A stretch of DNA of 50,441 nt from Terriglobales bacterium (GTDB lineage: Bacteria > Acidobacteriota > Terriglobia > Terriglobales > Acidobacteriaceae). The position numbers and the translations under genes were made by a program. Location: the NCBI GenBank assembly GCA_035457425.1, contig DATIBR010000009.1, positions 1 to 50,441 on the forward strand, written 5' to 3'. A model generated the notes under the pieces. That model did not search any database, was not told the DNA's origin, and saw only the letters and a list, made by a program, of their open reading frames with translations. Shown piece after piece: positions 1-50,441 of this stretch (within the stretch, counting starts at the first letter, position 1; each line of letters starts with the position of its first letter).

Positions 1-436
1 TCCCCGCGCCGCCGAGGTGCGTGTGGGCGTCGTTGAAGCCGGGCATGGCGAACTTGCCGCGCAAATTCACAACCTGAGTGTTCTTCCCCTTGACCTTCTT
101 GATGCCATCGTCAAACCCAACGGCCATGACGTGTCCGTCCTTGACCGCTATGGCCTGCAGGATCGCCATGTTCGGTTTCCTGTCGTCAGCTACAGCCAGG
201 CGAATGTGAGGTTCCACACACCAAATGCATTCGACGCCGTTGAATGTGACTTTTCTCTTGGTTTCACCGGACTGCGCTCTCATCAACTCGTCAACTGTCA
301 TGCCGATGTAGATCTGGCCATTGACGAAGATCACGTCCGCCGTCGGTTTCTCCTGCGCAGCGCACATCGCCACTAACAACCCAAGACAAAGAATTGTCCG
401 CGTTAATCCGCGTTCATCCGCGGTAAGGGCTTTCAC
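1..436 (-). CDS. Amidohydrolase, N-terminal part only (cut by window start)
   Basis: Reading leftward from a GTG at 436, the protein has a signal-like start (hydrophobic ILCLGLLVAMCA followed by AQE) and then the amidohydrolase beta-sandwich entry, ending in GKFAMPGFNDAHTHLGG. This contains the family's N-terminal metal-binding HxH (HTH) motif. It resembles the exported, metal-dependent amidohydrolases with a composite domain (imidazolonepropionase-like or family 3); the substrate cannot be told. The GTG start overlaps the TGA stop of the M20 peptidase (GTGA), with GGAGG just upstream, so the two are probably co-translated. The first codons lie in a 10-bp tandem repeat (397-426), so the extreme N-terminus is repeat-derived. 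About 145 residues are visible; the catalytic domain is outside the window. Confidence 0.8.
   Translation of the reverse strand, partial: MKALTADERGLTRTILCLGLLVAMCAAQEKPTADVIFVNGQIYIGMTVDELMRAQSGETKRKVTFNGVECIWCVEPHIRLAVADDRKPNMAILQAIAVKDGHVMAVGFDDGIKKVKGKNTQVVNLRGKFAMPGFNDAHTHLGGAG
397..426. repeat. Three 10-bp tandem units (TCCGCGTTAA type)
   Basis: Units TCCGCGTTAA, TCCGCGTTCA and TCCGCGGTAA lie end to end. They sit inside the first codons of the amidohydrolase gene (minus strand) and encode part of the n-region of its signal peptide. Similar GCGGATTAACGCGG-type repeats are, from memory, scattered in intergenic DNA of many bacteria; that link is recollection and was not searched. Confidence 0.75.
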
Positions 437-1722
437 TCTGCTCCTCCAGCCAACGTCATCATCGTGAGGACGATCCGCTTGAAGCCCAGGTCGCGGTTCG
501 TCGGGTCATACCACTCGTGCAGCGTGTGTGCGCCGCCGCCCTGGCCGCCGGCGCCGATGGTCAACGCCTCCAGTCCCATGGACATCGGGACGTTCGCATC
601 GGTGGACGCCCGCTGCATCCGCGAGCTGTTCCCGAGCTGCGCGTCCACTGCCTTCACGACTTGTAGCATCCGCGAGTCCGGCTTCAGTTCCGCCGCCGGC
701 CGGCTCCCGATGGGCTTGATGTCGAACTTCAGCGGCTGCTGTCCCGGCGCACCGGGCCGCGTCTCCTGCACGGCGTCGCTCACGGCCTGGCGCAGCGCGT
801 TCTCCAGGCGGTCGATCTCCGCGGTCGCCGCCGACCGGATGTCCACGCGCATCGTCGCCGACTCGGGGATGGAGTTCACGCTCGTGCCGCCGGAGATCGC
901 GCCGACGTTGAAGGTCGTCTTGGGATCGCTCGGTACCGGCACCCCCGCCAGCTTCGCGACCGCGCGCGAGAGCGCCACGATGGGATTGGGCACGCCGAAG
1001 TCGCTCCACGAGTGCCCGCCCGCGCCGCGTACCGTGACCTCGAAGCGCCGGCTGCCGAGCGCTTGCGCGATGATGGTATCGGTGGCCGCGCCGTCGAGCA
1101 CCAGCGTGTACGCGATCTTCTCCTTCCACGGCCCGCTGAAGATGTGCCGCATCCCGCGCAGGTCGCCCTCGCCCTCTTCGCCCACGTTCCCGATGAACAC
1201 GACCGGCATCTCGAGCTTCGCGCCCGTTTCTTTCAGCGCCTGCGCCACCGCCAGCAGCGCCGAGACGCCGGCGGCGTTATCGCTGATGCCCGGCCCGTAG
1301 AGCTTGGTGCCCTCGCGCCGGACCTCGAGCTTCGTCCCGGCGGCGAACACGGTGTCGATGTGCGCGCTGACCGCCAGGTACTTCGCGCCGCGGTCCGTGC
1401 CGGGGCGAAAGCCGAAGACGTTCCCCAGTTCGTCCACGTGAACGTCTTTCAGGCCGACGTGCTTGAACTGTTCGGCCAGCCACCTGGAGCGCTGCTGCTC
1501 GCCGAAGGGCGGCGCGGGGATGGCGGTGAGCTCGAGCTGCCGGTCGGCGATCTCGCGCTGGTGGGCGCGCAGCCACTCGACCATCGCGTGGAAGTCGCGC
1601 GCGCCCGCCACGCGCGCCACTTCCTGCGGCGGCGTGAGCTGTTGCGCGGCTGCGTCGGGACGCGGCATCAGGCTGACTACTATAAATAGGTAGGCGAGGA
1701 TTTTCCCGGCGGCGTTCGTCAT
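433..1722 (-). CDS. Exported M20 family metallopeptidase
   Basis: This 429-residue protein is a zinc exopeptidase of the M20 (peptidase T / ArgE / carboxypeptidase G2-like) family. A Sec signal peptide covers about residues 1-26 (ILAYLFIVVSLM then AAAQ). The metal-site motifs are in order: AHIDT (H121, D123), GISDNAAG (D148) and NVGEEGEGDLRG (E182, E183). The dimerisation insert follows with GAGGHSWSDFG, and the last ligand lies in the GGAHTLHEW segment. It probably trims peptides or acylated amino acids in the periplasm. It starts 10 nt after nadE stops and overlaps the downstream amidohydrolase, so the three form one operon. The exact substrate cannot be judged. Confidence 0.92.
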   Translation of the reverse strand: MTNAAGKILAYLFIVVSLMPRPDAAAQQLTPPQEVARVAGARDFHAMVEWLRAHQREIADRQLELTAIPAPPFGEQQRSRWLAEQFKHVGLKDVHVDELGNVFGFRPGTDRGAKYLAVSAHIDTVFAAGTKLEVRREGTKLYGPGISDNAAGVSALLAVAQALKETGAKLEMPVVFIGNVGEEGEGDLRGMRHIFSGPWKEKIAYTLVLDGAATDTIIAQALGSRRFEVTVRGAGGHSWSDFGVPNPIVALSRAVAKLAGVPVPSDPKTTFNVGAISGGTSVNSIPESATMRVDIRSAATAEIDRLENALRQAVSDAVQETRPGAPGQQPLKFDIKPIGSRPAAELKPDSRMLQVVKAVDAQLGNSSRMQRASTDANVPMSMGLEALTIGAGGQGGGAHTLHEWYDPTNRDLGFKRIVLTMMTLAGGAE

Positions 1723-1732
1723 CGCGTCCGGG

Positions 1733-3373
1733 TCAGACTTCCGTCTTCTGCGCGATCGGGAAGCGGCGGCCCATCCCGAACGCCTTTTCCGTGATCTTCA
1801 AGCCCGGCGCGGCCTGCTGGCGCTTGTACTCCGACCGCTCGATCATCCTGATCACGCCGCGCACCAGCGCGACCTCGAACCCGCGGCCCTGCGCGATCTC
1901 CTCGGCCGTCTTGTAGTCCTCCACGTAGTCCTCGAGGATGGCGTCGAGCACCTCGTAGGGCGGCAGCGTGTCGGTGTCGAGCTGGTTCGGCCGCAGCTCC
2001 GCCGACGGCGGCTTCTCGATGGTCGACCGCGGGATGCGCTCGCGCTCGCGGTTCACCCAGCGCGACAGCCGGTACACGAGCGTCTTCGGGACGTCGGAGA
2101 TCACCGCCAGCCCGCCGACCATGTCGCCGTAGAGCGTGCAGTAGCCGACGCCGAGCTCTGACTTGTTCCCCGTGGAAAGCACCAGCGCGCCGCGCTTGTT
2201 GGAGAGCGCCATCAGCACCGCGCCGCGGATGCGCGACTGAATGTTCTCCTCCGTCACGTCCTCCTTGCAGCCCGCGAACGCCGGCTTGAGCGCCTTCAGG
2301 TAGTCCTCGTAGATCTCCTGCACCGGGATCAGCTCGAAACTCATGCCCAGGTTCTTGGCCAACGCCTTCGAGTCGTCGATGCTTCCCGGCGAAGAGAACT
2401 TCGTCGGCATGCCGACGCCCATGACGTTCTCGCCGCCGAGGGCGTCCACCGCGATGGCGGCCGTCAGCGCCGAATCGATGCCGCCGCTCAGCCCCACCAG
2501 CACCTTCTGGAAGCCGCACTTCCGCACGTAGTCGCGCGTGCCCAGCACCAGCGCCGCATAGGAACTCGCTTCGGGACCCTGCACCTGCACGTGCACTTCG
2601 CCCTGAAGGGTGGCCGAATCGAAATACACCAGGTCCTCTTCGAATGATTTCGCCTCTGCCACCACGCGGCCGTCGGGCGCGATCACCACCGACGATCCGT
2701 CGAACACCAAGCTGTCGTTTCCGCCGACCGAGTTCACCAGCACGACGGGCAGCTTGTACTCGGTCGCGATGGCGGCGAGCATCTTGCGCCGCGTCGTCCG
2801 CTTGCCGAAGTGCCACGGCGAGGCGGAGATGTTGAGCACGAAGTTGCCGCCGGCCTTGACCAGCTGCTCCACCGGGTCCACGCGGTACAACCGGTGGTGC
2901 CAGAAGTGCTTGTCGTTCCACGCGTCTTCGCAGATGGTGAGGGCCATCTGGTTGCCGCAGAACGGAAGCAGCTCCTGCTTCTCGGCCGGCGCGAAGTGCC
3001 GCGACTCGTCGAACACGTCGTAGGTGGGCAGCAGCATCTTGGATTGCACGAAGTCGATCTTGCCGTCGCGCAGCAGCACCGCCGAGTTCATGACCGACTT
3101 GCCGGTCTCCTGCCGAGCCGGCGTGACCGCGCCCACGATGACGGCGATCCCGCGCGTCGCCGCGGCGATCTGCTCCATGCTTTCCTGGTTCTTCTTGAGA
3201 AAGGCGGGCTTTTCCAGCAGGTCGCGCGGCGGATAGCCGCAGACGGACAGCTCGGGAAAGAGGATGAGCCCGGCGCCCGCCTGCGTGGCGCGGCGCGCGC
3301 AGTCGATGATCTTCTGCGCGTTCCCGGAGAAATCACCGACCGTGGTGTCGATCTGCCCGAGCGCGATCTTCAC
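1733..3373 (-). CDS. nadE: Glutamine-dependent NAD(+) synthetase
   Basis: This 546-residue enzyme makes NAD from deamido-NAD, ATP and glutamine-derived ammonia. The N-terminal nitrilase-fold glutaminase (about 1-260) carries the triad E41 (FPELS), K112 (SKMLLPTYDV) and C148 (LTICEDAW). The C-terminal ATP-pyrophosphatase synthetase domain has SGGIDS at 296-301, and the length is normal for the two-domain bacterial form. The start codon is GTG at 3373. TACACT lies exactly 6 nt upstream and no Shine-Dalgarno is visible, so the mRNA is probably leaderless. It is the first gene of an operon with the M20 peptidase and amidohydrolase, which are not obviously linked to NAD synthesis. Confidence 0.97.
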   Translation of the reverse strand: MKIALGQIDTTVGDFSGNAQKIIDCARRATQAGAGLILFPELSVCGYPPRDLLEKPAFLKKNQESMEQIAAATRGIAVIVGAVTPARQETGKSVMNSAVLLRDGKIDFVQSKMLLPTYDVFDESRHFAPAEKQELLPFCGNQMALTICEDAWNDKHFWHHRLYRVDPVEQLVKAGGNFVLNISASPWHFGKRTTRRKMLAAIATEYKLPVVLVNSVGGNDSLVFDGSSVVIAPDGRVVAEAKSFEEDLVYFDSATLQGEVHVQVQGPEASSYAALVLGTRDYVRKCGFQKVLVGLSGGIDSALTAAIAVDALGGENVMGVGMPTKFSSPGSIDDSKALAKNLGMSFELIPVQEIYEDYLKALKPAFAGCKEDVTEENIQSRIRGAVLMALSNKRGALVLSTGNKSELGVGYCTLYGDMVGGLAVISDVPKTLVYRLSRWVNRERERIPRSTIEKPPSAELRPNQLDTDTLPPYEVLDAILEDYVEDYKTAEEIAQGRGFEVALVRGVIRMIERSEYKRQQAAPGLKITEKAFGMGRRFPIAQKTEV

Positions 3374-3379
3374 AGCACC

Positions 3380-3385
3380 AGTGTA
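3380..3385 (-). promoter_or_regulatory. Putative -10 box for leaderless nadE
   Basis: TACACT on the minus strand is followed by 6 nt and then the GTG start of nadE, so transcription would start at or next to the start codon. No convincing -35 was found. The support is mainly that the same spacing recurs at six other genes in this window. Confidence 0.5.
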
Positions 3386-3414
3386 CGGCGGCGGCTTGCG
3401 AACAGGCTAGCGGA

Positions 3415-4473
3415 CTACCGCGGGATGGGCGGCGGCTGCGGCGCGTTCGGCCCGGGATCGCCGGGTGTCGGCAGCGGCGTGTTGTTCGGGTCGGTCGGCG
3501 TCACGCCTACCGGCGATGGCGGACGGATGGTGTCCTGGTTCTGCGCCGGGTCTTCCCCCGGACGCCGCAGGGACGGACGGGTGGGCGCGGCCGGCGCCGG
3601 GGCCAGCGGGCCCTGCGCCACCGCGGTCGGATCCGCCGGCATCTCGCGTTCGGTGCGGACGATCTTGGTCCCATCGCCCTTCATCACCTTGATCTGCGTG
3701 CACTCGTCGCCCACGAAGCGCACGAAGTAGACGTCGGCCGGAGGCATGCCGTAGAGCCACTCCTCGTACTCGATGTCGCCGTCGCGCTCGCGGATCTTCT
3801 GGGTGGGGCGGCCCTTGGTCTCGATGACCATCTCCTTCTTCATCCCCACCAGCGGCTCGTGGTTCTTGATGGCTTCGCGAACTTTGGGCGGCAGGCTGTC
3901 CATGTAGACGTCGGTCGCCGACTTCCCCGCCCCGAACGTGAGCACCGGCGCGAGCAGCTGCTTCACTTCGTCCACGGTCAGATCCGGAACGTACTTGTCG
4001 AACACGACCGTGACCATGGAGCCCTTGGCGTCGGTGTTGGCTTGCGGCGCGATCGCCGTCTCGCCGCCGCTCGACGCGATCCGGATGCGCTGGTACCACT
4101 TCTGCTTCTTCTTCGGGCCGCCGTTGATCTCGAAGATGATCTTGTTGTCCTTGAAGTCGATGTTCGTGATCTGCGCCTTCTCGCCGGTGCGCGCGGTCGC
4201 GCCGTTGTTGGCAACCAGCCCGACCAGCGTGGCGTCGCTCGGGCTCACTTCTCCGTTGCGGATGGTCAGGCCTTTGTCGCCCATTGGGAACGGCTTGCGG
4301 GCGAAAACGAACTCGGCATTCAGCGTGCGCACCAGCGTCATGCGCGTCTCGATCGAGATCGGCTGTTTGGAGGACGCGGGCGATCGGCTGGGCTTAGCGG
4401 GTGTCTGGTCGGCGAGCAGAGGAATGGCGAGCAGTGCGCAAAGCGCGAGGAAAAGGCGCGGGGCGGGTCTCAT
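3415..4473 (-). CDS. Exported protein of unknown function with proline-rich tail
   Basis: I do not recognise this 352-residue protein. A signal peptide is clear (LFLALCALLAIPLLA then DQTPAKPS, about residues 1-22). The middle (about 40-280) looks like a folded domain with few low-complexity stretches, including EEWLYGMPPADVYFVRFVGD. The last 80 residues are rich in proline and threonine (GEDPAQNQ, PTDPNNTPLPTPGDPGP) and end in PPPIPR, like an extended linker or wall-facing tail. It lies 80 nt downstream of the CPBP protease on the same strand and may be the last gene of that unit. Location is likely periplasm or outer face; function unknown. Confidence 0.8.
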   Translation of the reverse strand: MRPAPRLFLALCALLAIPLLADQTPAKPSRSPASSKQPISIETRMTLVRTLNAEFVFARKPFPMGDKGLTIRNGEVSPSDATLVGLVANNGATARTGEKAQITNIDFKDNKIIFEINGGPKKKQKWYQRIRIASSGGETAIAPQANTDAKGSMVTVVFDKYVPDLTVDEVKQLLAPVLTFGAGKSATDVYMDSLPPKVREAIKNHEPLVGMKKEMVIETKGRPTQKIRERDGDIEYEEWLYGMPPADVYFVRFVGDECTQIKVMKGDGTKIVRTEREMPADPTAVAQGPLAPAPAAPTRPSLRRPGEDPAQNQDTIRPPSPVGVTPTDPNNTPLPTPGDPGPNAPQPPPIPR

Positions 4474-4554
4474 GGCCGGGGATTCCTGTGACGCCCATCA
4501 TTCGCCTTTGACCACCCTTTTGCAAGCCCAGACCGGCGAACAGCAGGCGCTCTC

Positions 4555-5511
4555 CTAGAATTGGATGCCGCCATCTGGCCCGGCGTGCGTGCCACGCGCA
4601 GGATTTCGCGCCAGCCCGCCATATCCCGGGATGACCTCCAGCCCCGCGGCCGGCCGCCGGTACAGCCGGACGATGGGCACGATCCCGAGCAGGATCACCA
4701 CCGTCGCCACCGCGCTGCCTTCGATGCCGTAGCCACCACCGGTCAACCAGACCGGTCCCTGGGCGCGCCCCTGCACCAGCACCGCGAACTCCGTGATCCC
4801 GCTGACCGGCAGCCCGAAAACGACTCCCAGCATGAAGTTCCACCCGAAGTGGATCCCGAACGGCAGCCAGAGCGCGCCTGTCCGCAGATAGGCCAGCGCC
4901 AAGAGCGCGCCGATCACCACCGTGTTCGCCGTCGACGCCACCGTGCGACTCGGGTTGTTCCAGTGCACCAGCCCGAACAGCACCGACAGCACGAATATCC
5001 CGAGCCACGGCCCCCAGCGCGGCCCGCCTGCCTCCACCAGCCGCTGGAAGGGATACCCGCGGAAGGCGACCTCTTCCTTCATCGCCGCCACCGCGATCAG
5101 GAGTGCGAGCAGCCCGACCGCGACGAATCCACGCACCGAAGGCCGCATCGTGAACTGCACGTCGCCGCCGACGCGGATGGCCAGCACGCAGGCCGTCACC
5201 ATACCCGCGCCCAGCAACGTCCCATCTACTACCTGGCGGAACCACGCACCGTGGGTCGGGAAGCCCTGCGCGGCGAGTTTCCCCTCATCCACTTTGTCAG
5301 CCACGGTGAGCAGGAGACCGAAGCCCGCGATCATCAGAGCCAGCGACATCGGCTGCTGCAGGAAGACGTAGACCGCCGGCGCGTCGCGCCCGGCGATGAA
5401 CCCGGCCGTCGCGCCGCTCAGCAGCTCGGCGCCGACCACCGCCAGCACACCCATGAGGAAGCGCCACGTGGCGCGCACCCGACCGTCTCGCGCGATGAAT
5501 ATCTTCTTCAT
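4555..5511 (-). CDS. CPBP family intramembrane metalloprotease
   Basis: This 318-residue membrane protein has the CPBP (CAAX protease and bacteriocin-processing, Abi) signature. The first motif is KEEVAFRGYPFQRL with the catalytic EExxxR. The second is FGLVHWNNP, the FxxxH motif. The third is GIHFGWNFMLG, HxxxN/B-like. Several hydrophobic helices surround these motifs (for example VGLLALLIAVAAM and IFVLSVLFGLV). Such proteases cut membrane-embedded substrates; the target is unknown. It starts 6 nt after the GHMP kinase stops, so it belongs to the same operon. Confidence 0.9.
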   Translation of the reverse strand: MKKIFIARDGRVRATWRFLMGVLAVVGAELLSGATAGFIAGRDAPAVYVFLQQPMSLALMIAGFGLLLTVADKVDEGKLAAQGFPTHGAWFRQVVDGTLLGAGMVTACVLAIRVGGDVQFTMRPSVRGFVAVGLLALLIAVAAMKEEVAFRGYPFQRLVEAGGPRWGPWLGIFVLSVLFGLVHWNNPSRTVASTANTVVIGALLALAYLRTGALWLPFGIHFGWNFMLGVVFGLPVSGITEFAVLVQGRAQGPVWLTGGGYGIEGSAVATVVILLGIVPIVRLYRRPAAGLEVIPGYGGLARNPARGTHAGPDGGIQF

Positions 5512-5517
5512 TGAGAT

Positions 5518-6540
5518 TCAGCCACGCGCTCCGACCACCGTCACGCCGTCGCGCGCCACGCGGAACGGCAGGATGCGCGCGCCCGCGCGCTGCACGGCTT
5601 CGGCCACTCGGTGACGCTTCTCCGGCGGCGCCAGAAAGACCACGCATCCGCCACCGCCGGCGCCGCACACCTTGGCTGCGCTTGCGCCGCTCGCCAACGC
5701 CGCCGCGATCAACTTGTCGATCAGCGGCGTCGAGATGCGCGGAGCGTTGGTCTTGCGCAGCTTCCACTCCGCGCGCAGTAACGCGCCCACCTCCCGCCAC
5801 GCGCCACGCGCCAGCGCCTGGTGCATGCCGCGCGCGATCTCGGCGATCTGGTCGAAGTTCTTGAGCACGCGCCGGTCGCCGTTGATGTGCGCCTGGAAGA
5901 CCTCCCAGTTGTTGATCCCGCTCTGCCGCGGCGCGCCGGTGTATGCCAGCACGAAGCGCGCCTCGATCTCCTCCGCCGGCACCGGGATGGCCTCGCGGTG
6001 CGCGCCGTCCGGCTCCAGGTGGATGGCGTTCACGCCGCCGTAGAGCGCCGGGTAGTAATCCTGGCAGCCGGTCGGGACCTTGATGAGCTGTGCCTCCACG
6101 TTTTGGGCGGTCACCCGGATCTGCTCGCGGTCGAGATGTCGTCCCGTCCACGCCGCCAGCGCCGCCGTCGTGGCCACCATCAGCGCCGACGACCCCGAGA
6201 TGCCCGCGCCGGCCGGGGACTCCGAGTTGGTCTCGATCTCCATGCCGCCCTGCGGCGCGAAGAACCGAACCAGGTACGCCGCCAGCGGATGCTTGTATTT
6301 CTTCGCGCGACAGAGCGCCGCAAGGTCCGCGAAGACTTCTTCCCGCTTGGTGTCGATCGATCTGAGATGGATGCGCTTTCCCGGGAGCGGCGCGATCCGG
6401 CAGCGCGTCAGGATGTTCACCCCGAAGTTCACCGTGATCGCGCCGGGATGAAACAGGTACAGCGGCCAGATGTCCAGAGTGCCGCCTGCCAGGTCGACCC
6501 GGCAGCACGCGTGCGCGACGATCGTTCCCTTGTCGGCCAT
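5518..6540 (-). CDS. GHMP family sugar kinase
   Basis: This 340-residue kinase belongs to the GHMP superfamily. Features in order are the N-terminal VDLAGGTLDIWPLY, the ATP-binding glycine-rich loop SPAGAGISGSSALM (near residue 110) and the C-terminal motif VCGAGGGGCVVF. The opening resembles heptose-7-phosphate and related sugar kinases (RIDFAGGTxD type) more than homoserine or mevalonate kinases, so a sugar substrate is likely; which sugar is unclear. The start ATG at 6540 overlaps the stop of the decarboxylase (ATGA). The open frame continues far upstream inside that gene, but this ATG gives the natural family N-terminus. Confidence 0.9.
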   Translation of the reverse strand: MADKGTIVAHACCRVDLAGGTLDIWPLYLFHPGAITVNFGVNILTRCRIAPLPGKRIHLRSIDTKREEVFADLAALCRAKKYKHPLAAYLVRFFAPQGGMEIETNSESPAGAGISGSSALMVATTAALAAWTGRHLDREQIRVTAQNVEAQLIKVPTGCQDYYPALYGGVNAIHLEPDGAHREAIPVPAEEIEARFVLAYTGAPRQSGINNWEVFQAHINGDRRVLKNFDQIAEIARGMHQALARGAWREVGALLRAEWKLRKTNAPRISTPLIDKLIAAALASGASAAKVCGAGGGGCVVFLAPPEKRHRVAEAVQRAGARILPFRVARDGVTVVGARG

Positions 6541-7934
6541 CAGGCTTGCCTGGCTGCCGCCAGAGCCTCTTCCACCACCGCGTCCACGTCCGCGTCGTTG
6601 GTGCGATGGTTCACGATGCACGCCCGCAGCGCAAACCGCCCGCGGATGGTCGCATTCGAAAGGTACACCCGGCCGCGCTCGATGATCCTCTTCAACACGC
6701 GCGCGTTGCCGGCGTCGTCGAGCGCGCGCACGCGGAAGCACACGGCGCTCAGCGGCACAGGCGCCAGCAGCTCGAGCTGCGGCTCTTTCCGAATCCTCTC
6801 CGCCAGCCGCTGCGCCAGTCCCAAGTCCTCGCGGATCGACTCCCGGAACGCCGCCAGCCCGTGGTAGCGCAGCGAGAGCCACAGCTTGAGCGCGCGGAAG
6901 CGCCGCGATAGCTCCACCGACTCCTCGAAGAACACGAAGCCTTCGAGCGGGTCGGCCGTCAGCGACTTGGCGTAATCGCCGGTGTGCGAGAAGGCGCGCT
7001 GGGCCGCCGCCGCGTCGCGGAACAGCAGGCAGCCGCAGTCCACCGGCTGGTAGAGCCACTTGTGCGCGTCGAGCGAAAGCGAGTCGGCTTCATGCAATCC
7101 GGAAAACTTCTCCGGCGCCGCCATCGCGGCCAGCGCGCCGTACGCGCCGTCCACGTGCATCCATAACCCGTGCTCGCGCGCGGTGGCGGAGATCTCGCGC
7201 AGCGGATCGATGGCGCCGGTGTTGACCGTGCCCGCAGTCGCCACGACGGCCATCGGCTGCTTCCCCGCACTCCAGTCCGCCGCGACGGCCGCGCGCAGCG
7301 CTCCCGGCTTCATCTGAAAGTTCTCATCCACCTCGACCAGCCGCAGGTTCGCGTGCCCGAGCCCCAGCAGCGCGAGCGCCTTCGGGATCGACATGTGCAC
7401 TTCCTGCGAGGCGTACACCACGCCCGGCCGCGCGCCTTGCGCGTTTGCCGGCAACTTCGCCTCGCGCGCCATCGCCAGCCCCATCAGGTTCGCCGCGGAG
7501 CCTCCGCCGCACAGTGAGCCCGTGAACCCCTTGCATCCGACCGCCTCGGCCAGCCCGCGCACCACGGCGCGCTCGATCGTCACCGCCGCCGGCCCCGACC
7601 GCCATGCTGTCACGTTCTGGTTCAGCACGCTGGCGAAGAAATCGCCCAGCGCCGCCACCGGCTCGCCCGACCCCAGCACGTACCCGAAGAACCGCCCGTT
7701 CTCCGGACGCGCCTGCTCCGCCACCTTGGGCAGCGCGTCGAGTGCCTCCGCTCCCATGCCCTGCTCCGGCAGCGCCTGCCCGAACAGCTCTTCGGTCATC
7801 CTTCCTGAAGTCTTGGGAAACGCCGGCATCCGGTCGATGCCGGCGAGATACTCGGCCGCCATCTCGCTCGCGCGCGCGGCGAGCGCGCGGAATTCGGCGT
7901 CGGAAATGGAAAGGCGGCTCATGTGAGCCGCCAT
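6540..7934 (-). CDS. PLP-dependent group II amino acid decarboxylase
   Basis: This 464-residue protein belongs to the aromatic-L-amino-acid / glutamate decarboxylase (group II) family, cytosolic, converting an amino acid to an amine and CO2. Visible hallmarks are H180 that stacks on PLP (YASQEVHMSIPKA), D262 (HVDGAYGA) and the Schiff-base lysine K292 in DSLSLDAHKWLYQP. SLCGGGSAANL forms the phosphate site. The start is 7934 or the internal ATG at 7922 (MSRLSI). A 20-bp palindrome covers both starts, and TACAAT lies 10 nt before the second. It probably shares a unit with the propeller gene 20 nt upstream. The substrate cannot be read from the sequence. Confidence 0.92.
   Translation of the reverse strand: MAAHMSRLSISDAEFRALAARASEMAAEYLAGIDRMPAFPKTSGRMTEELFGQALPEQGMGAEALDALPKVAEQARPENGRFFGYVLGSGEPVAALGDFFASVLNQNVTAWRSGPAAVTIERAVVRGLAEAVGCKGFTGSLCGGGSAANLMGLAMAREAKLPANAQGARPGVVYASQEVHMSIPKALALLGLGHANLRLVEVDENFQMKPGALRAAVAADWSAGKQPMAVVATAGTVNTGAIDPLREISATAREHGLWMHVDGAYGALAAMAAPEKFSGLHEADSLSLDAHKWLYQPVDCGCLLFRDAAAAQRAFSHTGDYAKSLTADPLEGFVFFEESVELSRRFRALKLWLSLRYHGLAAFRESIREDLGLAQRLAERIRKEPQLELLAPVPLSAVCFRVRALDDAGNARVLKRIIERGRVYLSNATIRGRFALRACIVNHRTNDADVDAVVEEALAAARQA
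7913..7932. repeat. 20-bp perfect palindrome over the decarboxylase start
   Basis: GGCGGCTCA, two bases, then TGAGCCGCC. In the mRNA this can form an 8-bp hairpin with a 4-nt loop that covers both possible start codons of the decarboxylase. Near-identical arms (GCGGCTCAC / GTGAGCCGC) recur just upstream of the LptFG gene at 25005-25030. Confidence 0.8.
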
Positions 7935-7954
7935 TGTATCGAACCCTCTTTTGA

Positions 7955-8995
7955 CTATCTCTTATCTGCGACCGTGGCGCCCGGCTGCACCGCCGCGCCC
8001 TGCGTGGACGGAGCCGCCTTCGCGTTCGCCGGCGCAGTCGCATTGCTCTCCACGCGCTTCAGGATGACGAGCTTCGAACGTCCCTCGCGCCCGCCGGGCA
8101 TGTACACCATCTTCTTCTGCGGATCGAAGGCCAGCGTGTGTCCGCGCACCTGCGTCTTCAGCTCGTGCTCGCTGATGAAGCGGTTGTTGTCGGTGGCGAT
8201 CATGTTGACCGACCCGCCGCTGTCGGCCGCGTAGAGCGTCCGGTTGCTCTCGTCGAACCACAACGTGTCCGTGCCGCCGGCCGCCGGGATGCGAGCGATC
8301 TCCTCCCCGTTATCGGCGTTGAGGACCAGCACGGCGAAGCGCACGGCCACGAACAGCCGCCGCTGCTGAACGTCGATCGCCAAGCCCGTCGGCTGCGATG
8401 CCCGCAGCTTGAAGCGCTTCGTCACCTGGTTGTCCGGCCCGATGGCCGCCACCGTCGCCTGGTCCTGCACGCTCACGAAGACCGATCTGCTGCCCGGGTC
8501 CCACGCCAGCTCCTCCGGGATCCCGCCCACGTCGATCTTCGTGCCCGCACCGCCCTGGGCAGGGTCGACCACCGAAACCGAGTTCGCCCGCCAGTTGCTC
8601 ACGTACAGCTTCCCGCCGGGCACGAGCAGCAGCGCGTTGGGCGAAGTGTCGAGCGCCACCTTGTTCTCCAGCTTCCAGGTCTTCACGTCGATGACGGCAA
8701 GCGCGTTCGAACCGGCGCTCGCCACGTAGACCTTGCCGGCCTGCGCGTCGACCGCCAGGCCGCGCGGCTCGGCGATGTCGGTGACCTGCGCGATGATGCG
8801 CCGCTTGGCGGGGTCGAAGATATCGACCTTGTCGGCCCCGCGGTGTGCGATGACCAGCTTGCCGTCGGCCCACGCCAGCGTATCGAACCCGGGGCGCCCG
8901 GGGATATCGATGATCGCCACCTGGCGCAGCTGCGCCGCCGAGGCGACCACCAGCACGGACGTGAGGAAGAAGGCCAACCGCCGTAGATTTCGCAT
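7955..8995 (-). CDS. Exported YVTN-type beta-propeller protein
   Basis: The 346-residue product has a signal peptide (LAFFLTSVLVVASAA, residues 7-21). About seven propeller blades of roughly 40 residues follow, each with a recurring pattern such as AKRRIIAQVTDIAEPRGLAVD and GKVYVASAGSNALAVID. This is the YVTN/NHL repeat fold. A low-complexity Ala/Pro tail (TAPANAKAAPSTQGAAVQPG) closes it. Such proteins usually mediate binding or have unrecognised enzymatic roles outside the cytoplasm; nothing shows a catalytic site. It is 20 nt upstream of the decarboxylase, so co-transcription is likely. Confidence 0.85.
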   Translation of the reverse strand: MRNLRRLAFFLTSVLVVASAAQLRQVAIIDIPGRPGFDTLAWADGKLVIAHRGADKVDIFDPAKRRIIAQVTDIAEPRGLAVDAQAGKVYVASAGSNALAVIDVKTWKLENKVALDTSPNALLLVPGGKLYVSNWRANSVSVVDPAQGGAGTKIDVGGIPEELAWDPGSRSVFVSVQDQATVAAIGPDNQVTKRFKLRASQPTGLAIDVQQRRLFVAVRFAVLVLNADNGEEIARIPAAGGTDTLWFDESNRTLYAADSGGSVNMIATDNNRFISEHELKTQVRGHTLAFDPQKKMVYMPGGREGRSKLVILKRVESNATAPANAKAAPSTQGAAVQPGATVADKR

Positions 8996-9086
8996 GATAG
9001 GTAGACGAAGGGGCCGCGTACGGCTAGATGGGATGCCGCCAGCAGCTGTTCTGCTGCCTCAAGCCCTAAGGTGCCCGCCGGCCGCT

Positions 9087-9114
9087 GTGGACCGTGGACT
9101 GTGTACTGTGGACT
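9087..9114. repeat. Four 7-bp tandem units (GTGGACY)
   Basis: GTGGACC, GTGGACT, GTGTACT and GTGGACT lie head to tail with a strict 7-bp period. The array touches the stop codon of nuoB (9114-9116), in the 118-nt gap between nuoB and the propeller gene. No other feature was seen in that gap. Confidence 0.8.
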
Positions 9115-9716
9115 TACTCCAGGTTCAGCGCTTTCTTGAAGCTGCCGCGCTCGTGCGCGATCTTCTCCTGCAGCAGCGTGATGGCATAGATGAGCTGCTC
9201 GGGACGCGGGGGGCACCCGGGCACGTACACGTCGATGGGGATGACCTGGTTCACGCCCTGCACCAGGGCGTAGTTCTGGAAGACGCCGCCCGAGGTGGCG
9301 CACGCGCCCATCGAGATCACCCACTTGGGCTCGGGCATCTGCTCGTAGAGCTGCTTGATGACCGGCGCCATCTTCTGCGAGACGCGCCCCGCAATGATCA
9401 TCAGGTCGGCCTGCCGCGGCGACGGCCGGAAGACCTCGGCGCCGAAGCGCGCGATGTCGAAGCGCGACGCGCCCATGGCCATCATCTCGATGGCGCAGCA
9501 CGCCAGGCCGAAGGTCATCGGCCAGAGCGAGTTCTTCCGCACCCAGTTGACGGCCTTGTCCAGCGTCGTCAGCACGATGGATTCGCTGTCCATGTCGCCG
9601 CCGAAGGTCGCGCGCACCAGTTGCCGCTTGTCCACGGGATTCCCCACCGTGTTCAGGAAAGCGGTGTTCCCGCTCTGCTGCGCCATCTCGCCCGGCGGTA
9701 CCGTGCTCTTGGCCAT
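9114..9716 (-). CDS. nuoB: NADH-quinone oxidoreductase subunit B
   Basis: This is the 200-residue complex I subunit that carries cluster N2, the last iron-sulfur centre before quinone. The four ligand cysteines are present: C73 and C74 in [11 protein letters not shown]139 in [10 protein letters not shown] and C168 in [11 protein letters not shown] roughly 40-residue N-terminal extension precedes the core, a little longer than in E. coli-type proteins. No other nuo gene is in the window on either side, so it stands alone here. TAGAAT sits 6 nt before the ATG, suggesting its own leaderless promoter. Peripheral membrane, cytoplasmic side. Confidence 0.96.
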
Positions 9717-9722
9717 GTGCTT

Positions 9723-9728
9723 ATTCTA
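9723..9728 (-). promoter_or_regulatory. Putative -10 box for leaderless nuoB
   Basis: TAGAAT on the minus strand, then AAGCAC, then the nuoB ATG (9716-9714). The -35 candidate TACAAC at 17 nt is poor. Divergent from the DUF4256 promoter at 9798-9803. Confidence 0.6.
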
Positions 9729-9797
9729 GATGCTGACCCTGGAAAGTTGTAGCGCCCCGGCCTCGAGGGCGTCGCGCGGCAGGGCTACCGGGAACGA

Positions 9798-9803
9798 TAG
9801 AAT
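9798..9803 (+). promoter_or_regulatory. Putative -10 box for leaderless DUF4256 gene
   Basis: TAGAAT followed by 8 nt and then the ATG at 9812, so a 5' leader of 0-2 nt is expected. It shares the 95-nt divergent intergenic region with the nuoB promoter. No clear -35. Confidence 0.55.
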
Positions 9804-9811
9804 CGAGACCG

Positions 9812-10375
9812 ATGAAAAGCACCCATCCGCTCTCCGCCAAGCAGCGCGACAACCTCCTCCAGGCCCTGAAGGCGCGCTTCGAGAAGAACATGGGCCGTCA
9901 CAAAGACCTTGGCTGGTCCAAGGTCCAGGCCCGGCTGGAGAAGAATCCTGAAAAGCTATCGTCGCTCGCCGAGATGGAGCGCACCGGCGGCGAGCCCGAC
10001 GTCGTGGGCCTGGACAACGAGACCGGCGAATACGTCTTCTTCGACTGCTCCGCGGAGAGTCCCAAGGACCGCCGCAGCCTCTGCTACGACCGCGCGGCGC
10101 TCGAGGCAAGGAAAGAGCACAAGCCGAAGAACAATGCCCTCGATCTCGCCGCCGCCATGGGCGTCGAGCTGCTGAGCGAAGGACAGTACCGGGACCTGCA
10201 GCGGCTCGGGAAGTTCGACACCAAGACGTCGAGCTGGATCAAGACACCCGCCAGCATCCGAAAGCTCGGCGGCGCGCTCTTCTGCGACCGCCGCTACGAC
10301 ACCGTCTTCGTCTACCACAACGGCGCCGACTCGTATTATGCCGCTCGCGGCTTCCGCGCTGCGCTCAAGGTGTAG
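9812..10375 (+). CDS. DUF4256 family protein
   Basis: This 187-residue soluble protein matches the DUF4256 family as I remember it: an N-terminal helical RFEKNMGRHKDLGW segment, then ERTGGEPDVVG, then EYVFFDCSAESPKDRRSLCYDRAALEAR. The end of the domain reads RKLGGALFCDRRYDTVFVYHNGADSYYAARGF. The length is typical. There is no signal peptide or membrane segment. The family has no established function. It is transcribed divergently from nuoB and faces mtgA. Confidence 0.85.
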   Translation: MKSTHPLSAKQRDNLLQALKARFEKNMGRHKDLGWSKVQARLEKNPEKLSSLAEMERTGGEPDVVGLDNETGEYVFFDCSAESPKDRRSLCYDRAALEARKEHKPKNNALDLAAAMGVELLSEGQYRDLQRLGKFDTKTSSWIKTPASIRKLGGALFCDRRYDTVFVYHNGADSYYAARGFRAALKV

Positions 10376-10410
10376 CGGCGGTAGCTCTCCGGCCCCCGAT
10401 GCGCCGCGCT

Positions 10411-11109
10411 CTACGTGCAGGGCAGTTCAACCTTTTCGGACGCCTGGCGTTCCGCGGCGTCGAGCACGCCATCCTGTTCGAGGAAGCGCAGGATCATGTC
10501 GCGATGGCTCCGCGTCGCGCCCGCTTTCGGGCCGCACGGCGCGTACGCGCGCGGGTTTTGCAGCAGCGCCGCCAGCAGCGCGGCCTCGGCCCAGTCAACG
10601 TCGGCGGCGCGCTTGTGGAAGTAGTGTTCCGCCGCTGCCCCCGCGCCGTAGATTCCCTCGCCCCACTCGGCCGTGTTCAGGTAGACCTCCAGGATCTCAT
10701 CCTTGGAGAGGACCTTCTCGAGCCGGTGCGCAAGGATGGCGTCATCGAACTTGCGCCGCAGAGTCTTCTCCCGCGCCAGGAACAGGTTCTTGGCCACCTG
10801 CTGCGTGATGGTACTGCCGCCGCGGGCGAAGCTCCCTTCCCGCATGTCTGCCTTGGCCGCTTGCCATGTGGCTCGGTAGCTGAAGCCGCTATGGTCATAG
10901 AAGGTGGGGTCCTCCCATGCGATGACCGCTTCCTTCAGTCGCGGCGAGATCGCGCTCAGGGGCAGCCATCCCTTGCGAGCCTGCTCCGGATAGCGTGTCG
11001 TGACCGAGACGCGCAACTCCTCCGCGGAAGGCAGCCGCAGCAGCTCATACGTCACCCCTGCCACGACGACCAGGGCCGCCACCAGCGCCACTCGGACCGC
11101 TCGCTTCAT
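10411..11109 (-). CDS. mtgA: Monofunctional biosynthetic peptidoglycan transglycosylase
   Basis: This 232-residue GT51 enzyme polymerises lipid II into glycan strands on the outer face of the inner membrane. A single N-terminal anchor (VALVAALVVVAGVTYELL, about 6-23) is followed by the catalytic motif EDPTFYDHSGF with E66. Next come RGGSTITQQVAKNLFL (96-111), the RKFDDAILAHRLEKVLSKDEILEVYLN block and the WGEGIYG motif. There is no transpeptidase domain, and the length fits MtgA. It starts 3 nt after the stop of the large coiled-coil membrane protein, so both are on one transcript. Confidence 0.96.
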   Translation of the reverse strand: MKRAVRVALVAALVVVAGVTYELLRLPSAEELRVSVTTRYPEQARKGWLPLSAISPRLKEAVIAWEDPTFYDHSGFSYRATWQAAKADMREGSFARGGSTITQQVAKNLFLAREKTLRRKFDDAILAHRLEKVLSKDEILEVYLNTAEWGEGIYGAGAAAEHYFHKRAADVDWAEAALLAALLQNPRAYAPCGPKAGATRSHRDMILRFLEQDGVLDAAERQASEKVELPCT

Positions 11110-11112
11110 CGC

Positions 11113-13476
11113 TCACTTGTTCCCGTATGGCGAGCGTTCCGGCGGCTTCTTGTGCCACTCCGCGCGGAAGCGCGCGTATCCCTTGCGGCCCCTCATGAAA
11201 TACTCGATCGTTCCCGGCCCGAACTTCAAGATCAAGTCCGGCCCCACGGAGAAGGCCGGCGTCGGCATCTCAGCGGTCACCACGCGCGCCGCCACGATCG
11301 CCATGTAGTCCTGCCCGCGAATGTTCCCCACGCGGTCCGGGCAGTCCTTCGGCTGGATCAGGAACGTCGAGCTCCCGGTCTTGTCGGTGTTGGTCTGCAG
11401 GTTCCCGGCAGTGCCGGTCAGGAACGACATCATCTCGTGGTGCATCTCGAGGTGCGGCGTCAGCGCGGGCTCGAAATCCCAATACAGCCGCACTCCCGCC
11501 AGCGGACCCTTCACCGGCATCTTCTTTCCCGCCATCCAGCCGCACTCCAGCACCTTGTCCGACACGACCTCGGCGTCGAAGGTCACGGTGGTAGTGATGC
11601 CGGCCACGAAGTTTCCCCCGTGCAGCAGGTGGATGACGTACGGCTCCGGCTGGACGTGGATGTCGATGCCATACAGCGTGAGCATGTCGCCGACGAACCC
11701 GACCACGCCGGTCACCTTGCCGATTGTCTCGGCGATGTGCTGGATGGCGCTCGGGATCGCGCCCGCCAGGCCGACCAGCACGTCGGACCCCTTGCCGAAG
11801 TTATCCTGCGCGTCGCCGCTGATGAACTGGCAGGGGCCGCCCTCCTGGGCGTACGCGTTGGGCACGAGCGTCAGGTTCCAACTCCGGGCCGTCGTCCGCG
11901 GACGCATGAAGAACTCCATCATGATCAGCAGGGATTGCACCGGGCTAACTTGCTGCTCGCCGCTGCTCATCTCGTCGAGCGAATACGGGACGGGTTGCCG
12001 CCGCGCCAGGCCGTCGAGCAGCAACACGATGTAGCTCCCCGGCGCGTTCGGCTCGGCCTTGGCTTCGCGGTAGCGCTGTGCCATCGCAGCGGCGAGCACG
12101 GCCTCCAACACTCCCGGACGTTCGCTCCCAGGCACCAGCTCCATCTCTACGATCCGGGAGAAGTCGGTGAAGGAAAGGAAGCTGGGATGGAGCTGCCCGC
12201 GCGCCAGCGTCCGCAACTGGAAGTCGTACAGGAAGAAATCTTTCTCGCTCCGCTCGCCGCCGCCCTGCACGCGCTGGCCGGCCGGCGTGTACACCCCTAG
12301 GCCGATCTTGCGAAAGGCGTCGAGCAGCGCGCGCTCGGCGTCTGTCGGCGTCTTGGCGTCCGCCAGCTGGTTTGCGATGACGTACGCCGCATTCCCTTTC
12401 AGTGCATGGTCGAGATACGGGTTGATGGGCGCCGGCTCCCGCTCGCCCGCCATCATCTCGGCGCGGTTCTGCCACCACCGCCAGCCCGCGTAGCCTCCCG
12501 CCGGGATCGCCACCACCAGCAGCAGGATGACCAGGCTCGCCGCCACGAATTTCAGGAAGGTGTTGGGCGGCAGCTTGCGGGTGGTCTGTTCGGAAGCGTC
12601 GATGGCCGACTGCGTCGCCGCCCGCGCCTGTTCTTCCGCGCGCACGGCCTCGACCGGCGCGGCGATGTGCGGGTCGCTCGTCTTCGCGGCGTAGAGAGCG
12701 CGCCCCAGTTCACCCGCGCGCGCGGAACGCTGGCTTCCGGTCGCGCGCGTGTTCGCCGCGATGACCTCCAGCTCCTTGCCCACCCGCCGCAGCTCGCCCG
12801 CGATGGCGTCCAGCGACTTCTTGCGCTCCGCTTCGATGCCGGCGAGCTCGTTCGCCAGTTGCTGCGATTGCGCCGACCAGCGGTTCACCTCGTCGGTCAG
12901 CGGCGCAACCGCCGACGTCGCCTTGGTCACCGCTTCGGTCGCCGCCGGTTGCGCACCGGCCAGGTCCTTTAGCTTTGTTTCCAGGACCGCCATCTGAGCC
13001 TGGCGGTCCGGAGCGCTACCCGCGGCCAGCGCGGAGAGCTGCTGGCGCGCACGCTCCAGGTCGCTGCCCAGCGCGCGCACCCGCGATTCCGCCGCCGACA
13101 CCTCGCTCTGCTGCTGCGCCTGCTTCGAGCGGGCGGCGGCTAGCTCTTTGTCCACCGGCTGCTTCTTCGCTTCTACCTCGGCGCGGCGTTGGTCGAAGCG
13201 CGCGTTCTCCTGCGTCCGCTTCTGCTCCCAGGCGGCGCGCTCCGCCTCGGACTTGCGCTGCTCCGCGGCCAGCTCGCCGGCTCGACTGTCGAGCTGCCCT
13301 ATCTCGTCCCGCAGCGCCGCCTGGCTGGAGAGGTCCACGCCGCCCGCAATCGCCTGCTCGCCCAGCCTGGTGAACAGGTCGGCCAGCGTTCGGTCATGCA
13401 GCGCAAGCCGCTGCCGGAGCTTGCGCCGCTCGAACTTCCGCTTCAGTTCTCCCCAACCATCTGCGAACAGTCCCAT
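11113..13476 (-). CDS. Large coiled-coil membrane protein of unknown function
   Basis: I do not recognise this 787-residue protein. Residues 1-300 are strongly coiled-coil (runs such as AAEQRKSEAERAAWEQKR and AARSKQAQQQSEVSAAESR). One transmembrane segment follows at about 310-330 (FLKFVAASLVILLLVVAIPAGGYAGWRW). Residues 335-787 would lie outside the cytoplasm. They include a region with several cysteines (GGPCQFISGD, LECGWMAG, PKDCPDRVGN) that may form disulfides. The start has a GGAGG site 7 nt upstream. It is 3 nt ahead of mtgA, so a cell-envelope role is a fair inference. The general plan (coiled coil plus exported beta-rich, Cys-containing region) is echoed by the protein at 30381-32900, though I see no clear sequence similarity. 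Confidence 0.8.
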   Translation of the reverse strand: MGLFADGWGELKRKFERRKLRQRLALHDRTLADLFTRLGEQAIAGGVDLSSQAALRDEIGQLDSRAGELAAEQRKSEAERAAWEQKRTQENARFDQRRAEVEAKKQPVDKELAAARSKQAQQQSEVSAAESRVRALGSDLERARQQLSALAAGSAPDRQAQMAVLETKLKDLAGAQPAATEAVTKATSAVAPLTDEVNRWSAQSQQLANELAGIEAERKKSLDAIAGELRRVGKELEVIAANTRATGSQRSARAGELGRALYAAKTSDPHIAAPVEAVRAEEQARAATQSAIDASEQTTRKLPPNTFLKFVAASLVILLLVVAIPAGGYAGWRWWQNRAEMMAGEREPAPINPYLDHALKGNAAYVIANQLADAKTPTDAERALLDAFRKIGLGVYTPAGQRVQGGGERSEKDFFLYDFQLRTLARGQLHPSFLSFTDFSRIVEMELVPGSERPGVLEAVLAAAMAQRYREAKAEPNAPGSYIVLLLDGLARRQPVPYSLDEMSSGEQQVSPVQSLLIMMEFFMRPRTTARSWNLTLVPNAYAQEGGPCQFISGDAQDNFGKGSDVLVGLAGAIPSAIQHIAETIGKVTGVVGFVGDMLTLYGIDIHVQPEPYVIHLLHGGNFVAGITTTVTFDAEVVSDKVLECGWMAGKKMPVKGPLAGVRLYWDFEPALTPHLEMHHEMMSFLTGTAGNLQTNTDKTGSSTFLIQPKDCPDRVGNIRGQDYMAIVAARVVTAEMPTPAFSVGPDLILKFGPGTIEYFMRGRKGYARFRAEWHKKPPERSPYGNK

Positions 13477-13489
13477 GGCGGAACCTCCA

Positions 13490-14512
13490 TCAAGGATTGA
13501 GGATCACCTTCCCGAACTGCTCCCGCTTTTCCAGGCGCTCATGCGCGGCGCGCGCTTCGCGCAGCGGGTACGTCTTGTCCACCACCGGCTTCAGGGCGCC
13601 CTGGAAGACGAACTTCAGCACCTCGAGCAGCTCGCCCATCGTCCCCATGTACGACCCCAGCAGGTTGAACTGCTTGGAATAGAGGAAGCGGAGCTCGAGT
13701 CCGACGTCCGGCCCGGTGGTCGCGCCGCACGTCACCAGCGTCCCGCCGGGCTTCAGCGACTTGAGGCTCTCCTCCCACGTCGCCTTGCCGACGTGCTCGA
13801 ACACCACGTCCACGCCCGCCTTCGCGGTGATCTTCTTCACCTCGTCCGAGATCTTCTCTTTGTAATGGTGGATGGTGTAGTCGGCGCCGAGGTCGCGACC
13901 CTGCTCCATCTTCGACTCATCGCCCGCCGTCGTGATGACCTTGCAGTGGAACAGCTTGCCGATCTGGATGGCGGCCGAGCCGATCCCGGAGCCCGCGCCC
14001 AGCACCAGGATGTACTGCCCCGGCTGGATCTTCGCCCGGCCGACCAGCATGTGCCAAGCCGTCAGGAACACCAGCGGCACGCTGGCGGCTTCGTCGTACG
14101 TCAGCTCTTTCGGGATGGGAATCACGCTCACGCGCGGCGCTGCGATGTACTCGCAGTTGCCGCCGTCGTTCAGGTAACCCAGCACCGAGAACTGCCGGCA
14201 GAAGTTCTGCTGGCCGGAGAGACACGCCTGGCAGTTCCCGCAGAAGGTCATCGGCGCCAGCAGCACGCGCTCGCCCGCTTTCAGGTCGGTGAGGTATTCG
14301 CCCACCTCGGCCACGTCCCCGGCCACGTCCGACCCGTTGATGTGCGGCAGCTTCGGGCCCGGCAGCCCTTTCCGGATCCACAGGTCGAGGTGGTTCAGCG
14401 CGCACGCCTTCACCCTGATCAGGACCTGGTCTTTGCGGATCTTCGGCTCCGGCACGTCCTCGTACTTCAGGACGTCCGGCCCGCCGAACTCATGGAAGCG
14501 CACCGCCTTCAT
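13490..14512 (-). CDS. Zinc-containing MDR alcohol dehydrogenase / quinone oxidoreductase
   Basis: This 340-residue medium-chain dehydrogenase has a GroES-like N-terminal domain, with the structural zinc cysteines C91, C94, C97 and C105 in CGNCQACLSGQQNFC. The Rossmann domain has LVLGAGSGIGSAAIQIGKLF. The catalytic-site segment CALNHLDLWIRKG is present. It probably oxidises an alcohol or reduces an enone with NAD(P)H. I take the ATG at 14512 (MKAVRFHEFG) rather than the GTG at 14518. GGGAGG lies 6 nt before the ATG and overlaps the GTG. It lies 14 nt upstream of the coiled-coil gene on the same strand, so it may head that transcript. Confidence 0.93.
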   Translation of the reverse strand: MKAVRFHEFGGPDVLKYEDVPEPKIRKDQVLIRVKACALNHLDLWIRKGLPGPKLPHINGSDVAGDVAEVGEYLTDLKAGERVLLAPMTFCGNCQACLSGQQNFCRQFSVLGYLNDGGNCEYIAAPRVSVIPIPKELTYDEAASVPLVFLTAWHMLVGRAKIQPGQYILVLGAGSGIGSAAIQIGKLFHCKVITTAGDESKMEQGRDLGADYTIHHYKEKISDEVKKITAKAGVDVVFEHVGKATWEESLKSLKPGGTLVTCGATTGPDVGLELRFLYSKQFNLLGSYMGTMGELLEVLKFVFQGALKPVVDKTYPLREARAAHERLEKREQFGKVILNP

Positions 14513-14582
14513 CGCCACCCTCCCGGGAAACTCCCGAGACTACCACGGCCGCCCAGCGCTGCGGGCTCTGCGGCGTCGGCGG

Positions 14583-14588
14583 TAGAAT
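14583..14588 (+). promoter_or_regulatory. Putative -10 box for leaderless xdhC
   Basis: TAGAAT, then 7 nt, then GTG at 14596. The ATG at 14587 overlaps the hexamer itself and therefore would not be transcribed from this promoter, which favours the GTG start. Confidence 0.5.
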
Positions 14589-14595
14589 GGGGCTC

Positions 14596-15420
14596 GTGGA
14601 CGTCTACGAAGAGATCGTTCGTCTGCGCCGGGAGGGCCGGCGGGGCGCGCTCGCGACTATCGTCAACGTGCGCGGCTCCATCCCGTCGTTCGAGACGGCC
14701 AAGATGCTGGTGCGCGACGACGGCTCCATCGTCGGCACTATCGGCGGCGGCTGCGTGGAGGCCGAGGTCTGGCAGGCGGCCAAGGAAGTGATGGCCTCCG
14801 AGAAGCCGCGCAGCCTCAAGTTCGACCTCAACAACGATCCCAAGTACGACACCGGCCTGGTGTGCGGCGGGACGCTCGAGGTCTTCGTCGAGCCGGTCGC
14901 GCCCGCGCCGCACTTGTATCTGTTCGGCGCCGGCCACGTCGCGCACTCCCTATATAAGGTGGCGCGCCTCGCCGGCTTCGACGTCACCGTGGCCGACGAC
15001 CGCGAGTCCTATGCCAGCCGCGAGCGCTTCCCGGAAGCCCGCGACGTCTACGCCGACGACTTCGACCACGTCACCGCGCAGCTCGCCCCCGGCGAAAACT
15101 CCTACATCGTCATCGTCACCCGCGGCCATCGCGACGACATGCGCATCCTGCGCTGGGCGGTCCAGCAGAACGCCCGCTACCTGGGCATGATCGGCTCCCG
15201 GCGCAAGGTCATCGCCATCTACAAGGAACTGGAAAAGGAAGGGATCGAGCGCGAGAAGCTCCACCGTGTCGCCGCGCCGGTCGGACTCGCCATCGGCGCC
15301 ATCACGCCCGAGGAGATCGCCGTCGCCATCGTCGCCGAGATGATCGCGGTCCGCCGCCACGCCGAGCCCTCCGCCCCGCGCATGAAGTACTACGAAGACG
15401 AAGCGGCGGAGAGGGTCTGA
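14596..15420 (+). CDS. xdhC: XdhC/CoxI family protein
   Basis: XdhC proteins carry and protect the molybdenum cofactor and take part in its sulfuration before insertion into xanthine-dehydrogenase-type enzymes. The N-terminal XdhC domain reads DVYEEIVRLRREGRRGALAT, VRGSIPSFE and GTIGGGCVEAEV. The C-terminal Rossmann-like domain has LYLFGAGHVAHSLYKVA, TRGHRDDM, YLGMIGSRRK and PVGLAIGAITPEEIAVAIVAE. I chose the GTG at 14596 (family starts are usually M-D-x-YEE) over the ATG at 14587. The stop overlaps the next gene (TGATG). No molybdoenzyme is in the window, so its client is elsewhere. Confidence 0.93.
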   Translation: MDVYEEIVRLRREGRRGALATIVNVRGSIPSFETAKMLVRDDGSIVGTIGGGCVEAEVWQAAKEVMASEKPRSLKFDLNNDPKYDTGLVCGGTLEVFVEPVAPAPHLYLFGAGHVAHSLYKVARLAGFDVTVADDRESYASRERFPEARDVYADDFDHVTAQLAPGENSYIVIVTRGHRDDMRILRWAVQQNARYLGMIGSRRKVIAIYKELEKEGIEREKLHRVAAPVGLAIGAITPEEIAVAIVAEMIAVRRHAEPSAPRMKYYEDEAAERV

Positions 15421-16025
15421 TGGCCCGCTCGCCCAGCTTCGCAGGCGTCATCCTCGCGGCGGGAGGATCCTCGCGCATGGGTACCGATAAGGCCCTGCTC
15501 TCCTGGCAGGGCGGCAGCTTCCTCTCCGGCGCCATCGAGATGCTGAAACCGCACGTCGAGCTGATCATCGTGGTGGCGGGCAAGAACGCGAACGCGCTCG
15601 CGCCCATCGTGAACACCTACGCCGCCAGGCTCACCGAGAACCATCACCCGGAGCACGGACAATTCAGCTCGCTGCAGGTCGGGCTGCAAGCGGTCCTCAA
15701 TCAGGGGCGCGACACCGCCATCGTGGCGCTGGTCGACCGCCCGCCGGCGAACACCCGCACTGTCGCGCACCTCAAGCAGGAGTTCCTGCGCGTGATTTCC
15801 GACGACCAATGGGCCGTCGTCCCCGAGCACGATGGGCGCCACGGCCACCCCATCATCGTCGGGCGCGAGCTCATCGAGCACTTCCTGCGCGCGCCCGCGC
15901 AGTCGACCGCTCGCGACGTGGAGCACACCCACCAGCAGCGCATCGTCTACGTTCACGTCGCCGACGCCCACGTCATCCAGAACGTCGATACGCCCGAGGA
16001 GTACCAGAACCTCTCCGGCCGATGA
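15420..16025 (+). CDS. MobA/MocA-like nucleotidyltransferase
   Basis: This 201-residue protein belongs to the NTP_transf_3 group. It starts with the nucleotide-binding signature GVILAAGGSSRMGTDKALLSW, and VALVDRPPAN supplies the metal-binding aspartate. HGHPIIVGREL and VQNVDTPEEY-like text (IQNVDTPEEYQNL) match the molybdenum-cofactor cytidylyl/guanylyltransferase type. Together with xdhC just upstream (1-nt overlap), the likely role is making MCD or bis-MGD cofactor for a molybdoenzyme. It overlaps the HAD gene by 4 nt (ATGA). Confidence 0.88.
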   Translation: MARSPSFAGVILAAGGSSRMGTDKALLSWQGGSFLSGAIEMLKPHVELIIVVAGKNANALAPIVNTYAARLTENHHPEHGQFSSLQVGLQAVLNQGRDTAIVALVDRPPANTRTVAHLKQEFLRVISDDQWAVVPEHDGRHGHPIIVGRELIEHFLRAPAQSTARDVEHTHQQRIVYVHVADAHVIQNVDTPEEYQNLSGR

Positions 16026-16738
16026 TCCCTCCGCCATCCCAGCAGTTTGTCGATTCCGTCCTGGCGCTGCGCCCGCGCGTCGCGGCCTTCGACTGCGACA
16101 GCACCCTGTGGGACGCCGACAGCGGCATGGAGTTCTTCTACTGGATCATCGAGCGAGGCCTGGTCGACCAGCAGACCGCGGACTGGGCGCTGCCGCGCTA
16201 CGACGATTACAAGGCCGGCAAGGTCGACGAGAAGACGATGTGCGGCGAGATGGTGCAGATCTGCCGCGGCCTGCGCGTGGTGGACGTCCGCGAAGCCGCG
16301 CAGACTTACTTCCGTCAAAAGGTCGAGCCCGTCATCTTCCCCGAGATGCTCGCGCTCACACGCGCGCTCCGCGACCAGGGCTGCGAGCTCTGGGCCGTCT
16401 CGTCCTCCAACCAGTGGCTCATCGAGACCGAGGCCGCGCCCTTCGGTTTCTCCGCCGGCCACGTCTTCGCCGCCACCGTCGCCGAAGAGGACGGCGTCGC
16501 CACCGATCGGCTTCTCCGCGTCCCCACCGGCCCCGACAAAGCCACCGTGCTGCGCGAACACCTGCGCGGGCCCATCGACGCCGCCTTTGGCAACTCCGTG
16601 CACGACGTCGCGATGCTCGAGCTCGCCGCGCGTGCCTTCGCCATCAACCCCAATCCCGACCTTGAGACCATCGCCCGCGAACGACGCTGGCCCGTCTTCC
16701 ATCCTGCCTCGCTGCCGAGCACCTTAACCCGTTCGTAG
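16022..16738 (+). CDS. HAD-family phosphatase (SerB-like)
   Basis: The 238-residue protein has the HAD nucleophile motif FDCDSTLWD (the DxDST type of phosphoserine-phosphatase-like enzymes). Motif II is AVSSSNQW, a lysine lies in PDKATVLREH, and motif III is AFGNSVHDVAML (the usual GD is changed to GNSVHD). The ATG at 16022 overlaps the stop of the nucleotidyltransferase, making it the third gene of the xdhC operon. The natural substrate is uncertain: a small phosphomonoester is likely, and a link to the molybdenum genes is only by position. Confidence 0.88.
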   Translation: MIPPPSQQFVDSVLALRPRVAAFDCDSTLWDADSGMEFFYWIIERGLVDQQTADWALPRYDDYKAGKVDEKTMCGEMVQICRGLRVVDVREAAQTYFRQKVEPVIFPEMLALTRALRDQGCELWAVSSSNQWLIETEAAPFGFSAGHVFAATVAEEDGVATDRLLRVPTGPDKATVLREHLRGPIDAAFGNSVHDVAMLELAARAFAINPNPDLETIARERRWPVFHPASLPSTLTRS

Positions 16739-16781
16739 CATCCCGCGTCTGCGGAATTCCACAGTCTTAACCCGCCGCAAA

Positions 16782-16882
16782 AGTGGCTAAGTAAAGAACC
16801 TCAAACCCCCTACAGCTTTCTACTGATTGGACTTGCCTCGCTACGGACGTACTTTCCTCGGTAACAAAACAGCATAGCCACT
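16782..16882 (+). promoter_or_regulatory. Possible structured 5' leader before the Ig-like secreted protein
   Basis: AGTGGCT (16782-16788) is perfectly complementary to AGCCACT (16876-16882) and would close an 87-nt domain that ends 8 nt before the GGAGG of the next gene. The enclosed sequence is less GC-rich than its surroundings. I do not recognise a known riboswitch; the c-di-GMP (GEMM) consensus is not present. Confidence 0.3.
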
Positions 16883-16900
16883 CGTCCTGTGGAGGCAAGG

Positions 16901-17893
16901 ATGTTTCAGGTTCCCCGGAAAGTCATGCTCGTCCTCTGCGCGCTGCTGCTTGGCGGCGTTGCCTCAGCGGTCCCGACTGTCACGATCAGCTCCCCGACCG
17001 CCGGAACCACCATCGGATCTCCCATCCAAGTCACCGCGAGCGCGAGTTCCTCGCTCACCGTCACGCTCATGCAGATCTATGTTGACGGCGCCAAGAAGTA
17101 CGAGGTCAAAGGCAAGAGCCTGAGCACGACGCTTAGCCTGGCGACCGGGGGGCACAAGCTCACCGTCCAGGCCTACGATTCCAGCGGCATCGGCAAGGCG
17201 ACTCTGAACTTTAGTATTGGAACCGCGCTCGCCAACCCGAGCACGAGCACTCTCGCCACTTTCAGTAACGTTGAAGAGATGACCGGCTGGTCGAGCTGCG
17301 ACTCCTGCGCCGGGCCCGGGGGCACCGGACCGTCCGCTCCCCACACCATGACTCAGAACGTCGCCAGCCCTTCCATGGACGGCAGATCCGCCCAGTTCTG
17401 GCTGGGCGGCGACACCAAGTACTCCGCCGCCCTGTGGTGGAAACAGCTTGGTCCGCGCGACTCCGCCACCAAGTTCACCTACGACCTTTACTTCTACCTC
17501 AAGAACCCCAGCGCCTCGCAGGCACTCGAGTTCGACGTGAACCAGACGCTCAACGGCAGCATGTACATCTTCGGCACGGAATGCAATCTCAAGGGGACGA
17601 AGACCTGGCGCGTCTTTGACAACTACGACAAGTGGATCAACACCGGCATCCCCTGCACCGTTCCGACCGCCTACGCGTGGCACCACCTGGTGTGGGAGTT
17701 CCAGCGGACGTCCGACGGCCGCATGCACTTCCTCTCCGTCACGCTCGACGGCAAGAAGTCTTACGTCGACCAGAAACACCGTCCGCGCCCAAAATCGGTG
17801 CGGGAGCTCAACGTCGCCTTCCAGCTCGACGGCAACAGCACCATGACGGATTACTCCGCGTGGCTGGATAAAGTAACATTGAAGATCTGGTAA
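16901..17893 (+). CDS. Exported protein with Ig-like domain and C-terminal beta-rich domain
   Basis: The 330-residue product has a signal peptide (KVMLVLCALLLGGVASA, cut before VPTVT). A bacterial Ig-like domain (about 22-105) carries VTISSPTAGTTIGSPIQV and HKLTVQAYDSSGIGKAT. A second region (about 115-330), rich in Trp and Tyr, resembles jelly-roll folds of carbohydrate-binding or lectin-like domains, though I see no catalytic signature. Four cysteines (SSCDSCAG, TECNLKG, GIPCTV) could pair. The ATG at 16901 has GGAGG 5 nt upstream; the GTG at 16889 overlaps that site and is rejected. It is a single-gene unit closed by the terminator at 17922. It is probably a surface or extracellular adhesin-like protein. 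Confidence 0.8.
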   Translation: MFQVPRKVMLVLCALLLGGVASAVPTVTISSPTAGTTIGSPIQVTASASSSLTVTLMQIYVDGAKKYEVKGKSLSTTLSLATGGHKLTVQAYDSSGIGKATLNFSIGTALANPSTSTLATFSNVEEMTGWSSCDSCAGPGGTGPSAPHTMTQNVASPSMDGRSAQFWLGGDTKYSAALWWKQLGPRDSATKFTYDLYFYLKNPSASQALEFDVNQTLNGSMYIFGTECNLKGTKTWRVFDNYDKWINTGIPCTVPTAYAWHHLVWEFQRTSDGRMHFLSVTLDGKKSYVDQKHRPRPKSVRELNVAFQLDGNSTMTDYSAWLDKVTLKIW

Positions 17894-17921
17894 GAAGACT
17901 CTCTCCCTTCGAACCAGAAAC

Positions 17922-17955
17922 GAAAGGCCCGGTCGCCACGGCGACCGGGCCTTTC
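17922..17955 (+). terminator. Strong intrinsic terminator, possibly bidirectional
   Basis: A 15-bp perfect stem (GAAAGGCCCGGTCGC / GCGACCGGGCCTTTC) with a 4-nt loop lies 29 nt after the stop of the Ig-like protein. A-rich and T-rich ends on the two arms let it work for both convergent genes. Confidence 0.85.
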
Positions 17956-17975
17956 AGCGTCTTAGCGAAGAGCTA

Positions 17976-17997
17976 GCGCGCTCGCCCTCGAGCGCGC
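17976..17997 (-). terminator. Hairpin downstream of the NifU-like gene
   Basis: GCGCGCTCG, loop CCCT, CGAGCGCGC: a 9-bp perfect stem 5 nt beyond the stop of the scaffold gene on the minus strand. No T-run follows, so a terminator role is likely only together with the neighbouring hairpin at 17922-17955. Confidence 0.5.
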
Positions 17998-18002
17998 GGA
18001 TC

Positions 18003-18359
18003 TCACTTCACCTGCTTCAGCACGTCCTGCAACGCATCCCACGCCAGGTGGCTGGCATGCTCGCTCGCCGGCGGCAGTCCGCCCACCGCCGCCACGATCT
18101 CCTCGCGCTTCACGGCGCGCGCCTCCGCCAGCGTTCGCCCGCTGACCAGCTCCGTCATCGCCGAACCGCACCCGATCGCCGCCACGCATCCCTTCACACG
18201 AAACTTCACGTCGACGAGCCGCCCACCTTCCACCCGCGCCGCCAAGGTCATCACGTCGCCGCAGGCCGGGTTTTCCACCCGCGCCGCTGCGGTCGGCTCG
18301 GCGACCTCGCCCACGTTCCGCGGACGCTCAAAGTGCTCGATCAGCTTGGCTGAGTACAT
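18003..18359 (-). CDS. IscU/NifU-like Fe-S cluster scaffold lacking the third cysteine
   Basis: The 118-residue protein has the IscU/NifU N-terminal fold: MYSAKLIEHFERPRNVG, then ENPACGDVM with C33 and D35, then KGCVAAIGCGSAMTELV with C64. Known family members use three cysteines. The third is normally in an H-C-S motif before LA-DA, but here the text is SEHASHLAWDAL, so position 102 is alanine. An extra cysteine (C58) lies near C64. It may carry clusters differently or act as a carrier rather than a full scaffold. I take the ATG at 18359 over the GTG at 18371 because the family usually starts MYS. No iscS partner is adjacent. It is divergent from the BtuF-like operon. Confidence 0.88.
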   Translation of the reverse strand: MYSAKLIEHFERPRNVGEVAEPTAAARVENPACGDVMTLAARVEGGRLVDVKFRVKGCVAAIGCGSAMTELVSGRTLAEARAVKREEIVAAVGGLPPASEHASHLAWDALQDVLKQVK

Positions 18360-18380
18360 CGTCGCTTGCACCAGGCTTGT

Positions 18381-18386
18381 TATCCT
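18381..18386 (+). promoter_or_regulatory. Putative -10 box for the leaderless BtuF-like gene
   Basis: TATCCT, then 7 nt, then ATG at 18394. No Shine-Dalgarno sequence lies between. Same spacing as the other leaderless candidates. Confidence 0.5.
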
Positions 18387-18393
18387 AACCTCT

Positions 18394-19224
18394 ATGCCGG
18401 CGGACTACAGCCCGCGCCGCGTCGTCTCGCTCCAGCCCAGCGCGACGGTCACGCTCGCCGATCTCGGCCTGCTCGACCGCCTCGTGGCCTGCACCAAGTA
18501 CTGCGCCGACGTTGTGCCCGAAGTCCGCAGTGGCCGCGCCGTGGTCGCCGACTCCTGGACCGCAAGCTCCGCCGAGATCCTCGCTGCCCGGCCCGACCTC
18601 GTCCTCGCTTCTGTTCCATACCAGGCCGAAGCCGTCGCCGAGATCCTGAAGTCCGGCGCGCGCTTCCTCGGCTTCGCTCCACGCACGCTCAGCGACATCT
18701 ACGGCGATATCGCCGCGCTCGCCGGCATCATGCACGCCGCAGAACGCGGCGCCGCAGTCATCGCCCGCATGCAGGCCGACATCACCGCCGTCGGCGTCCG
18801 CACCGCCGGTCTGCCGCGCCCGCGCGTGTATTGCGAGGAGTGGGGCAAGCCGCTCATCCACTCGCAGCCCTGGGTCGCGGAACTGGTCGAAGCGGCCGGC
18901 GGCGAGTTCCTCGGCCTCGCCGGCTCCCATACCGACGCCCTCGGCGTCGCCGCCTTGCAGCCCGCGGTCATCATCGCGGCCTGGTGCGGCGCCGGCGACC
19001 GCGTCCCACTGGACAAGATCATCCGCGAACGCGGCTGGCAGGACCTCCTCGCTGCCCGCGAGCACCGCGTCTACTGCATCTCTGACGAGCTGCTGAACAC
19101 GCCTGCCTCCACCCTGGTCGCCGGCCTGCACGCGCTCGCCGCCGCCATCCACCCCGGACTCTTCCCGATGCCCGCGTGCGGCCTGCGCCGCATCCAGTCC
19201 GCCGCCGAGGCTGTGGTTAAATGA
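18394..19224 (+). CDS. BtuF-like periplasmic-binding-fold protein without signal peptide
   Basis: The 276-residue protein has the cobalamin/siderophore-type binding fold: RRVVSLQPSATVTLADLGLLDRLVACTKYC, ARPDLVLASVPYQAEAV, and YCEEWGKPLIHSQPWVAELVEAAGG, close to BtuF family sequences. From the ATG at 18394 (MPADYSPRR) there is no signal peptide. An upstream TTG at 18346 would overlap the divergent scaffold gene and would not add a clean one. It may therefore be a cytosolic cobalamin-binding protein rather than an ABC transporter component; no permease or ATPase is nearby. It leads an operon with the GAF and Nudix genes. Confidence 0.85.
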   Translation: MPADYSPRRVVSLQPSATVTLADLGLLDRLVACTKYCADVVPEVRSGRAVVADSWTASSAEILAARPDLVLASVPYQAEAVAEILKSGARFLGFAPRTLSDIYGDIAALAGIMHAAERGAAVIARMQADITAVGVRTAGLPRPRVYCEEWGKPLIHSQPWVAELVEAAGGEFLGLAGSHTDALGVAALQPAVIIAAWCGAGDRVPLDKIIRERGWQDLLAAREHRVYCISDELLNTPASTLVAGLHALAAAIHPGLFPMPACGLRRIQSAAEAVVK

Positions 19225-19227
19225 CCG

Positions 19228-19719
19228 ATGATGCCTGCCGCGATTAAAGATCTCGTTCGCGAACTCGACCAGCTCGCGGCTGCCGCCGCTTCCGCCGAAG
19301 ACCTGATGACGCTGATCGTCGGCCGCCTCCAGGAACGCCTGCCGCACTATGACTGGGTCGGCTTCTACCTGGTCGAGACCGGCAAGCTGCCGGGCCAGGA
19401 AGACATGCTGGTCCTCGGCCCCTACGTCGGCGCTCCCACGCCCCACACCCGCATCCCGCTGAACCAGGGGATCTGCGGCGCCGCAGTCTCCACCGGCTCG
19501 ACCATCGTGGTCGACGACGTCCACTCGGACCCGCGCTACCTCGCTTGTTCTCTCGAGACCAAGTCGGAGATCGTGGTTCCCATCCGGGTGCGCGGCAAGA
19601 TCGTCGGCGAGCTCGATATCGACAGCCACACGCCCGCCGCCTTCCGCGAGGAGGACCGCAAGCTCTGCGAACACTGCGCTGCCCTCGTCGGCCGCTACCT
19701 CGAGCAGACCACCGCATGA
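19228..19719 (+). CDS. msrC: GAF-domain protein, probable free methionine-(R)-sulfoxide reductase
   Basis: The 163-residue protein is a single GAF domain that matches the fRMsr (YebR/MsrC) pattern: YDWVGFYLVE, then NQGICGAAVSTGSTIVVDDVHSDPRYLACSLETKSEIVVPI, then GELDIDSHTPAAFREEDR. In E. coli the reductase uses cysteines 84, 94 and 118. Here C83 (GICG) and C107 (LAC) fit the second and third. The enzyme reduces free Met-R-sulfoxide in the cytosol using thioredoxin. It begins 3 nt after the BtuF-like gene and overlaps mutT by 4 nt, so an oxidative-damage repair context is likely. The assignment is good by motif, not tested. Confidence 0.82.
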   Translation: MMPAAIKDLVRELDQLAAAAASAEDLMTLIVGRLQERLPHYDWVGFYLVETGKLPGQEDMLVLGPYVGAPTPHTRIPLNQGICGAAVSTGSTIVVDDVHSDPRYLACSLETKSEIVVPIRVRGKIVGELDIDSHTPAAFREEDRKLCEHCAALVGRYLEQTTA

Positions 19720-20108
19720 AGCAAGTGGCCGCCGCGCTCATCCTGCAGCAGGGCAAGCTGCTGATCTGCCAGCGCACCCGGCACCAGCCCATGCCGCTCA
19801 AGTGGGAGTTCCCGGGCGGCAAGATCGAGCAGGGCGAGCAGCCCATCGACGCGCTGCGCCGCGAGCTCGACGAGGAGCTCGGCATCGACGCCACCGTCGG
19901 CGACGAGCTGGTCCGCATCAAGCACACCTACCGCAATGGCGGCGCCGTCGAGTTGCGCTTCTTCTTGGTGACGGATTTCGTCGGCGAGGTGGAGAACCGC
20001 ATCTTCAAGGACGTACGCTGGGTCGTACCCGCGGAGCTCCCCGGCTATGACTTCCTCGAGGCCGACGTGTCGCTCGTCAACGACCTCGCCGCCGGTAAGC
20101 TGCTTTAA
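19716..20108 (+). CDS. mutT: MutT-type Nudix hydrolase (8-oxo-dGTP diphosphatase-like)
   Basis: The 130-residue protein has a canonical Nudix box, GGKIEQGEQPIDALRRELDEELGI, preceded by LKWEFPGGK, as in MutT. It removes oxidised nucleotides (8-oxo-dGTP to 8-oxo-dGMP) from the pool. DVRWVVPAELPGYDFLEADVSLV is a typical MutT C-terminus. The ATG at 19716 overlaps the stop of the GAF gene (ATGA). It converges on the Nramp-like gene with a 4-nt overlap of stops. Confidence 0.92.
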   Translation: MKQVAAALILQQGKLLICQRTRHQPMPLKWEFPGGKIEQGEQPIDALRRELDEELGIDATVGDELVRIKHTYRNGGAVELRFFLVTDFVGEVENRIFKDVRWVVPAELPGYDFLEADVSLVNDLAAGKLL

Positions 20109-21355
20109 GCCTCGAAACCCATGAACAGCAGCACGCCCGACAGCACGATCATGATCACGATCGTCGCCAGCGCGATCACGTTGTAGAAGCGCGAATTCAC
20201 GTGCTTCCCCATCAGGTATTCCTTGTTCACCAGCCGCAGCATGAAGATCAGCACGAACGGCAGCAGGATCCCGTTCAGCACCTGCGAGAGCACCGTGATC
20301 TTCAGCAGCGGGAAGTCGGGGATGAGGATCACGCCGGCGCCCGCCACGATCAGGAAGGTGTACAGCCAGTAGAAGGCGGGCGCCTCGCGGAACTTCTTGT
20401 CGATGCCCGACTCCAGCCCCAGGCCCTCGCACACCGTGTACGCCGTGGAGAGCGGCAGGATCGAGGCCGCGAACAGCGACGCGTTGAACAGACCGGCCGC
20501 GAACAGCAGGTACGCCCAGTCACCCGCCAGGGGCCGCAGGGCCTGCGCCGCGTCCGCCGCCGCCGCGATATGGAACTGCCCGTGCGTGAATAGCGTCGCC
20601 GCACACGCCACCATGATGAACCACGCCACGATGGGCGCAAAGATCGAGCCCACCAGCACGTCCGCCCACACCGCGCGATACTGCCGCACCGTCGTCCCCT
20701 TCTCGACCACCGACGCCTGCAGGTAGAACTGCATCCAGGGCGCGATGGTCGCGCCCACGATGCCGACGATGAAGTACACGTACTCGGAATTTTTCAGCGC
20801 CGTGGTCGGCGGCCGCACCGTCGCCTTCGCCGCCTCGATCCAGTTCGGCCCCGCGAGCACGCCCGCCACGATGTACGCGATGTAGAACAGCGACGCGACC
20901 AGGAAGACTTTTTCCACGGTCTTGTAGTCGCCCTTGACGACGATCAGCCACACCACCGCGGCGGCGATGGGCACGCTCCAGTACTTGGAGACATGGAACA
21001 GTTCCATGCTGCTCGCCACGCCCGCAAACTCCGCCACCACGTTGGCGAAGTTCGTGACCACCAGCGCCGCCATCATGAAGAAGGTGATGCGGAAGCCGAA
21101 CTCTTCGCGGATCAGGTCGGAGAGGCCCTTGCCTGTGACCGCGCCCATGCGCGCCGACATCTCCTGGATCACGACCAGCGCCACCGTCATGGGGATGACG
21201 GTCCACAGCAGGCTGTAGCCGAAGCGCGCGCCGGCGAACGAGTAGGTGTAGATCCCGCCCGCGTCGTTATCGACGTTGGCGGTGATGAACCCGGGACCGA
21301 CCACGGCCAGCAGGAAGAACAGCCGCGTGCGCCACAGCTTGAACGTTCTCCGCAT
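20105..21355 (-). CDS. Nramp-related divalent metal transporter (possible Mg-type, NRMT-like)
   Basis: The 416-residue protein has about 11 membrane helices and the Nramp fold, starting FFLLAVVGPGFITANVDNDAGG. Aligned to classical MntH, the helix-1 motif DPGN reads DAGG: the metal aspartate stays, the asparagine becomes glycine. The helix-6 motif MPH reads APW (GATIAPWMQFYLQ), so the transition-metal-selecting methionine is alanine. These are, as I recall, the substitutions of the Nramp-related Mg2+ transporters. Mn2+/Fe2+ import is thus less likely than Mg2+-like transport. Inner membrane. Its start is divergent from the selenoprotein gene across 223 nt. Confidence 0.88.
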   Translation of the reverse strand: MRRTFKLWRTRLFFLLAVVGPGFITANVDNDAGGIYTYSFAGARFGYSLLWTVIPMTVALVVIQEMSARMGAVTGKGLSDLIREEFGFRITFFMMAALVVTNFANVVAEFAGVASSMELFHVSKYWSVPIAAAVVWLIVVKGDYKTVEKVFLVASLFYIAYIVAGVLAGPNWIEAAKATVRPPTTALKNSEYVYFIVGIVGATIAPWMQFYLQASVVEKGTTVRQYRAVWADVLVGSIFAPIVAWFIMVACAATLFTHGQFHIAAAADAAQALRPLAGDWAYLLFAAGLFNASLFAASILPLSTAYTVCEGLGLESGIDKKFREAPAFYWLYTFLIVAGAGVILIPDFPLLKITVLSQVLNGILLPFVLIFMLRLVNKEYLMGKHVNSRFYNVIALATIVIMIVLSGVLLFMGFEA

Positions 21356-21578
21356 CGGCCTCGTCCATGGTCAGGATCTCCGCTTCGCCAGAATAAACGA
21401 GACCCTCCCATCCCGGACCGAGAAACTGCTGGAACGTGTTCCGTGGAGGAGCGTGCGTGCGCGCGAACCAGCATCGCGCCGCCACTCGCTGCTGGAGCCG
21501 GGAAACTGTTGTCTAGGCAGATTCCCCTGTTTCTTCGGTTATTGTCCGTGTTTCTTGGGTGTTTTATCGTCTCACCAG

Positions 21579-22070
21579 ATGGAGCTCACCAGCACCCTCA
21601 AGGTTGGCGATGCGGCACCGAACTTCTGTCTCGGAGCCGCCAATAGCGACGACGTCGTCTGCCTCAACAACACCCTCCGCAAAGGCCCCGTCCTCGTCGA
21701 ATTCCTGCGAGGCACCTGGTGACCCAACTGCGTCAAGCGCATGGCTCAGTTCGAGCCCTTCCAGGACCGGATCACCCAGGCAGGGTCGCTTCTCTACGTC
21801 GCCGCCGAGAAGCGCGGCGGCCTCTTCAAGCCGGAGAAGTTCCTGCTCGAGCATCCTGTCAGCTTCCCGTTCCTGCTCGACGAAGACCGCAAAGTCACCA
21901 AGGAGTACGGCGTCTACCACCGCCTCGGGTTCGACGCCATCCACATCGCGCGTCCTTCGTCGTTCGTCATCGACACCAGCGGCATCATCCGCTTCCTGCA
22001 TATGGGCGCATCACAAACGGACCGCGCGCCGGTCGAGCAGGTGCTCGCAGCGCTCGCAAACGCGAAATGA
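21579..22070 (+). CDS. Redoxin (AhpC/TSA-like) with in-frame TGA, probable selenoprotein
   Basis: One continuous frame of 164 codons runs from ATG 21579 to TGA 22068-22070 if the TGA at 21720-21722 (codon 48) is read through. The first part reads LKVGDAAPNFCLGAAN and ends VLVEFLRGTW. The TGA is followed by PNCVKRMAQFEPF, and the fold continues to FPFLLDEDRKVTKEYGV and ARPSSFVIDTSGIIRF. Homologous peroxiredoxin-like proteins carry a cysteine exactly here (GTWCPxC), so the TGA sits on the active-site residue, giving a UxxC motif. A hairpin just after it (21726-21751) fits a bacterial SECIS. Conservation of the fold after the TGA argues against a pseudogene. The protein would be 163 residues, a cytosolic thiol/selenol oxidoreductase. 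sel genes are not in the window. No strong Shine-Dalgarno is visible. Confidence 0.85.
21726..21751 (+). promoter_or_regulatory. Candidate bacterial SECIS hairpin
   Basis: It starts 4 nt after the in-frame TGA. AACTG (21726-21730) pairs with CAGTT (21747-21751). After a 5-nt bulge, AGC (21736-21738) pairs with GCT (21744-21746), closing a GCATG loop. The loop begins 17 nt after the TGA, within the distance usual for SelB-binding bacterial SECIS elements. The structure was folded by eye. Confidence 0.5.
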
Positions 22071-22083
22071 GTTTGGAGGACCA

Positions 22084-22716
22084 ATGACAAAGAAACTAGC
22101 AGTCACCCTTGGGCTGGTCGTGCTCCTGGCGGCCTCCGCCGCCGCGCAGGAACAGCTCGCGCTGCCGGCGGGCACCGGCGTGAAGATGAAGCTGGAGACG
22201 GCCATCTCTACGTCGAAGTCGAAGGCCGGCGACACCTTCTCCGGTCGCGTCACCGAACCTGTGGTGCAGGGCGAGACCACCGTCATCCCGGTCGGCTCGA
22301 CCATCCAGGGACACATCGTGCGCGTCACCGAGAACCGCCGCATCAAAGGGACGCCCACCATCGAGATCAATCCCGACGTCATCACCATGCCGACGGGCGA
22401 GAAGTTCACGCTCAACGCGGTGGTGGTCGACACCAACATCGACGGCACCAAGGTCAACGAGGAAGGCGCCATCAAGGGACCCGGCCACGACAAGCGTGAC
22501 CTGCTGGTCGCCGGCGCCGGCGTAGGCGCGGGTGTCGGCATCGGCGCGGCCGCGGGCGGCGGCAAGGGCGCCCTGGTCGGCGCCATCATCGGGGGCGGCG
22601 CGGCGGCGGCCCACTGGCTCTGGCGCAAGCGCTCCGCGGAACTCCCCGCCGGCTCCGAGATCACCATGGAGCTCAGCCGGCCCATGCAGCTCAACAACAG
22701 CTCCGCCGGAAAATGA
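22084..22716 (+). CDS. Exported glycine-zipper protein of unknown function
   Basis: The 210-residue product has a signal peptide (LAVTLGLVVLLAASAAAQ). A beta-rich middle follows (GVKMKLETAISTSKSKAGDTFSGRVTEPVV, then VIPVGSTIQGHIVRVTENRR), resembling the TrbI/VirB10-like beta domain by its pattern of short strands. Near residues 140-175 a glycine-zipper or transmembrane-like stretch (GVGAGVGIGAAAGGGKGALVG) may insert in or lie along a membrane. It ends with the strand ITMELSRPMQL. GGAGGA lies 3 nt before the ATG. Function unknown. It follows the selenoprotein gene by 13 nt and is closed by the terminator at 22734. Confidence 0.8.
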   Translation: MTKKLAVTLGLVVLLAASAAAQEQLALPAGTGVKMKLETAISTSKSKAGDTFSGRVTEPVVQGETTVIPVGSTIQGHIVRVTENRRIKGTPTIEINPDVITMPTGEKFTLNAVVVDTNIDGTKVNEEGAIKGPGHDKRDLLVAGAGVGAGVGIGAAAGGGKGALVGAIIGGGAAAAHWLWRKRSAELPAGSEITMELSRPMQLNNSSAGK

Positions 22717-22733
22717 CTCTTCTGTAGTGCCAG

Positions 22734-22763
22734 GGCGGGCGACCTCGCCCGCCTTTCTTTTTT
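22734..22763 (+). terminator. Intrinsic terminator
   Basis: GGCGGGCG, loop ACCT, CGCCCGCC, then TTTCTTTTTT. It lies 17 nt after the glycine-zipper gene and ends the selenoprotein transcript; the convergent GH57 gene stops 6 nt later. Confidence 0.92.
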
Positions 22764-22768
22764 GCTGG

Positions 22769-24982
22769 CTACGCTCGCGCCGCCAGCTCCGCCTCGCTCA
22801 GCACGTCGACAAAGATCTCGCCCTCCGCCGGCAGTGCGTCCACCGGCAGATGCTCCCGCCAGATCGTGCACCGGAAGCCGATGCGCCCGCCCGCCGGCGC
22901 TTCCAGCGTCGCGAGCGGCAGCTTGCACTCCAACGTGCGATGGACGCCGAGCGCCATCCCCTGCGCCGCCTCGCCCGGCAGCAGCGACTCCTCGTCCTCC
23001 GCGACGCTCGCCAGCCGCCACCCGCTCAGCTTCCCGGCGGCGAGCTCCACCGTCACCTGCACAGTCTTCAGCACCACGCCATTCGCATCGCGGCTCGCGC
23101 AGTGCAGCTTCAGCTCGACCGCGCCCTTGGGCGGCGAGCCGCCGATGAAGTCTGCCCGCGCGTAGAAGTTCTGTTCATCCACCCCGGCATGGATCCCATC
23201 CAGCAGGAACTGTTTTCCGTGCATCGCGGACGACCTGCGGTCGGCGGTGTACATCGCCGCGCCGATCCAGTCGAAATACCGCCCCACGTCGCCATCCACC
23301 TGGGGGTGGATGAACGCCGTCTGCGGCACGAACGTCGCCCGCACCTCGGGACGCACGATGGGCTGCGCCAGCGATTCCGGCGCCGGCTGTCCCAGCGCCT
23401 GGTACACGTTCGACAGGTGCTTGCGGTAGAGCTCGTCGAAGTCGCGGTCGTTCGCCGAGTGGTGCTCCGGCCCATACCACCAGTTCCAGTCGCTACCCTC
23501 GGCGACGAGCAACTCTTCGTAGGCCAGCGCGCGCTTCTCCGGCGCCACCGACTGCTCCAGCTCGCTGTAGCGCTCGCGCGCCGCGCTCAAGTAGTTCCAT
23601 GCCTTGTTGTCTTCCGGCGCCCCGATCCAGACGTTGAAGTTCGCGTTGATCCACGAGCCCGGCGTCAGCGCGCCCAGCGTCGGCATCTCCTTCTGCCGCG
23701 CGATGGCCTCGCTGACCGTCACCGCCTGCATCTGCGGATCGCGGCTCAGCCCGTCGTACACGTAGCGCAGGAATTCCCGCCCCGAACGCGGGTAGTACTC
23801 CCAGGCGTTCTCGCCATCCAGGATGATGGGCACCATGGCCTCTCGTCCTGCATCCAGAACCGGTTGCGCCGCTTTCTTGATGTGATGGATGAGGTGCTGC
23901 GCGGCCTCTTTCGGCGGCATGCCCGAGTAGACGAACCCGATCAGGTCACTCAGCGGATGGTCCCGGAAGATCAGGTGCATGCGCGTGGCGCCCTGCTCGA
24001 AGCGCCACACCGAATAGAGTTTTGCCGCCAAGTCGCGCGAGAGCGACCCGCCGCCGTCGCGCGCGAAGTTCACGCCCCGCGACCTCCCCAGCACCCCCTC
24101 GTCCGTCGCCATCCACTCCAGCCCGGCCTCGTGCCCGATGCGCATCACCTCGTCCGACACCGAGCCCTCCGACGGCCACGCTCCGCGCGGTCGCACCCCG
24201 AAGGTCTTCTCGTGCAGCTCCAGCCCGCGCACCAGTTGCGCCCGCGCATCCTCCGGATGCCGGAACCTCTGTTGCGGCAGGGGCAGCCCGGGCGACGACA
24301 CCCTTCCCTGGTCGGTGTCGCACAGCAGCGGCAGGATGGGGTGATAGTACGGCGAGGTCGAGAGCTCGATGGCGCCGGCCTTCGCTGCCGCCGCGTACGC
24401 CGGCAGCACCCGCCCGATCCGCTCACGCTCCTGCGCGCAGACGAGCTTCTGGTCGTCGAGCGAGTAGTCCTTCCCTTTCGCGACCAGCGCCGCCACGTCG
24501 CCTTCTTCCAGGAAGAACTCATCGAACCACGCCAGCTGCGAGAGCACCTGGAGGTCGGTGAGGTCCTGCGCCGTGAAGTAGCGCTCCGCTTTCGCGGCGT
24601 CCTCGCCCGCGCCGCGGAATCTTTCGTACAGCTCGCGGTAGCGCGGATACCGCCCGATCAGGTTGTTCACGTTCGCCTGGAACAGGTAGGTCAGCGCGAA
24701 GCGCCGCTCCTCCGCCGTGAGCTCCTTGGCCGGCTTCGCCGCGACGTCGAAGAACGGGTCGCGCGCGCTGCCCGCCGCGTAATCCTGGATCTGCGCCATC
24801 AGAGACGGCACCAGGTTGAAGGTCTGGTGCACCTGCGGAAACTCCTCCAGCAGCTTCACCATGCCGTAGTAATCCTTGAGCGCGTGCAGCCGCACCCACG
24901 GCAGGCGGTACTCGCCGCCCGCCAGATCCTTGTAGAACGGCTGGTGCATGTGCCACAGGAACACGACCCGGATGTCCGGCAT
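22769..24982 (-). CDS. GH57 family glycoside hydrolase
   Basis: The 737-residue protein belongs to GH57 (alpha-amylase / amylopullulanase type). The N-terminal barrel starts RVVFLWHMHQPFYKD, the family's HMHQP motif. The catalytic nucleophile is E272 in GAWPSEGSVSDE and the acid is D389 in PIILDGENAWEYY. A Trp-rich segment (GSDWNWWYGPEHHSANDRDFDELYRKHL) and a C-terminal beta domain (from about 560) follow. There is no signal peptide, so it acts inside the cell, probably on glycogen or maltodextrin. A second GH57 enzyme lies at 39865-41589. The start ATG has no evident Shine-Dalgarno. Confidence 0.93.
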   Translation of the reverse strand: MPDIRVVFLWHMHQPFYKDLAGGEYRLPWVRLHALKDYYGMVKLLEEFPQVHQTFNLVPSLMAQIQDYAAGSARDPFFDVAAKPAKELTAEERRFALTYLFQANVNNLIGRYPRYRELYERFRGAGEDAAKAERYFTAQDLTDLQVLSQLAWFDEFFLEEGDVAALVAKGKDYSLDDQKLVCAQERERIGRVLPAYAAAAKAGAIELSTSPYYHPILPLLCDTDQGRVSSPGLPLPQQRFRHPEDARAQLVRGLELHEKTFGVRPRGAWPSEGSVSDEVMRIGHEAGLEWMATDEGVLGRSRGVNFARDGGGSLSRDLAAKLYSVWRFEQGATRMHLIFRDHPLSDLIGFVYSGMPPKEAAQHLIHHIKKAAQPVLDAGREAMVPIILDGENAWEYYPRSGREFLRYVYDGLSRDPQMQAVTVSEAIARQKEMPTLGALTPGSWINANFNVWIGAPEDNKAWNYLSAARERYSELEQSVAPEKRALAYEELLVAEGSDWNWWYGPEHHSANDRDFDELYRKHLSNVYQALGQPAPESLAQPIVRPEVRATFVPQTAFIHPQVDGDVGRYFDWIGAAMYTADRRSSAMHGKQFLLDGIHAGVDEQNFYARADFIGGSPPKGAVELKLHCASRDANGVVLKTVQVTVELAAGKLSGWRLASVAEDEESLLPGEAAQGMALGVHRTLECKLPLATLEAPAGGRIGFRCTIWREHLPVDALPAEGEIFVDVLSEAELAARA

Positions 24983-25004
24983 TGGGGGTGACAGTTTCAG
25001 GTCT

Positions 25005-25030
25005 GCGGCTCACGAATTCAAGTGAGCCGC
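25005..25030. repeat. Inverted repeat upstream of the LptFG gene
   Basis: GCGGCTCAC (25005-25013) and GTGAGCCGC (25022-25030) are perfect 9-bp arms with an 8-nt spacer. The right arm ends 3 nt before the -10 box, so it could be an operator. The arms nearly match the palindrome at 7913-7932. Confidence 0.7.
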
Positions 25031-25033
25031 TTC

Positions 25034-25039
25034 TATACT
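25034..25039 (+). promoter_or_regulatory. Putative -10 box for leaderless LptFG gene
   Basis: TATACT, then 6 nt, then ATG at 25046. This is the best -10 match among the leaderless candidates in the window. Confidence 0.6.
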
Positions 25040-25045
25040 GGGGCG

Positions 25046-27343
25046 ATGCGGATCTTCACCCGCTACATCCTGAAAGAGGTCCTGGCGCACGGCGCCATCG
25101 GCGTCGCCGTGTTCACCTTCGTCCTCTTCATGGGACAAGTGGGCAAGATCATGGAGGTGGTGGTGCGCAACAGCGCGCCGCTGCCCAGTATCGCCGAGGT
25201 CTTTCTGCTCGGCCTGCCGACCGCGCTCAAGTTTTCCATCCCGATGGGCGTGCTGGTCGGCATCCTCATCGGGCTGAGCCGCCTCGCCGCCGACAGCGAG
25301 GTCACCGCGATGCGGGCCGCCGGCCTCGGCGTCGGCATCTTCGTGCGCACCATCGCCATCTTCGCGGCCGCCGCCTGGCTGTTCGCGCTCGTCAACCAGA
25401 CGTTCCTCCTGCCACGCTCCGCGCAGCAGCTCTCCGAACTGCAGGGCCGCCTGAAATCCACCCAGGCGCCCTTCGAAGTCCAACCGCGCGTCTTCTACGA
25501 GGACTTCCACAACTACGTCCTTTACGTCCAGGATTCCTCCGCCGCGGAGAACGCCGCCCTGTGGCGCGGCATCTTCCTCGCCGACATCTCCACGCCCGGC
25601 GCGCCCAAGATCACCCTCGCGGACGAAGGCGTCGTCCTGCCCGAGGGCGAGAACAAGATCCGCCTGCACCTCTCCAACGGCTCGCAGCACGAGACCAACC
25701 CGCGCGATCCGGGCAAGTACACCATCACCACCTTTGAAGAGACCGACATCCCCATCGAGCTGCCGTCGGACAATACCCAGCAGCAGCGCCAGACCATGTC
25801 GGAGCTCTCCACCGCCGACCTGCTGCGGCTCTCGCACCAGCCCAAGTTCCACTGGTATCTGACCGAGTTCCACTTCCGGCTCGCGCTGCCCACGGCGTGC
25901 CTGGTGCTGGCGCTCGTCGGCATCCCGCTCGGCCTGTCTTCCCGGAAGGGCGGGCGCTCCACCGGGTTCGTCCTCACCATCGTGCTGGTCTTCCTTTACT
26001 ACGTGGTCTCGCTCGCCGGGGTGGAGCTGGCGCGGCAGGGCAAGGTCGCGCCCGTCCTGGGCGCCTGGATGGCGAACATTCTTTTCGTGCTGGCCGGCAT
26101 CGCGCTCCTGTTCCGCGTGGACCGCATGCCCATCGAGGTCGGCTCGTTCCGCGTCTCGTTCGCGCGCATGAAGCAGTGGCTGCAGCGGCACGGCCCCGCC
26201 ACCGGCGAATCCGTCATGGCGCGCCGCCGCACCGGCATCTTCGGCGGCCGCTTCCCGCAGATCCTCGACGACTACATCCTGCGCGACTTCCTCACCTACA
26301 CCGGCCTCATCCTTGCGGCTTTCGTCATGCTCACGCTGGTCTTCACCTTCTTCGAGATCCTGGGCGACGTGGTGAAGAACAAGGTCCCGCTCGTCACCGT
26401 GGGCGAGTACCTGCTGAACTACACGCCGGCGATGATCTACCTGATGGCGCCGATGTCGGTGCTCATCGCCGTGCTCATCACCTTCGGACTGCTGCAGAAG
26501 GGCAACGAGATCACCGCGATGAAGGCCACCGGCATCAGCATCTACCGCCTCATCCTGCCCGTCCTGGTGATCGCCGCCTGCATCTCGGCCGCGCTCTTCA
26601 TCTTCGACCACTTCTACCTGCCGCACACCAACAAGCGCCAGGACCAGCTCTGGAACACCATCAAGGGCAAGCCCGCGCAGACCTACCTCCGCCCCGACCG
26701 CAAGTGGATCTTCGGACAGCACTCCACCATCTTCTATTACGAGTTCTGGGACCCCGATCAGAACCGCTTCGGCAACATCTCGGTCTTCAAGTTCGATCCC
26801 CAGACGTTCGCCGTGACCGAGCGCATCTTCGCCGCGCGCGCCCACTGGGAAGACGACCTGGGGACCTGGGTCTTCGAGCAGGGCTGGAAGCGCGACCTGC
26901 GCGGCGCCGCCATAGAGCGCTTCGACCGCTTCGACGCCACCACCTTCCCCGAAGTCGCCGAAGCGCCCAGCTACTTCAAGAAGGAAGTCCGGCAGTCCCA
27001 GGAGATGGATTACTTCGAGCTGCGGCAGTACATCCACGACCTGCAGCAGAGCGGTTTCGACGTCGGGCGGCTGCGCGTCCAGCTCCACCGCAAGTTCGCC
27101 TTCCCGCTCATCACCTTCGTGATGGCCGTGCTTGCCGTCCCGTTCGCGCTCTCCACCGGGCGCCGCGGCGCGCTCGCCGGCGTCGCCACCGCCATCGGCA
27201 TCGCCGTCATCTACTGGATGACCAACGGCCTGTTCGAAGCCATGGGCAACGTCCACCAGCTCCCCGCCGCGCTCGCCGCCTGGGCCCCCGACCTCATCTT
27301 CGGATTCGCCGGCGGCTACCTCATCCTCAAGGTCCACACGTAA
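25046..27343 (+). CDS. lptFG: Fused LptF-LptG lipopolysaccharide export permease
   Basis: This 765-residue protein contains two complete YjgP/YjgQ permease domains. The first (about 1-385) starts MRIFTRYILKEVLAHG, followed by its TM helices and periplasmic beta-jellyroll. The second (about 400-765) starts DDYILRDFLTYTGLILAAF, with VKNKVPLVTVGEYLLNYTPAMIYLMAP, and ends YWMTNGLFEAMGN...YLILKV. Normally LptF and LptG are separate proteins that form the inner-membrane channel with the ATPase LptB, moving LPS to LptC. Here one chain supplies both halves. A gene-prediction error is unlikely, as the frame is open with no stop in the linker. The ATG at 25046 is preferred over the GTG at 25022. lptB and lptC are not in the window. 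Confidence 0.92.
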   Translation: MRIFTRYILKEVLAHGAIGVAVFTFVLFMGQVGKIMEVVVRNSAPLPSIAEVFLLGLPTALKFSIPMGVLVGILIGLSRLAADSEVTAMRAAGLGVGIFVRTIAIFAAAAWLFALVNQTFLLPRSAQQLSELQGRLKSTQAPFEVQPRVFYEDFHNYVLYVQDSSAAENAALWRGIFLADISTPGAPKITLADEGVVLPEGENKIRLHLSNGSQHETNPRDPGKYTITTFEETDIPIELPSDNTQQQRQTMSELSTADLLRLSHQPKFHWYLTEFHFRLALPTACLVLALVGIPLGLSSRKGGRSTGFVLTIVLVFLYYVVSLAGVELARQGKVAPVLGAWMANILFVLAGIALLFRVDRMPIEVGSFRVSFARMKQWLQRHGPATGESVMARRRTGIFGGRFPQILDDYILRDFLTYTGLILAAFVMLTLVFTFFEILGDVVKNKVPLVTVGEYLLNYTPAMIYLMAPMSVLIAVLITFGLLQKGNEITAMKATGISIYRLILPVLVIAACISAALFIFDHFYLPHTNKRQDQLWNTIKGKPAQTYLRPDRKWIFGQHSTIFYYEFWDPDQNRFGNISVFKFDPQTFAVTERIFAARAHWEDDLGTWVFEQGWKRDLRGAAIERFDRFDATTFPEVAEAPSYFKKEVRQSQEMDYFELRQYIHDLQQSGFDVGRLRVQLHRKFAFPLITFVMAVLAVPFALSTGRRGALAGVATAIGIAVIYWMTNGLFEAMGNVHQLPAALAAWAPDLIFGFAGGYLILKVHT

Positions 27344-27441
27344 CATCGAGCGTCCAAAACTGCGTGACCAGAAGATTATTGGCTCGTGTCCCCGGGTCTG
27401 TGGTAGATAAACAGGCTCTGATTCGTTGATCAAGGTGCCGC

Positions 27442-28050
27442 ATGTACTGGCTAACCGTGATCCTGCTCGTGGTCGTGAACCTTGCCGCGCTGATTGGCGT
27501 TCTGGCGCTCTCTCTTAAGATCCGAACGCTGCGGGTGGCAACCTTCTGGCGTGGGTGCCTGGGCGCGTTGGCGGCCGTCCCGCTCGAAGTGGCGCGCATC
27601 CTACTTGGCTTCGGCATCACGCGCTGGCTCGGAGTCGCGCAAGGCGACGCCCTGTTACTGCTGCTACTGAACCTGCGCTTCTTCAACATCCCTCTCTTGG
27701 TCGGTGGTGGTTTCTTGGGCGCAGCATTCGGGGAACCGGGTCCGCAGTCGGAGCCGGCGTCAAGCGTACCCGCGGGCGACCACTTCCCATGCCGGGAGTG
27801 CGGCAGGCAGATCAAGCGCCAGGAATCCATGCGGCACAACGGCTTTTGTGCGCAGTGCGACCCGCGTACGAGGAGCGCCCGGGCGGCAGCGGTGGCGGCG
27901 CCGGGCCGCGCCGAGCCCGCCGGCGCGGGCACAAGTGCCCGCTACCTGCGGTGTGCGAGTTGCGGTACGGAGATCTGGAAGAGCGACGCAGAACGCTTGG
28001 ACGGGATGTGCAAGGCCTGTTTTCAGAAAGCCAACGCTGCAACGAGGTGA
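27442..28050 (+). CDS. Membrane protein with two zinc-ribbon-like Cys4 motifs
   Basis: I do not recognise this 202-residue protein. The N-terminal half has a strong membrane helix (WLTVILLVVVNLAALIGVLALSL) and further hydrophobic stretches to about residue 95 (LLLLLLNLRFF, VGGGFLGAAFG). The C-terminal half carries two small zinc-finger-like units: CRECGRQI with CAQCD, and CASCGTEIW with CKACF. An Ala/Gly/Pro linker lies between them. The topology suggests a membrane-anchored zinc ribbon pair facing the cytosol, but which side is not known. It is 4 nt ahead of the next small membrane protein. The function is unknown. Confidence 0.75.
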   Translation: MYWLTVILLVVVNLAALIGVLALSLKIRTLRVATFWRGCLGALAAVPLEVARILLGFGITRWLGVAQGDALLLLLLNLRFFNIPLLVGGGFLGAAFGEPGPQSEPASSVPAGDHFPCRECGRQIKRQESMRHNGFCAQCDPRTRSARAAAVAAPGRAEPAGAGTSARYLRCASCGTEIWKSDAERLDGMCKACFQKANAATR

Positions 28051-28054
28051 TCCC

Positions 28055-28417
28055 ATGACCACGGCGACTAAGTCCGTGAAGGGTCCTGCCCACAAGGCAA
28101 ACAAGATCCTGCTGTGGAGCAGCCTTGTCGCACTACTGTGCACCGGGCTTGCTTTTCTGCTCGATCACCCGATGCGTGTGCCCCCTGCGGCACTCGGCGC
28201 CCTGGCCACGCCCGTCGCGTTCGTCAGCCTGTGCGTGGTGGTCTGGCGGATGCGCCATCACAAGTCCAGCGCGCAATGGGTGGACGAGAGCTACGGTGGC
28301 GCCACCGAACTGCTGGTCAGCCAGTACGCCGCTGTCCTGGCCGCGATCCTGTTCGGCTTCCTGGTCGCCGCCTTCGCGCTCATCTTCAACCTGCTGCATG
28401 CGCTCAACGTGAAGTAA
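28055..28417 (+). CDS. Small membrane protein of unknown function
   Basis: This is a 120-residue protein with three hydrophobic helices (ILLWSSLVALLCTGLAFLL, ALGALATPVAFVSLCVVVW, YAAVLAAILFGFLVAAFALIFNLL). A basic stretch (RMRHHKSSAQWVDESYGG) lies between the second and third. The ATG has GAGGTG 5 nt upstream. No family recognised; probably co-transcribed with the zinc-ribbon gene 4 nt before it. Confidence 0.7.
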   Translation: MTTATKSVKGPAHKANKILLWSSLVALLCTGLAFLLDHPMRVPPAALGALATPVAFVSLCVVVWRMRHHKSSAQWVDESYGGATELLVSQYAAVLAAILFGFLVAAFALIFNLLHALNVK

Positions 28418-28508
28418 GCCCCCGGAAGTGTCGTCGCCCGGCAGCCAGAGTCTCCGCCGGCAATCCCTGAATCCTCCCACTGCTATCATTCATCTCTAAT
28501 CGGTTCGC

Positions 28509-30248
28509 ATGCTGAAGAGCCTCCGCCCACTCGCGCCCTACCTGTGGAAGTACCGCTGGCCGCTGACCTGGGGCGGGCTCTGCGTGCTCCTGACGAACGG
28601 CTTTGCCGTCCTCTTCCCGCAACTGGTGCGCTGGGCGATCGACGCGCTCAACCTTACGGTCACGCGCGAGAAGTTATGGCTCTTTGCCATCACCATCGTC
28701 GAGGTCATGCTGCTGAAGGGTGTCTTCCAGTACCTGACCCGCAAGGTAGTCATCGGTGTATCGCGCGACATCGAATACGACCTGCGCAACGACCTCTTCC
28801 GCCACCTCGAGAGCCTGAGTTACAGCTACTACCAGCGCACCCGCACCGGCGACATCATGGCGCGCGCCACCAACGACCTCAACGCCGTCCGCATGTTGCT
28901 CGGCCCGGCGATCATGTATTCGGCCAACACCCTGGTCTTCACCGTCGCCGCGCTTCTCTTCATGTACCGGATCAGCCCCAGGCTCACGCTCTGGGCCTTC
29001 CTGCCGCTGCCCATCGCGTCCATCCTGATCCAGTATTTCGGCCGGCGGATCCACGAGCGCTTCGAGCGCATCCAGGCCATGTTCTCCGACATCTCGGCGC
29101 AGGCGCAGGAGAACTTTTCCGGCGTGCGCGTCATCAAGGCGTACGCCCAGGAAGAGCACGAGATCCGCTCCTTCGAGACCGCCAACCGGGAGTACATCGC
29201 CCGCAGCCTCAAGCTGATCCGCCTGATGGGCATGTTGTGGCCGACGCTCGAAGTGCTTTTGGGGCTCGGGGTCGTGGTCGTGCTCTGGCTCGGCGGCCGC
29301 GAAGTCATCCTGCACCGCATGACGGTCGGCGAATTCGTCGGTTTCAACATGTACATGGTGATGCTCACCTGGCCGGTCATCGCGCTCGGCTGGGTCATCA
29401 ACATCTTCCAGCGCGGCACCGCCTCCATGGGGCGCATCAACGAGATCCTCAAGGAACAGCCCGAGATCCGCGACACGCGACCCGGCCTGGAAGCGCGTCC
29501 CATCACGGGCGAGATCGAGTTCGCCAGCCTCGACTTCGCCTACGGCGACACTCCGGTGTTGCGCGACATCAACCTGCGCATCCCCGCCGGCTCCAGCCTC
29601 GCCATCGTCGGACCCACCGGCTCGGGCAAGTCCACGCTGGTCTCGCTCATCCCGCGCATCTACGACGCGCCCGCGGGCCGCGTGCTCATCGACGGCCGGC
29701 CGGTCAACGACTACCCGCTGGCGGACCTGCGGCGCAACATCGGCTTCGTCCCGCAGGAGACGTTCCTGTTCTCCGACACCATCCGCGAGAACATCGCCTT
29801 TGGCGCCGACGACGCCACCGACGACGACGTCCGCCGCGCCGCCGAAGGCGCCAGCATCGCGCCCGACATCGAAGGCTTTCCCAAGCAGTACGCGACCATG
29901 GTGGGCGAGCGTGGCATCACGCTCTCCGGCGGACAGAAGCAGCGCACCGCCATCGCCCGCGCCATCATCCGCGAGCCCCGCATCCTTATCCTCGACGACG
30001 CGCTCTCCTCGGTCGACACCTACACCGAAGAAAAGATCCTCGACCACCTGCGCGAGGTCATGCTCGGCCGCACCACCATCTTCATCTCACACCGCGTCTC
30101 GACGGTCCGCAACGCCGACCGCATCGCGGTCCTCCATGGCGGCCGGGTCGTCGAACTCGGCACCCACGACGAGCTCATCGCCCGCAACGGCTACTACACC
30201 GAGCTCTACCAGAAGCAGCTGCTGGAAGAAGAGCTCGAAACCGTTTAG
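28509..30248 (+). CDS. MsbA-like ABC exporter (fused permease-ATPase)
   Basis: The 579-residue half-transporter has an N-terminal six-helix type I exporter domain (about 1-310). The nucleotide-binding domain has Walker A GPTGSGKST (368-376), the Q-loop FVPQETFLFS, the signature LSGGQKQR (about 472), Walker B ILILDDALSS and the H-loop ISHRVSTV. It would work as a homodimer or with a partner half not present here. Lipid, LPS or drug export is possible. The length and ERFERIQAMFSDISAQAQENFSGVRVIKAY segment are typical of the MsbA/MdlB group. TCTAAT lies 8 nt before the ATG, so this start may also be leaderless. Confidence 0.93.
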   Translation: MLKSLRPLAPYLWKYRWPLTWGGLCVLLTNGFAVLFPQLVRWAIDALNLTVTREKLWLFAITIVEVMLLKGVFQYLTRKVVIGVSRDIEYDLRNDLFRHLESLSYSYYQRTRTGDIMARATNDLNAVRMLLGPAIMYSANTLVFTVAALLFMYRISPRLTLWAFLPLPIASILIQYFGRRIHERFERIQAMFSDISAQAQENFSGVRVIKAYAQEEHEIRSFETANREYIARSLKLIRLMGMLWPTLEVLLGLGVVVVLWLGGREVILHRMTVGEFVGFNMYMVMLTWPVIALGWVINIFQRGTASMGRINEILKEQPEIRDTRPGLEARPITGEIEFASLDFAYGDTPVLRDINLRIPAGSSLAIVGPTGSGKSTLVSLIPRIYDAPAGRVLIDGRPVNDYPLADLRRNIGFVPQETFLFSDTIRENIAFGADDATDDDVRRAAEGASIAPDIEGFPKQYATMVGERGITLSGGQKQRTAIARAIIREPRILILDDALSSVDTYTEEKILDHLREVMLGRTTIFISHRVSTVRNADRIAVLHGGRVVELGTHDELIARNGYYTELYQKQLLEEELETV

Positions 30249-30338
30249 AGATAAAAGAGGCCGCGCTCTCGCGCAGCCCTACCTCTGTTACCTTTTTCAT
30301 GGCTACCGTATCGTTGCGCTGGCAGGAACGGAAAGGAA

Positions 30339-30373
30339 AAGGGTTTTTCTCCCCTCCTCTCCTCCTGTTTTCA
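30339..30373 (-). repeat. Dispersed repeat, copy 1
   Basis: On the minus strand this 35-nt stretch reads TGAAAACAGG, a purine-rich middle, then AAAAACCCTT. It matches the element at 46348-46385 except for about 3 substitutions and a 3-nt gap. It lies 7 nt beyond the stop of the 839-residue protein, between convergent genes. Confidence 0.65.
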
Positions 30374-30380
30374 GCTCCCG

Positions 30381-32900
30381 CTACTGGCCGTACTCCCCGG
30401 CCACCGGCGCCAGGAACGGGATCACCTGCCCCTTGATGGCGAAGCTTCCCTTTTGCCCGGCGTGGACGCTTCCGTTGTAGACGTACGGGCCACCCGCGAA
30501 TGAGCTCTGCCCGAGCTGCTGGCTCACCGAGTTCCCGCCGCTCATCGACACCACCTGCGGCGACATGTTCTCCAGCAGCAACAGCACCACGCCCGGCTGG
30601 CCCTTCGCCGGTGGACGGAACCCCATGCGCCGCACCTGCTCCATGTCCACCAGGTCGCCGAACTCGCCCGGGTCGCCCGCCTGCCACGCCGACGGCGGCA
30701 GCTTATCCGCGCCGGTCACCGTCGCGGTGAACGTTCCGGTCTCGCCCTTCTCCAGGTTCAGCCGCCCCGCCGCCATCTGCAAGCCGACCGTTGCCACGCG
30801 GAACTTCATCTTCACGCCCTGCTCTTCCACCACGATGTTGTTTTGCCCTGGTTCCACGCCGCTCGGGATGACGTAGTAGAGCGCGTTCCCGGTCTCGGCG
30901 AGGATCTCGGCCTTCTTCCCGCCGACCATCACCGACGTGCCCAGGTTCCGCCCGTCGAACGGCCCGTGCACCACGCCGACTGTCCCGCGCTGCAGGATCG
31001 CCGGACTGCGGAACTGCTCCGGCCGCACCGTGGTGGGCGCGGTGCGCGGCTGCCCCGGCGTCAGCGGGACCTCGCCGGTCGCCGGGGTCTGCCCCGGCTG
31101 TCCCACCGAGACGCGCAGCTTGTCGCCGCTCGCCGTGCCAGTCACCGGACCATCGCATTTCTGCGGCGGCCCGTCACCGATCCGCGCGACCAGGGAGTCG
31201 GTGTCCGGCTTACCGTCTTTCCCGCGCGCTACCCGCGTGGTCAGCTCGATCACGCGCAGCCCGGGAATGTTCTGGAACGACTTCGGGTTCGACACCACGC
31301 GCGCGGTCGTCTTCTCGCCCGTGCGCGTGTCCTGGCCGGTCACCACGCCGACCAGCATCTGCTCGCCGCCCATGCCCAGGTCGGCCTGCGCCGTCTGCGT
31401 GCGCGGGTGCGCCTGGTCCCACGCCTGGATATCCTGGGGCAGCGCGTTGATCTCGCCCGCCTGCCGCGCGTTTTCGTAGCAGTCGCGCGCGCAGCGGTAG
31501 TAGGCGTCGCGCGCCGCTGCCGCCTCTGCCGCGCGCTGCGCCGCCCACTGCTGGAACCGTTGCAGCGACGAGTTGATGTCATTCAGCTCCTGTTGCAGCC
31601 GGTTCACGCGATTCGTCAGAACGCTCACTTCCTGCGTCGCCGTCCGCTGATTGTTCTGCGCTTCGATGTACTGGTTGTGGAACAGTCGCTGCAGCCGCGC
31701 GGTGTTGTACTTCCCGACGGCCTGGTTCGCCGCGTTCAGCCGGTTCTGCGCCCGCTGCAGGTTCTCCTGCTGCTGCGCCAGCTCGCGCTGCTTCGCCTGC
31801 GCCTGCGTCTGCAGAGACTGCACGCGCTCCTGCAGGCGGTCCGCCTCGCGCTGCAGCTCCTGCCACTTCGACCACAGGTCGCCGCACCGCTGCCAGCAGA
31901 TGCGCTCGTACACCGGCACCTTCGGTTCGTCCGGCTGCACGTGCACGCCCGTGCCCGAGCCGCCCGGATCGGCGGAGCTGCCGTCTTCTCCCTGCGGGCA
32001 TCCACAGCTCGCCTGCACGATGTAGTGCGTGTTCGCCAGGTGATACGGGATGGTGATGGTCTGGCCGTTCACCACCGGCTGCTGCGGCGCCAGGTCGCCG
32101 TTGCCGATCACCGTCCAGCGACCCAGCCGCATCGGCTGCGGCGCCCGCTCCGGCCACTTGCACCCGCAATCCCCCGACGCCCGGAAGTGGATGCTTCGCC
32201 GCCCGTTCGGCGCCACCCTCATCTCGAACACCACTGAGATGGTTCCGCATTGCGGGTCTTCGTAGCTCGACTCGAACAGCGTCGAGTCGCCAGCCTGGTT
32301 CATCCGGTCCCACAGATACTTCGCCAGCTCGCCCGCGCCCTTCTCCGCGGGATACCCTTCCAGCCCGCCCGCGACCGCGCCCGCCGCGCCGGCAACCCTC
32401 CCGGTCGTCTGGCCCGCCACGTGCTCCGCGCCCGCGCTCAGCCCGCCCGCGACCGCTTGCCCGGCCTTCTCCGCCGCCAGCTTCTTCAGGTTGTCGGTCA
32501 GTTCGTCGACGCTGTTCGATTCCAGGTACAGCCCGACAGCGTCGCCGAGCATGCCCGCCCAGCCGATCCCGAATGCGTGCTCAAAGATGTCTTTCGAGAC
32601 CTCCAGCGTCTGCACCGCTGCCCGCCGCGCCGCGTCCCGGATCCCGACCTGGGTGAGCGCCATGCGCGCCTTGCGCAGCGCGGCGTTGGCGCAGTCCGGC
32701 TGCGTGTTGCCGGAGAGCTCCACGTTGGGACTCATGGTGTCCTGCGGCATCTCGTACCAGAGCTGCGCCATCGCGTCGTCCATCTTGGCTTCGACCACGA
32801 CGGTCTCGCTCGTGGGACCGGAATTGCCGAGCTCGGCGGCGCCGAGCACGAACACGATGAGCGCGAGGGTGAACGGGAGGCGGCGATTCGGGGCGAACAT
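30381..32900 (-). CDS. Large exported coiled-coil protein with IPT/TIG-like region
   Basis: I do not recognise this 839-residue protein. It has a signal peptide (FTLALIVFVLGAAELG). An N-terminal helical part reads YEMPQDTMSPNVELSGN, with glycine-rich AVAGGLEGYP. A cysteine-containing beta part includes SGDCGCKWPE, ASCGCPQGE and CWQRCGDLW. A long Gln-rich coiled coil (about 335-470: QREADRLQERVQSLQTQAQAKQRELAQQQENLQ) follows, with RCARDCYENAR after it. The C-terminal part (about 640-750) has short strands and TSVMVGGKKAEILAETGNA ... VPGQNNIVV-like text of an IPT/TIG Ig fold. Export plus coiled coil suggests a structural envelope or surface role. Confidence 0.8.
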   Translation of the reverse strand: MFAPNRRLPFTLALIVFVLGAAELGNSGPTSETVVVEAKMDDAMAQLWYEMPQDTMSPNVELSGNTQPDCANAALRKARMALTQVGIRDAARRAAVQTLEVSKDIFEHAFGIGWAGMLGDAVGLYLESNSVDELTDNLKKLAAEKAGQAVAGGLSAGAEHVAGQTTGRVAGAAGAVAGGLEGYPAEKGAGELAKYLWDRMNQAGDSTLFESSYEDPQCGTISVVFEMRVAPNGRRSIHFRASGDCGCKWPERAPQPMRLGRWTVIGNGDLAPQQPVVNGQTITIPYHLANTHYIVQASCGCPQGEDGSSADPGGSGTGVHVQPDEPKVPVYERICWQRCGDLWSKWQELQREADRLQERVQSLQTQAQAKQRELAQQQENLQRAQNRLNAANQAVGKYNTARLQRLFHNQYIEAQNNQRTATQEVSVLTNRVNRLQQELNDINSSLQRFQQWAAQRAAEAAAARDAYYRCARDCYENARQAGEINALPQDIQAWDQAHPRTQTAQADLGMGGEQMLVGVVTGQDTRTGEKTTARVVSNPKSFQNIPGLRVIELTTRVARGKDGKPDTDSLVARIGDGPPQKCDGPVTGTASGDKLRVSVGQPGQTPATGEVPLTPGQPRTAPTTVRPEQFRSPAILQRGTVGVVHGPFDGRNLGTSVMVGGKKAEILAETGNALYYVIPSGVEPGQNNIVVEEQGVKMKFRVATVGLQMAAGRLNLEKGETGTFTATVTGADKLPPSAWQAGDPGEFGDLVDMEQVRRMGFRPPAKGQPGVVLLLLENMSPQVVSMSGGNSVSQQLGQSSFAGGPYVYNGSVHAGQKGSFAIKGQVIPFLAPVAGEYGQ

Positions 32901-32989
32901 GGGGCTCCTTCGCGAGCGAAGATCGTGGGCCCGGAAACGTCAGGGGGAGTGCCGGTATTCTATGCAGGACTCGGCGTCTTGCAACCGAA

Positions 32990-34045
32990 ATGACCTCGCA
33001 CTACGACTTCGTCGTGATCGGCGGCGGCCCCGCCGGATGCTCCGCCGCCATCCGCGCCGCGCGCGCTGGGAAGAAAGTGCTGCTGCTCGAGCGCGGCCGC
33101 CTCCCGCGCCACAAAGTCTGCGGCGAGTTCATCTCGCCGGAGGCCACCGACTTGCTGCGCGAGCTCCTCGGCCCCTCCGGCGACGCGCTGCTCGCCGCCG
33201 CACCGCGCATCGCTCGCGCCCGCCTGTTCCTCGACGGCCGCACGCTGGACGCGCCGCTCTCCGAACCGGCCCTCAGCATCCCGCGCTTCCGTCTCGACGA
33301 AGCGCTGTGGAACGCCGCGCTCGCCGCCGGCGCCGACTGCCGCCTGGAGACGCAGGTCGACGACATCTCCCGGCCAAAAGATTTCGAGGTCGCGGCCGCG
33401 GGTATTCGCGTCTCCGCCGCCGTGGTAGTGAACGCTTCCGGCCGGTGGTCGAACCTGACCCGGACGTCACTCCCGGCCAACGCTCCTCGCTGGCTCGGCG
33501 TCAAAGCCCACTTCCGCGAGCCCCTGCCCCCGCAGTCCTGCGACCTTTACTTCTTCGACGGAGGCTACTGCGGCGTTCAGCCCATCGGCGACCATGCCGT
33601 GAACGCCTGCGCCATGGTCCGCTCCGACGTCGCCAACTCCCTCGGCCAGGTCCTCACGCGGCATCAGGACCTGTGGCGTCGCTCCCGCGACTGGGAACCG
33701 CTCACCGAGCCGGTCTCGACCGCGCCTCTCGTCTTCCGCGAACCGCACCCGCTGGGCTCTTCCGGCGTGATCAACGCCGGCGACGCCGCCGGCTTCATCG
33801 ACCCCTTCGCCGGCGACGGCATCGCCATTGCGCTGCGGTGCGGCGCGAAAGCCGCTTCCTCGCCGGCCGGCGCCTACGCCGAGTGGCACGCGCGCCAGAT
33901 CGTGCCCGCCTTCCGCGCGGCCGCCCGCTTCCGCGCGGTCGTCTCCGCCCCGCGCTGGCTGCGCGCCGCCGGCCTGGCTTTGTTGGGAGATCAGAGAGTC
34001 GCGGCCTGGGCCTTCCGCGCGACCAGAAGCCGCGTCAAGGACTAG
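32990..34045 (+). CDS. FAD-dependent oxidoreductase, geranylgeranyl-reductase-like
   Basis: The 351-residue flavoprotein has the FAD Rossmann motif VVIGGGPAGCSAAIRAARAGKKVLLLE at the N-terminus. LPRHKVCGEFISPEA follows, typical of the geranylgeranyl reductase / digeranylgeranylglycerophospholipid reductase group. The second FAD motif is INAGDAAGFIDPFAGDGIAIAL. The protein is shorter than plant ChlP. In bacteria, such enzymes reduce double bonds of isoprenoid or polyketide chains or act as halogenase-like monooxygenases; the substrate is not evident. Its stop overlaps the convergent methyltransferase stop by 4 nt. Confidence 0.9.
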   Translation: MTSHYDFVVIGGGPAGCSAAIRAARAGKKVLLLERGRLPRHKVCGEFISPEATDLLRELLGPSGDALLAAAPRIARARLFLDGRTLDAPLSEPALSIPRFRLDEALWNAALAAGADCRLETQVDDISRPKDFEVAAAGIRVSAAVVVNASGRWSNLTRTSLPANAPRWLGVKAHFREPLPPQSCDLYFFDGGYCGVQPIGDHAVNACAMVRSDVANSLGQVLTRHQDLWRRSRDWEPLTEPVSTAPLVFREPHPLGSSGVINAGDAAGFIDPFAGDGIAIALRCGAKAASSPAGAYAEWHARQIVPAFRAAARFRAVVSAPRWLRAAGLALLGDQRVAAWAFRATRSRVKD

Positions 34046-34710
34046 CGCACCACCAGCACTTCCCGCACCGCGTCCTTCGCCAAGAAGAATTTCAACGAGC
34101 CGAAATCCTTGAACAGGTTCTCGATGTGGCGGTTATTGAACACGCGCTGCAGCCGGAAGCGCGGCCCCTTCTGCAACTCCAGCGCATCGTTCCCGACCAT
34201 GTGATAGCGGAAGTATGGCGCCTCGGGCCCGGCGTCGCGCGTGTGAAAGAACGCCAGCAGCACCCCACCCGGCTTGGTGATGTAGTGCAGCCGCTCCACC
34301 ATCGGCTTCACCAGCGTCTCCGCCATGTAGTCGGGGACGTCCCAGCACAGCACCGCGTCGAACTGGTGCCGCTGGTGGTTCAGGTTGTCTTCCAGGAACT
34401 TCTTGGGGTCGACGAACGGCTTGCCGTCCTCGCCCGGCGACTGGAAGGCCGGGTCCAGCGACGCCAGCAATACGTCCTCGTTGTAGACCTTGTGTCCCTG
34501 CTCGGTAAGCCGCGCGATGTTGGTCGGCGAAGTCGGCCCCAGGTCGAGCACGCGCAGGCCCTCCTCCTTGCCCAACGCGCGCACGAACTCCTGCAGCCCG
34601 CTCGACCGCCGCGTGATCTTTCCTTGCGAGACGGAGACGCCCGTCACCTGCGCGGACTCGGCCGCCGCGTCTCCCAGGAGCTTCTTGAAGAAACTCAGGC
34701 TCGTCCCCAT
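34042..34710 (-). CDS. Class I SAM-dependent methyltransferase-like protein
   Basis: The 222-residue protein has the Rossmann signature GLRVLDLGPTSPTNIARLTEQGHKVYNED (SAM motif I and acidic loop). The motif IV-like DAVLCWDVPDYM and post-motif GGVLLAFFHTRDA follow. It lacks recognised substrate-binding elements, so the methyl acceptor is unknown. GTSLSFFKKLLGD at the start is a helical N-terminal lead. It is 15 nt downstream of bactofilin on the same strand, so the two are likely one transcript. Confidence 0.85.
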   Translation of the reverse strand: MGTSLSFFKKLLGDAAAESAQVTGVSVSQGKITRRSSGLQEFVRALGKEEGLRVLDLGPTSPTNIARLTEQGHKVYNEDVLLASLDPAFQSPGEDGKPFVDPKKFLEDNLNHQRHQFDAVLCWDVPDYMAETLVKPMVERLHYITKPGGVLLAFFHTRDAGPEAPYFRYHMVGNDALELQKGPRFRLQRVFNNRHIENLFKDFGSLKFFLAKDAVREVLVVR

Positions 34711-34725
34711 TCCCCGCCCGACCGC

Positions 34726-35307
34726 TTACGAATACTTCTTCTCGTCGAGCAGCGAAGACTGCGGACCCGAAGCCGGCGCGGCGTTGTAGGCGGCCGGTCC
34801 GGTCGACGACGACGGCGATGCATACGACGCCGCGGCCGCCATCGCTTTCGTCTCTTTCTTCGTTTCCTGCTTCTTGATGTCGATCGCGCCCTTGAAGTAC
34901 GCGCCGTCCTCGATCACGATGCGCTGCGTGGCGATGTCGCCCACGAGCACCGCCGAGCGCTTCAGCTCCACGCGCTCGTCGCCCTGCACGTTCCCGTCGA
35001 CCTTGCCGTGCACCGTGATGTCGCGCGCGTGCACGTTCGCGCGGATCCGCCCGTTCGGCCCGATCGTCAGGCTGTGGTCGCGCAGCTCGATGTTGCCTTC
35101 CACCTCGCCGTCGAGATACAGGTCCTCGCTGCCGGAAAGCTCGCCCTTGATCAGCACGCTCTTGCCGATGTGCGCCACGTCGGCGCGGAAATTGTCAGCA
35201 CTCTTCGGAAAATCCATGCGAGCCTCCTTCGTCACTGGCGGGGTTGCGGCCGGCGCGCTCGGTTGCGGCGCCGCGGGCGTGGCTGGCTTCTCATCGCGCT
35301 TCCACAT
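34726..35307 (-). CDS. Bactofilin family cytoskeletal protein
   Basis: The 193-residue protein has a proline-rich N-terminal arm (PAAPQPSAPAATPPVT). The bactofilin beta-helix core (about 40-145) follows: GKSVLIKGELSGSEDLYLDGEVEGNIEL, then RANVHARDITVHGKVDGNVQGDERVELKRSAVLVGDI, ending KGAIDI. It has an Ala/Ser-rich tail. Bactofilins polymerise without nucleotide into filaments that organise cell shape, stalks or envelope enzymes. The start has AGGAG 8 nt upstream. A matched promoter lies at 35398-35426. The methyltransferase follows. Confidence 0.93.
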   Translation of the reverse strand: MWKRDEKPATPAAPQPSAPAATPPVTKEARMDFPKSADNFRADVAHIGKSVLIKGELSGSEDLYLDGEVEGNIELRDHSLTIGPNGRIRANVHARDITVHGKVDGNVQGDERVELKRSAVLVGDIATQRIVIEDGAYFKGAIDIKKQETKKETKAMAAAASYASPSSSTGPAAYNAAPASGPQSSLLDEKKYS

Positions 35308-35397
35308 TCTCGTTCTCCTGGTTCACATTAGCTACGGCTGCACGGATATCCCGGGAGCGATGCGCTGCAAGATGCCGTTTCACAATAGCTTGGGGCC

Positions 35398-35426
35398 ACT
35401 ATACCCGCCTTTCCCGCTGCGGCCAA
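35398..35426 (-). promoter_or_regulatory. Sigma70-type promoter for bactofilin
   Basis: On the minus strand: TTGGCC (35426-35421), 17-nt spacer, TATAGT (35403-35398). A start near 35391 would give a leader of about 84 nt before the bactofilin ATG at 35307. Best -35/-10 pair found upstream of that gene. Confidence 0.6.
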
Positions 35427-35579
35427 TCGGGTTTTTCTCTGTCACGCGTCCCTCAGGACGGCTCTCGTCTGCCGCACGTAGCGCCGGCGTTTTCGCGCCG
35501 CTTCCTAGAGCTCCCGCCTTCCGGTCTCGCCGCCGCCGATGCACCGCGATGCAAAGTGGTGGCACTCCGATGCTAACTG

Positions 35580-35608
35580 TTGAGTACATGAGACTTGCTG
35601 TCTATGTA
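35580..35608 (+). promoter_or_regulatory. Sigma70-type promoter for the structured transcript
   Basis: TTGAGT (35580-35585), 17-nt spacer, TATGTA (35603-35608); start predicted near 35615. It is divergent from the bactofilin promoter; the stretch between them (35427-35579) shows nothing I recognise. The region is much richer in A/T than the surrounding DNA. Confidence 0.6.
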
Positions 35609-35622
35609 CTTAATGGTACATA
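35603..35622. promoter_or_regulatory. Operator-like inverted repeat over the -10 box
   Basis: TATGTAC (35603-35609) and GTACATA (35616-35622) are perfect inverted arms with a 6-nt spacer. They overlap the -10 hexamer and predicted start. A further GTACAT lies in the spacer at 35584-35589. This layout fits a repressor site. Confidence 0.5.
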
Positions 35623-35917
35623 TCGCAGAACTCGCCAGCAATTGCCCGTATGCGATTGATTCTGCTAGCTCTAGAAACTTCACCTTAGTACTTTCCTCTT
35701 CCCGGACTTTGGCCACGCCGTTGCTATTACCCAGGCGTCGGCCCTGACGGAACTGTCGCGCCGGATTGGCTGAGACCGAAAACCAGGGGAACAGCGGTTT
35801 CAGTCTGACGGGTGCGAATCAAACCAATGGGACTGCCTTTTCTGGACAGGGCCGACATAAAGGCCTAATACATCCTCCTTCCTTACGCCGGCTCTGCTCA
35901 CGCGGAGCCGGTTTTTT
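35615..35917 (+). ncRNA. Candidate structured RNA or riboswitch leader, class unknown
   Basis: This is the predicted transcript from the promoter at 35580 to the terminator at 35917, about 300 nt without a coding signature. Hairpins found by eye include GAGACCG (35772-35778) with CGGTTTC (35795-35801), and CAGTC (35801-35805) with GACTG (35831-35835) enclosing GGT/ACC. A further one is GGCC (35850-35853) with GGCC (35862-35865). It may be a stand-alone small RNA or a terminating riboswitch for the exported-protein gene 80 nt further on. Short strings (GGGGAAC, GGGTGCGAATC) faintly recall the c-di-AMP ydaO motif, but its hallmark GACAGCTAACC is missing. tmRNA, RNase P RNA and SRP RNA signatures are absent; 6S RNA cannot be excluded. 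Confidence 0.45.
35888..35917 (+). terminator. Intrinsic terminator ending the structured transcript
   Basis: CCGGCTC (35888-35894) pairs with GAGCCGG (35905-35911), followed directly by TTTTTT (35912-35917). It lies 80 nt before the next start codon, a position typical of an attenuator or the end of a small RNA gene. Confidence 0.9.
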
Positions 35918-35996
35918 GTGCGCTAGATACACCTGGGTACTAAGTGCAACGGCTTTGCCCGCGCTGCCGTCTAATCGTGAGAGGCAGGATCTCCCC

Positions 35997-36875
35997 ATGC
36001 TCCCGTGCTCCAAGCCGCTCGTCTGCGCCGCGTTCTTCGCGCTGGTCTCGCTCGCGCCCGCGCAGGTCCAGCTCCAGTCCAGCTCGGCGAACGAGCTGGT
36101 GCGCCGCGTCATCGCCAACGAAGACCGCTCCAGCAAGAGCGGGCCGCGCTACATGTACAAGATCCGCGAGGTCAAGCCCGAGCGCACCGTCACCAAGGAG
36201 CTCATCGAGACCAACGATGGCGCCGTCGCGCGCCTCGTCGCGGTCAACGACCAGCCGCCCACGCCGCAGCAGCGCGCCTCCGACGAGAAGAAGCTCGACA
36301 AGCTGGTGAACGATCCGGACGCGTTGCGCGAGCGCAAGAAAGACCAAGCCGAGGATGAGCGCCGCACCCGCCTCATGGTCCACGCGCTCCCCGACGCCTT
36401 CCTCTACGAGTTCGACGGCACCGAGGTGCTGAACGGCGTCCAGACCTCGCGGCTCGCCTTCCGGCCCAACCCGGACTTCGATCCGCCTTCGCGCGAGACG
36501 ATGGTCTACAAGGGCATGCGCGGCCACATGTGGATCGAGCCCAAGGCGGAGCGCCTGGTCCGCATCGACGCCACGCTCTTCGACGACGTGACTTTCGGCT
36601 GGGGCATCCTCGGGCGCCTCAACAAGGGCGGGCATTTCCTCGTCGAGCAGTCGCAGATCGGCCCCAACCGCTGGGAGACCACGCGCATGCAGCTCGACTT
36701 CGTCGGCAAGGCGCTGCTGTTCAAGACCATCAAGATCAAGGAAGACGAGCGCGCCTCGGACTTCCGCCAGGTGCCGGCGAACCTCACCATCGCGCAGGGC
36801 GTCCAACAGCTCCGCAAGTCCGACCAAGTGGTCGCGGAATCCACCGCCACCGCCTCCGGCTCGCCGCGCCACTGA
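35997..36875 (+). CDS. Exported protein of unknown function, LolA-like in outline
   Basis: The 292-residue product has a signal peptide (PLVCAAFFALVSLAPAQ). A charged helical region follows (ASDEKKLDKLVNDPDALRERKKDQAEDERR), then a beta-rich part. TMVYKGMRGHMWIEPKAERLVRIDATLFDDVTFGWGILGRL and KTIKIKEDERASDFRQVP look like the antiparallel sheet of LolA/LppX-type lipoprotein-binding folds. This is a guess from the pattern, not a motif match. The ATG at 35997 is used because the frame upstream of it runs through the terminator and contains no signal peptide start. It lies downstream of the structured RNA candidate and may be controlled by it. Confidence 0.75.
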   Translation: MLPCSKPLVCAAFFALVSLAPAQVQLQSSSANELVRRVIANEDRSSKSGPRYMYKIREVKPERTVTKELIETNDGAVARLVAVNDQPPTPQQRASDEKKLDKLVNDPDALRERKKDQAEDERRTRLMVHALPDAFLYEFDGTEVLNGVQTSRLAFRPNPDFDPPSRETMVYKGMRGHMWIEPKAERLVRIDATLFDDVTFGWGILGRLNKGGHFLVEQSQIGPNRWETTRMQLDFVGKALLFKTIKIKEDERASDFRQVPANLTIAQGVQQLRKSDQVVAESTATASGSPRH

Positions 36876-36887
36876 ATCGTCGTGTAA

Positions 36888-36908
36888 GCGCCGGCGACTC
36901 GCCGGCGC
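36888..36908. terminator. GC-rich hairpin between convergent genes
   Basis: GCGCCGGCG, loop ACT, CGCCGGCGC: a 9-bp perfect stem 12 nt after the exported-protein gene. It has no T-run on either side, so a terminator role is uncertain. The MenC-type gene stops 27 nt later. Confidence 0.45.
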
Positions 36909-36935
36909 GATCGGAGAATGCGATCCCGTCCGCCT

Positions 36936-38063
36936 CTAGCTGGCCGACGCCCGTCCCGCGCGGATCGTCTCTTTCCTCACCGTCAACTTCTCAATGAGAT
37001 CCTCGCGCACCTTGTACCCGGTGCCCGGAGCATCCGAAACCGTGATGGTCCCCTGCTTGCTTACCTCGACCTCGGGCTCGATCACATCCTCTTTCCAGTA
37101 CCGCTTCGACGCGGAGACGTCCCCGGGCAGCGAGAAATTCTCCTTGGTCGAGAGGGCGATGTTGTGCACGCGGCCCACGCCCGATTCGAGCATCCCGCCA
37201 CACCACACCGGCACGCCGCGCTGCCGGCAGACGTCGTGCACCGCCAGCGCCTCGGTGAACCCGCCCACGCGCCCGACCTTGACGTTCACGATCCTGCACG
37301 CGCCCAGCTCGATAGCCGCCTGCGCGTCGCGCGCGTGGCGGATGCTCTCGTCCAGGCAGATCCGCGTCTGCAGCTGCTTCTGCAACTCGGCATGCACGTA
37401 CAGGTCGTCATGCCACAGCGGCTGCTCGATCATCAGCAGGTCGTACGCGTCGAACTTCTTCAGGTGGGCAAAATCCTCCCGCCGGTACGCCGAGTTCGCG
37501 TCGCAACTGAACAGGATCTTCGGCCACTGGGCGCGCACCCGCTCGAACGCATTGAGGTCCCAGCCGGGCTTCACCTTGATCTTGATGCGCTGGTAGCCCG
37601 CCGCCAGCTCCGTCGCGATCTTGTCCATCAATTGATCGAGCGAATCCTGGATCCCGATGGAGACGCCGCACGCGATCTCGCGGCGCGTGCCGCCCAGCAG
37701 CTTCCACAGCGGGACGCCCTTCTGCCGCGCCTCGGCCTCCCACAGCGCGTTCTCCACCGCCGCCTTCGCCATGCGATGCCCGCGGACCTGCTCGAACAGC
37801 GGCGCCGCGTCGCCGCCGCGCGCCAGGCTCTTGCCCAGCACCGCCGGCGCCAGGAAGTTCAGGATGGCGTACCACGCCGTCTCGAACGACTCCTCGCTGT
37901 AGAAGGGATTCTCGCCCGCGGCGCACTCGCCCCAGCCGTTCACGCCTTCGCAGTGCGCCGTCACCAGCACGATGTTCCGCTCGTACGTCCGCCCGAAGCT
38001 GGTCTCGAAAAAATGCACCAGCGGCATCCGGATCTCGCGCAGCGTGATGGCTTCGACCTTCAT
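36936..38063 (-). CDS. menC: Enolase-superfamily OSBS / N-succinylamino acid racemase (MenC-type)
   Basis: The 375-residue protein belongs to the OSBS/NAAAR branch of the enolase superfamily. The capping domain reads RMPLVHFFETSFGRTYERN. The barrel has the catalytic KxK pair (K161, K163 in RIKIKVKPG) and metal ligands D188 (SCDANSAY), E213 (MIEQPL) and D238 (CLDES). The second base is K262 (VNVKVGRVGG). It either makes o-succinylbenzoate for menaquinone or racemises N-succinylamino acids. A GNAT gene sits directly upstream (ATGA overlap), as in the known GNAT plus racemase pathway for D-amino acids, so the second role is possible. No other men gene is in the window. Confidence 0.9.
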   Translation of the reverse strand: MKVEAITLREIRMPLVHFFETSFGRTYERNIVLVTAHCEGVNGWGECAAGENPFYSEESFETAWYAILNFLAPAVLGKSLARGGDAAPLFEQVRGHRMAKAAVENALWEAEARQKGVPLWKLLGGTRREIACGVSIGIQDSLDQLMDKIATELAAGYQRIKIKVKPGWDLNAFERVRAQWPKILFSCDANSAYRREDFAHLKKFDAYDLLMIEQPLWHDDLYVHAELQKQLQTRICLDESIRHARDAQAAIELGACRIVNVKVGRVGGFTEALAVHDVCRQRGVPVWCGGMLESGVGRVHNIALSTKENFSLPGDVSASKRYWKEDVIEPEVEVSKQGTITVSDAPGTGYKVREDLIEKLTVRKETIRAGRASAS

Positions 38064-38869
38064 TGCTCTACGGTTTCCTCTTCTTCGCCGGGAGCCGATT
38101 CGTAACCCCACTCTTCGTCCCAGTGTCCCAGCAGGAAGCGCCCGTTCCCCTCCTTGTCGCGCTCGTATCCCAGCACCGCCATCCCGTCAGAAAAGGCTTT
38201 CAGGAACTGCTCGCGATTGCGCAGTTGGACGTCTTTCGCCTTGTCGCGCTCTTTCTCGCTCGCCTTCCACTCGTAGATCTGCGCCGGCACCTCGATGGTC
38301 TTCTCCGTCTTGATGGCCGGCCGCTGCTTGTCCTCGAGCAGCGCGCAGACGCGCTTCGACTTCAGCCACCACTCCGCCACCAGCCGGTCGGTCGGCAGGC
38401 CGCCCTGCAGCGGCGACGACGAGATGCCGTACTGGTTGATGTTGTACCGGCGCGCGACCGCGCCCAGCCGCTCCAGGTTCAGGAACGCGTTCTTGATCTC
38501 CAGCGGGTCGAACGTCCACTCGATGAGCTCGAACCCGCGCGCCAGCCCGTCCTCGCGTTGCAGCAGCTTCATCTGACGCCCCAACCCCGCGTTGCGGTAC
38601 TTTTCCCGCACCGCCAGCATGTGCGAGTGCAGGTAGGGATGCCCGCCGCGGCTCCCGGGGATGGAGAGCGCGAAACCCACCAGCTCCTCGCCGTCGAAGC
38701 TCCCGATGATCTGGCCGCCGATCTTGTCGGCCACCACGAACATCCGCAGCGGGATCAGGTCCACGTCCGCGAAGTTCCACACTTCCTTCTGCAGCGCGAC
38801 GCAGTCGGTGAACTCCGCGATGGTCGCGCACTTCCGCACCACGATCTGGCTGGTGTCGAGCTCGCCCAT
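38060..38869 (-). CDS. GNAT-family acyltransferase (COG3375-like)
   Basis: The 269-residue protein has a GNAT core: IVVRKCATIAEFTDCVALQKEVW, GQIIGSFDGEELVGFALSIPG, then the acyl-CoA loop LAVREKYRNAGLGRQMKLLQRE. RGFELIEWTFDPLEIKNAFLNLERLGAVARRYNINQYG follows, characteristic of the predicted acetyltransferases grouped in COG3375. It is longer than a typical GNAT because of a C-terminal extension ending in acidic residues. The ATG at 38869 overlaps the mazG stop (ATGA), and its own stop overlaps the MenC-type start. The tight order mazG-GNAT-menC suggests it acylates (perhaps succinylates) an amino acid for the enolase-family enzyme. Confidence 0.88.
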   Translation of the reverse strand: MGELDTSQIVVRKCATIAEFTDCVALQKEVWNFADVDLIPLRMFVVADKIGGQIIGSFDGEELVGFALSIPGSRGGHPYLHSHMLAVREKYRNAGLGRQMKLLQREDGLARGFELIEWTFDPLEIKNAFLNLERLGAVARRYNINQYGISSSPLQGGLPTDRLVAEWWLKSKRVCALLEDKQRPAIKTEKTIEVPAQIYEWKASEKERDKAKDVQLRNREQFLKAFSDGMAVLGYERDKEGNGRFLLGHWDEEWGYESAPGEEEETVEQ

Positions 38870-39762
38870 CAGCGTTCCGTCTCCTTCGATTTCTGCCACA
38901 GCGCTTCCATCTCGTCGAGCGACGCCTCCGGCAGCTTCTTTCCCTGCCGGCGCAGCTCCTCTTCCAACCATTGGAACCGCCGCTTGAACTTGCGGTTGGT
39001 CTTCCGCAAGGCCGATTCCGGGTCGAGGGAGAGATAGCGCGCGATGTTCACCAGCACGAACAGCATGTCGCCCAACTCGTCTTCCAGGCGGCCGCGCAGC
39101 GGCTCCGCCACCTGCGCTGCCCCTGACCCGGCCACGCCACGCTGCTGCGGCTTCGGCGGCGCCGGCAGCTTCGCTACCTCGCGCTTCAGTTCGTCCGTCT
39201 CCTCGCGCAATTTGTCGAACAGCCCGCTGACCTCCGGCCAGTCGAACCCGACGTGCGCCGCGCGCGAGCTCAGCTTGTACGCCTCCAGCAACGCCGGCAC
39301 CGCCGGCGACACGCCCGCCAGCACCGACTCGTTATTCTCCTCTTCCTTCTTCTTCTTGCCGCCGCCCGCCGCGAGCCGCTGCTTCTTCTCTTCCGCCTTC
39401 AGCGCCTCCCAATTCCTGAGTACGTCCGACGCGGTCTCCGCCTTCACGTCGCCGAACACGTGCGGATGCCGCCCGACCAGCTTGTTCGCCAGGCGCTCCA
39501 GCACGTCGTCGATGGCGAAGCGCCTCTCTTCACTCGCCATCTGCGCATAGAAGAGCACCTGCAGCAGCAGGTCGCCCAGCTCTTCGGGCAGCTCGTCCCA
39601 GTCGCGATTGTCGATCGCTTCCAGGACCTCGTACGTCTCCTCCAGCGTGAACGGCTTGATGGTATCGAAGGTCTGCTCGCGGTCCCACGGACACCCGCCC
39701 GGCGCCCGTAACCGCGCCATGATCTCCACCGCCCGCTCGAACTTGTCGCCGGTCGCTCCCAT
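38869..39762 (-). CDS. mazG: Nucleoside triphosphate pyrophosphohydrolase MazG
   Basis: The 297-residue protein hydrolyses NTPs/dNTPs to NMP and pyrophosphate. It has two MazG-type helical units. The first contains LRAPGGCPWDREQTFDTIKPFTLEETYEVLEAI and ELPEELGDLLLQVLFYAQM, the EExxE...ExxD metal site. The second contains LREETDELKREV and RGRLEDELGDMLFVLVNIARYL. A Lys/Glu-rich insert (AGGGKKKKEEENNE) lies between them. The ATG at 39762 has AGGTGG 7 nt upstream. The frame is open far beyond that, but upstream lies the divergent GH57 gene. It is the first gene of the operon with GNAT and MenC-type enzyme. Confidence 0.95.
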   Translation of the reverse strand: MGATGDKFERAVEIMARLRAPGGCPWDREQTFDTIKPFTLEETYEVLEAIDNRDWDELPEELGDLLLQVLFYAQMASEERRFAIDDVLERLANKLVGRHPHVFGDVKAETASDVLRNWEALKAEEKKQRLAAGGGKKKKEEENNESVLAGVSPAVPALLEAYKLSSRAAHVGFDWPEVSGLFDKLREETDELKREVAKLPAPPKPQQRGVAGSGAAQVAEPLRGRLEDELGDMLFVLVNIARYLSLDPESALRKTNRKFKRRFQWLEEELRRQGKKLPEASLDEMEALWQKSKETER

Positions 39763-39864
39763 CGCGAATCCACCTAATGTACACAATCGTCCAGAAACTA
39801 GTAGACTCGTAAGGTTGGGCAGCCGACAGCGCACGCGCCTGTCCGCATCCAACACGGTAAGCCC

Positions 39865-41589
39865 ATGAAGTCCTTTGGCACTCCCTCCGGATACGTCACG
39901 TTCGTGCTCCATTCGCACCTGCCCTACGTGGTGCACCACGGCACGTGGCCGCACGGCCTCGACTGGCTCCACGAGGCCGCCGCGGAGACCTACCTGCCCA
40001 TGCTGCGGATGTTCAGCGAGTTGGAGCGGGAGGGCGTGGCGCTCAAGGCGAACGTCAATCTTTCTCCCATCCTGCTCGAGCAGCTCTCGCACCCGACCTT
40101 CCAGGAGGAGTTCCCCCTCTACGTGCAGCGCAAGATCGAGGCTGCGCGCAAGGACGAAGCCGACTTCCATCGCCAGGGCGAGGACCACTTCGCCCGCGTC
40201 GCCCAGTACTGGTGCCAGTTCTTCGAGCGCGCGCTCGCCGACTTCGAGGGCCTCGGGCGCGACATCGTCGGCGGCTTCAAGCGCTTCTACGACTCCGGCG
40301 CCATCGAGATCATCACCTGCGGCGCCACGCACGGATACTTCCCCCTCCTCGGCACCGACGCTTCCATCCGCGCGCAGGTCCGCATGGGCGTCGCCACCCA
40401 CGAGCGCTTCTTCGGACGCAAGCCGCGCGGCATCTGGCTCCCGGAATGCGGCTACCGGCCGGGCGGGCTCTGGCAGTATCCGGTCTCGACCAACGGCGCC
40501 TCGCGCCCCAAGGGCCCGCAGCTCCGGGAGGGCGTGGAGCAGATCCTCGCCGAATGCGGCATCCAGTTCTTCTTCGTCGACACCCACCTGGTCGAGACCA
40601 ACATACGTTTCAGTCCCTACCAGATGCTCGCCGGCGACGTGCCCATCGCGCTCGAGGAGGAGACGGGCGGCAAGCACCCATCGCTCTACCGCCCGTATTT
40701 CGCCGGAGCGCGCCGCTCCAGCGGGACCGCCGCCTTTTTCACCCGCGACCCCAAGACCGGCATCCAGGTCTGGTCAGGCGACCACGGATATCCCGGCGAC
40801 GCCGTCTACCTCGACTTCCACAAGAAGCGCTGGCCCGGCGGACACCGCTACTGGCAGGTCACGCACCCGCGCGTCGACCTCGGCGGCAAGACCGCCTACT
40901 ATCCGCACGAAGCCGAGGCCAAGACGCGCGTCCACGCCGAGCACTTCGTCGGGATCACCTGCGGCGTGCTCGGCTCCGAACCCCAGAACGGAGGCACCGG
41001 CGGGCAGCCGCCCATCCTGTGCGCGCCGTTCGACGCCGAGCTCTTCGGCCACTGGTGGTTCGAAGGCGTCCACTGGCTCAAGAACATCGCGCTCGCGTAC
41101 GCGCGCCCCGATTGTCCGGTCAAGCTCGTCACCTGCTCCGAGTACCTCGACCAGTTCCAGCCCACCGGCTACCTCGTGCTCGACGAAGGCTCCTGGGGCA
41201 AGAACGGCACCAACGAGGTCTGGCTGAATCCCGAGACGGCGTGGACGTGGAAGCACATCTACGCCGCGGAAGAGGCCGTGCTCCAGATGGCCGAAGGCCG
41301 GCGCTGGAAGTCCGATCCGCTGGCCGAGCGCCTGGCGCGGCAGCTCTGCCGCGAGCTCATGCTGCTCGAGTCCTCCGACTGGCAGTTCCTCATCACCACC
41401 GAGCACGCCCGCGACTACGCCGAGAAGCGCTTCCACACGCACCTGGAGCAGTTCCGCGCCCTGCTCGACGCCTGGCGGCGCTACGAATCCTCGGGCGAGT
41501 TCTCTCCCGAGACGCGGCACACGCTCGAAGAGATCGAGCAGCGCGACAACGTCTTCCCCACGCTCTCGCCCGAAGCCTACCTGCGCTAG
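39865..41589 (+). CDS. GH57 1,4-alpha-glucan branching enzyme-like protein
   Basis: The 574-residue protein is a GH57 enzyme of the branching-enzyme type (GH57 core plus C-terminal DUF1957 helical domain). Motifs: FVLHSHLPYV with the HSHLP substrate motif, CGATHGYFPLL, the nucleophile E194 in GIWLPECGYRPGG, the acid D390 in FDAELFGHWWFEG. The C-terminal helical bundle has WTWKHIYAAEEAVLQMAEG and LMLLESSDWQFLITT. These match the known archaeal and thermophilic branching enzymes. It would introduce alpha-1,6 branches in glycogen in the cytosol. It is divergent from mazG, and TAGACT at about 39802 is a possible -10. A second GH57 enzyme lies 15 kb away. Confidence 0.93.
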   Translation: MKSFGTPSGYVTFVLHSHLPYVVHHGTWPHGLDWLHEAAAETYLPMLRMFSELEREGVALKANVNLSPILLEQLSHPTFQEEFPLYVQRKIEAARKDEADFHRQGEDHFARVAQYWCQFFERALADFEGLGRDIVGGFKRFYDSGAIEIITCGATHGYFPLLGTDASIRAQVRMGVATHERFFGRKPRGIWLPECGYRPGGLWQYPVSTNGASRPKGPQLREGVEQILAECGIQFFFVDTHLVETNIRFSPYQMLAGDVPIALEEETGGKHPSLYRPYFAGARRSSGTAAFFTRDPKTGIQVWSGDHGYPGDAVYLDFHKKRWPGGHRYWQVTHPRVDLGGKTAYYPHEAEAKTRVHAEHFVGITCGVLGSEPQNGGTGGQPPILCAPFDAELFGHWWFEGVHWLKNIALAYARPDCPVKLVTCSEYLDQFQPTGYLVLDEGSWGKNGTNEVWLNPETAWTWKHIYAAEEAVLQMAEGRRWKSDPLAERLARQLCRELMLLESSDWQFLITTEHARDYAEKRFHTHLEQFRALLDAWRRYESSGEFSPETRHTLEEIEQRDNVFPTLSPEAYLR

Positions 41590-41641
41590 CCACACGTCTG
41601 CGCCCTCGCGGCGCCGCTGCGAGTTCTGCGTTCAGGTTCTT

Positions 41642-41983
41642 CTAGGGATGCGCTGCGGGTTGCGCCGCCGACGGCGCCACGCTCGGCGCGGGTCGCACTT
41701 TCGCCACCGCCAACGCGCGCTTCTTCGGCGGCAGGCTCGGCTGCTGCTCCACGATCCCGATGACGGCGTCAGGATTCACGTCGTTCCGCTTCTGCAGCTT
41801 CTTTTCGCACAGCGCGCGCACCAGTTGCTGCTCGTGCTCGCTCAGCACTTCCTGGGGCAGCAGCTTGAAGTTGCGGAACATCCAGATGAGCTGGAGCCGC
41901 TGCAGCAACGAAGGCGCGACGAAGCGCGGACCGTGATCGGTCGATACTTGAAGTAATCCGTGACGGATTTTCTCCACCAACAT
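41642..41983 (-). CDS. Small conserved-looking protein of unknown function
   Basis: This 113-residue protein has no recognised family. The central part (RLQLIWMFRNFKLLPQEVLSEHEQQLVRALCEKKLQ) is helical and basic. The tail is Ala/Pro-rich (AVAKVRPAPSVAPSAAQPAAHP). A good promoter (42042-42071) and the clear codon bias of neighbours support it as real. No signal peptide or membrane segment. It converges on the branching-enzyme gene. Confidence 0.65.
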   Translation of the reverse strand: MLVEKIRHGLLQVSTDHGPRFVAPSLLQRLQLIWMFRNFKLLPQEVLSEHEQQLVRALCEKKLQKRNDVNPDAVIGIVEQQPSLPPKKRALAVAKVRPAPSVAPSAAQPAAHP

Positions 41984-42041
41984 GGAGAAGCGCCTCTTCG
42001 TTCCCTTCGGAAATTCCCAGAGCTTGTGGAAAAGCGAGCCA

Positions 42042-42071
42042 AATCTACGCCGCGCACCAAACTCGATGCAA
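42042..42071 (-). promoter_or_regulatory. Sigma70-type promoter for the small unknown gene
   Basis: On the minus strand: TTGCAT (42071-42066), 18-nt spacer, TAGATT (42047-42042). A start near 42035 leaves a leader of about 52 nt before the ATG at 41983. The rest of the 221-nt gap shows only the pyrimidine-rich tract near 42151-42192. Confidence 0.6.
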
Positions 42072-42192
42072 TAGAAAAACGCATCAGTTTACTCGGATGT
42101 AACCATTACGGAGGTCTCTGACCCGCGGCTCTCTTGGCTTACCCTGAGGGCTTTCCTTTGGCCTTTTGCCCTCTTCCTTTTGCCTTTGCTCT

Positions 42193-42198
42193 TAGAAT
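42193..42198 (+). promoter_or_regulatory. Putative -10 box for leaderless aldehyde dehydrogenase
   Basis: TAGAAT, then 6 nt, then GTG at 42205. The 40 nt upstream are a pyrimidine-rich tract with several TTTTGCC/TTTGGCC-like units and no good -35. Confidence 0.55.
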
Positions 42199-42204
42199 GA
42201 CCCC

Positions 42205-43647
42205 GTGTCCGCAACGCTGCAGCCCGCGGTCGACCTCCACGCCGCCTTCGCCGCGCTCCAGGCCAACCGCTGGACGGTCGCCCAGACCAGCGCGGCCGAC
42301 CGCATCGCGAAGCTCAAGCGCCTGCGCGCCGCCCTCGTCGCCCGCCGCGCCGAGCTGCGCGGGGCCCTCCAAGCCGACCTCCACCGGCCGCCCGAAGAGT
42401 CCGAGATCCTCGAGCTCCAGCCCCTGCTCCTCGAACTCGACCACGCTATCCGCAACCTGCGCGGCTGGATGCGCCCCCGCCGAGTCGCGACACCCCTGCT
42501 GCTGCTCGGGACGCGCAGCGAGGTTCGCTTTGAGCCGCGGGGCGTGGCCCTCATCCTCGCGCCCTGGAACTACCCCGCGGACCTGGCGCTCACCCCGCTC
42601 ATCGCCGCGGTCGCCGCCGGCAACTGCGTCCTGCTGAAGCCATCGGAGAAGGCGCCGCGCACCAGCGAGGTCGTCGCCGCCATCGTCCGCGATGCCTTCC
42701 CCGCGGACGAAGTGACCTGCGTGCTCGGCGGACCCGAAGTCGCCCAGGCGCTCACCGCGCTCCCGTTCGACCACATCTTCTTTACCGGCTCCACGCGCTT
42801 GGGCAAGCAGGTGATGCGGGCCGCCGCCGAGAACCTCGCCAGCGTCACGCTCGAACTGGGTGGCAAGTCGCCCGCGCTGGTGGACGAGACCGCCGATCTC
42901 ACCATCGCCGCCGAGCGCATCGCGTGGGGCAAGTTCGTCAACGCCGGGCAGACCTGCATCGCGCCCGACTACGTCCTCGTGCACCACTCCCGCGAGCGCG
43001 CCTTCGTCGCCGCGCTCAGATCCGCCACCGAGAGCATGTACGGCGCCGGCGCCGAAGTCCGCCGCTCCCCGGACTACTGCCGCCTCATCGAACCGGCTGC
43101 GGCTGCGCGCCTCATCGCGGCCCTCGACGCAGCGCTCGCGCCATCTTCCGGACATCCCGCGCACCTCGAGCTCGGCGGCGAATTCGACCGCGCGTCTTGC
43201 TACCTCGCGCCCACCATCGTCTCCGGCGTCGCCCCGGACTCCCCGCTGATGCGCGACGAGATCTTCGGGCCCATCCTGCCTGTCGTCACCTACCAGACGC
43301 TCGACGAAGCCTTGCTCCTCATCCGCTCGCGCCCTGCGCCGCTCGCCCTCTACGTCTTCTCGCGCGACCGCGAGCCGCTCGAGCGGGTGCTGCGCGAGAC
43401 CTCCGCCGGCGCCACCGTGTGGAACACCACGCTGCTCCACTTCGGCAACCACAACCTGCCCTTTGGCGGCGTGGGCGCCAGCGGCATGGGGAACTATCAC
43501 GGCTGGTTCGGATTCCGCGCCTTCTCGCACGAGCGCGCCGTCCTGCGCCAGACGCGTCTCTCGATGCTCCGCCGCCTGTTCCCGCCCTACACCGATACGA
43601 CGCGCAAGCTGCTCGCGCTCCTCGATCGGTTGCTGGGAACCAGATAG
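42205..43647 (+). CDS. NAD(P)-dependent aldehyde dehydrogenase (class 3-like)
   Basis: The 480-residue enzyme oxidises an aldehyde to the acid. Motifs are complete: ILAPWNYPADLALTPL, LKPSEKAPRTSE, FTGSTRLGKQ (193-202), the general base E217 in LELGGKSPAL and the nucleophile C251 in NAGQTCIAPDYVL. RDEIFGPILPVVTY and LPFGGVGASGMGNYHG follow near the C-terminus. The order and length fit the ALDH3/CoB group, which act on medium or long-chain aldehydes. A hairpin (GTCCGC / GCGGAC, 43663-43678) follows its stop. The GTG start has no Shine-Dalgarno. Confidence 0.95.
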   Translation: MSATLQPAVDLHAAFAALQANRWTVAQTSAADRIAKLKRLRAALVARRAELRGALQADLHRPPEESEILELQPLLLELDHAIRNLRGWMRPRRVATPLLLLGTRSEVRFEPRGVALILAPWNYPADLALTPLIAAVAAGNCVLLKPSEKAPRTSEVVAAIVRDAFPADEVTCVLGGPEVAQALTALPFDHIFFTGSTRLGKQVMRAAAENLASVTLELGGKSPALVDETADLTIAAERIAWGKFVNAGQTCIAPDYVLVHHSRERAFVAALRSATESMYGAGAEVRRSPDYCRLIEPAAAARLIAALDAALAPSSGHPAHLELGGEFDRASCYLAPTIVSGVAPDSPLMRDEIFGPILPVVTYQTLDEALLLIRSRPAPLALYVFSRDREPLERVLRETSAGATVWNTTLLHFGNHNLPFGGVGASGMGNYHGWFGFRAFSHERAVLRQTRLSMLRRLFPPYTDTTRKLLALLDRLLGTR

Positions 43648-43780
43648 CGGCCGGTCCGAGCAGTCCGCCGTGGCGGACGAGGGTCGGCTTCGATTTCTGG
43701 TTCTAGCCCTGCAGGAATCCGTTACCCTTGGCCCGGCTTCCCGCCGGTCCTTTTCTTTGCGCCGTGCGGCGCCGATCGTC

Positions 43781-45034
43781 ATGCGCAGACCCAATCGCCG
43801 CGAGTTCGTGAAGACGGGAGCGATGGTCGCGGTCGCGGCCGCCAGCGGCGGCCGTGCCGCGGCGGAAGCGCGGCCGAAGTCGGCCATCGTCGTTGGCGCG
43901 GGCGCGTTCGGCGGCTGGACGGCGCTGAACCTGCTGCGCGCGGGCTGGCAGGTGACCATCCTCGACGCGTGGGGTCCGGGGAATTCGCGCGCCAGCTCGG
44001 GCGGGGAGACGCGCGTCATCCGCGCGACCTATGGCGCCTCCCGGCTCTACACGCGCATGGCGGTCGAGTCGCTGGCGGCGTGGAAGGAGCACGAGAGGCG
44101 CGTCGGGGCGCAACTGTTCCACCGCACCGGCGCGCTGTGGATGGCGGGCGCGGACGACGCCTACGAGCGCGCCGCTCTGCCGGTGCTCGCGGCGGAAGGC
44201 GTGGCGCACGAAAAACTCGAAGCGGCCGAGGCGGCGAAGCGCTGGCCGCAGATATCGTTCGCCGGCGTGGAGTACTGCCTGTGGGAGCGCGACGCCGGCT
44301 ACCTGTTGGCGCGGCGCGCGTGCGCGACCGTGCTCGAGCAGTGCCAGAAGGAAGGCGGAACGTACCAGCAAGCGGAGGTCTTCCCCGGCGTTTCGGGAAA
44401 GGGTCTCGGCAATGTCACCGCCAATGGCAAAGCCCTGACCGCCGACGCTTACGTCTTCGCGTGCGGGCCGTGGCTAAACAAGCTCTTCCCGGACCTGGGG
44501 CCGCTGGTGCATCCGACGCGGCAGGAGGTCCTCTTCTTCGGCGTGCCGGCGGGGGACCCGCGCTACACCGACGCCGCCATGCCGGTGTGGATCGACAACG
44601 GCCCGCGGCTGTTCTATGGGATTCCCGGGAACGAGTGGCGCGGGTTCAAGCTCGCCGACGACACGCGCGGCCACGACTTCGACCCGACGACGGGCGAACG
44701 CCGCGTTTCGGAAGAAGGAGTGAAGCGCGCGCGCGAGTACATGGAGATGCGCTTCCCCGGGATGCGCGGCGCGCCGCTGGTGGAGAGCCGCGTGTGCCAG
44801 TACGAGAACTCGCCCGACCAGGATTTCATCCTCGATCGCCATCCGGCGGCGGAGAACGTGTGGCTGGTGGGCGGCGGCTCGGGCCACGGCTTCAAGCACG
44901 GACCGGCCATGGGAAAGATGGTCGCGGAGGCGGTCACCGGCAAGGCGACGCCGCCAAAAGAGTTCGCCCTCGCCCGCCTGAAGCGCGCCGGCGGCCGCGG
45001 CACGGGCGCCTGGCCGCCCAGGCACGAAGCGTAG
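43781..45034 (+). CDS. Tat-exported FAD-dependent oxidoreductase (DAO / sarcosine oxidase-like)
   Basis: The 417-residue protein begins MRRPNRREFVKTGAMVAVAAASGG, with a twin-arginine motif (RREFVK) and hydrophobic stretch, so it is probably folded with FAD and exported to the periplasm. The mature part has the FAD motif AIVVGAGAFGGWTALNLLRAGWQVTILD, SSGGETRVIRATYG, and a C-terminal VWLVGGGSGHGFKHGPAMGK. These resemble monomeric sarcosine oxidase / N-methyltryptophan oxidase proteins (DAO family). The substrate is likely an amine or amino acid. The ATG at 43781 is chosen because it yields the complete Tat signal. Its stop abuts the convergent phosphoesterase stop. Confidence 0.9.
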   Translation: MRRPNRREFVKTGAMVAVAAASGGRAAAEARPKSAIVVGAGAFGGWTALNLLRAGWQVTILDAWGPGNSRASSGGETRVIRATYGASRLYTRMAVESLAAWKEHERRVGAQLFHRTGALWMAGADDAYERAALPVLAAEGVAHEKLEAAEAAKRWPQISFAGVEYCLWERDAGYLLARRACATVLEQCQKEGGTYQQAEVFPGVSGKGLGNVTANGKALTADAYVFACGPWLNKLFPDLGPLVHPTRQEVLFFGVPAGDPRYTDAAMPVWIDNGPRLFYGIPGNEWRGFKLADDTRGHDFDPTTGERRVSEEGVKRAREYMEMRFPGMRGAPLVESRVCQYENSPDQDFILDRHPAAENVWLVGGGSGHGFKHGPAMGKMVAEAVTGKATPPKEFALARLKRAGGRGTGAWPPRHEA

Positions 45035-46285
45035 TCAGCGGAACAGCTCGACGGTCTCGAACTGCTTGGCGGCCGTCGGGCGGAAGCGGTGCAGCCGCAA
45101 ATTCAGCGCGTCTTTCTCGCTCACCGAGACTTCCAGGTAGTTGTACTCCTCGATGCGCGGCGCGCCGCGCCAGTAAAGCTCCGGCGGATAGTTCGCGGGC
45201 GGAGCCGTCGCGTTGAGCGTCTGCTCGCCGCCGCCATTGCCGAGCACGAGATACCGGATGCCGTCGACCTCGAAGGCCTCGGTGGTGTGCACGTGGCCGT
45301 TGAAGACCGTGATGCGGAGGTCGCGGGCGAACTCCTTGAGCAGCGCGTGCGGGTTCTGGTCGGCGGGGATGGGGCCGGCCCCGGCCACGCAGAAAGCCGG
45401 GTTGTGGAAGGTGACGAACACGTTGCGCAGGCCCGCGGCGCGCGCGTCTGAGAGCGCGGCGCGCAGCCACTGCATCTGGCCGGCATGATCGGGATGCTGC
45501 GAGAGCCACGCCGAGGGGCGCCGCGCGTCGAGGTCGCCGGTATCGAGGAACAGGAACCGGCTGCCCTCGTAGTCGAACTGGTAGAGCCGCTGCTCGGAGG
45601 AGAAACCCAGCGGCGCGAGCTGCGGGAACTCGCGCCGGAAGCCTTCCAAGCCGGGGTCGAGCCAGGTCTCGTGGTTCCCAGGGGCGGGATAGAAGCGCGC
45701 AGCCAGCGGTGCGGCGCCGTGCGCGGGCAGGCGCGACAGGAAGTTCGAGTAGAAATCGCGCCAGTAGGGATTGTCTTCTCCGTTCCCTGAATAACCTGAG
45801 TACGTGATGTCGCCGGTGTGGAGCGCGAAGCGCGCGCCGCGCTTCTCGCCGGGAACGGCGCCGGCGGCGAGCGCGGTCACAACCTGGTCGAAGACCCAGC
45901 GCTGCCCTTCTCCGCGCAAGATGACCGTCTCTTCGGGACCGACCTTGATGGTCTGCGGCCATCCGTTGCGCAGCAGAAAGGTCGCGGACTTCTCCGGGTG
46001 TCCGGGAACGTCGAGCGTGACCTGCACGAGCTCGCCGGAGGCGGAGTCGTAGACCGTCTTGGCCTCGAACGGGACCTCAGGACCGTAGGCGTAGTCGATG
46101 ACGGCGCGGAAGAAGCGGCGCACCGAGGCGTCGTCGCGGTACGGCAAGTAGCCCGGCAGGCGGCTGTCGCCGAACACGATGAACGTGAACGGCTGGTGCG
46201 GCTTGGACTTGGGCGGCTTCTGGTCGGCCGCGAACATCAACGACGCAAGGAGAAGGATGACGGCAAGGGCGCGCGGGCAGCGCAT
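45035..46285 (-). CDS. Exported metallophosphoesterase
   Basis: The 416-residue product has a signal peptide (ALAVILLLASLMFAAD). The calcineurin-like fold motifs are FIVFGDSRLPG, HTGDITYSGYSGNGEDNP, the PAPGNHETW (GNHE) block, FVTFHNPAF and the final FNGHVHTTE. These give the dimetal site of acid-phosphatase/nucleotidase-type enzymes. A beta-strand insertion (VPFEAKTVYDSASGELVQ) between the first and second motifs is of unknown role. It probably hydrolyses phosphoesters in the periplasm. The start ATG is followed by a 153-nt gap to the tRNA. Confidence 0.92.
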   Translation of the reverse strand: MRCPRALAVILLLASLMFAADQKPPKSKPHQPFTFIVFGDSRLPGYLPYRDDASVRRFFRAVIDYAYGPEVPFEAKTVYDSASGELVQVTLDVPGHPEKSATFLLRNGWPQTIKVGPEETVILRGEGQRWVFDQVVTALAAGAVPGEKRGARFALHTGDITYSGYSGNGEDNPYWRDFYSNFLSRLPAHGAAPLAARFYPAPGNHETWLDPGLEGFRREFPQLAPLGFSSEQRLYQFDYEGSRFLFLDTGDLDARRPSAWLSQHPDHAGQMQWLRAALSDARAAGLRNVFVTFHNPAFCVAGAGPIPADQNPHALLKEFARDLRITVFNGHVHTTEAFEVDGIRYLVLGNGGGEQTLNATAPPANYPPELYWRGAPRIEEYNYLEVSVSEKDALNLRLHRFRPTAAKQFETVELFR

Positions 46286-46347
46286 GAGCCACCTCGAGGG
46301 CGGCTGGGGAGGATGACAGGATGATGGTAGCGCGGAGCCGTCAGAAA

Positions 46348-46385
46348 TGAAAACAGGATGAGAGAAGGAGGGGAGGAAAACCCTT
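46348..46385 (+). repeat. Dispersed repeat, copy 2
   Basis: TGAAAACAGG, purine-rich middle, AAAACCCTT (38 nt). It matches the element at 30339-30373 in opposite orientation. It lies in the gap between the phosphoesterase start and the tRNA-Gln gene. Confidence 0.65.
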
Positions 46386-46438
46386 CTTGGGGCAGCGGCA
46401 GCGTGCTCAGGTATGGATCGTCAGAGGAAGAGTGTTGG

Positions 46439-46509
46439 CTGCCCCCCAGGGATTCGAACCCCGATATGCTGATCCAGAGTCAGCTGTCCTACCATTGAAC
46501 GAGGGGGCA
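46439..46509 (-). tRNA. tRNA-Gln (anticodon CTG)
   Basis: A 71-nt cloverleaf on the minus strand without encoded CCA. The acceptor is TGCCCCC / GGGGGCA with discriminator G, the weak U1-A72 pair and G73 being typical of glutamine tRNAs. The D arm is GTTC ... GGAC. The anticodon arm GCTGA-CTCTGGA-TCAGC gives anticodon CTG (codon CAG). The T arm is CGGGG-TTCGAAT-CCCTG. No promoter was found in the 167-nt gap upstream. Confidence 0.97.
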
Positions 46510-46609
46510 GTCTCGGTCGGCGCGAGCGGAGCTGCTCGCTTCCTTTTGATTCTACTGGCCGTCGCGACGTTGGGTCAAACACGCGAAACCCCTCGCGTCA
46601 CCCCCAAAA

Positions 46610-46623
46610 GTGACACGTATCAC
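46610..46623. promoter_or_regulatory. CRP/FNR-type operator candidate
   Basis: GTGACACGTATCAC is a perfect GTGA-N6-TCAC half-site pair, the binding pattern of CRP-family regulators. It lies 54 nt before the start of the RsbRD-like gene, which leads the 2-oxoacid oxidoreductase operon. The nearby GTCAC at 46597 adds an inverted arm. No convincing -10/-35 was placed. Confidence 0.45.
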
Positions 46624-46676
46624 ATCGGCGGAATGCCTCTGACCTCACACTGAAACGTGCAGGAAAGGGGCCTCCG

Positions 46677-47144
46677 GTGCTGAGTACTTATCGCCTCGTC
46701 CACCTGATCGAACAGGACGCCGCGGAGATGGCGAGCGGCCTGCTCGACGACATCGAGCGCGACCCGCGGGCCGCCGGCTATCTCGACAAAGTGCCGTCGG
46801 CCGAGCTGTGGAAGCGCGTCCACGAGATCTATCGCCATCTCGGTGAGTGGCTGGAAGAGCCCATCGGCGGCGCGGTGGAGCGCCGCTACCGCGAGATCGG
46901 CGGGCGTCGCGCCGCGCAGGGGCTCGAGCTCAGCAAGCTGCTCTACGTCATCCTCGCCACCAAGCGTTACCTCCACGACTACGTCCTGGCGCACCGCCCG
47001 AAGCAGGAGCAGCCGGCGGAGGTGATGGCCGACCTCGAGATGGAGACGCTGCTGGAAGAGTTTTACGACCAGGCGGTCGTATTCGCGACCGTGGGCTACG
47101 AGGAACGCAAGGCGCAGCTGTGCCAATGCGTCCCGAAGGGCTAG
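46677..47144 (+). CDS. RsbRD N-terminal-like helical sensor protein
   Basis: The 155-residue protein resembles the RsbT co-antagonist RsbRD N-terminal (globin-like helical) domain. Key text: LIEQDAAEMASGLLDDIERDP, LWKRVHEIYRHLGEWLEEP, VERRYREIGGRRAAQGLELSKLLYVILATKRYLHDYV. There is no STAS domain after it, so it is a stand-alone sensor-like module, perhaps binding a small ligand. The start is GTG at 46677 with GGAAAGGGG upstream. It is first in a unit with the CoA-transferase (15 nt apart), which suggests it senses or modulates the pathway. The family call is by recollection of the pattern. Confidence 0.7.
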   Translation: MLSTYRLVHLIEQDAAEMASGLLDDIERDPRAAGYLDKVPSAELWKRVHEIYRHLGEWLEEPIGGAVERRYREIGGRRAAQGLELSKLLYVILATKRYLHDYVLAHRPKQEQPAEVMADLEMETLLEEFYDQAVVFATVGYEERKAQLCQCVPKG

Positions 47145-47158
47145 GGAGGCCCGAAGCC

Positions 47159-48487
47159 ATGAGCTGGGAGACGGAATACAAGAAGAAGCTGACGACGGCG
47201 CCGGAGGCGGTGCGCGGGATCCGCAGCGGGATGCGGGTGTACATCCAGCCCGGCTGCGCGGAGCCCGAGGCCCTGGTGGGTGCGCTGATGGAGCGCGCGC
47301 CCATGGTGCACGACGTGGAGATCGTCCACCTGCTCACGCTGGGACGCGCGGATTACATCCGGCCGGAGATGGCGGGACACTTCCGGCACAACGCGTTCTT
47401 CATCGGCGGGAACGTGCGCGAGGCGGTGAACGACGGCCGCGCGGACTACACGCCGGTGATGCTGAGCGAGATCGAAAGCCTGTTCGAGTCCGGGGCCATG
47501 CCGCTCGACGTCGCGCTGATCCAGGTGTCGCCGCCGGACGCGCACGGGTTCTGCAGCTTCGGCGTCGGCATCGACACCACGCTCACCGCGGCGCGCGTCG
47601 CCGACATCGTGATCGCGCAGGTGAACGCCGAGATGCCGCGCACCTTCGGCGACAGCTTCATCCACGTGCATGACCTCGACCTGATCGTGGAGGCGAACCA
47701 GCCGCTGTGCGAGCTGCCGCCGCACGAGGTCTCGCCGATGCATCGCGCGATCGCCCGCAACGTGGCCGACCTGATCGACGACGGCGCGACGCTGCAGCTC
47801 GGGATCGGCGGCATCCCCGACGCGGTGCTTCCCTTCCTCATGGACCGGCGCGACCTGGGTATCCACACCGAGCTGATCTCCGACAACGTCATCCCGCTGA
47901 TCGAGGCCGGCATCATCACCGGCGCGCGCAAGACCTTCAAGCCGCGCAAGATCATCCTGGGCTTCCTGCTGGGGACGAAGCGGCTGTTCGACTTCGCCGA
48001 CAACAACCCCATCTTCGAGTTCCATCCCTCGGCGTACACCAACGACCCGGCGTTCATCGCGCGCAACGACAACATGGTCGCGGTGAATTCCGCGCTGCAG
48101 ATCGACCTGACCGGCCAGGTCTGCTCGGACTCGATGGGCACGCAGTTCTACAGCGGCATCGGCGGGCAGGTCGACTTCATCCGCGGCGCCTCGCGGGCGA
48201 AGGGTGGCAAGCCCATCATCGCGTTGCCCTCGACCGCCAAGGGCGACACCATCTCGCGCATCGCGCCCACGCTCACGCCCGGTTCGGGCGTAGTGACCTC
48301 GCGCGGCGCCGTGCACTACGTGGTCACCGAGTACGGCACGGCGTACCTGCATGGAAAATCGATCCGGCAGCGCGCGGAATCGCTCATCGCGATCGCGCAC
48401 CCCAAGTTCCGTAACGAGCTGTACGAATACTGCGAGCGGACGAAGTGGCTGAACCACACCACGCCGGCGCTCGCGGCTGCGAGGTAA
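47159..48487 (+). CDS. Acetyl-CoA hydrolase/transferase family CoA-transferase
   Basis: The 442-residue enzyme belongs to the class I CoA-transferases of the 4-hydroxybutyrate / acetate CoA-transferase type. Motifs: VYIQPGCAEPEALVGALME, FIGGNVREAVNDGRADYTPVMLSEI, VSPPDAHGFCSFGVGID, the glycine-rich LGIGGIPDAVLPFL, and VTEYGTAYLHGKSIRQRAESLIAIAHPKFR near the end. SDSMGTQFYSGIGGQVDF matches the catalytic region. It would move CoA between acetyl-CoA and another acid. GGAGG lies 9 nt before the ATG at 47159. It is followed 3 nt later by the ferredoxin of the 2-oxoacid oxidoreductase, so the two act in one pathway, probably branched-chain or hydroxy acid breakdown. Confidence 0.9.
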   Translation: MSWETEYKKKLTTAPEAVRGIRSGMRVYIQPGCAEPEALVGALMERAPMVHDVEIVHLLTLGRADYIRPEMAGHFRHNAFFIGGNVREAVNDGRADYTPVMLSEIESLFESGAMPLDVALIQVSPPDAHGFCSFGVGIDTTLTAARVADIVIAQVNAEMPRTFGDSFIHVHDLDLIVEANQPLCELPPHEVSPMHRAIARNVADLIDDGATLQLGIGGIPDAVLPFLMDRRDLGIHTELISDNVIPLIEAGIITGARKTFKPRKIILGFLLGTKRLFDFADNNPIFEFHPSAYTNDPAFIARNDNMVAVNSALQIDLTGQVCSDSMGTQFYSGIGGQVDFIRGASRAKGGKPIIALPSTAKGDTISRIAPTLTPGSGVVTSRGAVHYVVTEYGTAYLHGKSIRQRAESLIAIAHPKFRNELYEYCERTKWLNHTTPALAAAR

Positions 48488-48490
48488 CTC

Positions 48491-48757
48491 ATGGCACAAG
48501 CACGGGGATCGGTGCGGATCGATGCGATGGAGTGCAAAGGCTGCGGGCTGTGCGTGGAATCGTGCCCACCCAAGTGCCTCGCGCTCGAGCAGGGGTTGAG
48601 CGCGATGGGCGTGCATCCCGCCGCGTACTCGGGCGAAGGCTGCACGGGCTGCGGCATCTGCTTCTACTGCTGCCCGGAGCCGGGCGCGATCACGGTGATG
48701 CGCATCGCGGCTTCGGGAGCCACGTTCAAGGAGGCGGAGCATGCGGCAACTGTGTAA
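48491..48757 (+). CDS. 2x[4Fe-4S] ferredoxin, delta subunit of 2-oxoacid oxidoreductase
   Basis: The 88-residue protein carries two cluster-binding motifs: [15 protein letters not shown] and [16 protein letters not shown] roughly 20-residue spacer separates them. The arrangement fits the fused ferredoxin (delta) subunit of 2-oxoacid:ferredoxin oxidoreductases of the Vor/Kor type, passing electrons from the TPP subunit to soluble ferredoxin. Its stop overlaps the alpha-subunit start by 17 nt. Confidence 0.93.
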
Positions 48758-49796
48758 AGGCAACGTCGCAGTCATCAAGGGCGCCATCGCGGCCGGATGC
48801 CGCCGCTATTTCGGCTATCCCATCACGCCGGCCAGCGAGATCGCGGAGGCCGCGGCGCTCTACTTCCCCGAGATCGGCGGGACATTCCTGCAGGCGGAGA
48901 GCGAGGTTTCGGCCATCAACATGGTCTACGGGGCGGCGTCGGCGGGCGAGCGCGTGATGACCGGCTCCTCGGGTCCGGGTCTGTCGCTGATGCAGGAAGG
49001 GATCTCGTACCTGGCCGGCTCGGAGCTGCCGGCGGTCATCGTGGACATCATGCGCGGCGGGCCGGGCCTGGGCAACATCGCGCCCGAGCAAAGCGACTAC
49101 TTCGCCACGGTGAAAGGCGGCGGCCACGGCAACTATCGCAACTTCGTGGTTGCGCCGTCATCGGTGCAGGAGATGGCCACGCTCACCATGCTGGCGTTCG
49201 ACCTGGCGGATCGCTATCGCAACCCGGCGATCGTGCTGGCCGACGGTTTTATCGGGCAGATGATCGAGCCGCTCGACCTGGAGTTCGAGGCGCACGAGGC
49301 GCCGTCCAAGGATTGGGCGGTGCTGGGCACGCCGGAGACCCGCAAGAACCTCATCAGCTCCATCTTCCTGGAGCCGGACGAACTGGAAGCGCACCAGCAG
49401 CACCTGGAGAGCAAGTACCGGCTGGCGCAGCAGCTGGAAGTGCGGCACGAGACCTACATGGCCGACGACGCGGAGATCCTGCTGGTCGGCTACGGCATCG
49501 TTTCGCGCGTGCTGCGCTCGGTGGTGGAGAAAGCCCGCGCACAAGGCATGAAGGTCGGGCTCTTCCGGCCCATCACGCTGTGGCCCTTCCCGAGCGGAGC
49601 GCTGCGCGAAGCGGCGCGCGCCGTGGACCGCGTGCACGTGGTCGAGCTGAGCAATGGGCAGATGGTCGAAGACGTGAAGCTGGCGCTCAACGGCGAGGTT
49701 CAAGTGGGCTGCTACAGCCGCGTCGGCGGCAACGTGCCCTCGGCCGAGGAGATCCACGAGCAGGTGCTGCAACCCACGATGGTCGGACGGCGGTAA
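48741..49796 (+). CDS. vorB: 2-oxoacid:ferredoxin oxidoreductase subunit alpha (VorB-like)
   Basis: The 351-residue protein is the pyrimidine-binding (alpha) subunit. Motifs: [85 protein letters not shown], and a C-terminal domain with [20 protein letters not shown] and [12 protein letters not shown]. The length and sequence are closest to the 3-methyl-2-oxobutanoate (VorB) / 2-oxoglutarate (KorA) type, without the fused gamma domain. GGAGG lies before the ATG, inside the ferredoxin gene, so translation is coupled. It catalyses oxidative decarboxylation of a 2-oxoacid to acyl-CoA with reduced ferredoxin. Confidence 0.93.
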
Positions 49797-49807
49797 GGAG
49801 GCAGGCT

Positions 49808-50441
49808 GTGGCGGAATACACGACGATCCACGAGAAGTCGCCGGCGTTCTACGACAACTACGACCGGAAGAGCGAGCTGCAGCACCAGACGCACTACTGC
49901 CCCGGCTGCGGCCACGGCGTGGCGCACAAGCTCATCGCCGAGACCATCGCCGAGATGGGGCTGCAGGACCGCGCCATCTTCGTGAGCCCGGTGGGCTGCT
50001 CCGTCTTCGCCTACTACTACTTCGACACCGGGAACGTGCAGGCCTCGCACGGGCGCACCCCGGCCGTGGCGACCGGCCTGAAGCGCTCCCGTCCGGACTC
50101 GATCGTGATCGCGTACCAAGGGGACGGCGACCTGGCCGCCATCGGGACGGCCGAGATCGTGCACGCCGCGAACCGCGGCGAGCACATCACCGTCTTCTTC
50201 ATCAACAACGCCATCTACGGCATGACCGGCGGCCAGATGGCCCCCACCACGCTGCTGGGGCAAAGCTCCACCACCACGCCCTGGGGCCGGCGCGCCTCCA
50301 ACGAGGGCTTCCCCATCCACGTGTGCGAGCTGCTGGCCACGCTGGAAGCCCCGGTGTACATCGAGCGGGTAGCGCTCTCCGACAACAAGAACATCATGCG
50401 CGCGCGCCGCGCCGTCCGCAAAGCCATCGAGTTGCAACAGC
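49808..50441 (+). CDS. 2-oxoacid:ferredoxin oxidoreductase subunit beta, cut by window end
   Basis: The frame starts at GTG 49808 with TAAGGAGG upstream and runs off the end without a stop (about 211 residues seen). It is the TPP-binding beta subunit: HYCPGCGHGVAHKL with the cluster cysteine pair, SPVGCSVFAYYYF, and the TPP motif GDGDLAAIGTAEIVHAANRGE ending in INNAIYGMTGGQ. QSSTTTPWGRRA and VYIERVALSD follow. The Cys motif and YGMTGGQMAPTT text are typical of Kor/Vor beta. It starts 11 nt after vorB. A gamma subunit gene is expected just beyond the window. Confidence 0.95.
   Translation, partial: MAEYTTIHEKSPAFYDNYDRKSELQHQTHYCPGCGHGVAHKLIAETIAEMGLQDRAIFVSPVGCSVFAYYYFDTGNVQASHGRTPAVATGLKRSRPDSIVIAYQGDGDLAAIGTAEIVHAANRGEHITVFFINNAIYGMTGGQMAPTTLLGQSSTTTPWGRRASNEGFPIHVCELLATLEAPVYIERVALSDNKNIMRARRAVRKAIELQQ

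Follow-up and report, generated by a model that had tools for sequence, protein, structure and literature searches.

A probable UxxC redoxin selenoprotein of Acidobacteriota with a conserved in-frame TGA codon and a SECIS-like hairpin

Background

Selenoproteins of the redoxin class are already on record in prokaryotes. A Redoxin family protein (PF08534) with a UxxC motif, accession HEU0032618.1, is listed in Table 1 of the prokaryotic selenoprotein catalogue (PMC13188914), and a Prx-like thiol:disulfide oxidoreductase (PF00578) with a UxxC or UxxU motif is catalogued as well (PMC9312934, PMC13188914). The GOS survey tabulates Prx-like 3 with 68 Sec and 2,608 Cys homologues (PMC2398784), and the catalogued PF08534 redoxin is possibly identical to Prx-like 3 (PMC13188914, PMC2398784). 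Within Acidobacteriota, selenoproteins are on record for Occallatibacter riparius (PMC12013277).

The redoxin gene described here lies in a window of 50,441 nucleotides (contig DATIBR010000009.1 of a Terriglobales bacterium), the whole stretch of DNA that was analysed. Its named relatives, L055 (Terriglobales) and L056 (Edaphobacter), point to Acidobacteriota as the phylum. Because UxxC redoxin and Prx-like selenoproteins are already catalogued, we file the gene within this known kind, which it probably joins, perhaps as an unmodelled subfamily. With the catalogued PF08534 redoxin it has in common the Pfam family, the UxxC motif and a single Sec; the two were compared by description and may represent the very same subfamily, although the accessible parts of the reviews do not tie the catalogued protein to Acidobacteriota. 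In contrast to Prx-like 3, which is mostly Cys (PMC2398784), the close relatives of our gene are nearly all Sec. The PF00578 type, likewise compared by description, is alike in AhpC-TSA fold and UxxC motif, whereas our protein scores slightly lower with AhpC-TSA than with Redoxin. The SelL-related redox protein (NF040769) shows a weak profile likeness of 40.5 bits, far under the curated cut-off of 120 bits. Finally, selenoperoxiredoxins of the PrxQ/Bcp type (TxxU), which the locus L012 of the same genome resembles, belong to the same fold class. Our gene shares the Sec machinery with L012, which also has a hairpin 3' of the UGA, but the Sec of L012 is at the peroxidatic position (PGUTIEAC) and that of our protein is in WUPNC.

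Results and discussion

The redoxin (Prx/TlpA-like) coding sequence occupies positions 21579-22070 of the forward strand and specifies 163 amino acids with Sec48, the terminal TGA being included in the coordinates. It starts with ATG at 21579, its codons run over 21579-22067 and its TGA stop is at 22068-22070; the translation reads MELTSTLKVG...FLRGTW-U-PNCVKRMAQFEP.... The preliminary description had proposed a likely selenoprotein with a UxxC motif, on the grounds that a single in-frame TGA at codon 48 replaces the catalytic cysteine of a redoxin, that the second cysteine is intact and that the fold continues downstream. Each of these points was borne out. No internal stop is present other than the TGA at 21720-21722 of the forward strand, read as the Sec codon of a GTWUPNC motif; the second cysteine, Cys51 (UPNC), is preserved; and the homologue L056 and the paralogue L010 have Cys at the same column. 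The 115 further codons before the terminal stop complete a match of the read-through protein to the entire Redoxin profile (1-148 of 148; 68.6 bits against a cut-off of 26.6), and AhpC-TSA is matched over nearly the whole profile (65.4 bits against a cut-off of 26). None of the NCBIfam models, selenoprotein models included, scored above its own cut-off, the highest score being that of ResA with 45.9 bits.

Orthologues were found in 40 of the 298 genomes of the order (E<=1e-20), and all matches that extend across the site contain a single internal TGA. Its context in the orthologues read is GTWUPNC, with GTWUPTC in L053, and the order-level codon alignment has TGA at this column in all 38 Sec rows. 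The conservation extends beyond the order: in a sample of 396 genomes of the phylum, TGA was present in 15 of 15 matches at E<=1e-25, and the ten of these that come from six other families have it within RGTWUPNC, RGTWUPAC or RGTWUPSC. Two phylum homologues are listed with two TGA codons, one within the aligned frame and one that ends the frame. Trp, Sec/Cys, Pro and the second Cys were invariant among 34 sequences. As this TGA is common to relatives across the phylum, it marks the gene as a real selenoprotein of a kind already known.

Stray stops elsewhere in the frame were absent from the relatives read, where the sole damage was a frameshift approximately 13 codons past the TGA in a same-genus orthologue (L064, G189:C13:170200-172700), which is either an indel error of the MAG or its assembly or a sign of decay. 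In genome G145, a further match to the redoxin (L069, G145:C87:1-1200) lies at a contig end and covers only residues 60-159, representing an assembly duplicate or a paralogue. A search of plasmids gave approximately 30% identity or less among the matches listed.

The draft source genome (3.14 Mb in 192 contigs, 96% complete) contains the whole set of genes, selA, selB, selC and selD, that the preliminary description had proposed to look for. The tRNA-Sec (C92:239-335; 72.7 bits) has the anticodon tca (UCA) according to ARAGORN, and selA, selB and selD were detected with 563, 337 and 373 bits, respectively. In addition, selD itself has an in-frame TGA, read as Sec, at AAGUASK (L023:1477-2430, G000:C127), the known Sec position of Sec-containing SelD proteins. 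A UxxK motif for SelD is tabulated in the catalogue (PMC13188914 Table 1).

In two other redoxins of this genome, the active site likewise has a single in-frame TGA, followed by a hairpin with a loop similar to that of our gene. L011:937-1389 (G000:C75) is a second UxxC redoxin (YWUPFC) with an apparent membrane or signal segment ahead, as judged by eye, and a hairpin GCUCCGC-AGGUUC-GCGGAGC 3' of the TGA. L012:1501-1956 (G000:C131) is a PrxQ/Bcp-type peroxiredoxin with the TGA at the peroxidatic position and then a hairpin with a GUU loop.

Across the order, a tRNA-Sec match of at least 60 bits was found in 38 of the 40 genomes with an orthologue and in 85 of the 258 genomes without the gene (Fisher P 2e-14, phylogeny ignored; genomes counted by hand). 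The 60-bit line is our own choice and excludes weaker matches that are possibly other tRNAs: matches of 47-59 bits were put aside as possible cross-matches, and the match in L002 was identified as tRNA-Ser by ARAGORN. The two orthologue genomes without a strong tRNA-Sec match, G189 and G262, both have selA.

A hairpin downstream of the TGA had been drawn at 21726-21751. It can indeed be formed but is not the conserved one, as it showed no covariation clearly beyond shuffles, and 23 of 39 relatives lack an intact innermost pair. The conserved pairing starts 17 nt further downstream, at 21743-21757 of the forward strand, where a candidate bacterial SECIS apical hairpin, GGCUC-AGUUC-GAGCC, has a 5 bp stem and a 5 nt loop (21748-21752) that starts 26 nt past the UGA, with G at loop position 2. 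The published bSECIS model (PMC13188914) calls for a loop of 3-9 nt located 16-37 nt past the UGA, a stem of 4-16 bp, a G within the first two nucleotides of the loop and an MFE <= -7.5 kcal/mol. With an MFE of -7.8 kcal/mol for the 31-nt segment 21735-21765, the hairpin agrees with this model in loop, distance, stem, G and MFE, so that the SECIS-like element anticipated in the preliminary description exists, albeit through a different pairing. Since the single-hairpin MFE z-score is a modest and unremarkable -0.9, the case for this SECIS candidate rests on comparison rather than on folding energy.

Two pairs of the candidate covary, pair 25/37 (GC, GU, AU) and pair 27/35 (UA, CG; alignment numbering), and 97% of the alignment cells in the stem are paired; shuffles give 94%, and sliding the stem gives no more than 46%. 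Of 49 Sec homologues, 43 form a stem of 5 bp or more at a fixed register, compared with 4.5% under synonymous recoding and 1.2% when the position is slid; because this register was chosen after seeing the sequences, a looser register-free test was added, which gave 44 of the 49, compared with 33% under synonymous recoding and 36% when slid. A clean 4-bp stem is absent from five of the 49 relatives, all with a GCC codon at +8. In distant homologues the stem is rewritten and the loop still reads RGUU. Hairpins were recorded in L082 (UCGCGC-AGUU-GCGCGA), L079 (CUGGCGC-AGUUG-GCGUCAG) and L081 (GUCGCC-GGUUC-GGCGAC, loop starting at 17 nt).

Codon usage behind the TGA is also constrained, with CGC at +6 in 37 of 38 sequences, CAG at +9 in 38 of 38 and GAG at +11 in 36 of 36, whereas in the remaining gene the same codons account for 52%, 71% and 54%. 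Relative to background, synonymous entropy is on average lower over codons +1 to +13 than elsewhere (Mann-Whitney P 0.013). The P values for codon constraint are indicative only, the sequences being related. The hairpin at 21743-21757 explains this synonymous constraint. The MFE structure of 21720-21765 also has a small proximal hairpin, UGCG-UCAAG-CGCA, at 21729-21741 of the forward strand, 3' of the UGA and 5' of the apical hairpin, with 95.5% of cells paired, and a similar two-hairpin layout is seen in the paralogue L011. As no compensatory change was observed, the evidence for the proximal hairpin is weak and it is not claimed here.

Computation shows the recoded frame, the Sec machinery, a TGA column that is conserved and a SECIS-like hairpin that covaries; with the Cys homologue, these support the proposal of a UxxC selenoprotein. 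A pseudogene or sequencing error, in which a Cys or other sense codon was mutated to or misread as TGA and left two dead fragments, might be sought in a draft assembly and in the frameshift of same-genus L064, but the identical TGA recurs throughout the phylum in dozens of independent genomes, the protein is conserved beyond it in a frame otherwise free of stops, and the synonymous constraint lies right behind it. Presence in dozens of genomes, together with the orthologues of the order, indicates that the TGA is not there by chance, and this conservation leads us to regard such an origin as already refuted, with hardly any probability left to it. Alternatively, UGA might have come to encode Trp or Cys, or might be read through by a route that does not involve Sec, as a frame that is open under a changed code alone does not prove Sec. 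However, UGA is the ordinary stop of the redoxin gene itself and of many relatives, the genome has the UCA tRNA-Sec along with selA, selB and selD, a SECIS-like hairpin follows the codon, and presence of the gene goes with tRNA-Sec; thus, decoding of this sort seems very improbable. The reading we prefer, and consider close to certain, is a small redoxin-fold selenoprotein in which UGA48 would be read as Sec by means of SelB, Sec-tRNA(UCA) and the hairpin at 21743-21757 and would contribute to a UxxC redox pair. This member of the Acidobacteriota very probably decodes the UGA at its catalytic position as selenocysteine.

By analogy with known families, SelB carrying Sec-tRNA(UCA) would be recruited in vivo by the mRNA hairpin 21743-21757 to decode codon 48, and Sec48 and Cys51 would then form the redox pair of WUPNC. 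The selenolate of Sec48 would attack a substrate in its oxidised form, such as a disulfide or perhaps a peroxide. A selenenylsulfide would subsequently form between Sec48 and Cys51, and a thioredoxin-like reductant would reset it.

The predicted structure, with Cys in place of Sec, has a mean pLDDT of 87.8 and was built from four sequences. A rival view, which concerns the activity alone and not the Sec reading, accepts the selenoprotein as real but sees in it chiefly a PrxQ/AhpE-like peroxidase instead of a thiol:disulfide oxidoreductase. It is favoured by the closest solved structures, peroxiredoxins of the Bcp, PrxQ and AhpE types with TM scores of 0.74-0.83 by query length, and by the Pfam AhpC-TSA match; however, the peroxiredoxin PxxxT/SxxC motif is absent, positions -7 and -3 relative to U48 being Glu41 and Gly45, and the WUxxC arrangement with its resolving Cys at +3 (WUPNC) is thioredoxin/TlpA/ResA-like, in agreement with the sub-cut-off ResA score as the best in NCBIfam. 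ResA/DsbE-type thiol:disulfide oxidoreductases are also among the structure matches. A mainly peroxidatic role is possible but rather doubtful. As WUPNC is present and PxxxT/SxxC is missing, thiol:disulfide chemistry is favoured, and by its residues the active site looks more like that of a thiol:disulfide oxidoreductase than of a classical peroxiredoxin; family knowledge likewise suggests an activity of the thiol:disulfide type.

Upstream of the redoxin gene, an Nramp-type transporter is encoded on the opposite strand (20105-21355; 329.5 bits). The downstream gene at 22084-22716, 13 nt past the redoxin stop, encodes a conserved protein without a Pfam match that has a signal peptide and a glycine-rich stretch, as judged by eye. 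In most relatives a homologue directly follows the redoxin, with approximately 30 such loci, including L056, and this kept neighbourhood supports the orthology of the redoxins. The downstream gene was rejected as a functional partner: it has homologues in 126 of the 298 genomes, many of them where no redoxin was found, and the link is therefore one of synteny only.

Among the homologues of comparable identity, L056 alone has Cys (TGC; GTWCPNC); it comes from a MAG that bears the label Edaphobacter aggregans. A search of this genome found no selA, its tRNA-Sec-like match of 50 bits falls within the range of the weaker matches set aside, and a SECIS-like hairpin was sought in L056 and not found. 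In the tree, whose outgroups from other families also have Sec, L056 is nested within the Sec sequences; support is weak at its immediate node (81/67), 92/95 at the 39-row node and 95/85 at the enclosing 43-row node. The pattern fits a Sec-to-Cys reversion, for which one sequence is little evidence. More broadly, it seems somewhat probable that these redoxins constitute a distinct subfamily that extends across Acidobacteriota and is almost exclusively Sec; within the sampled family, Sec would be the older state, and the rare Cys form would have arisen by reversion once the selenium machinery had been lost.

Conclusions

Ordinary gene callers and standard annotation would cut this selenoprotein gene in two, and as no NCBIfam model covers the subfamily, public genomes would contain mis-called members. 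The orthologues collected across the phylum, with their covarying SECIS-like hairpin, would make a useful test set for bacterial SECIS finders, and L056 together with its Sec relatives offers a natural Sec/Cys comparison for the question of why Sec is kept.
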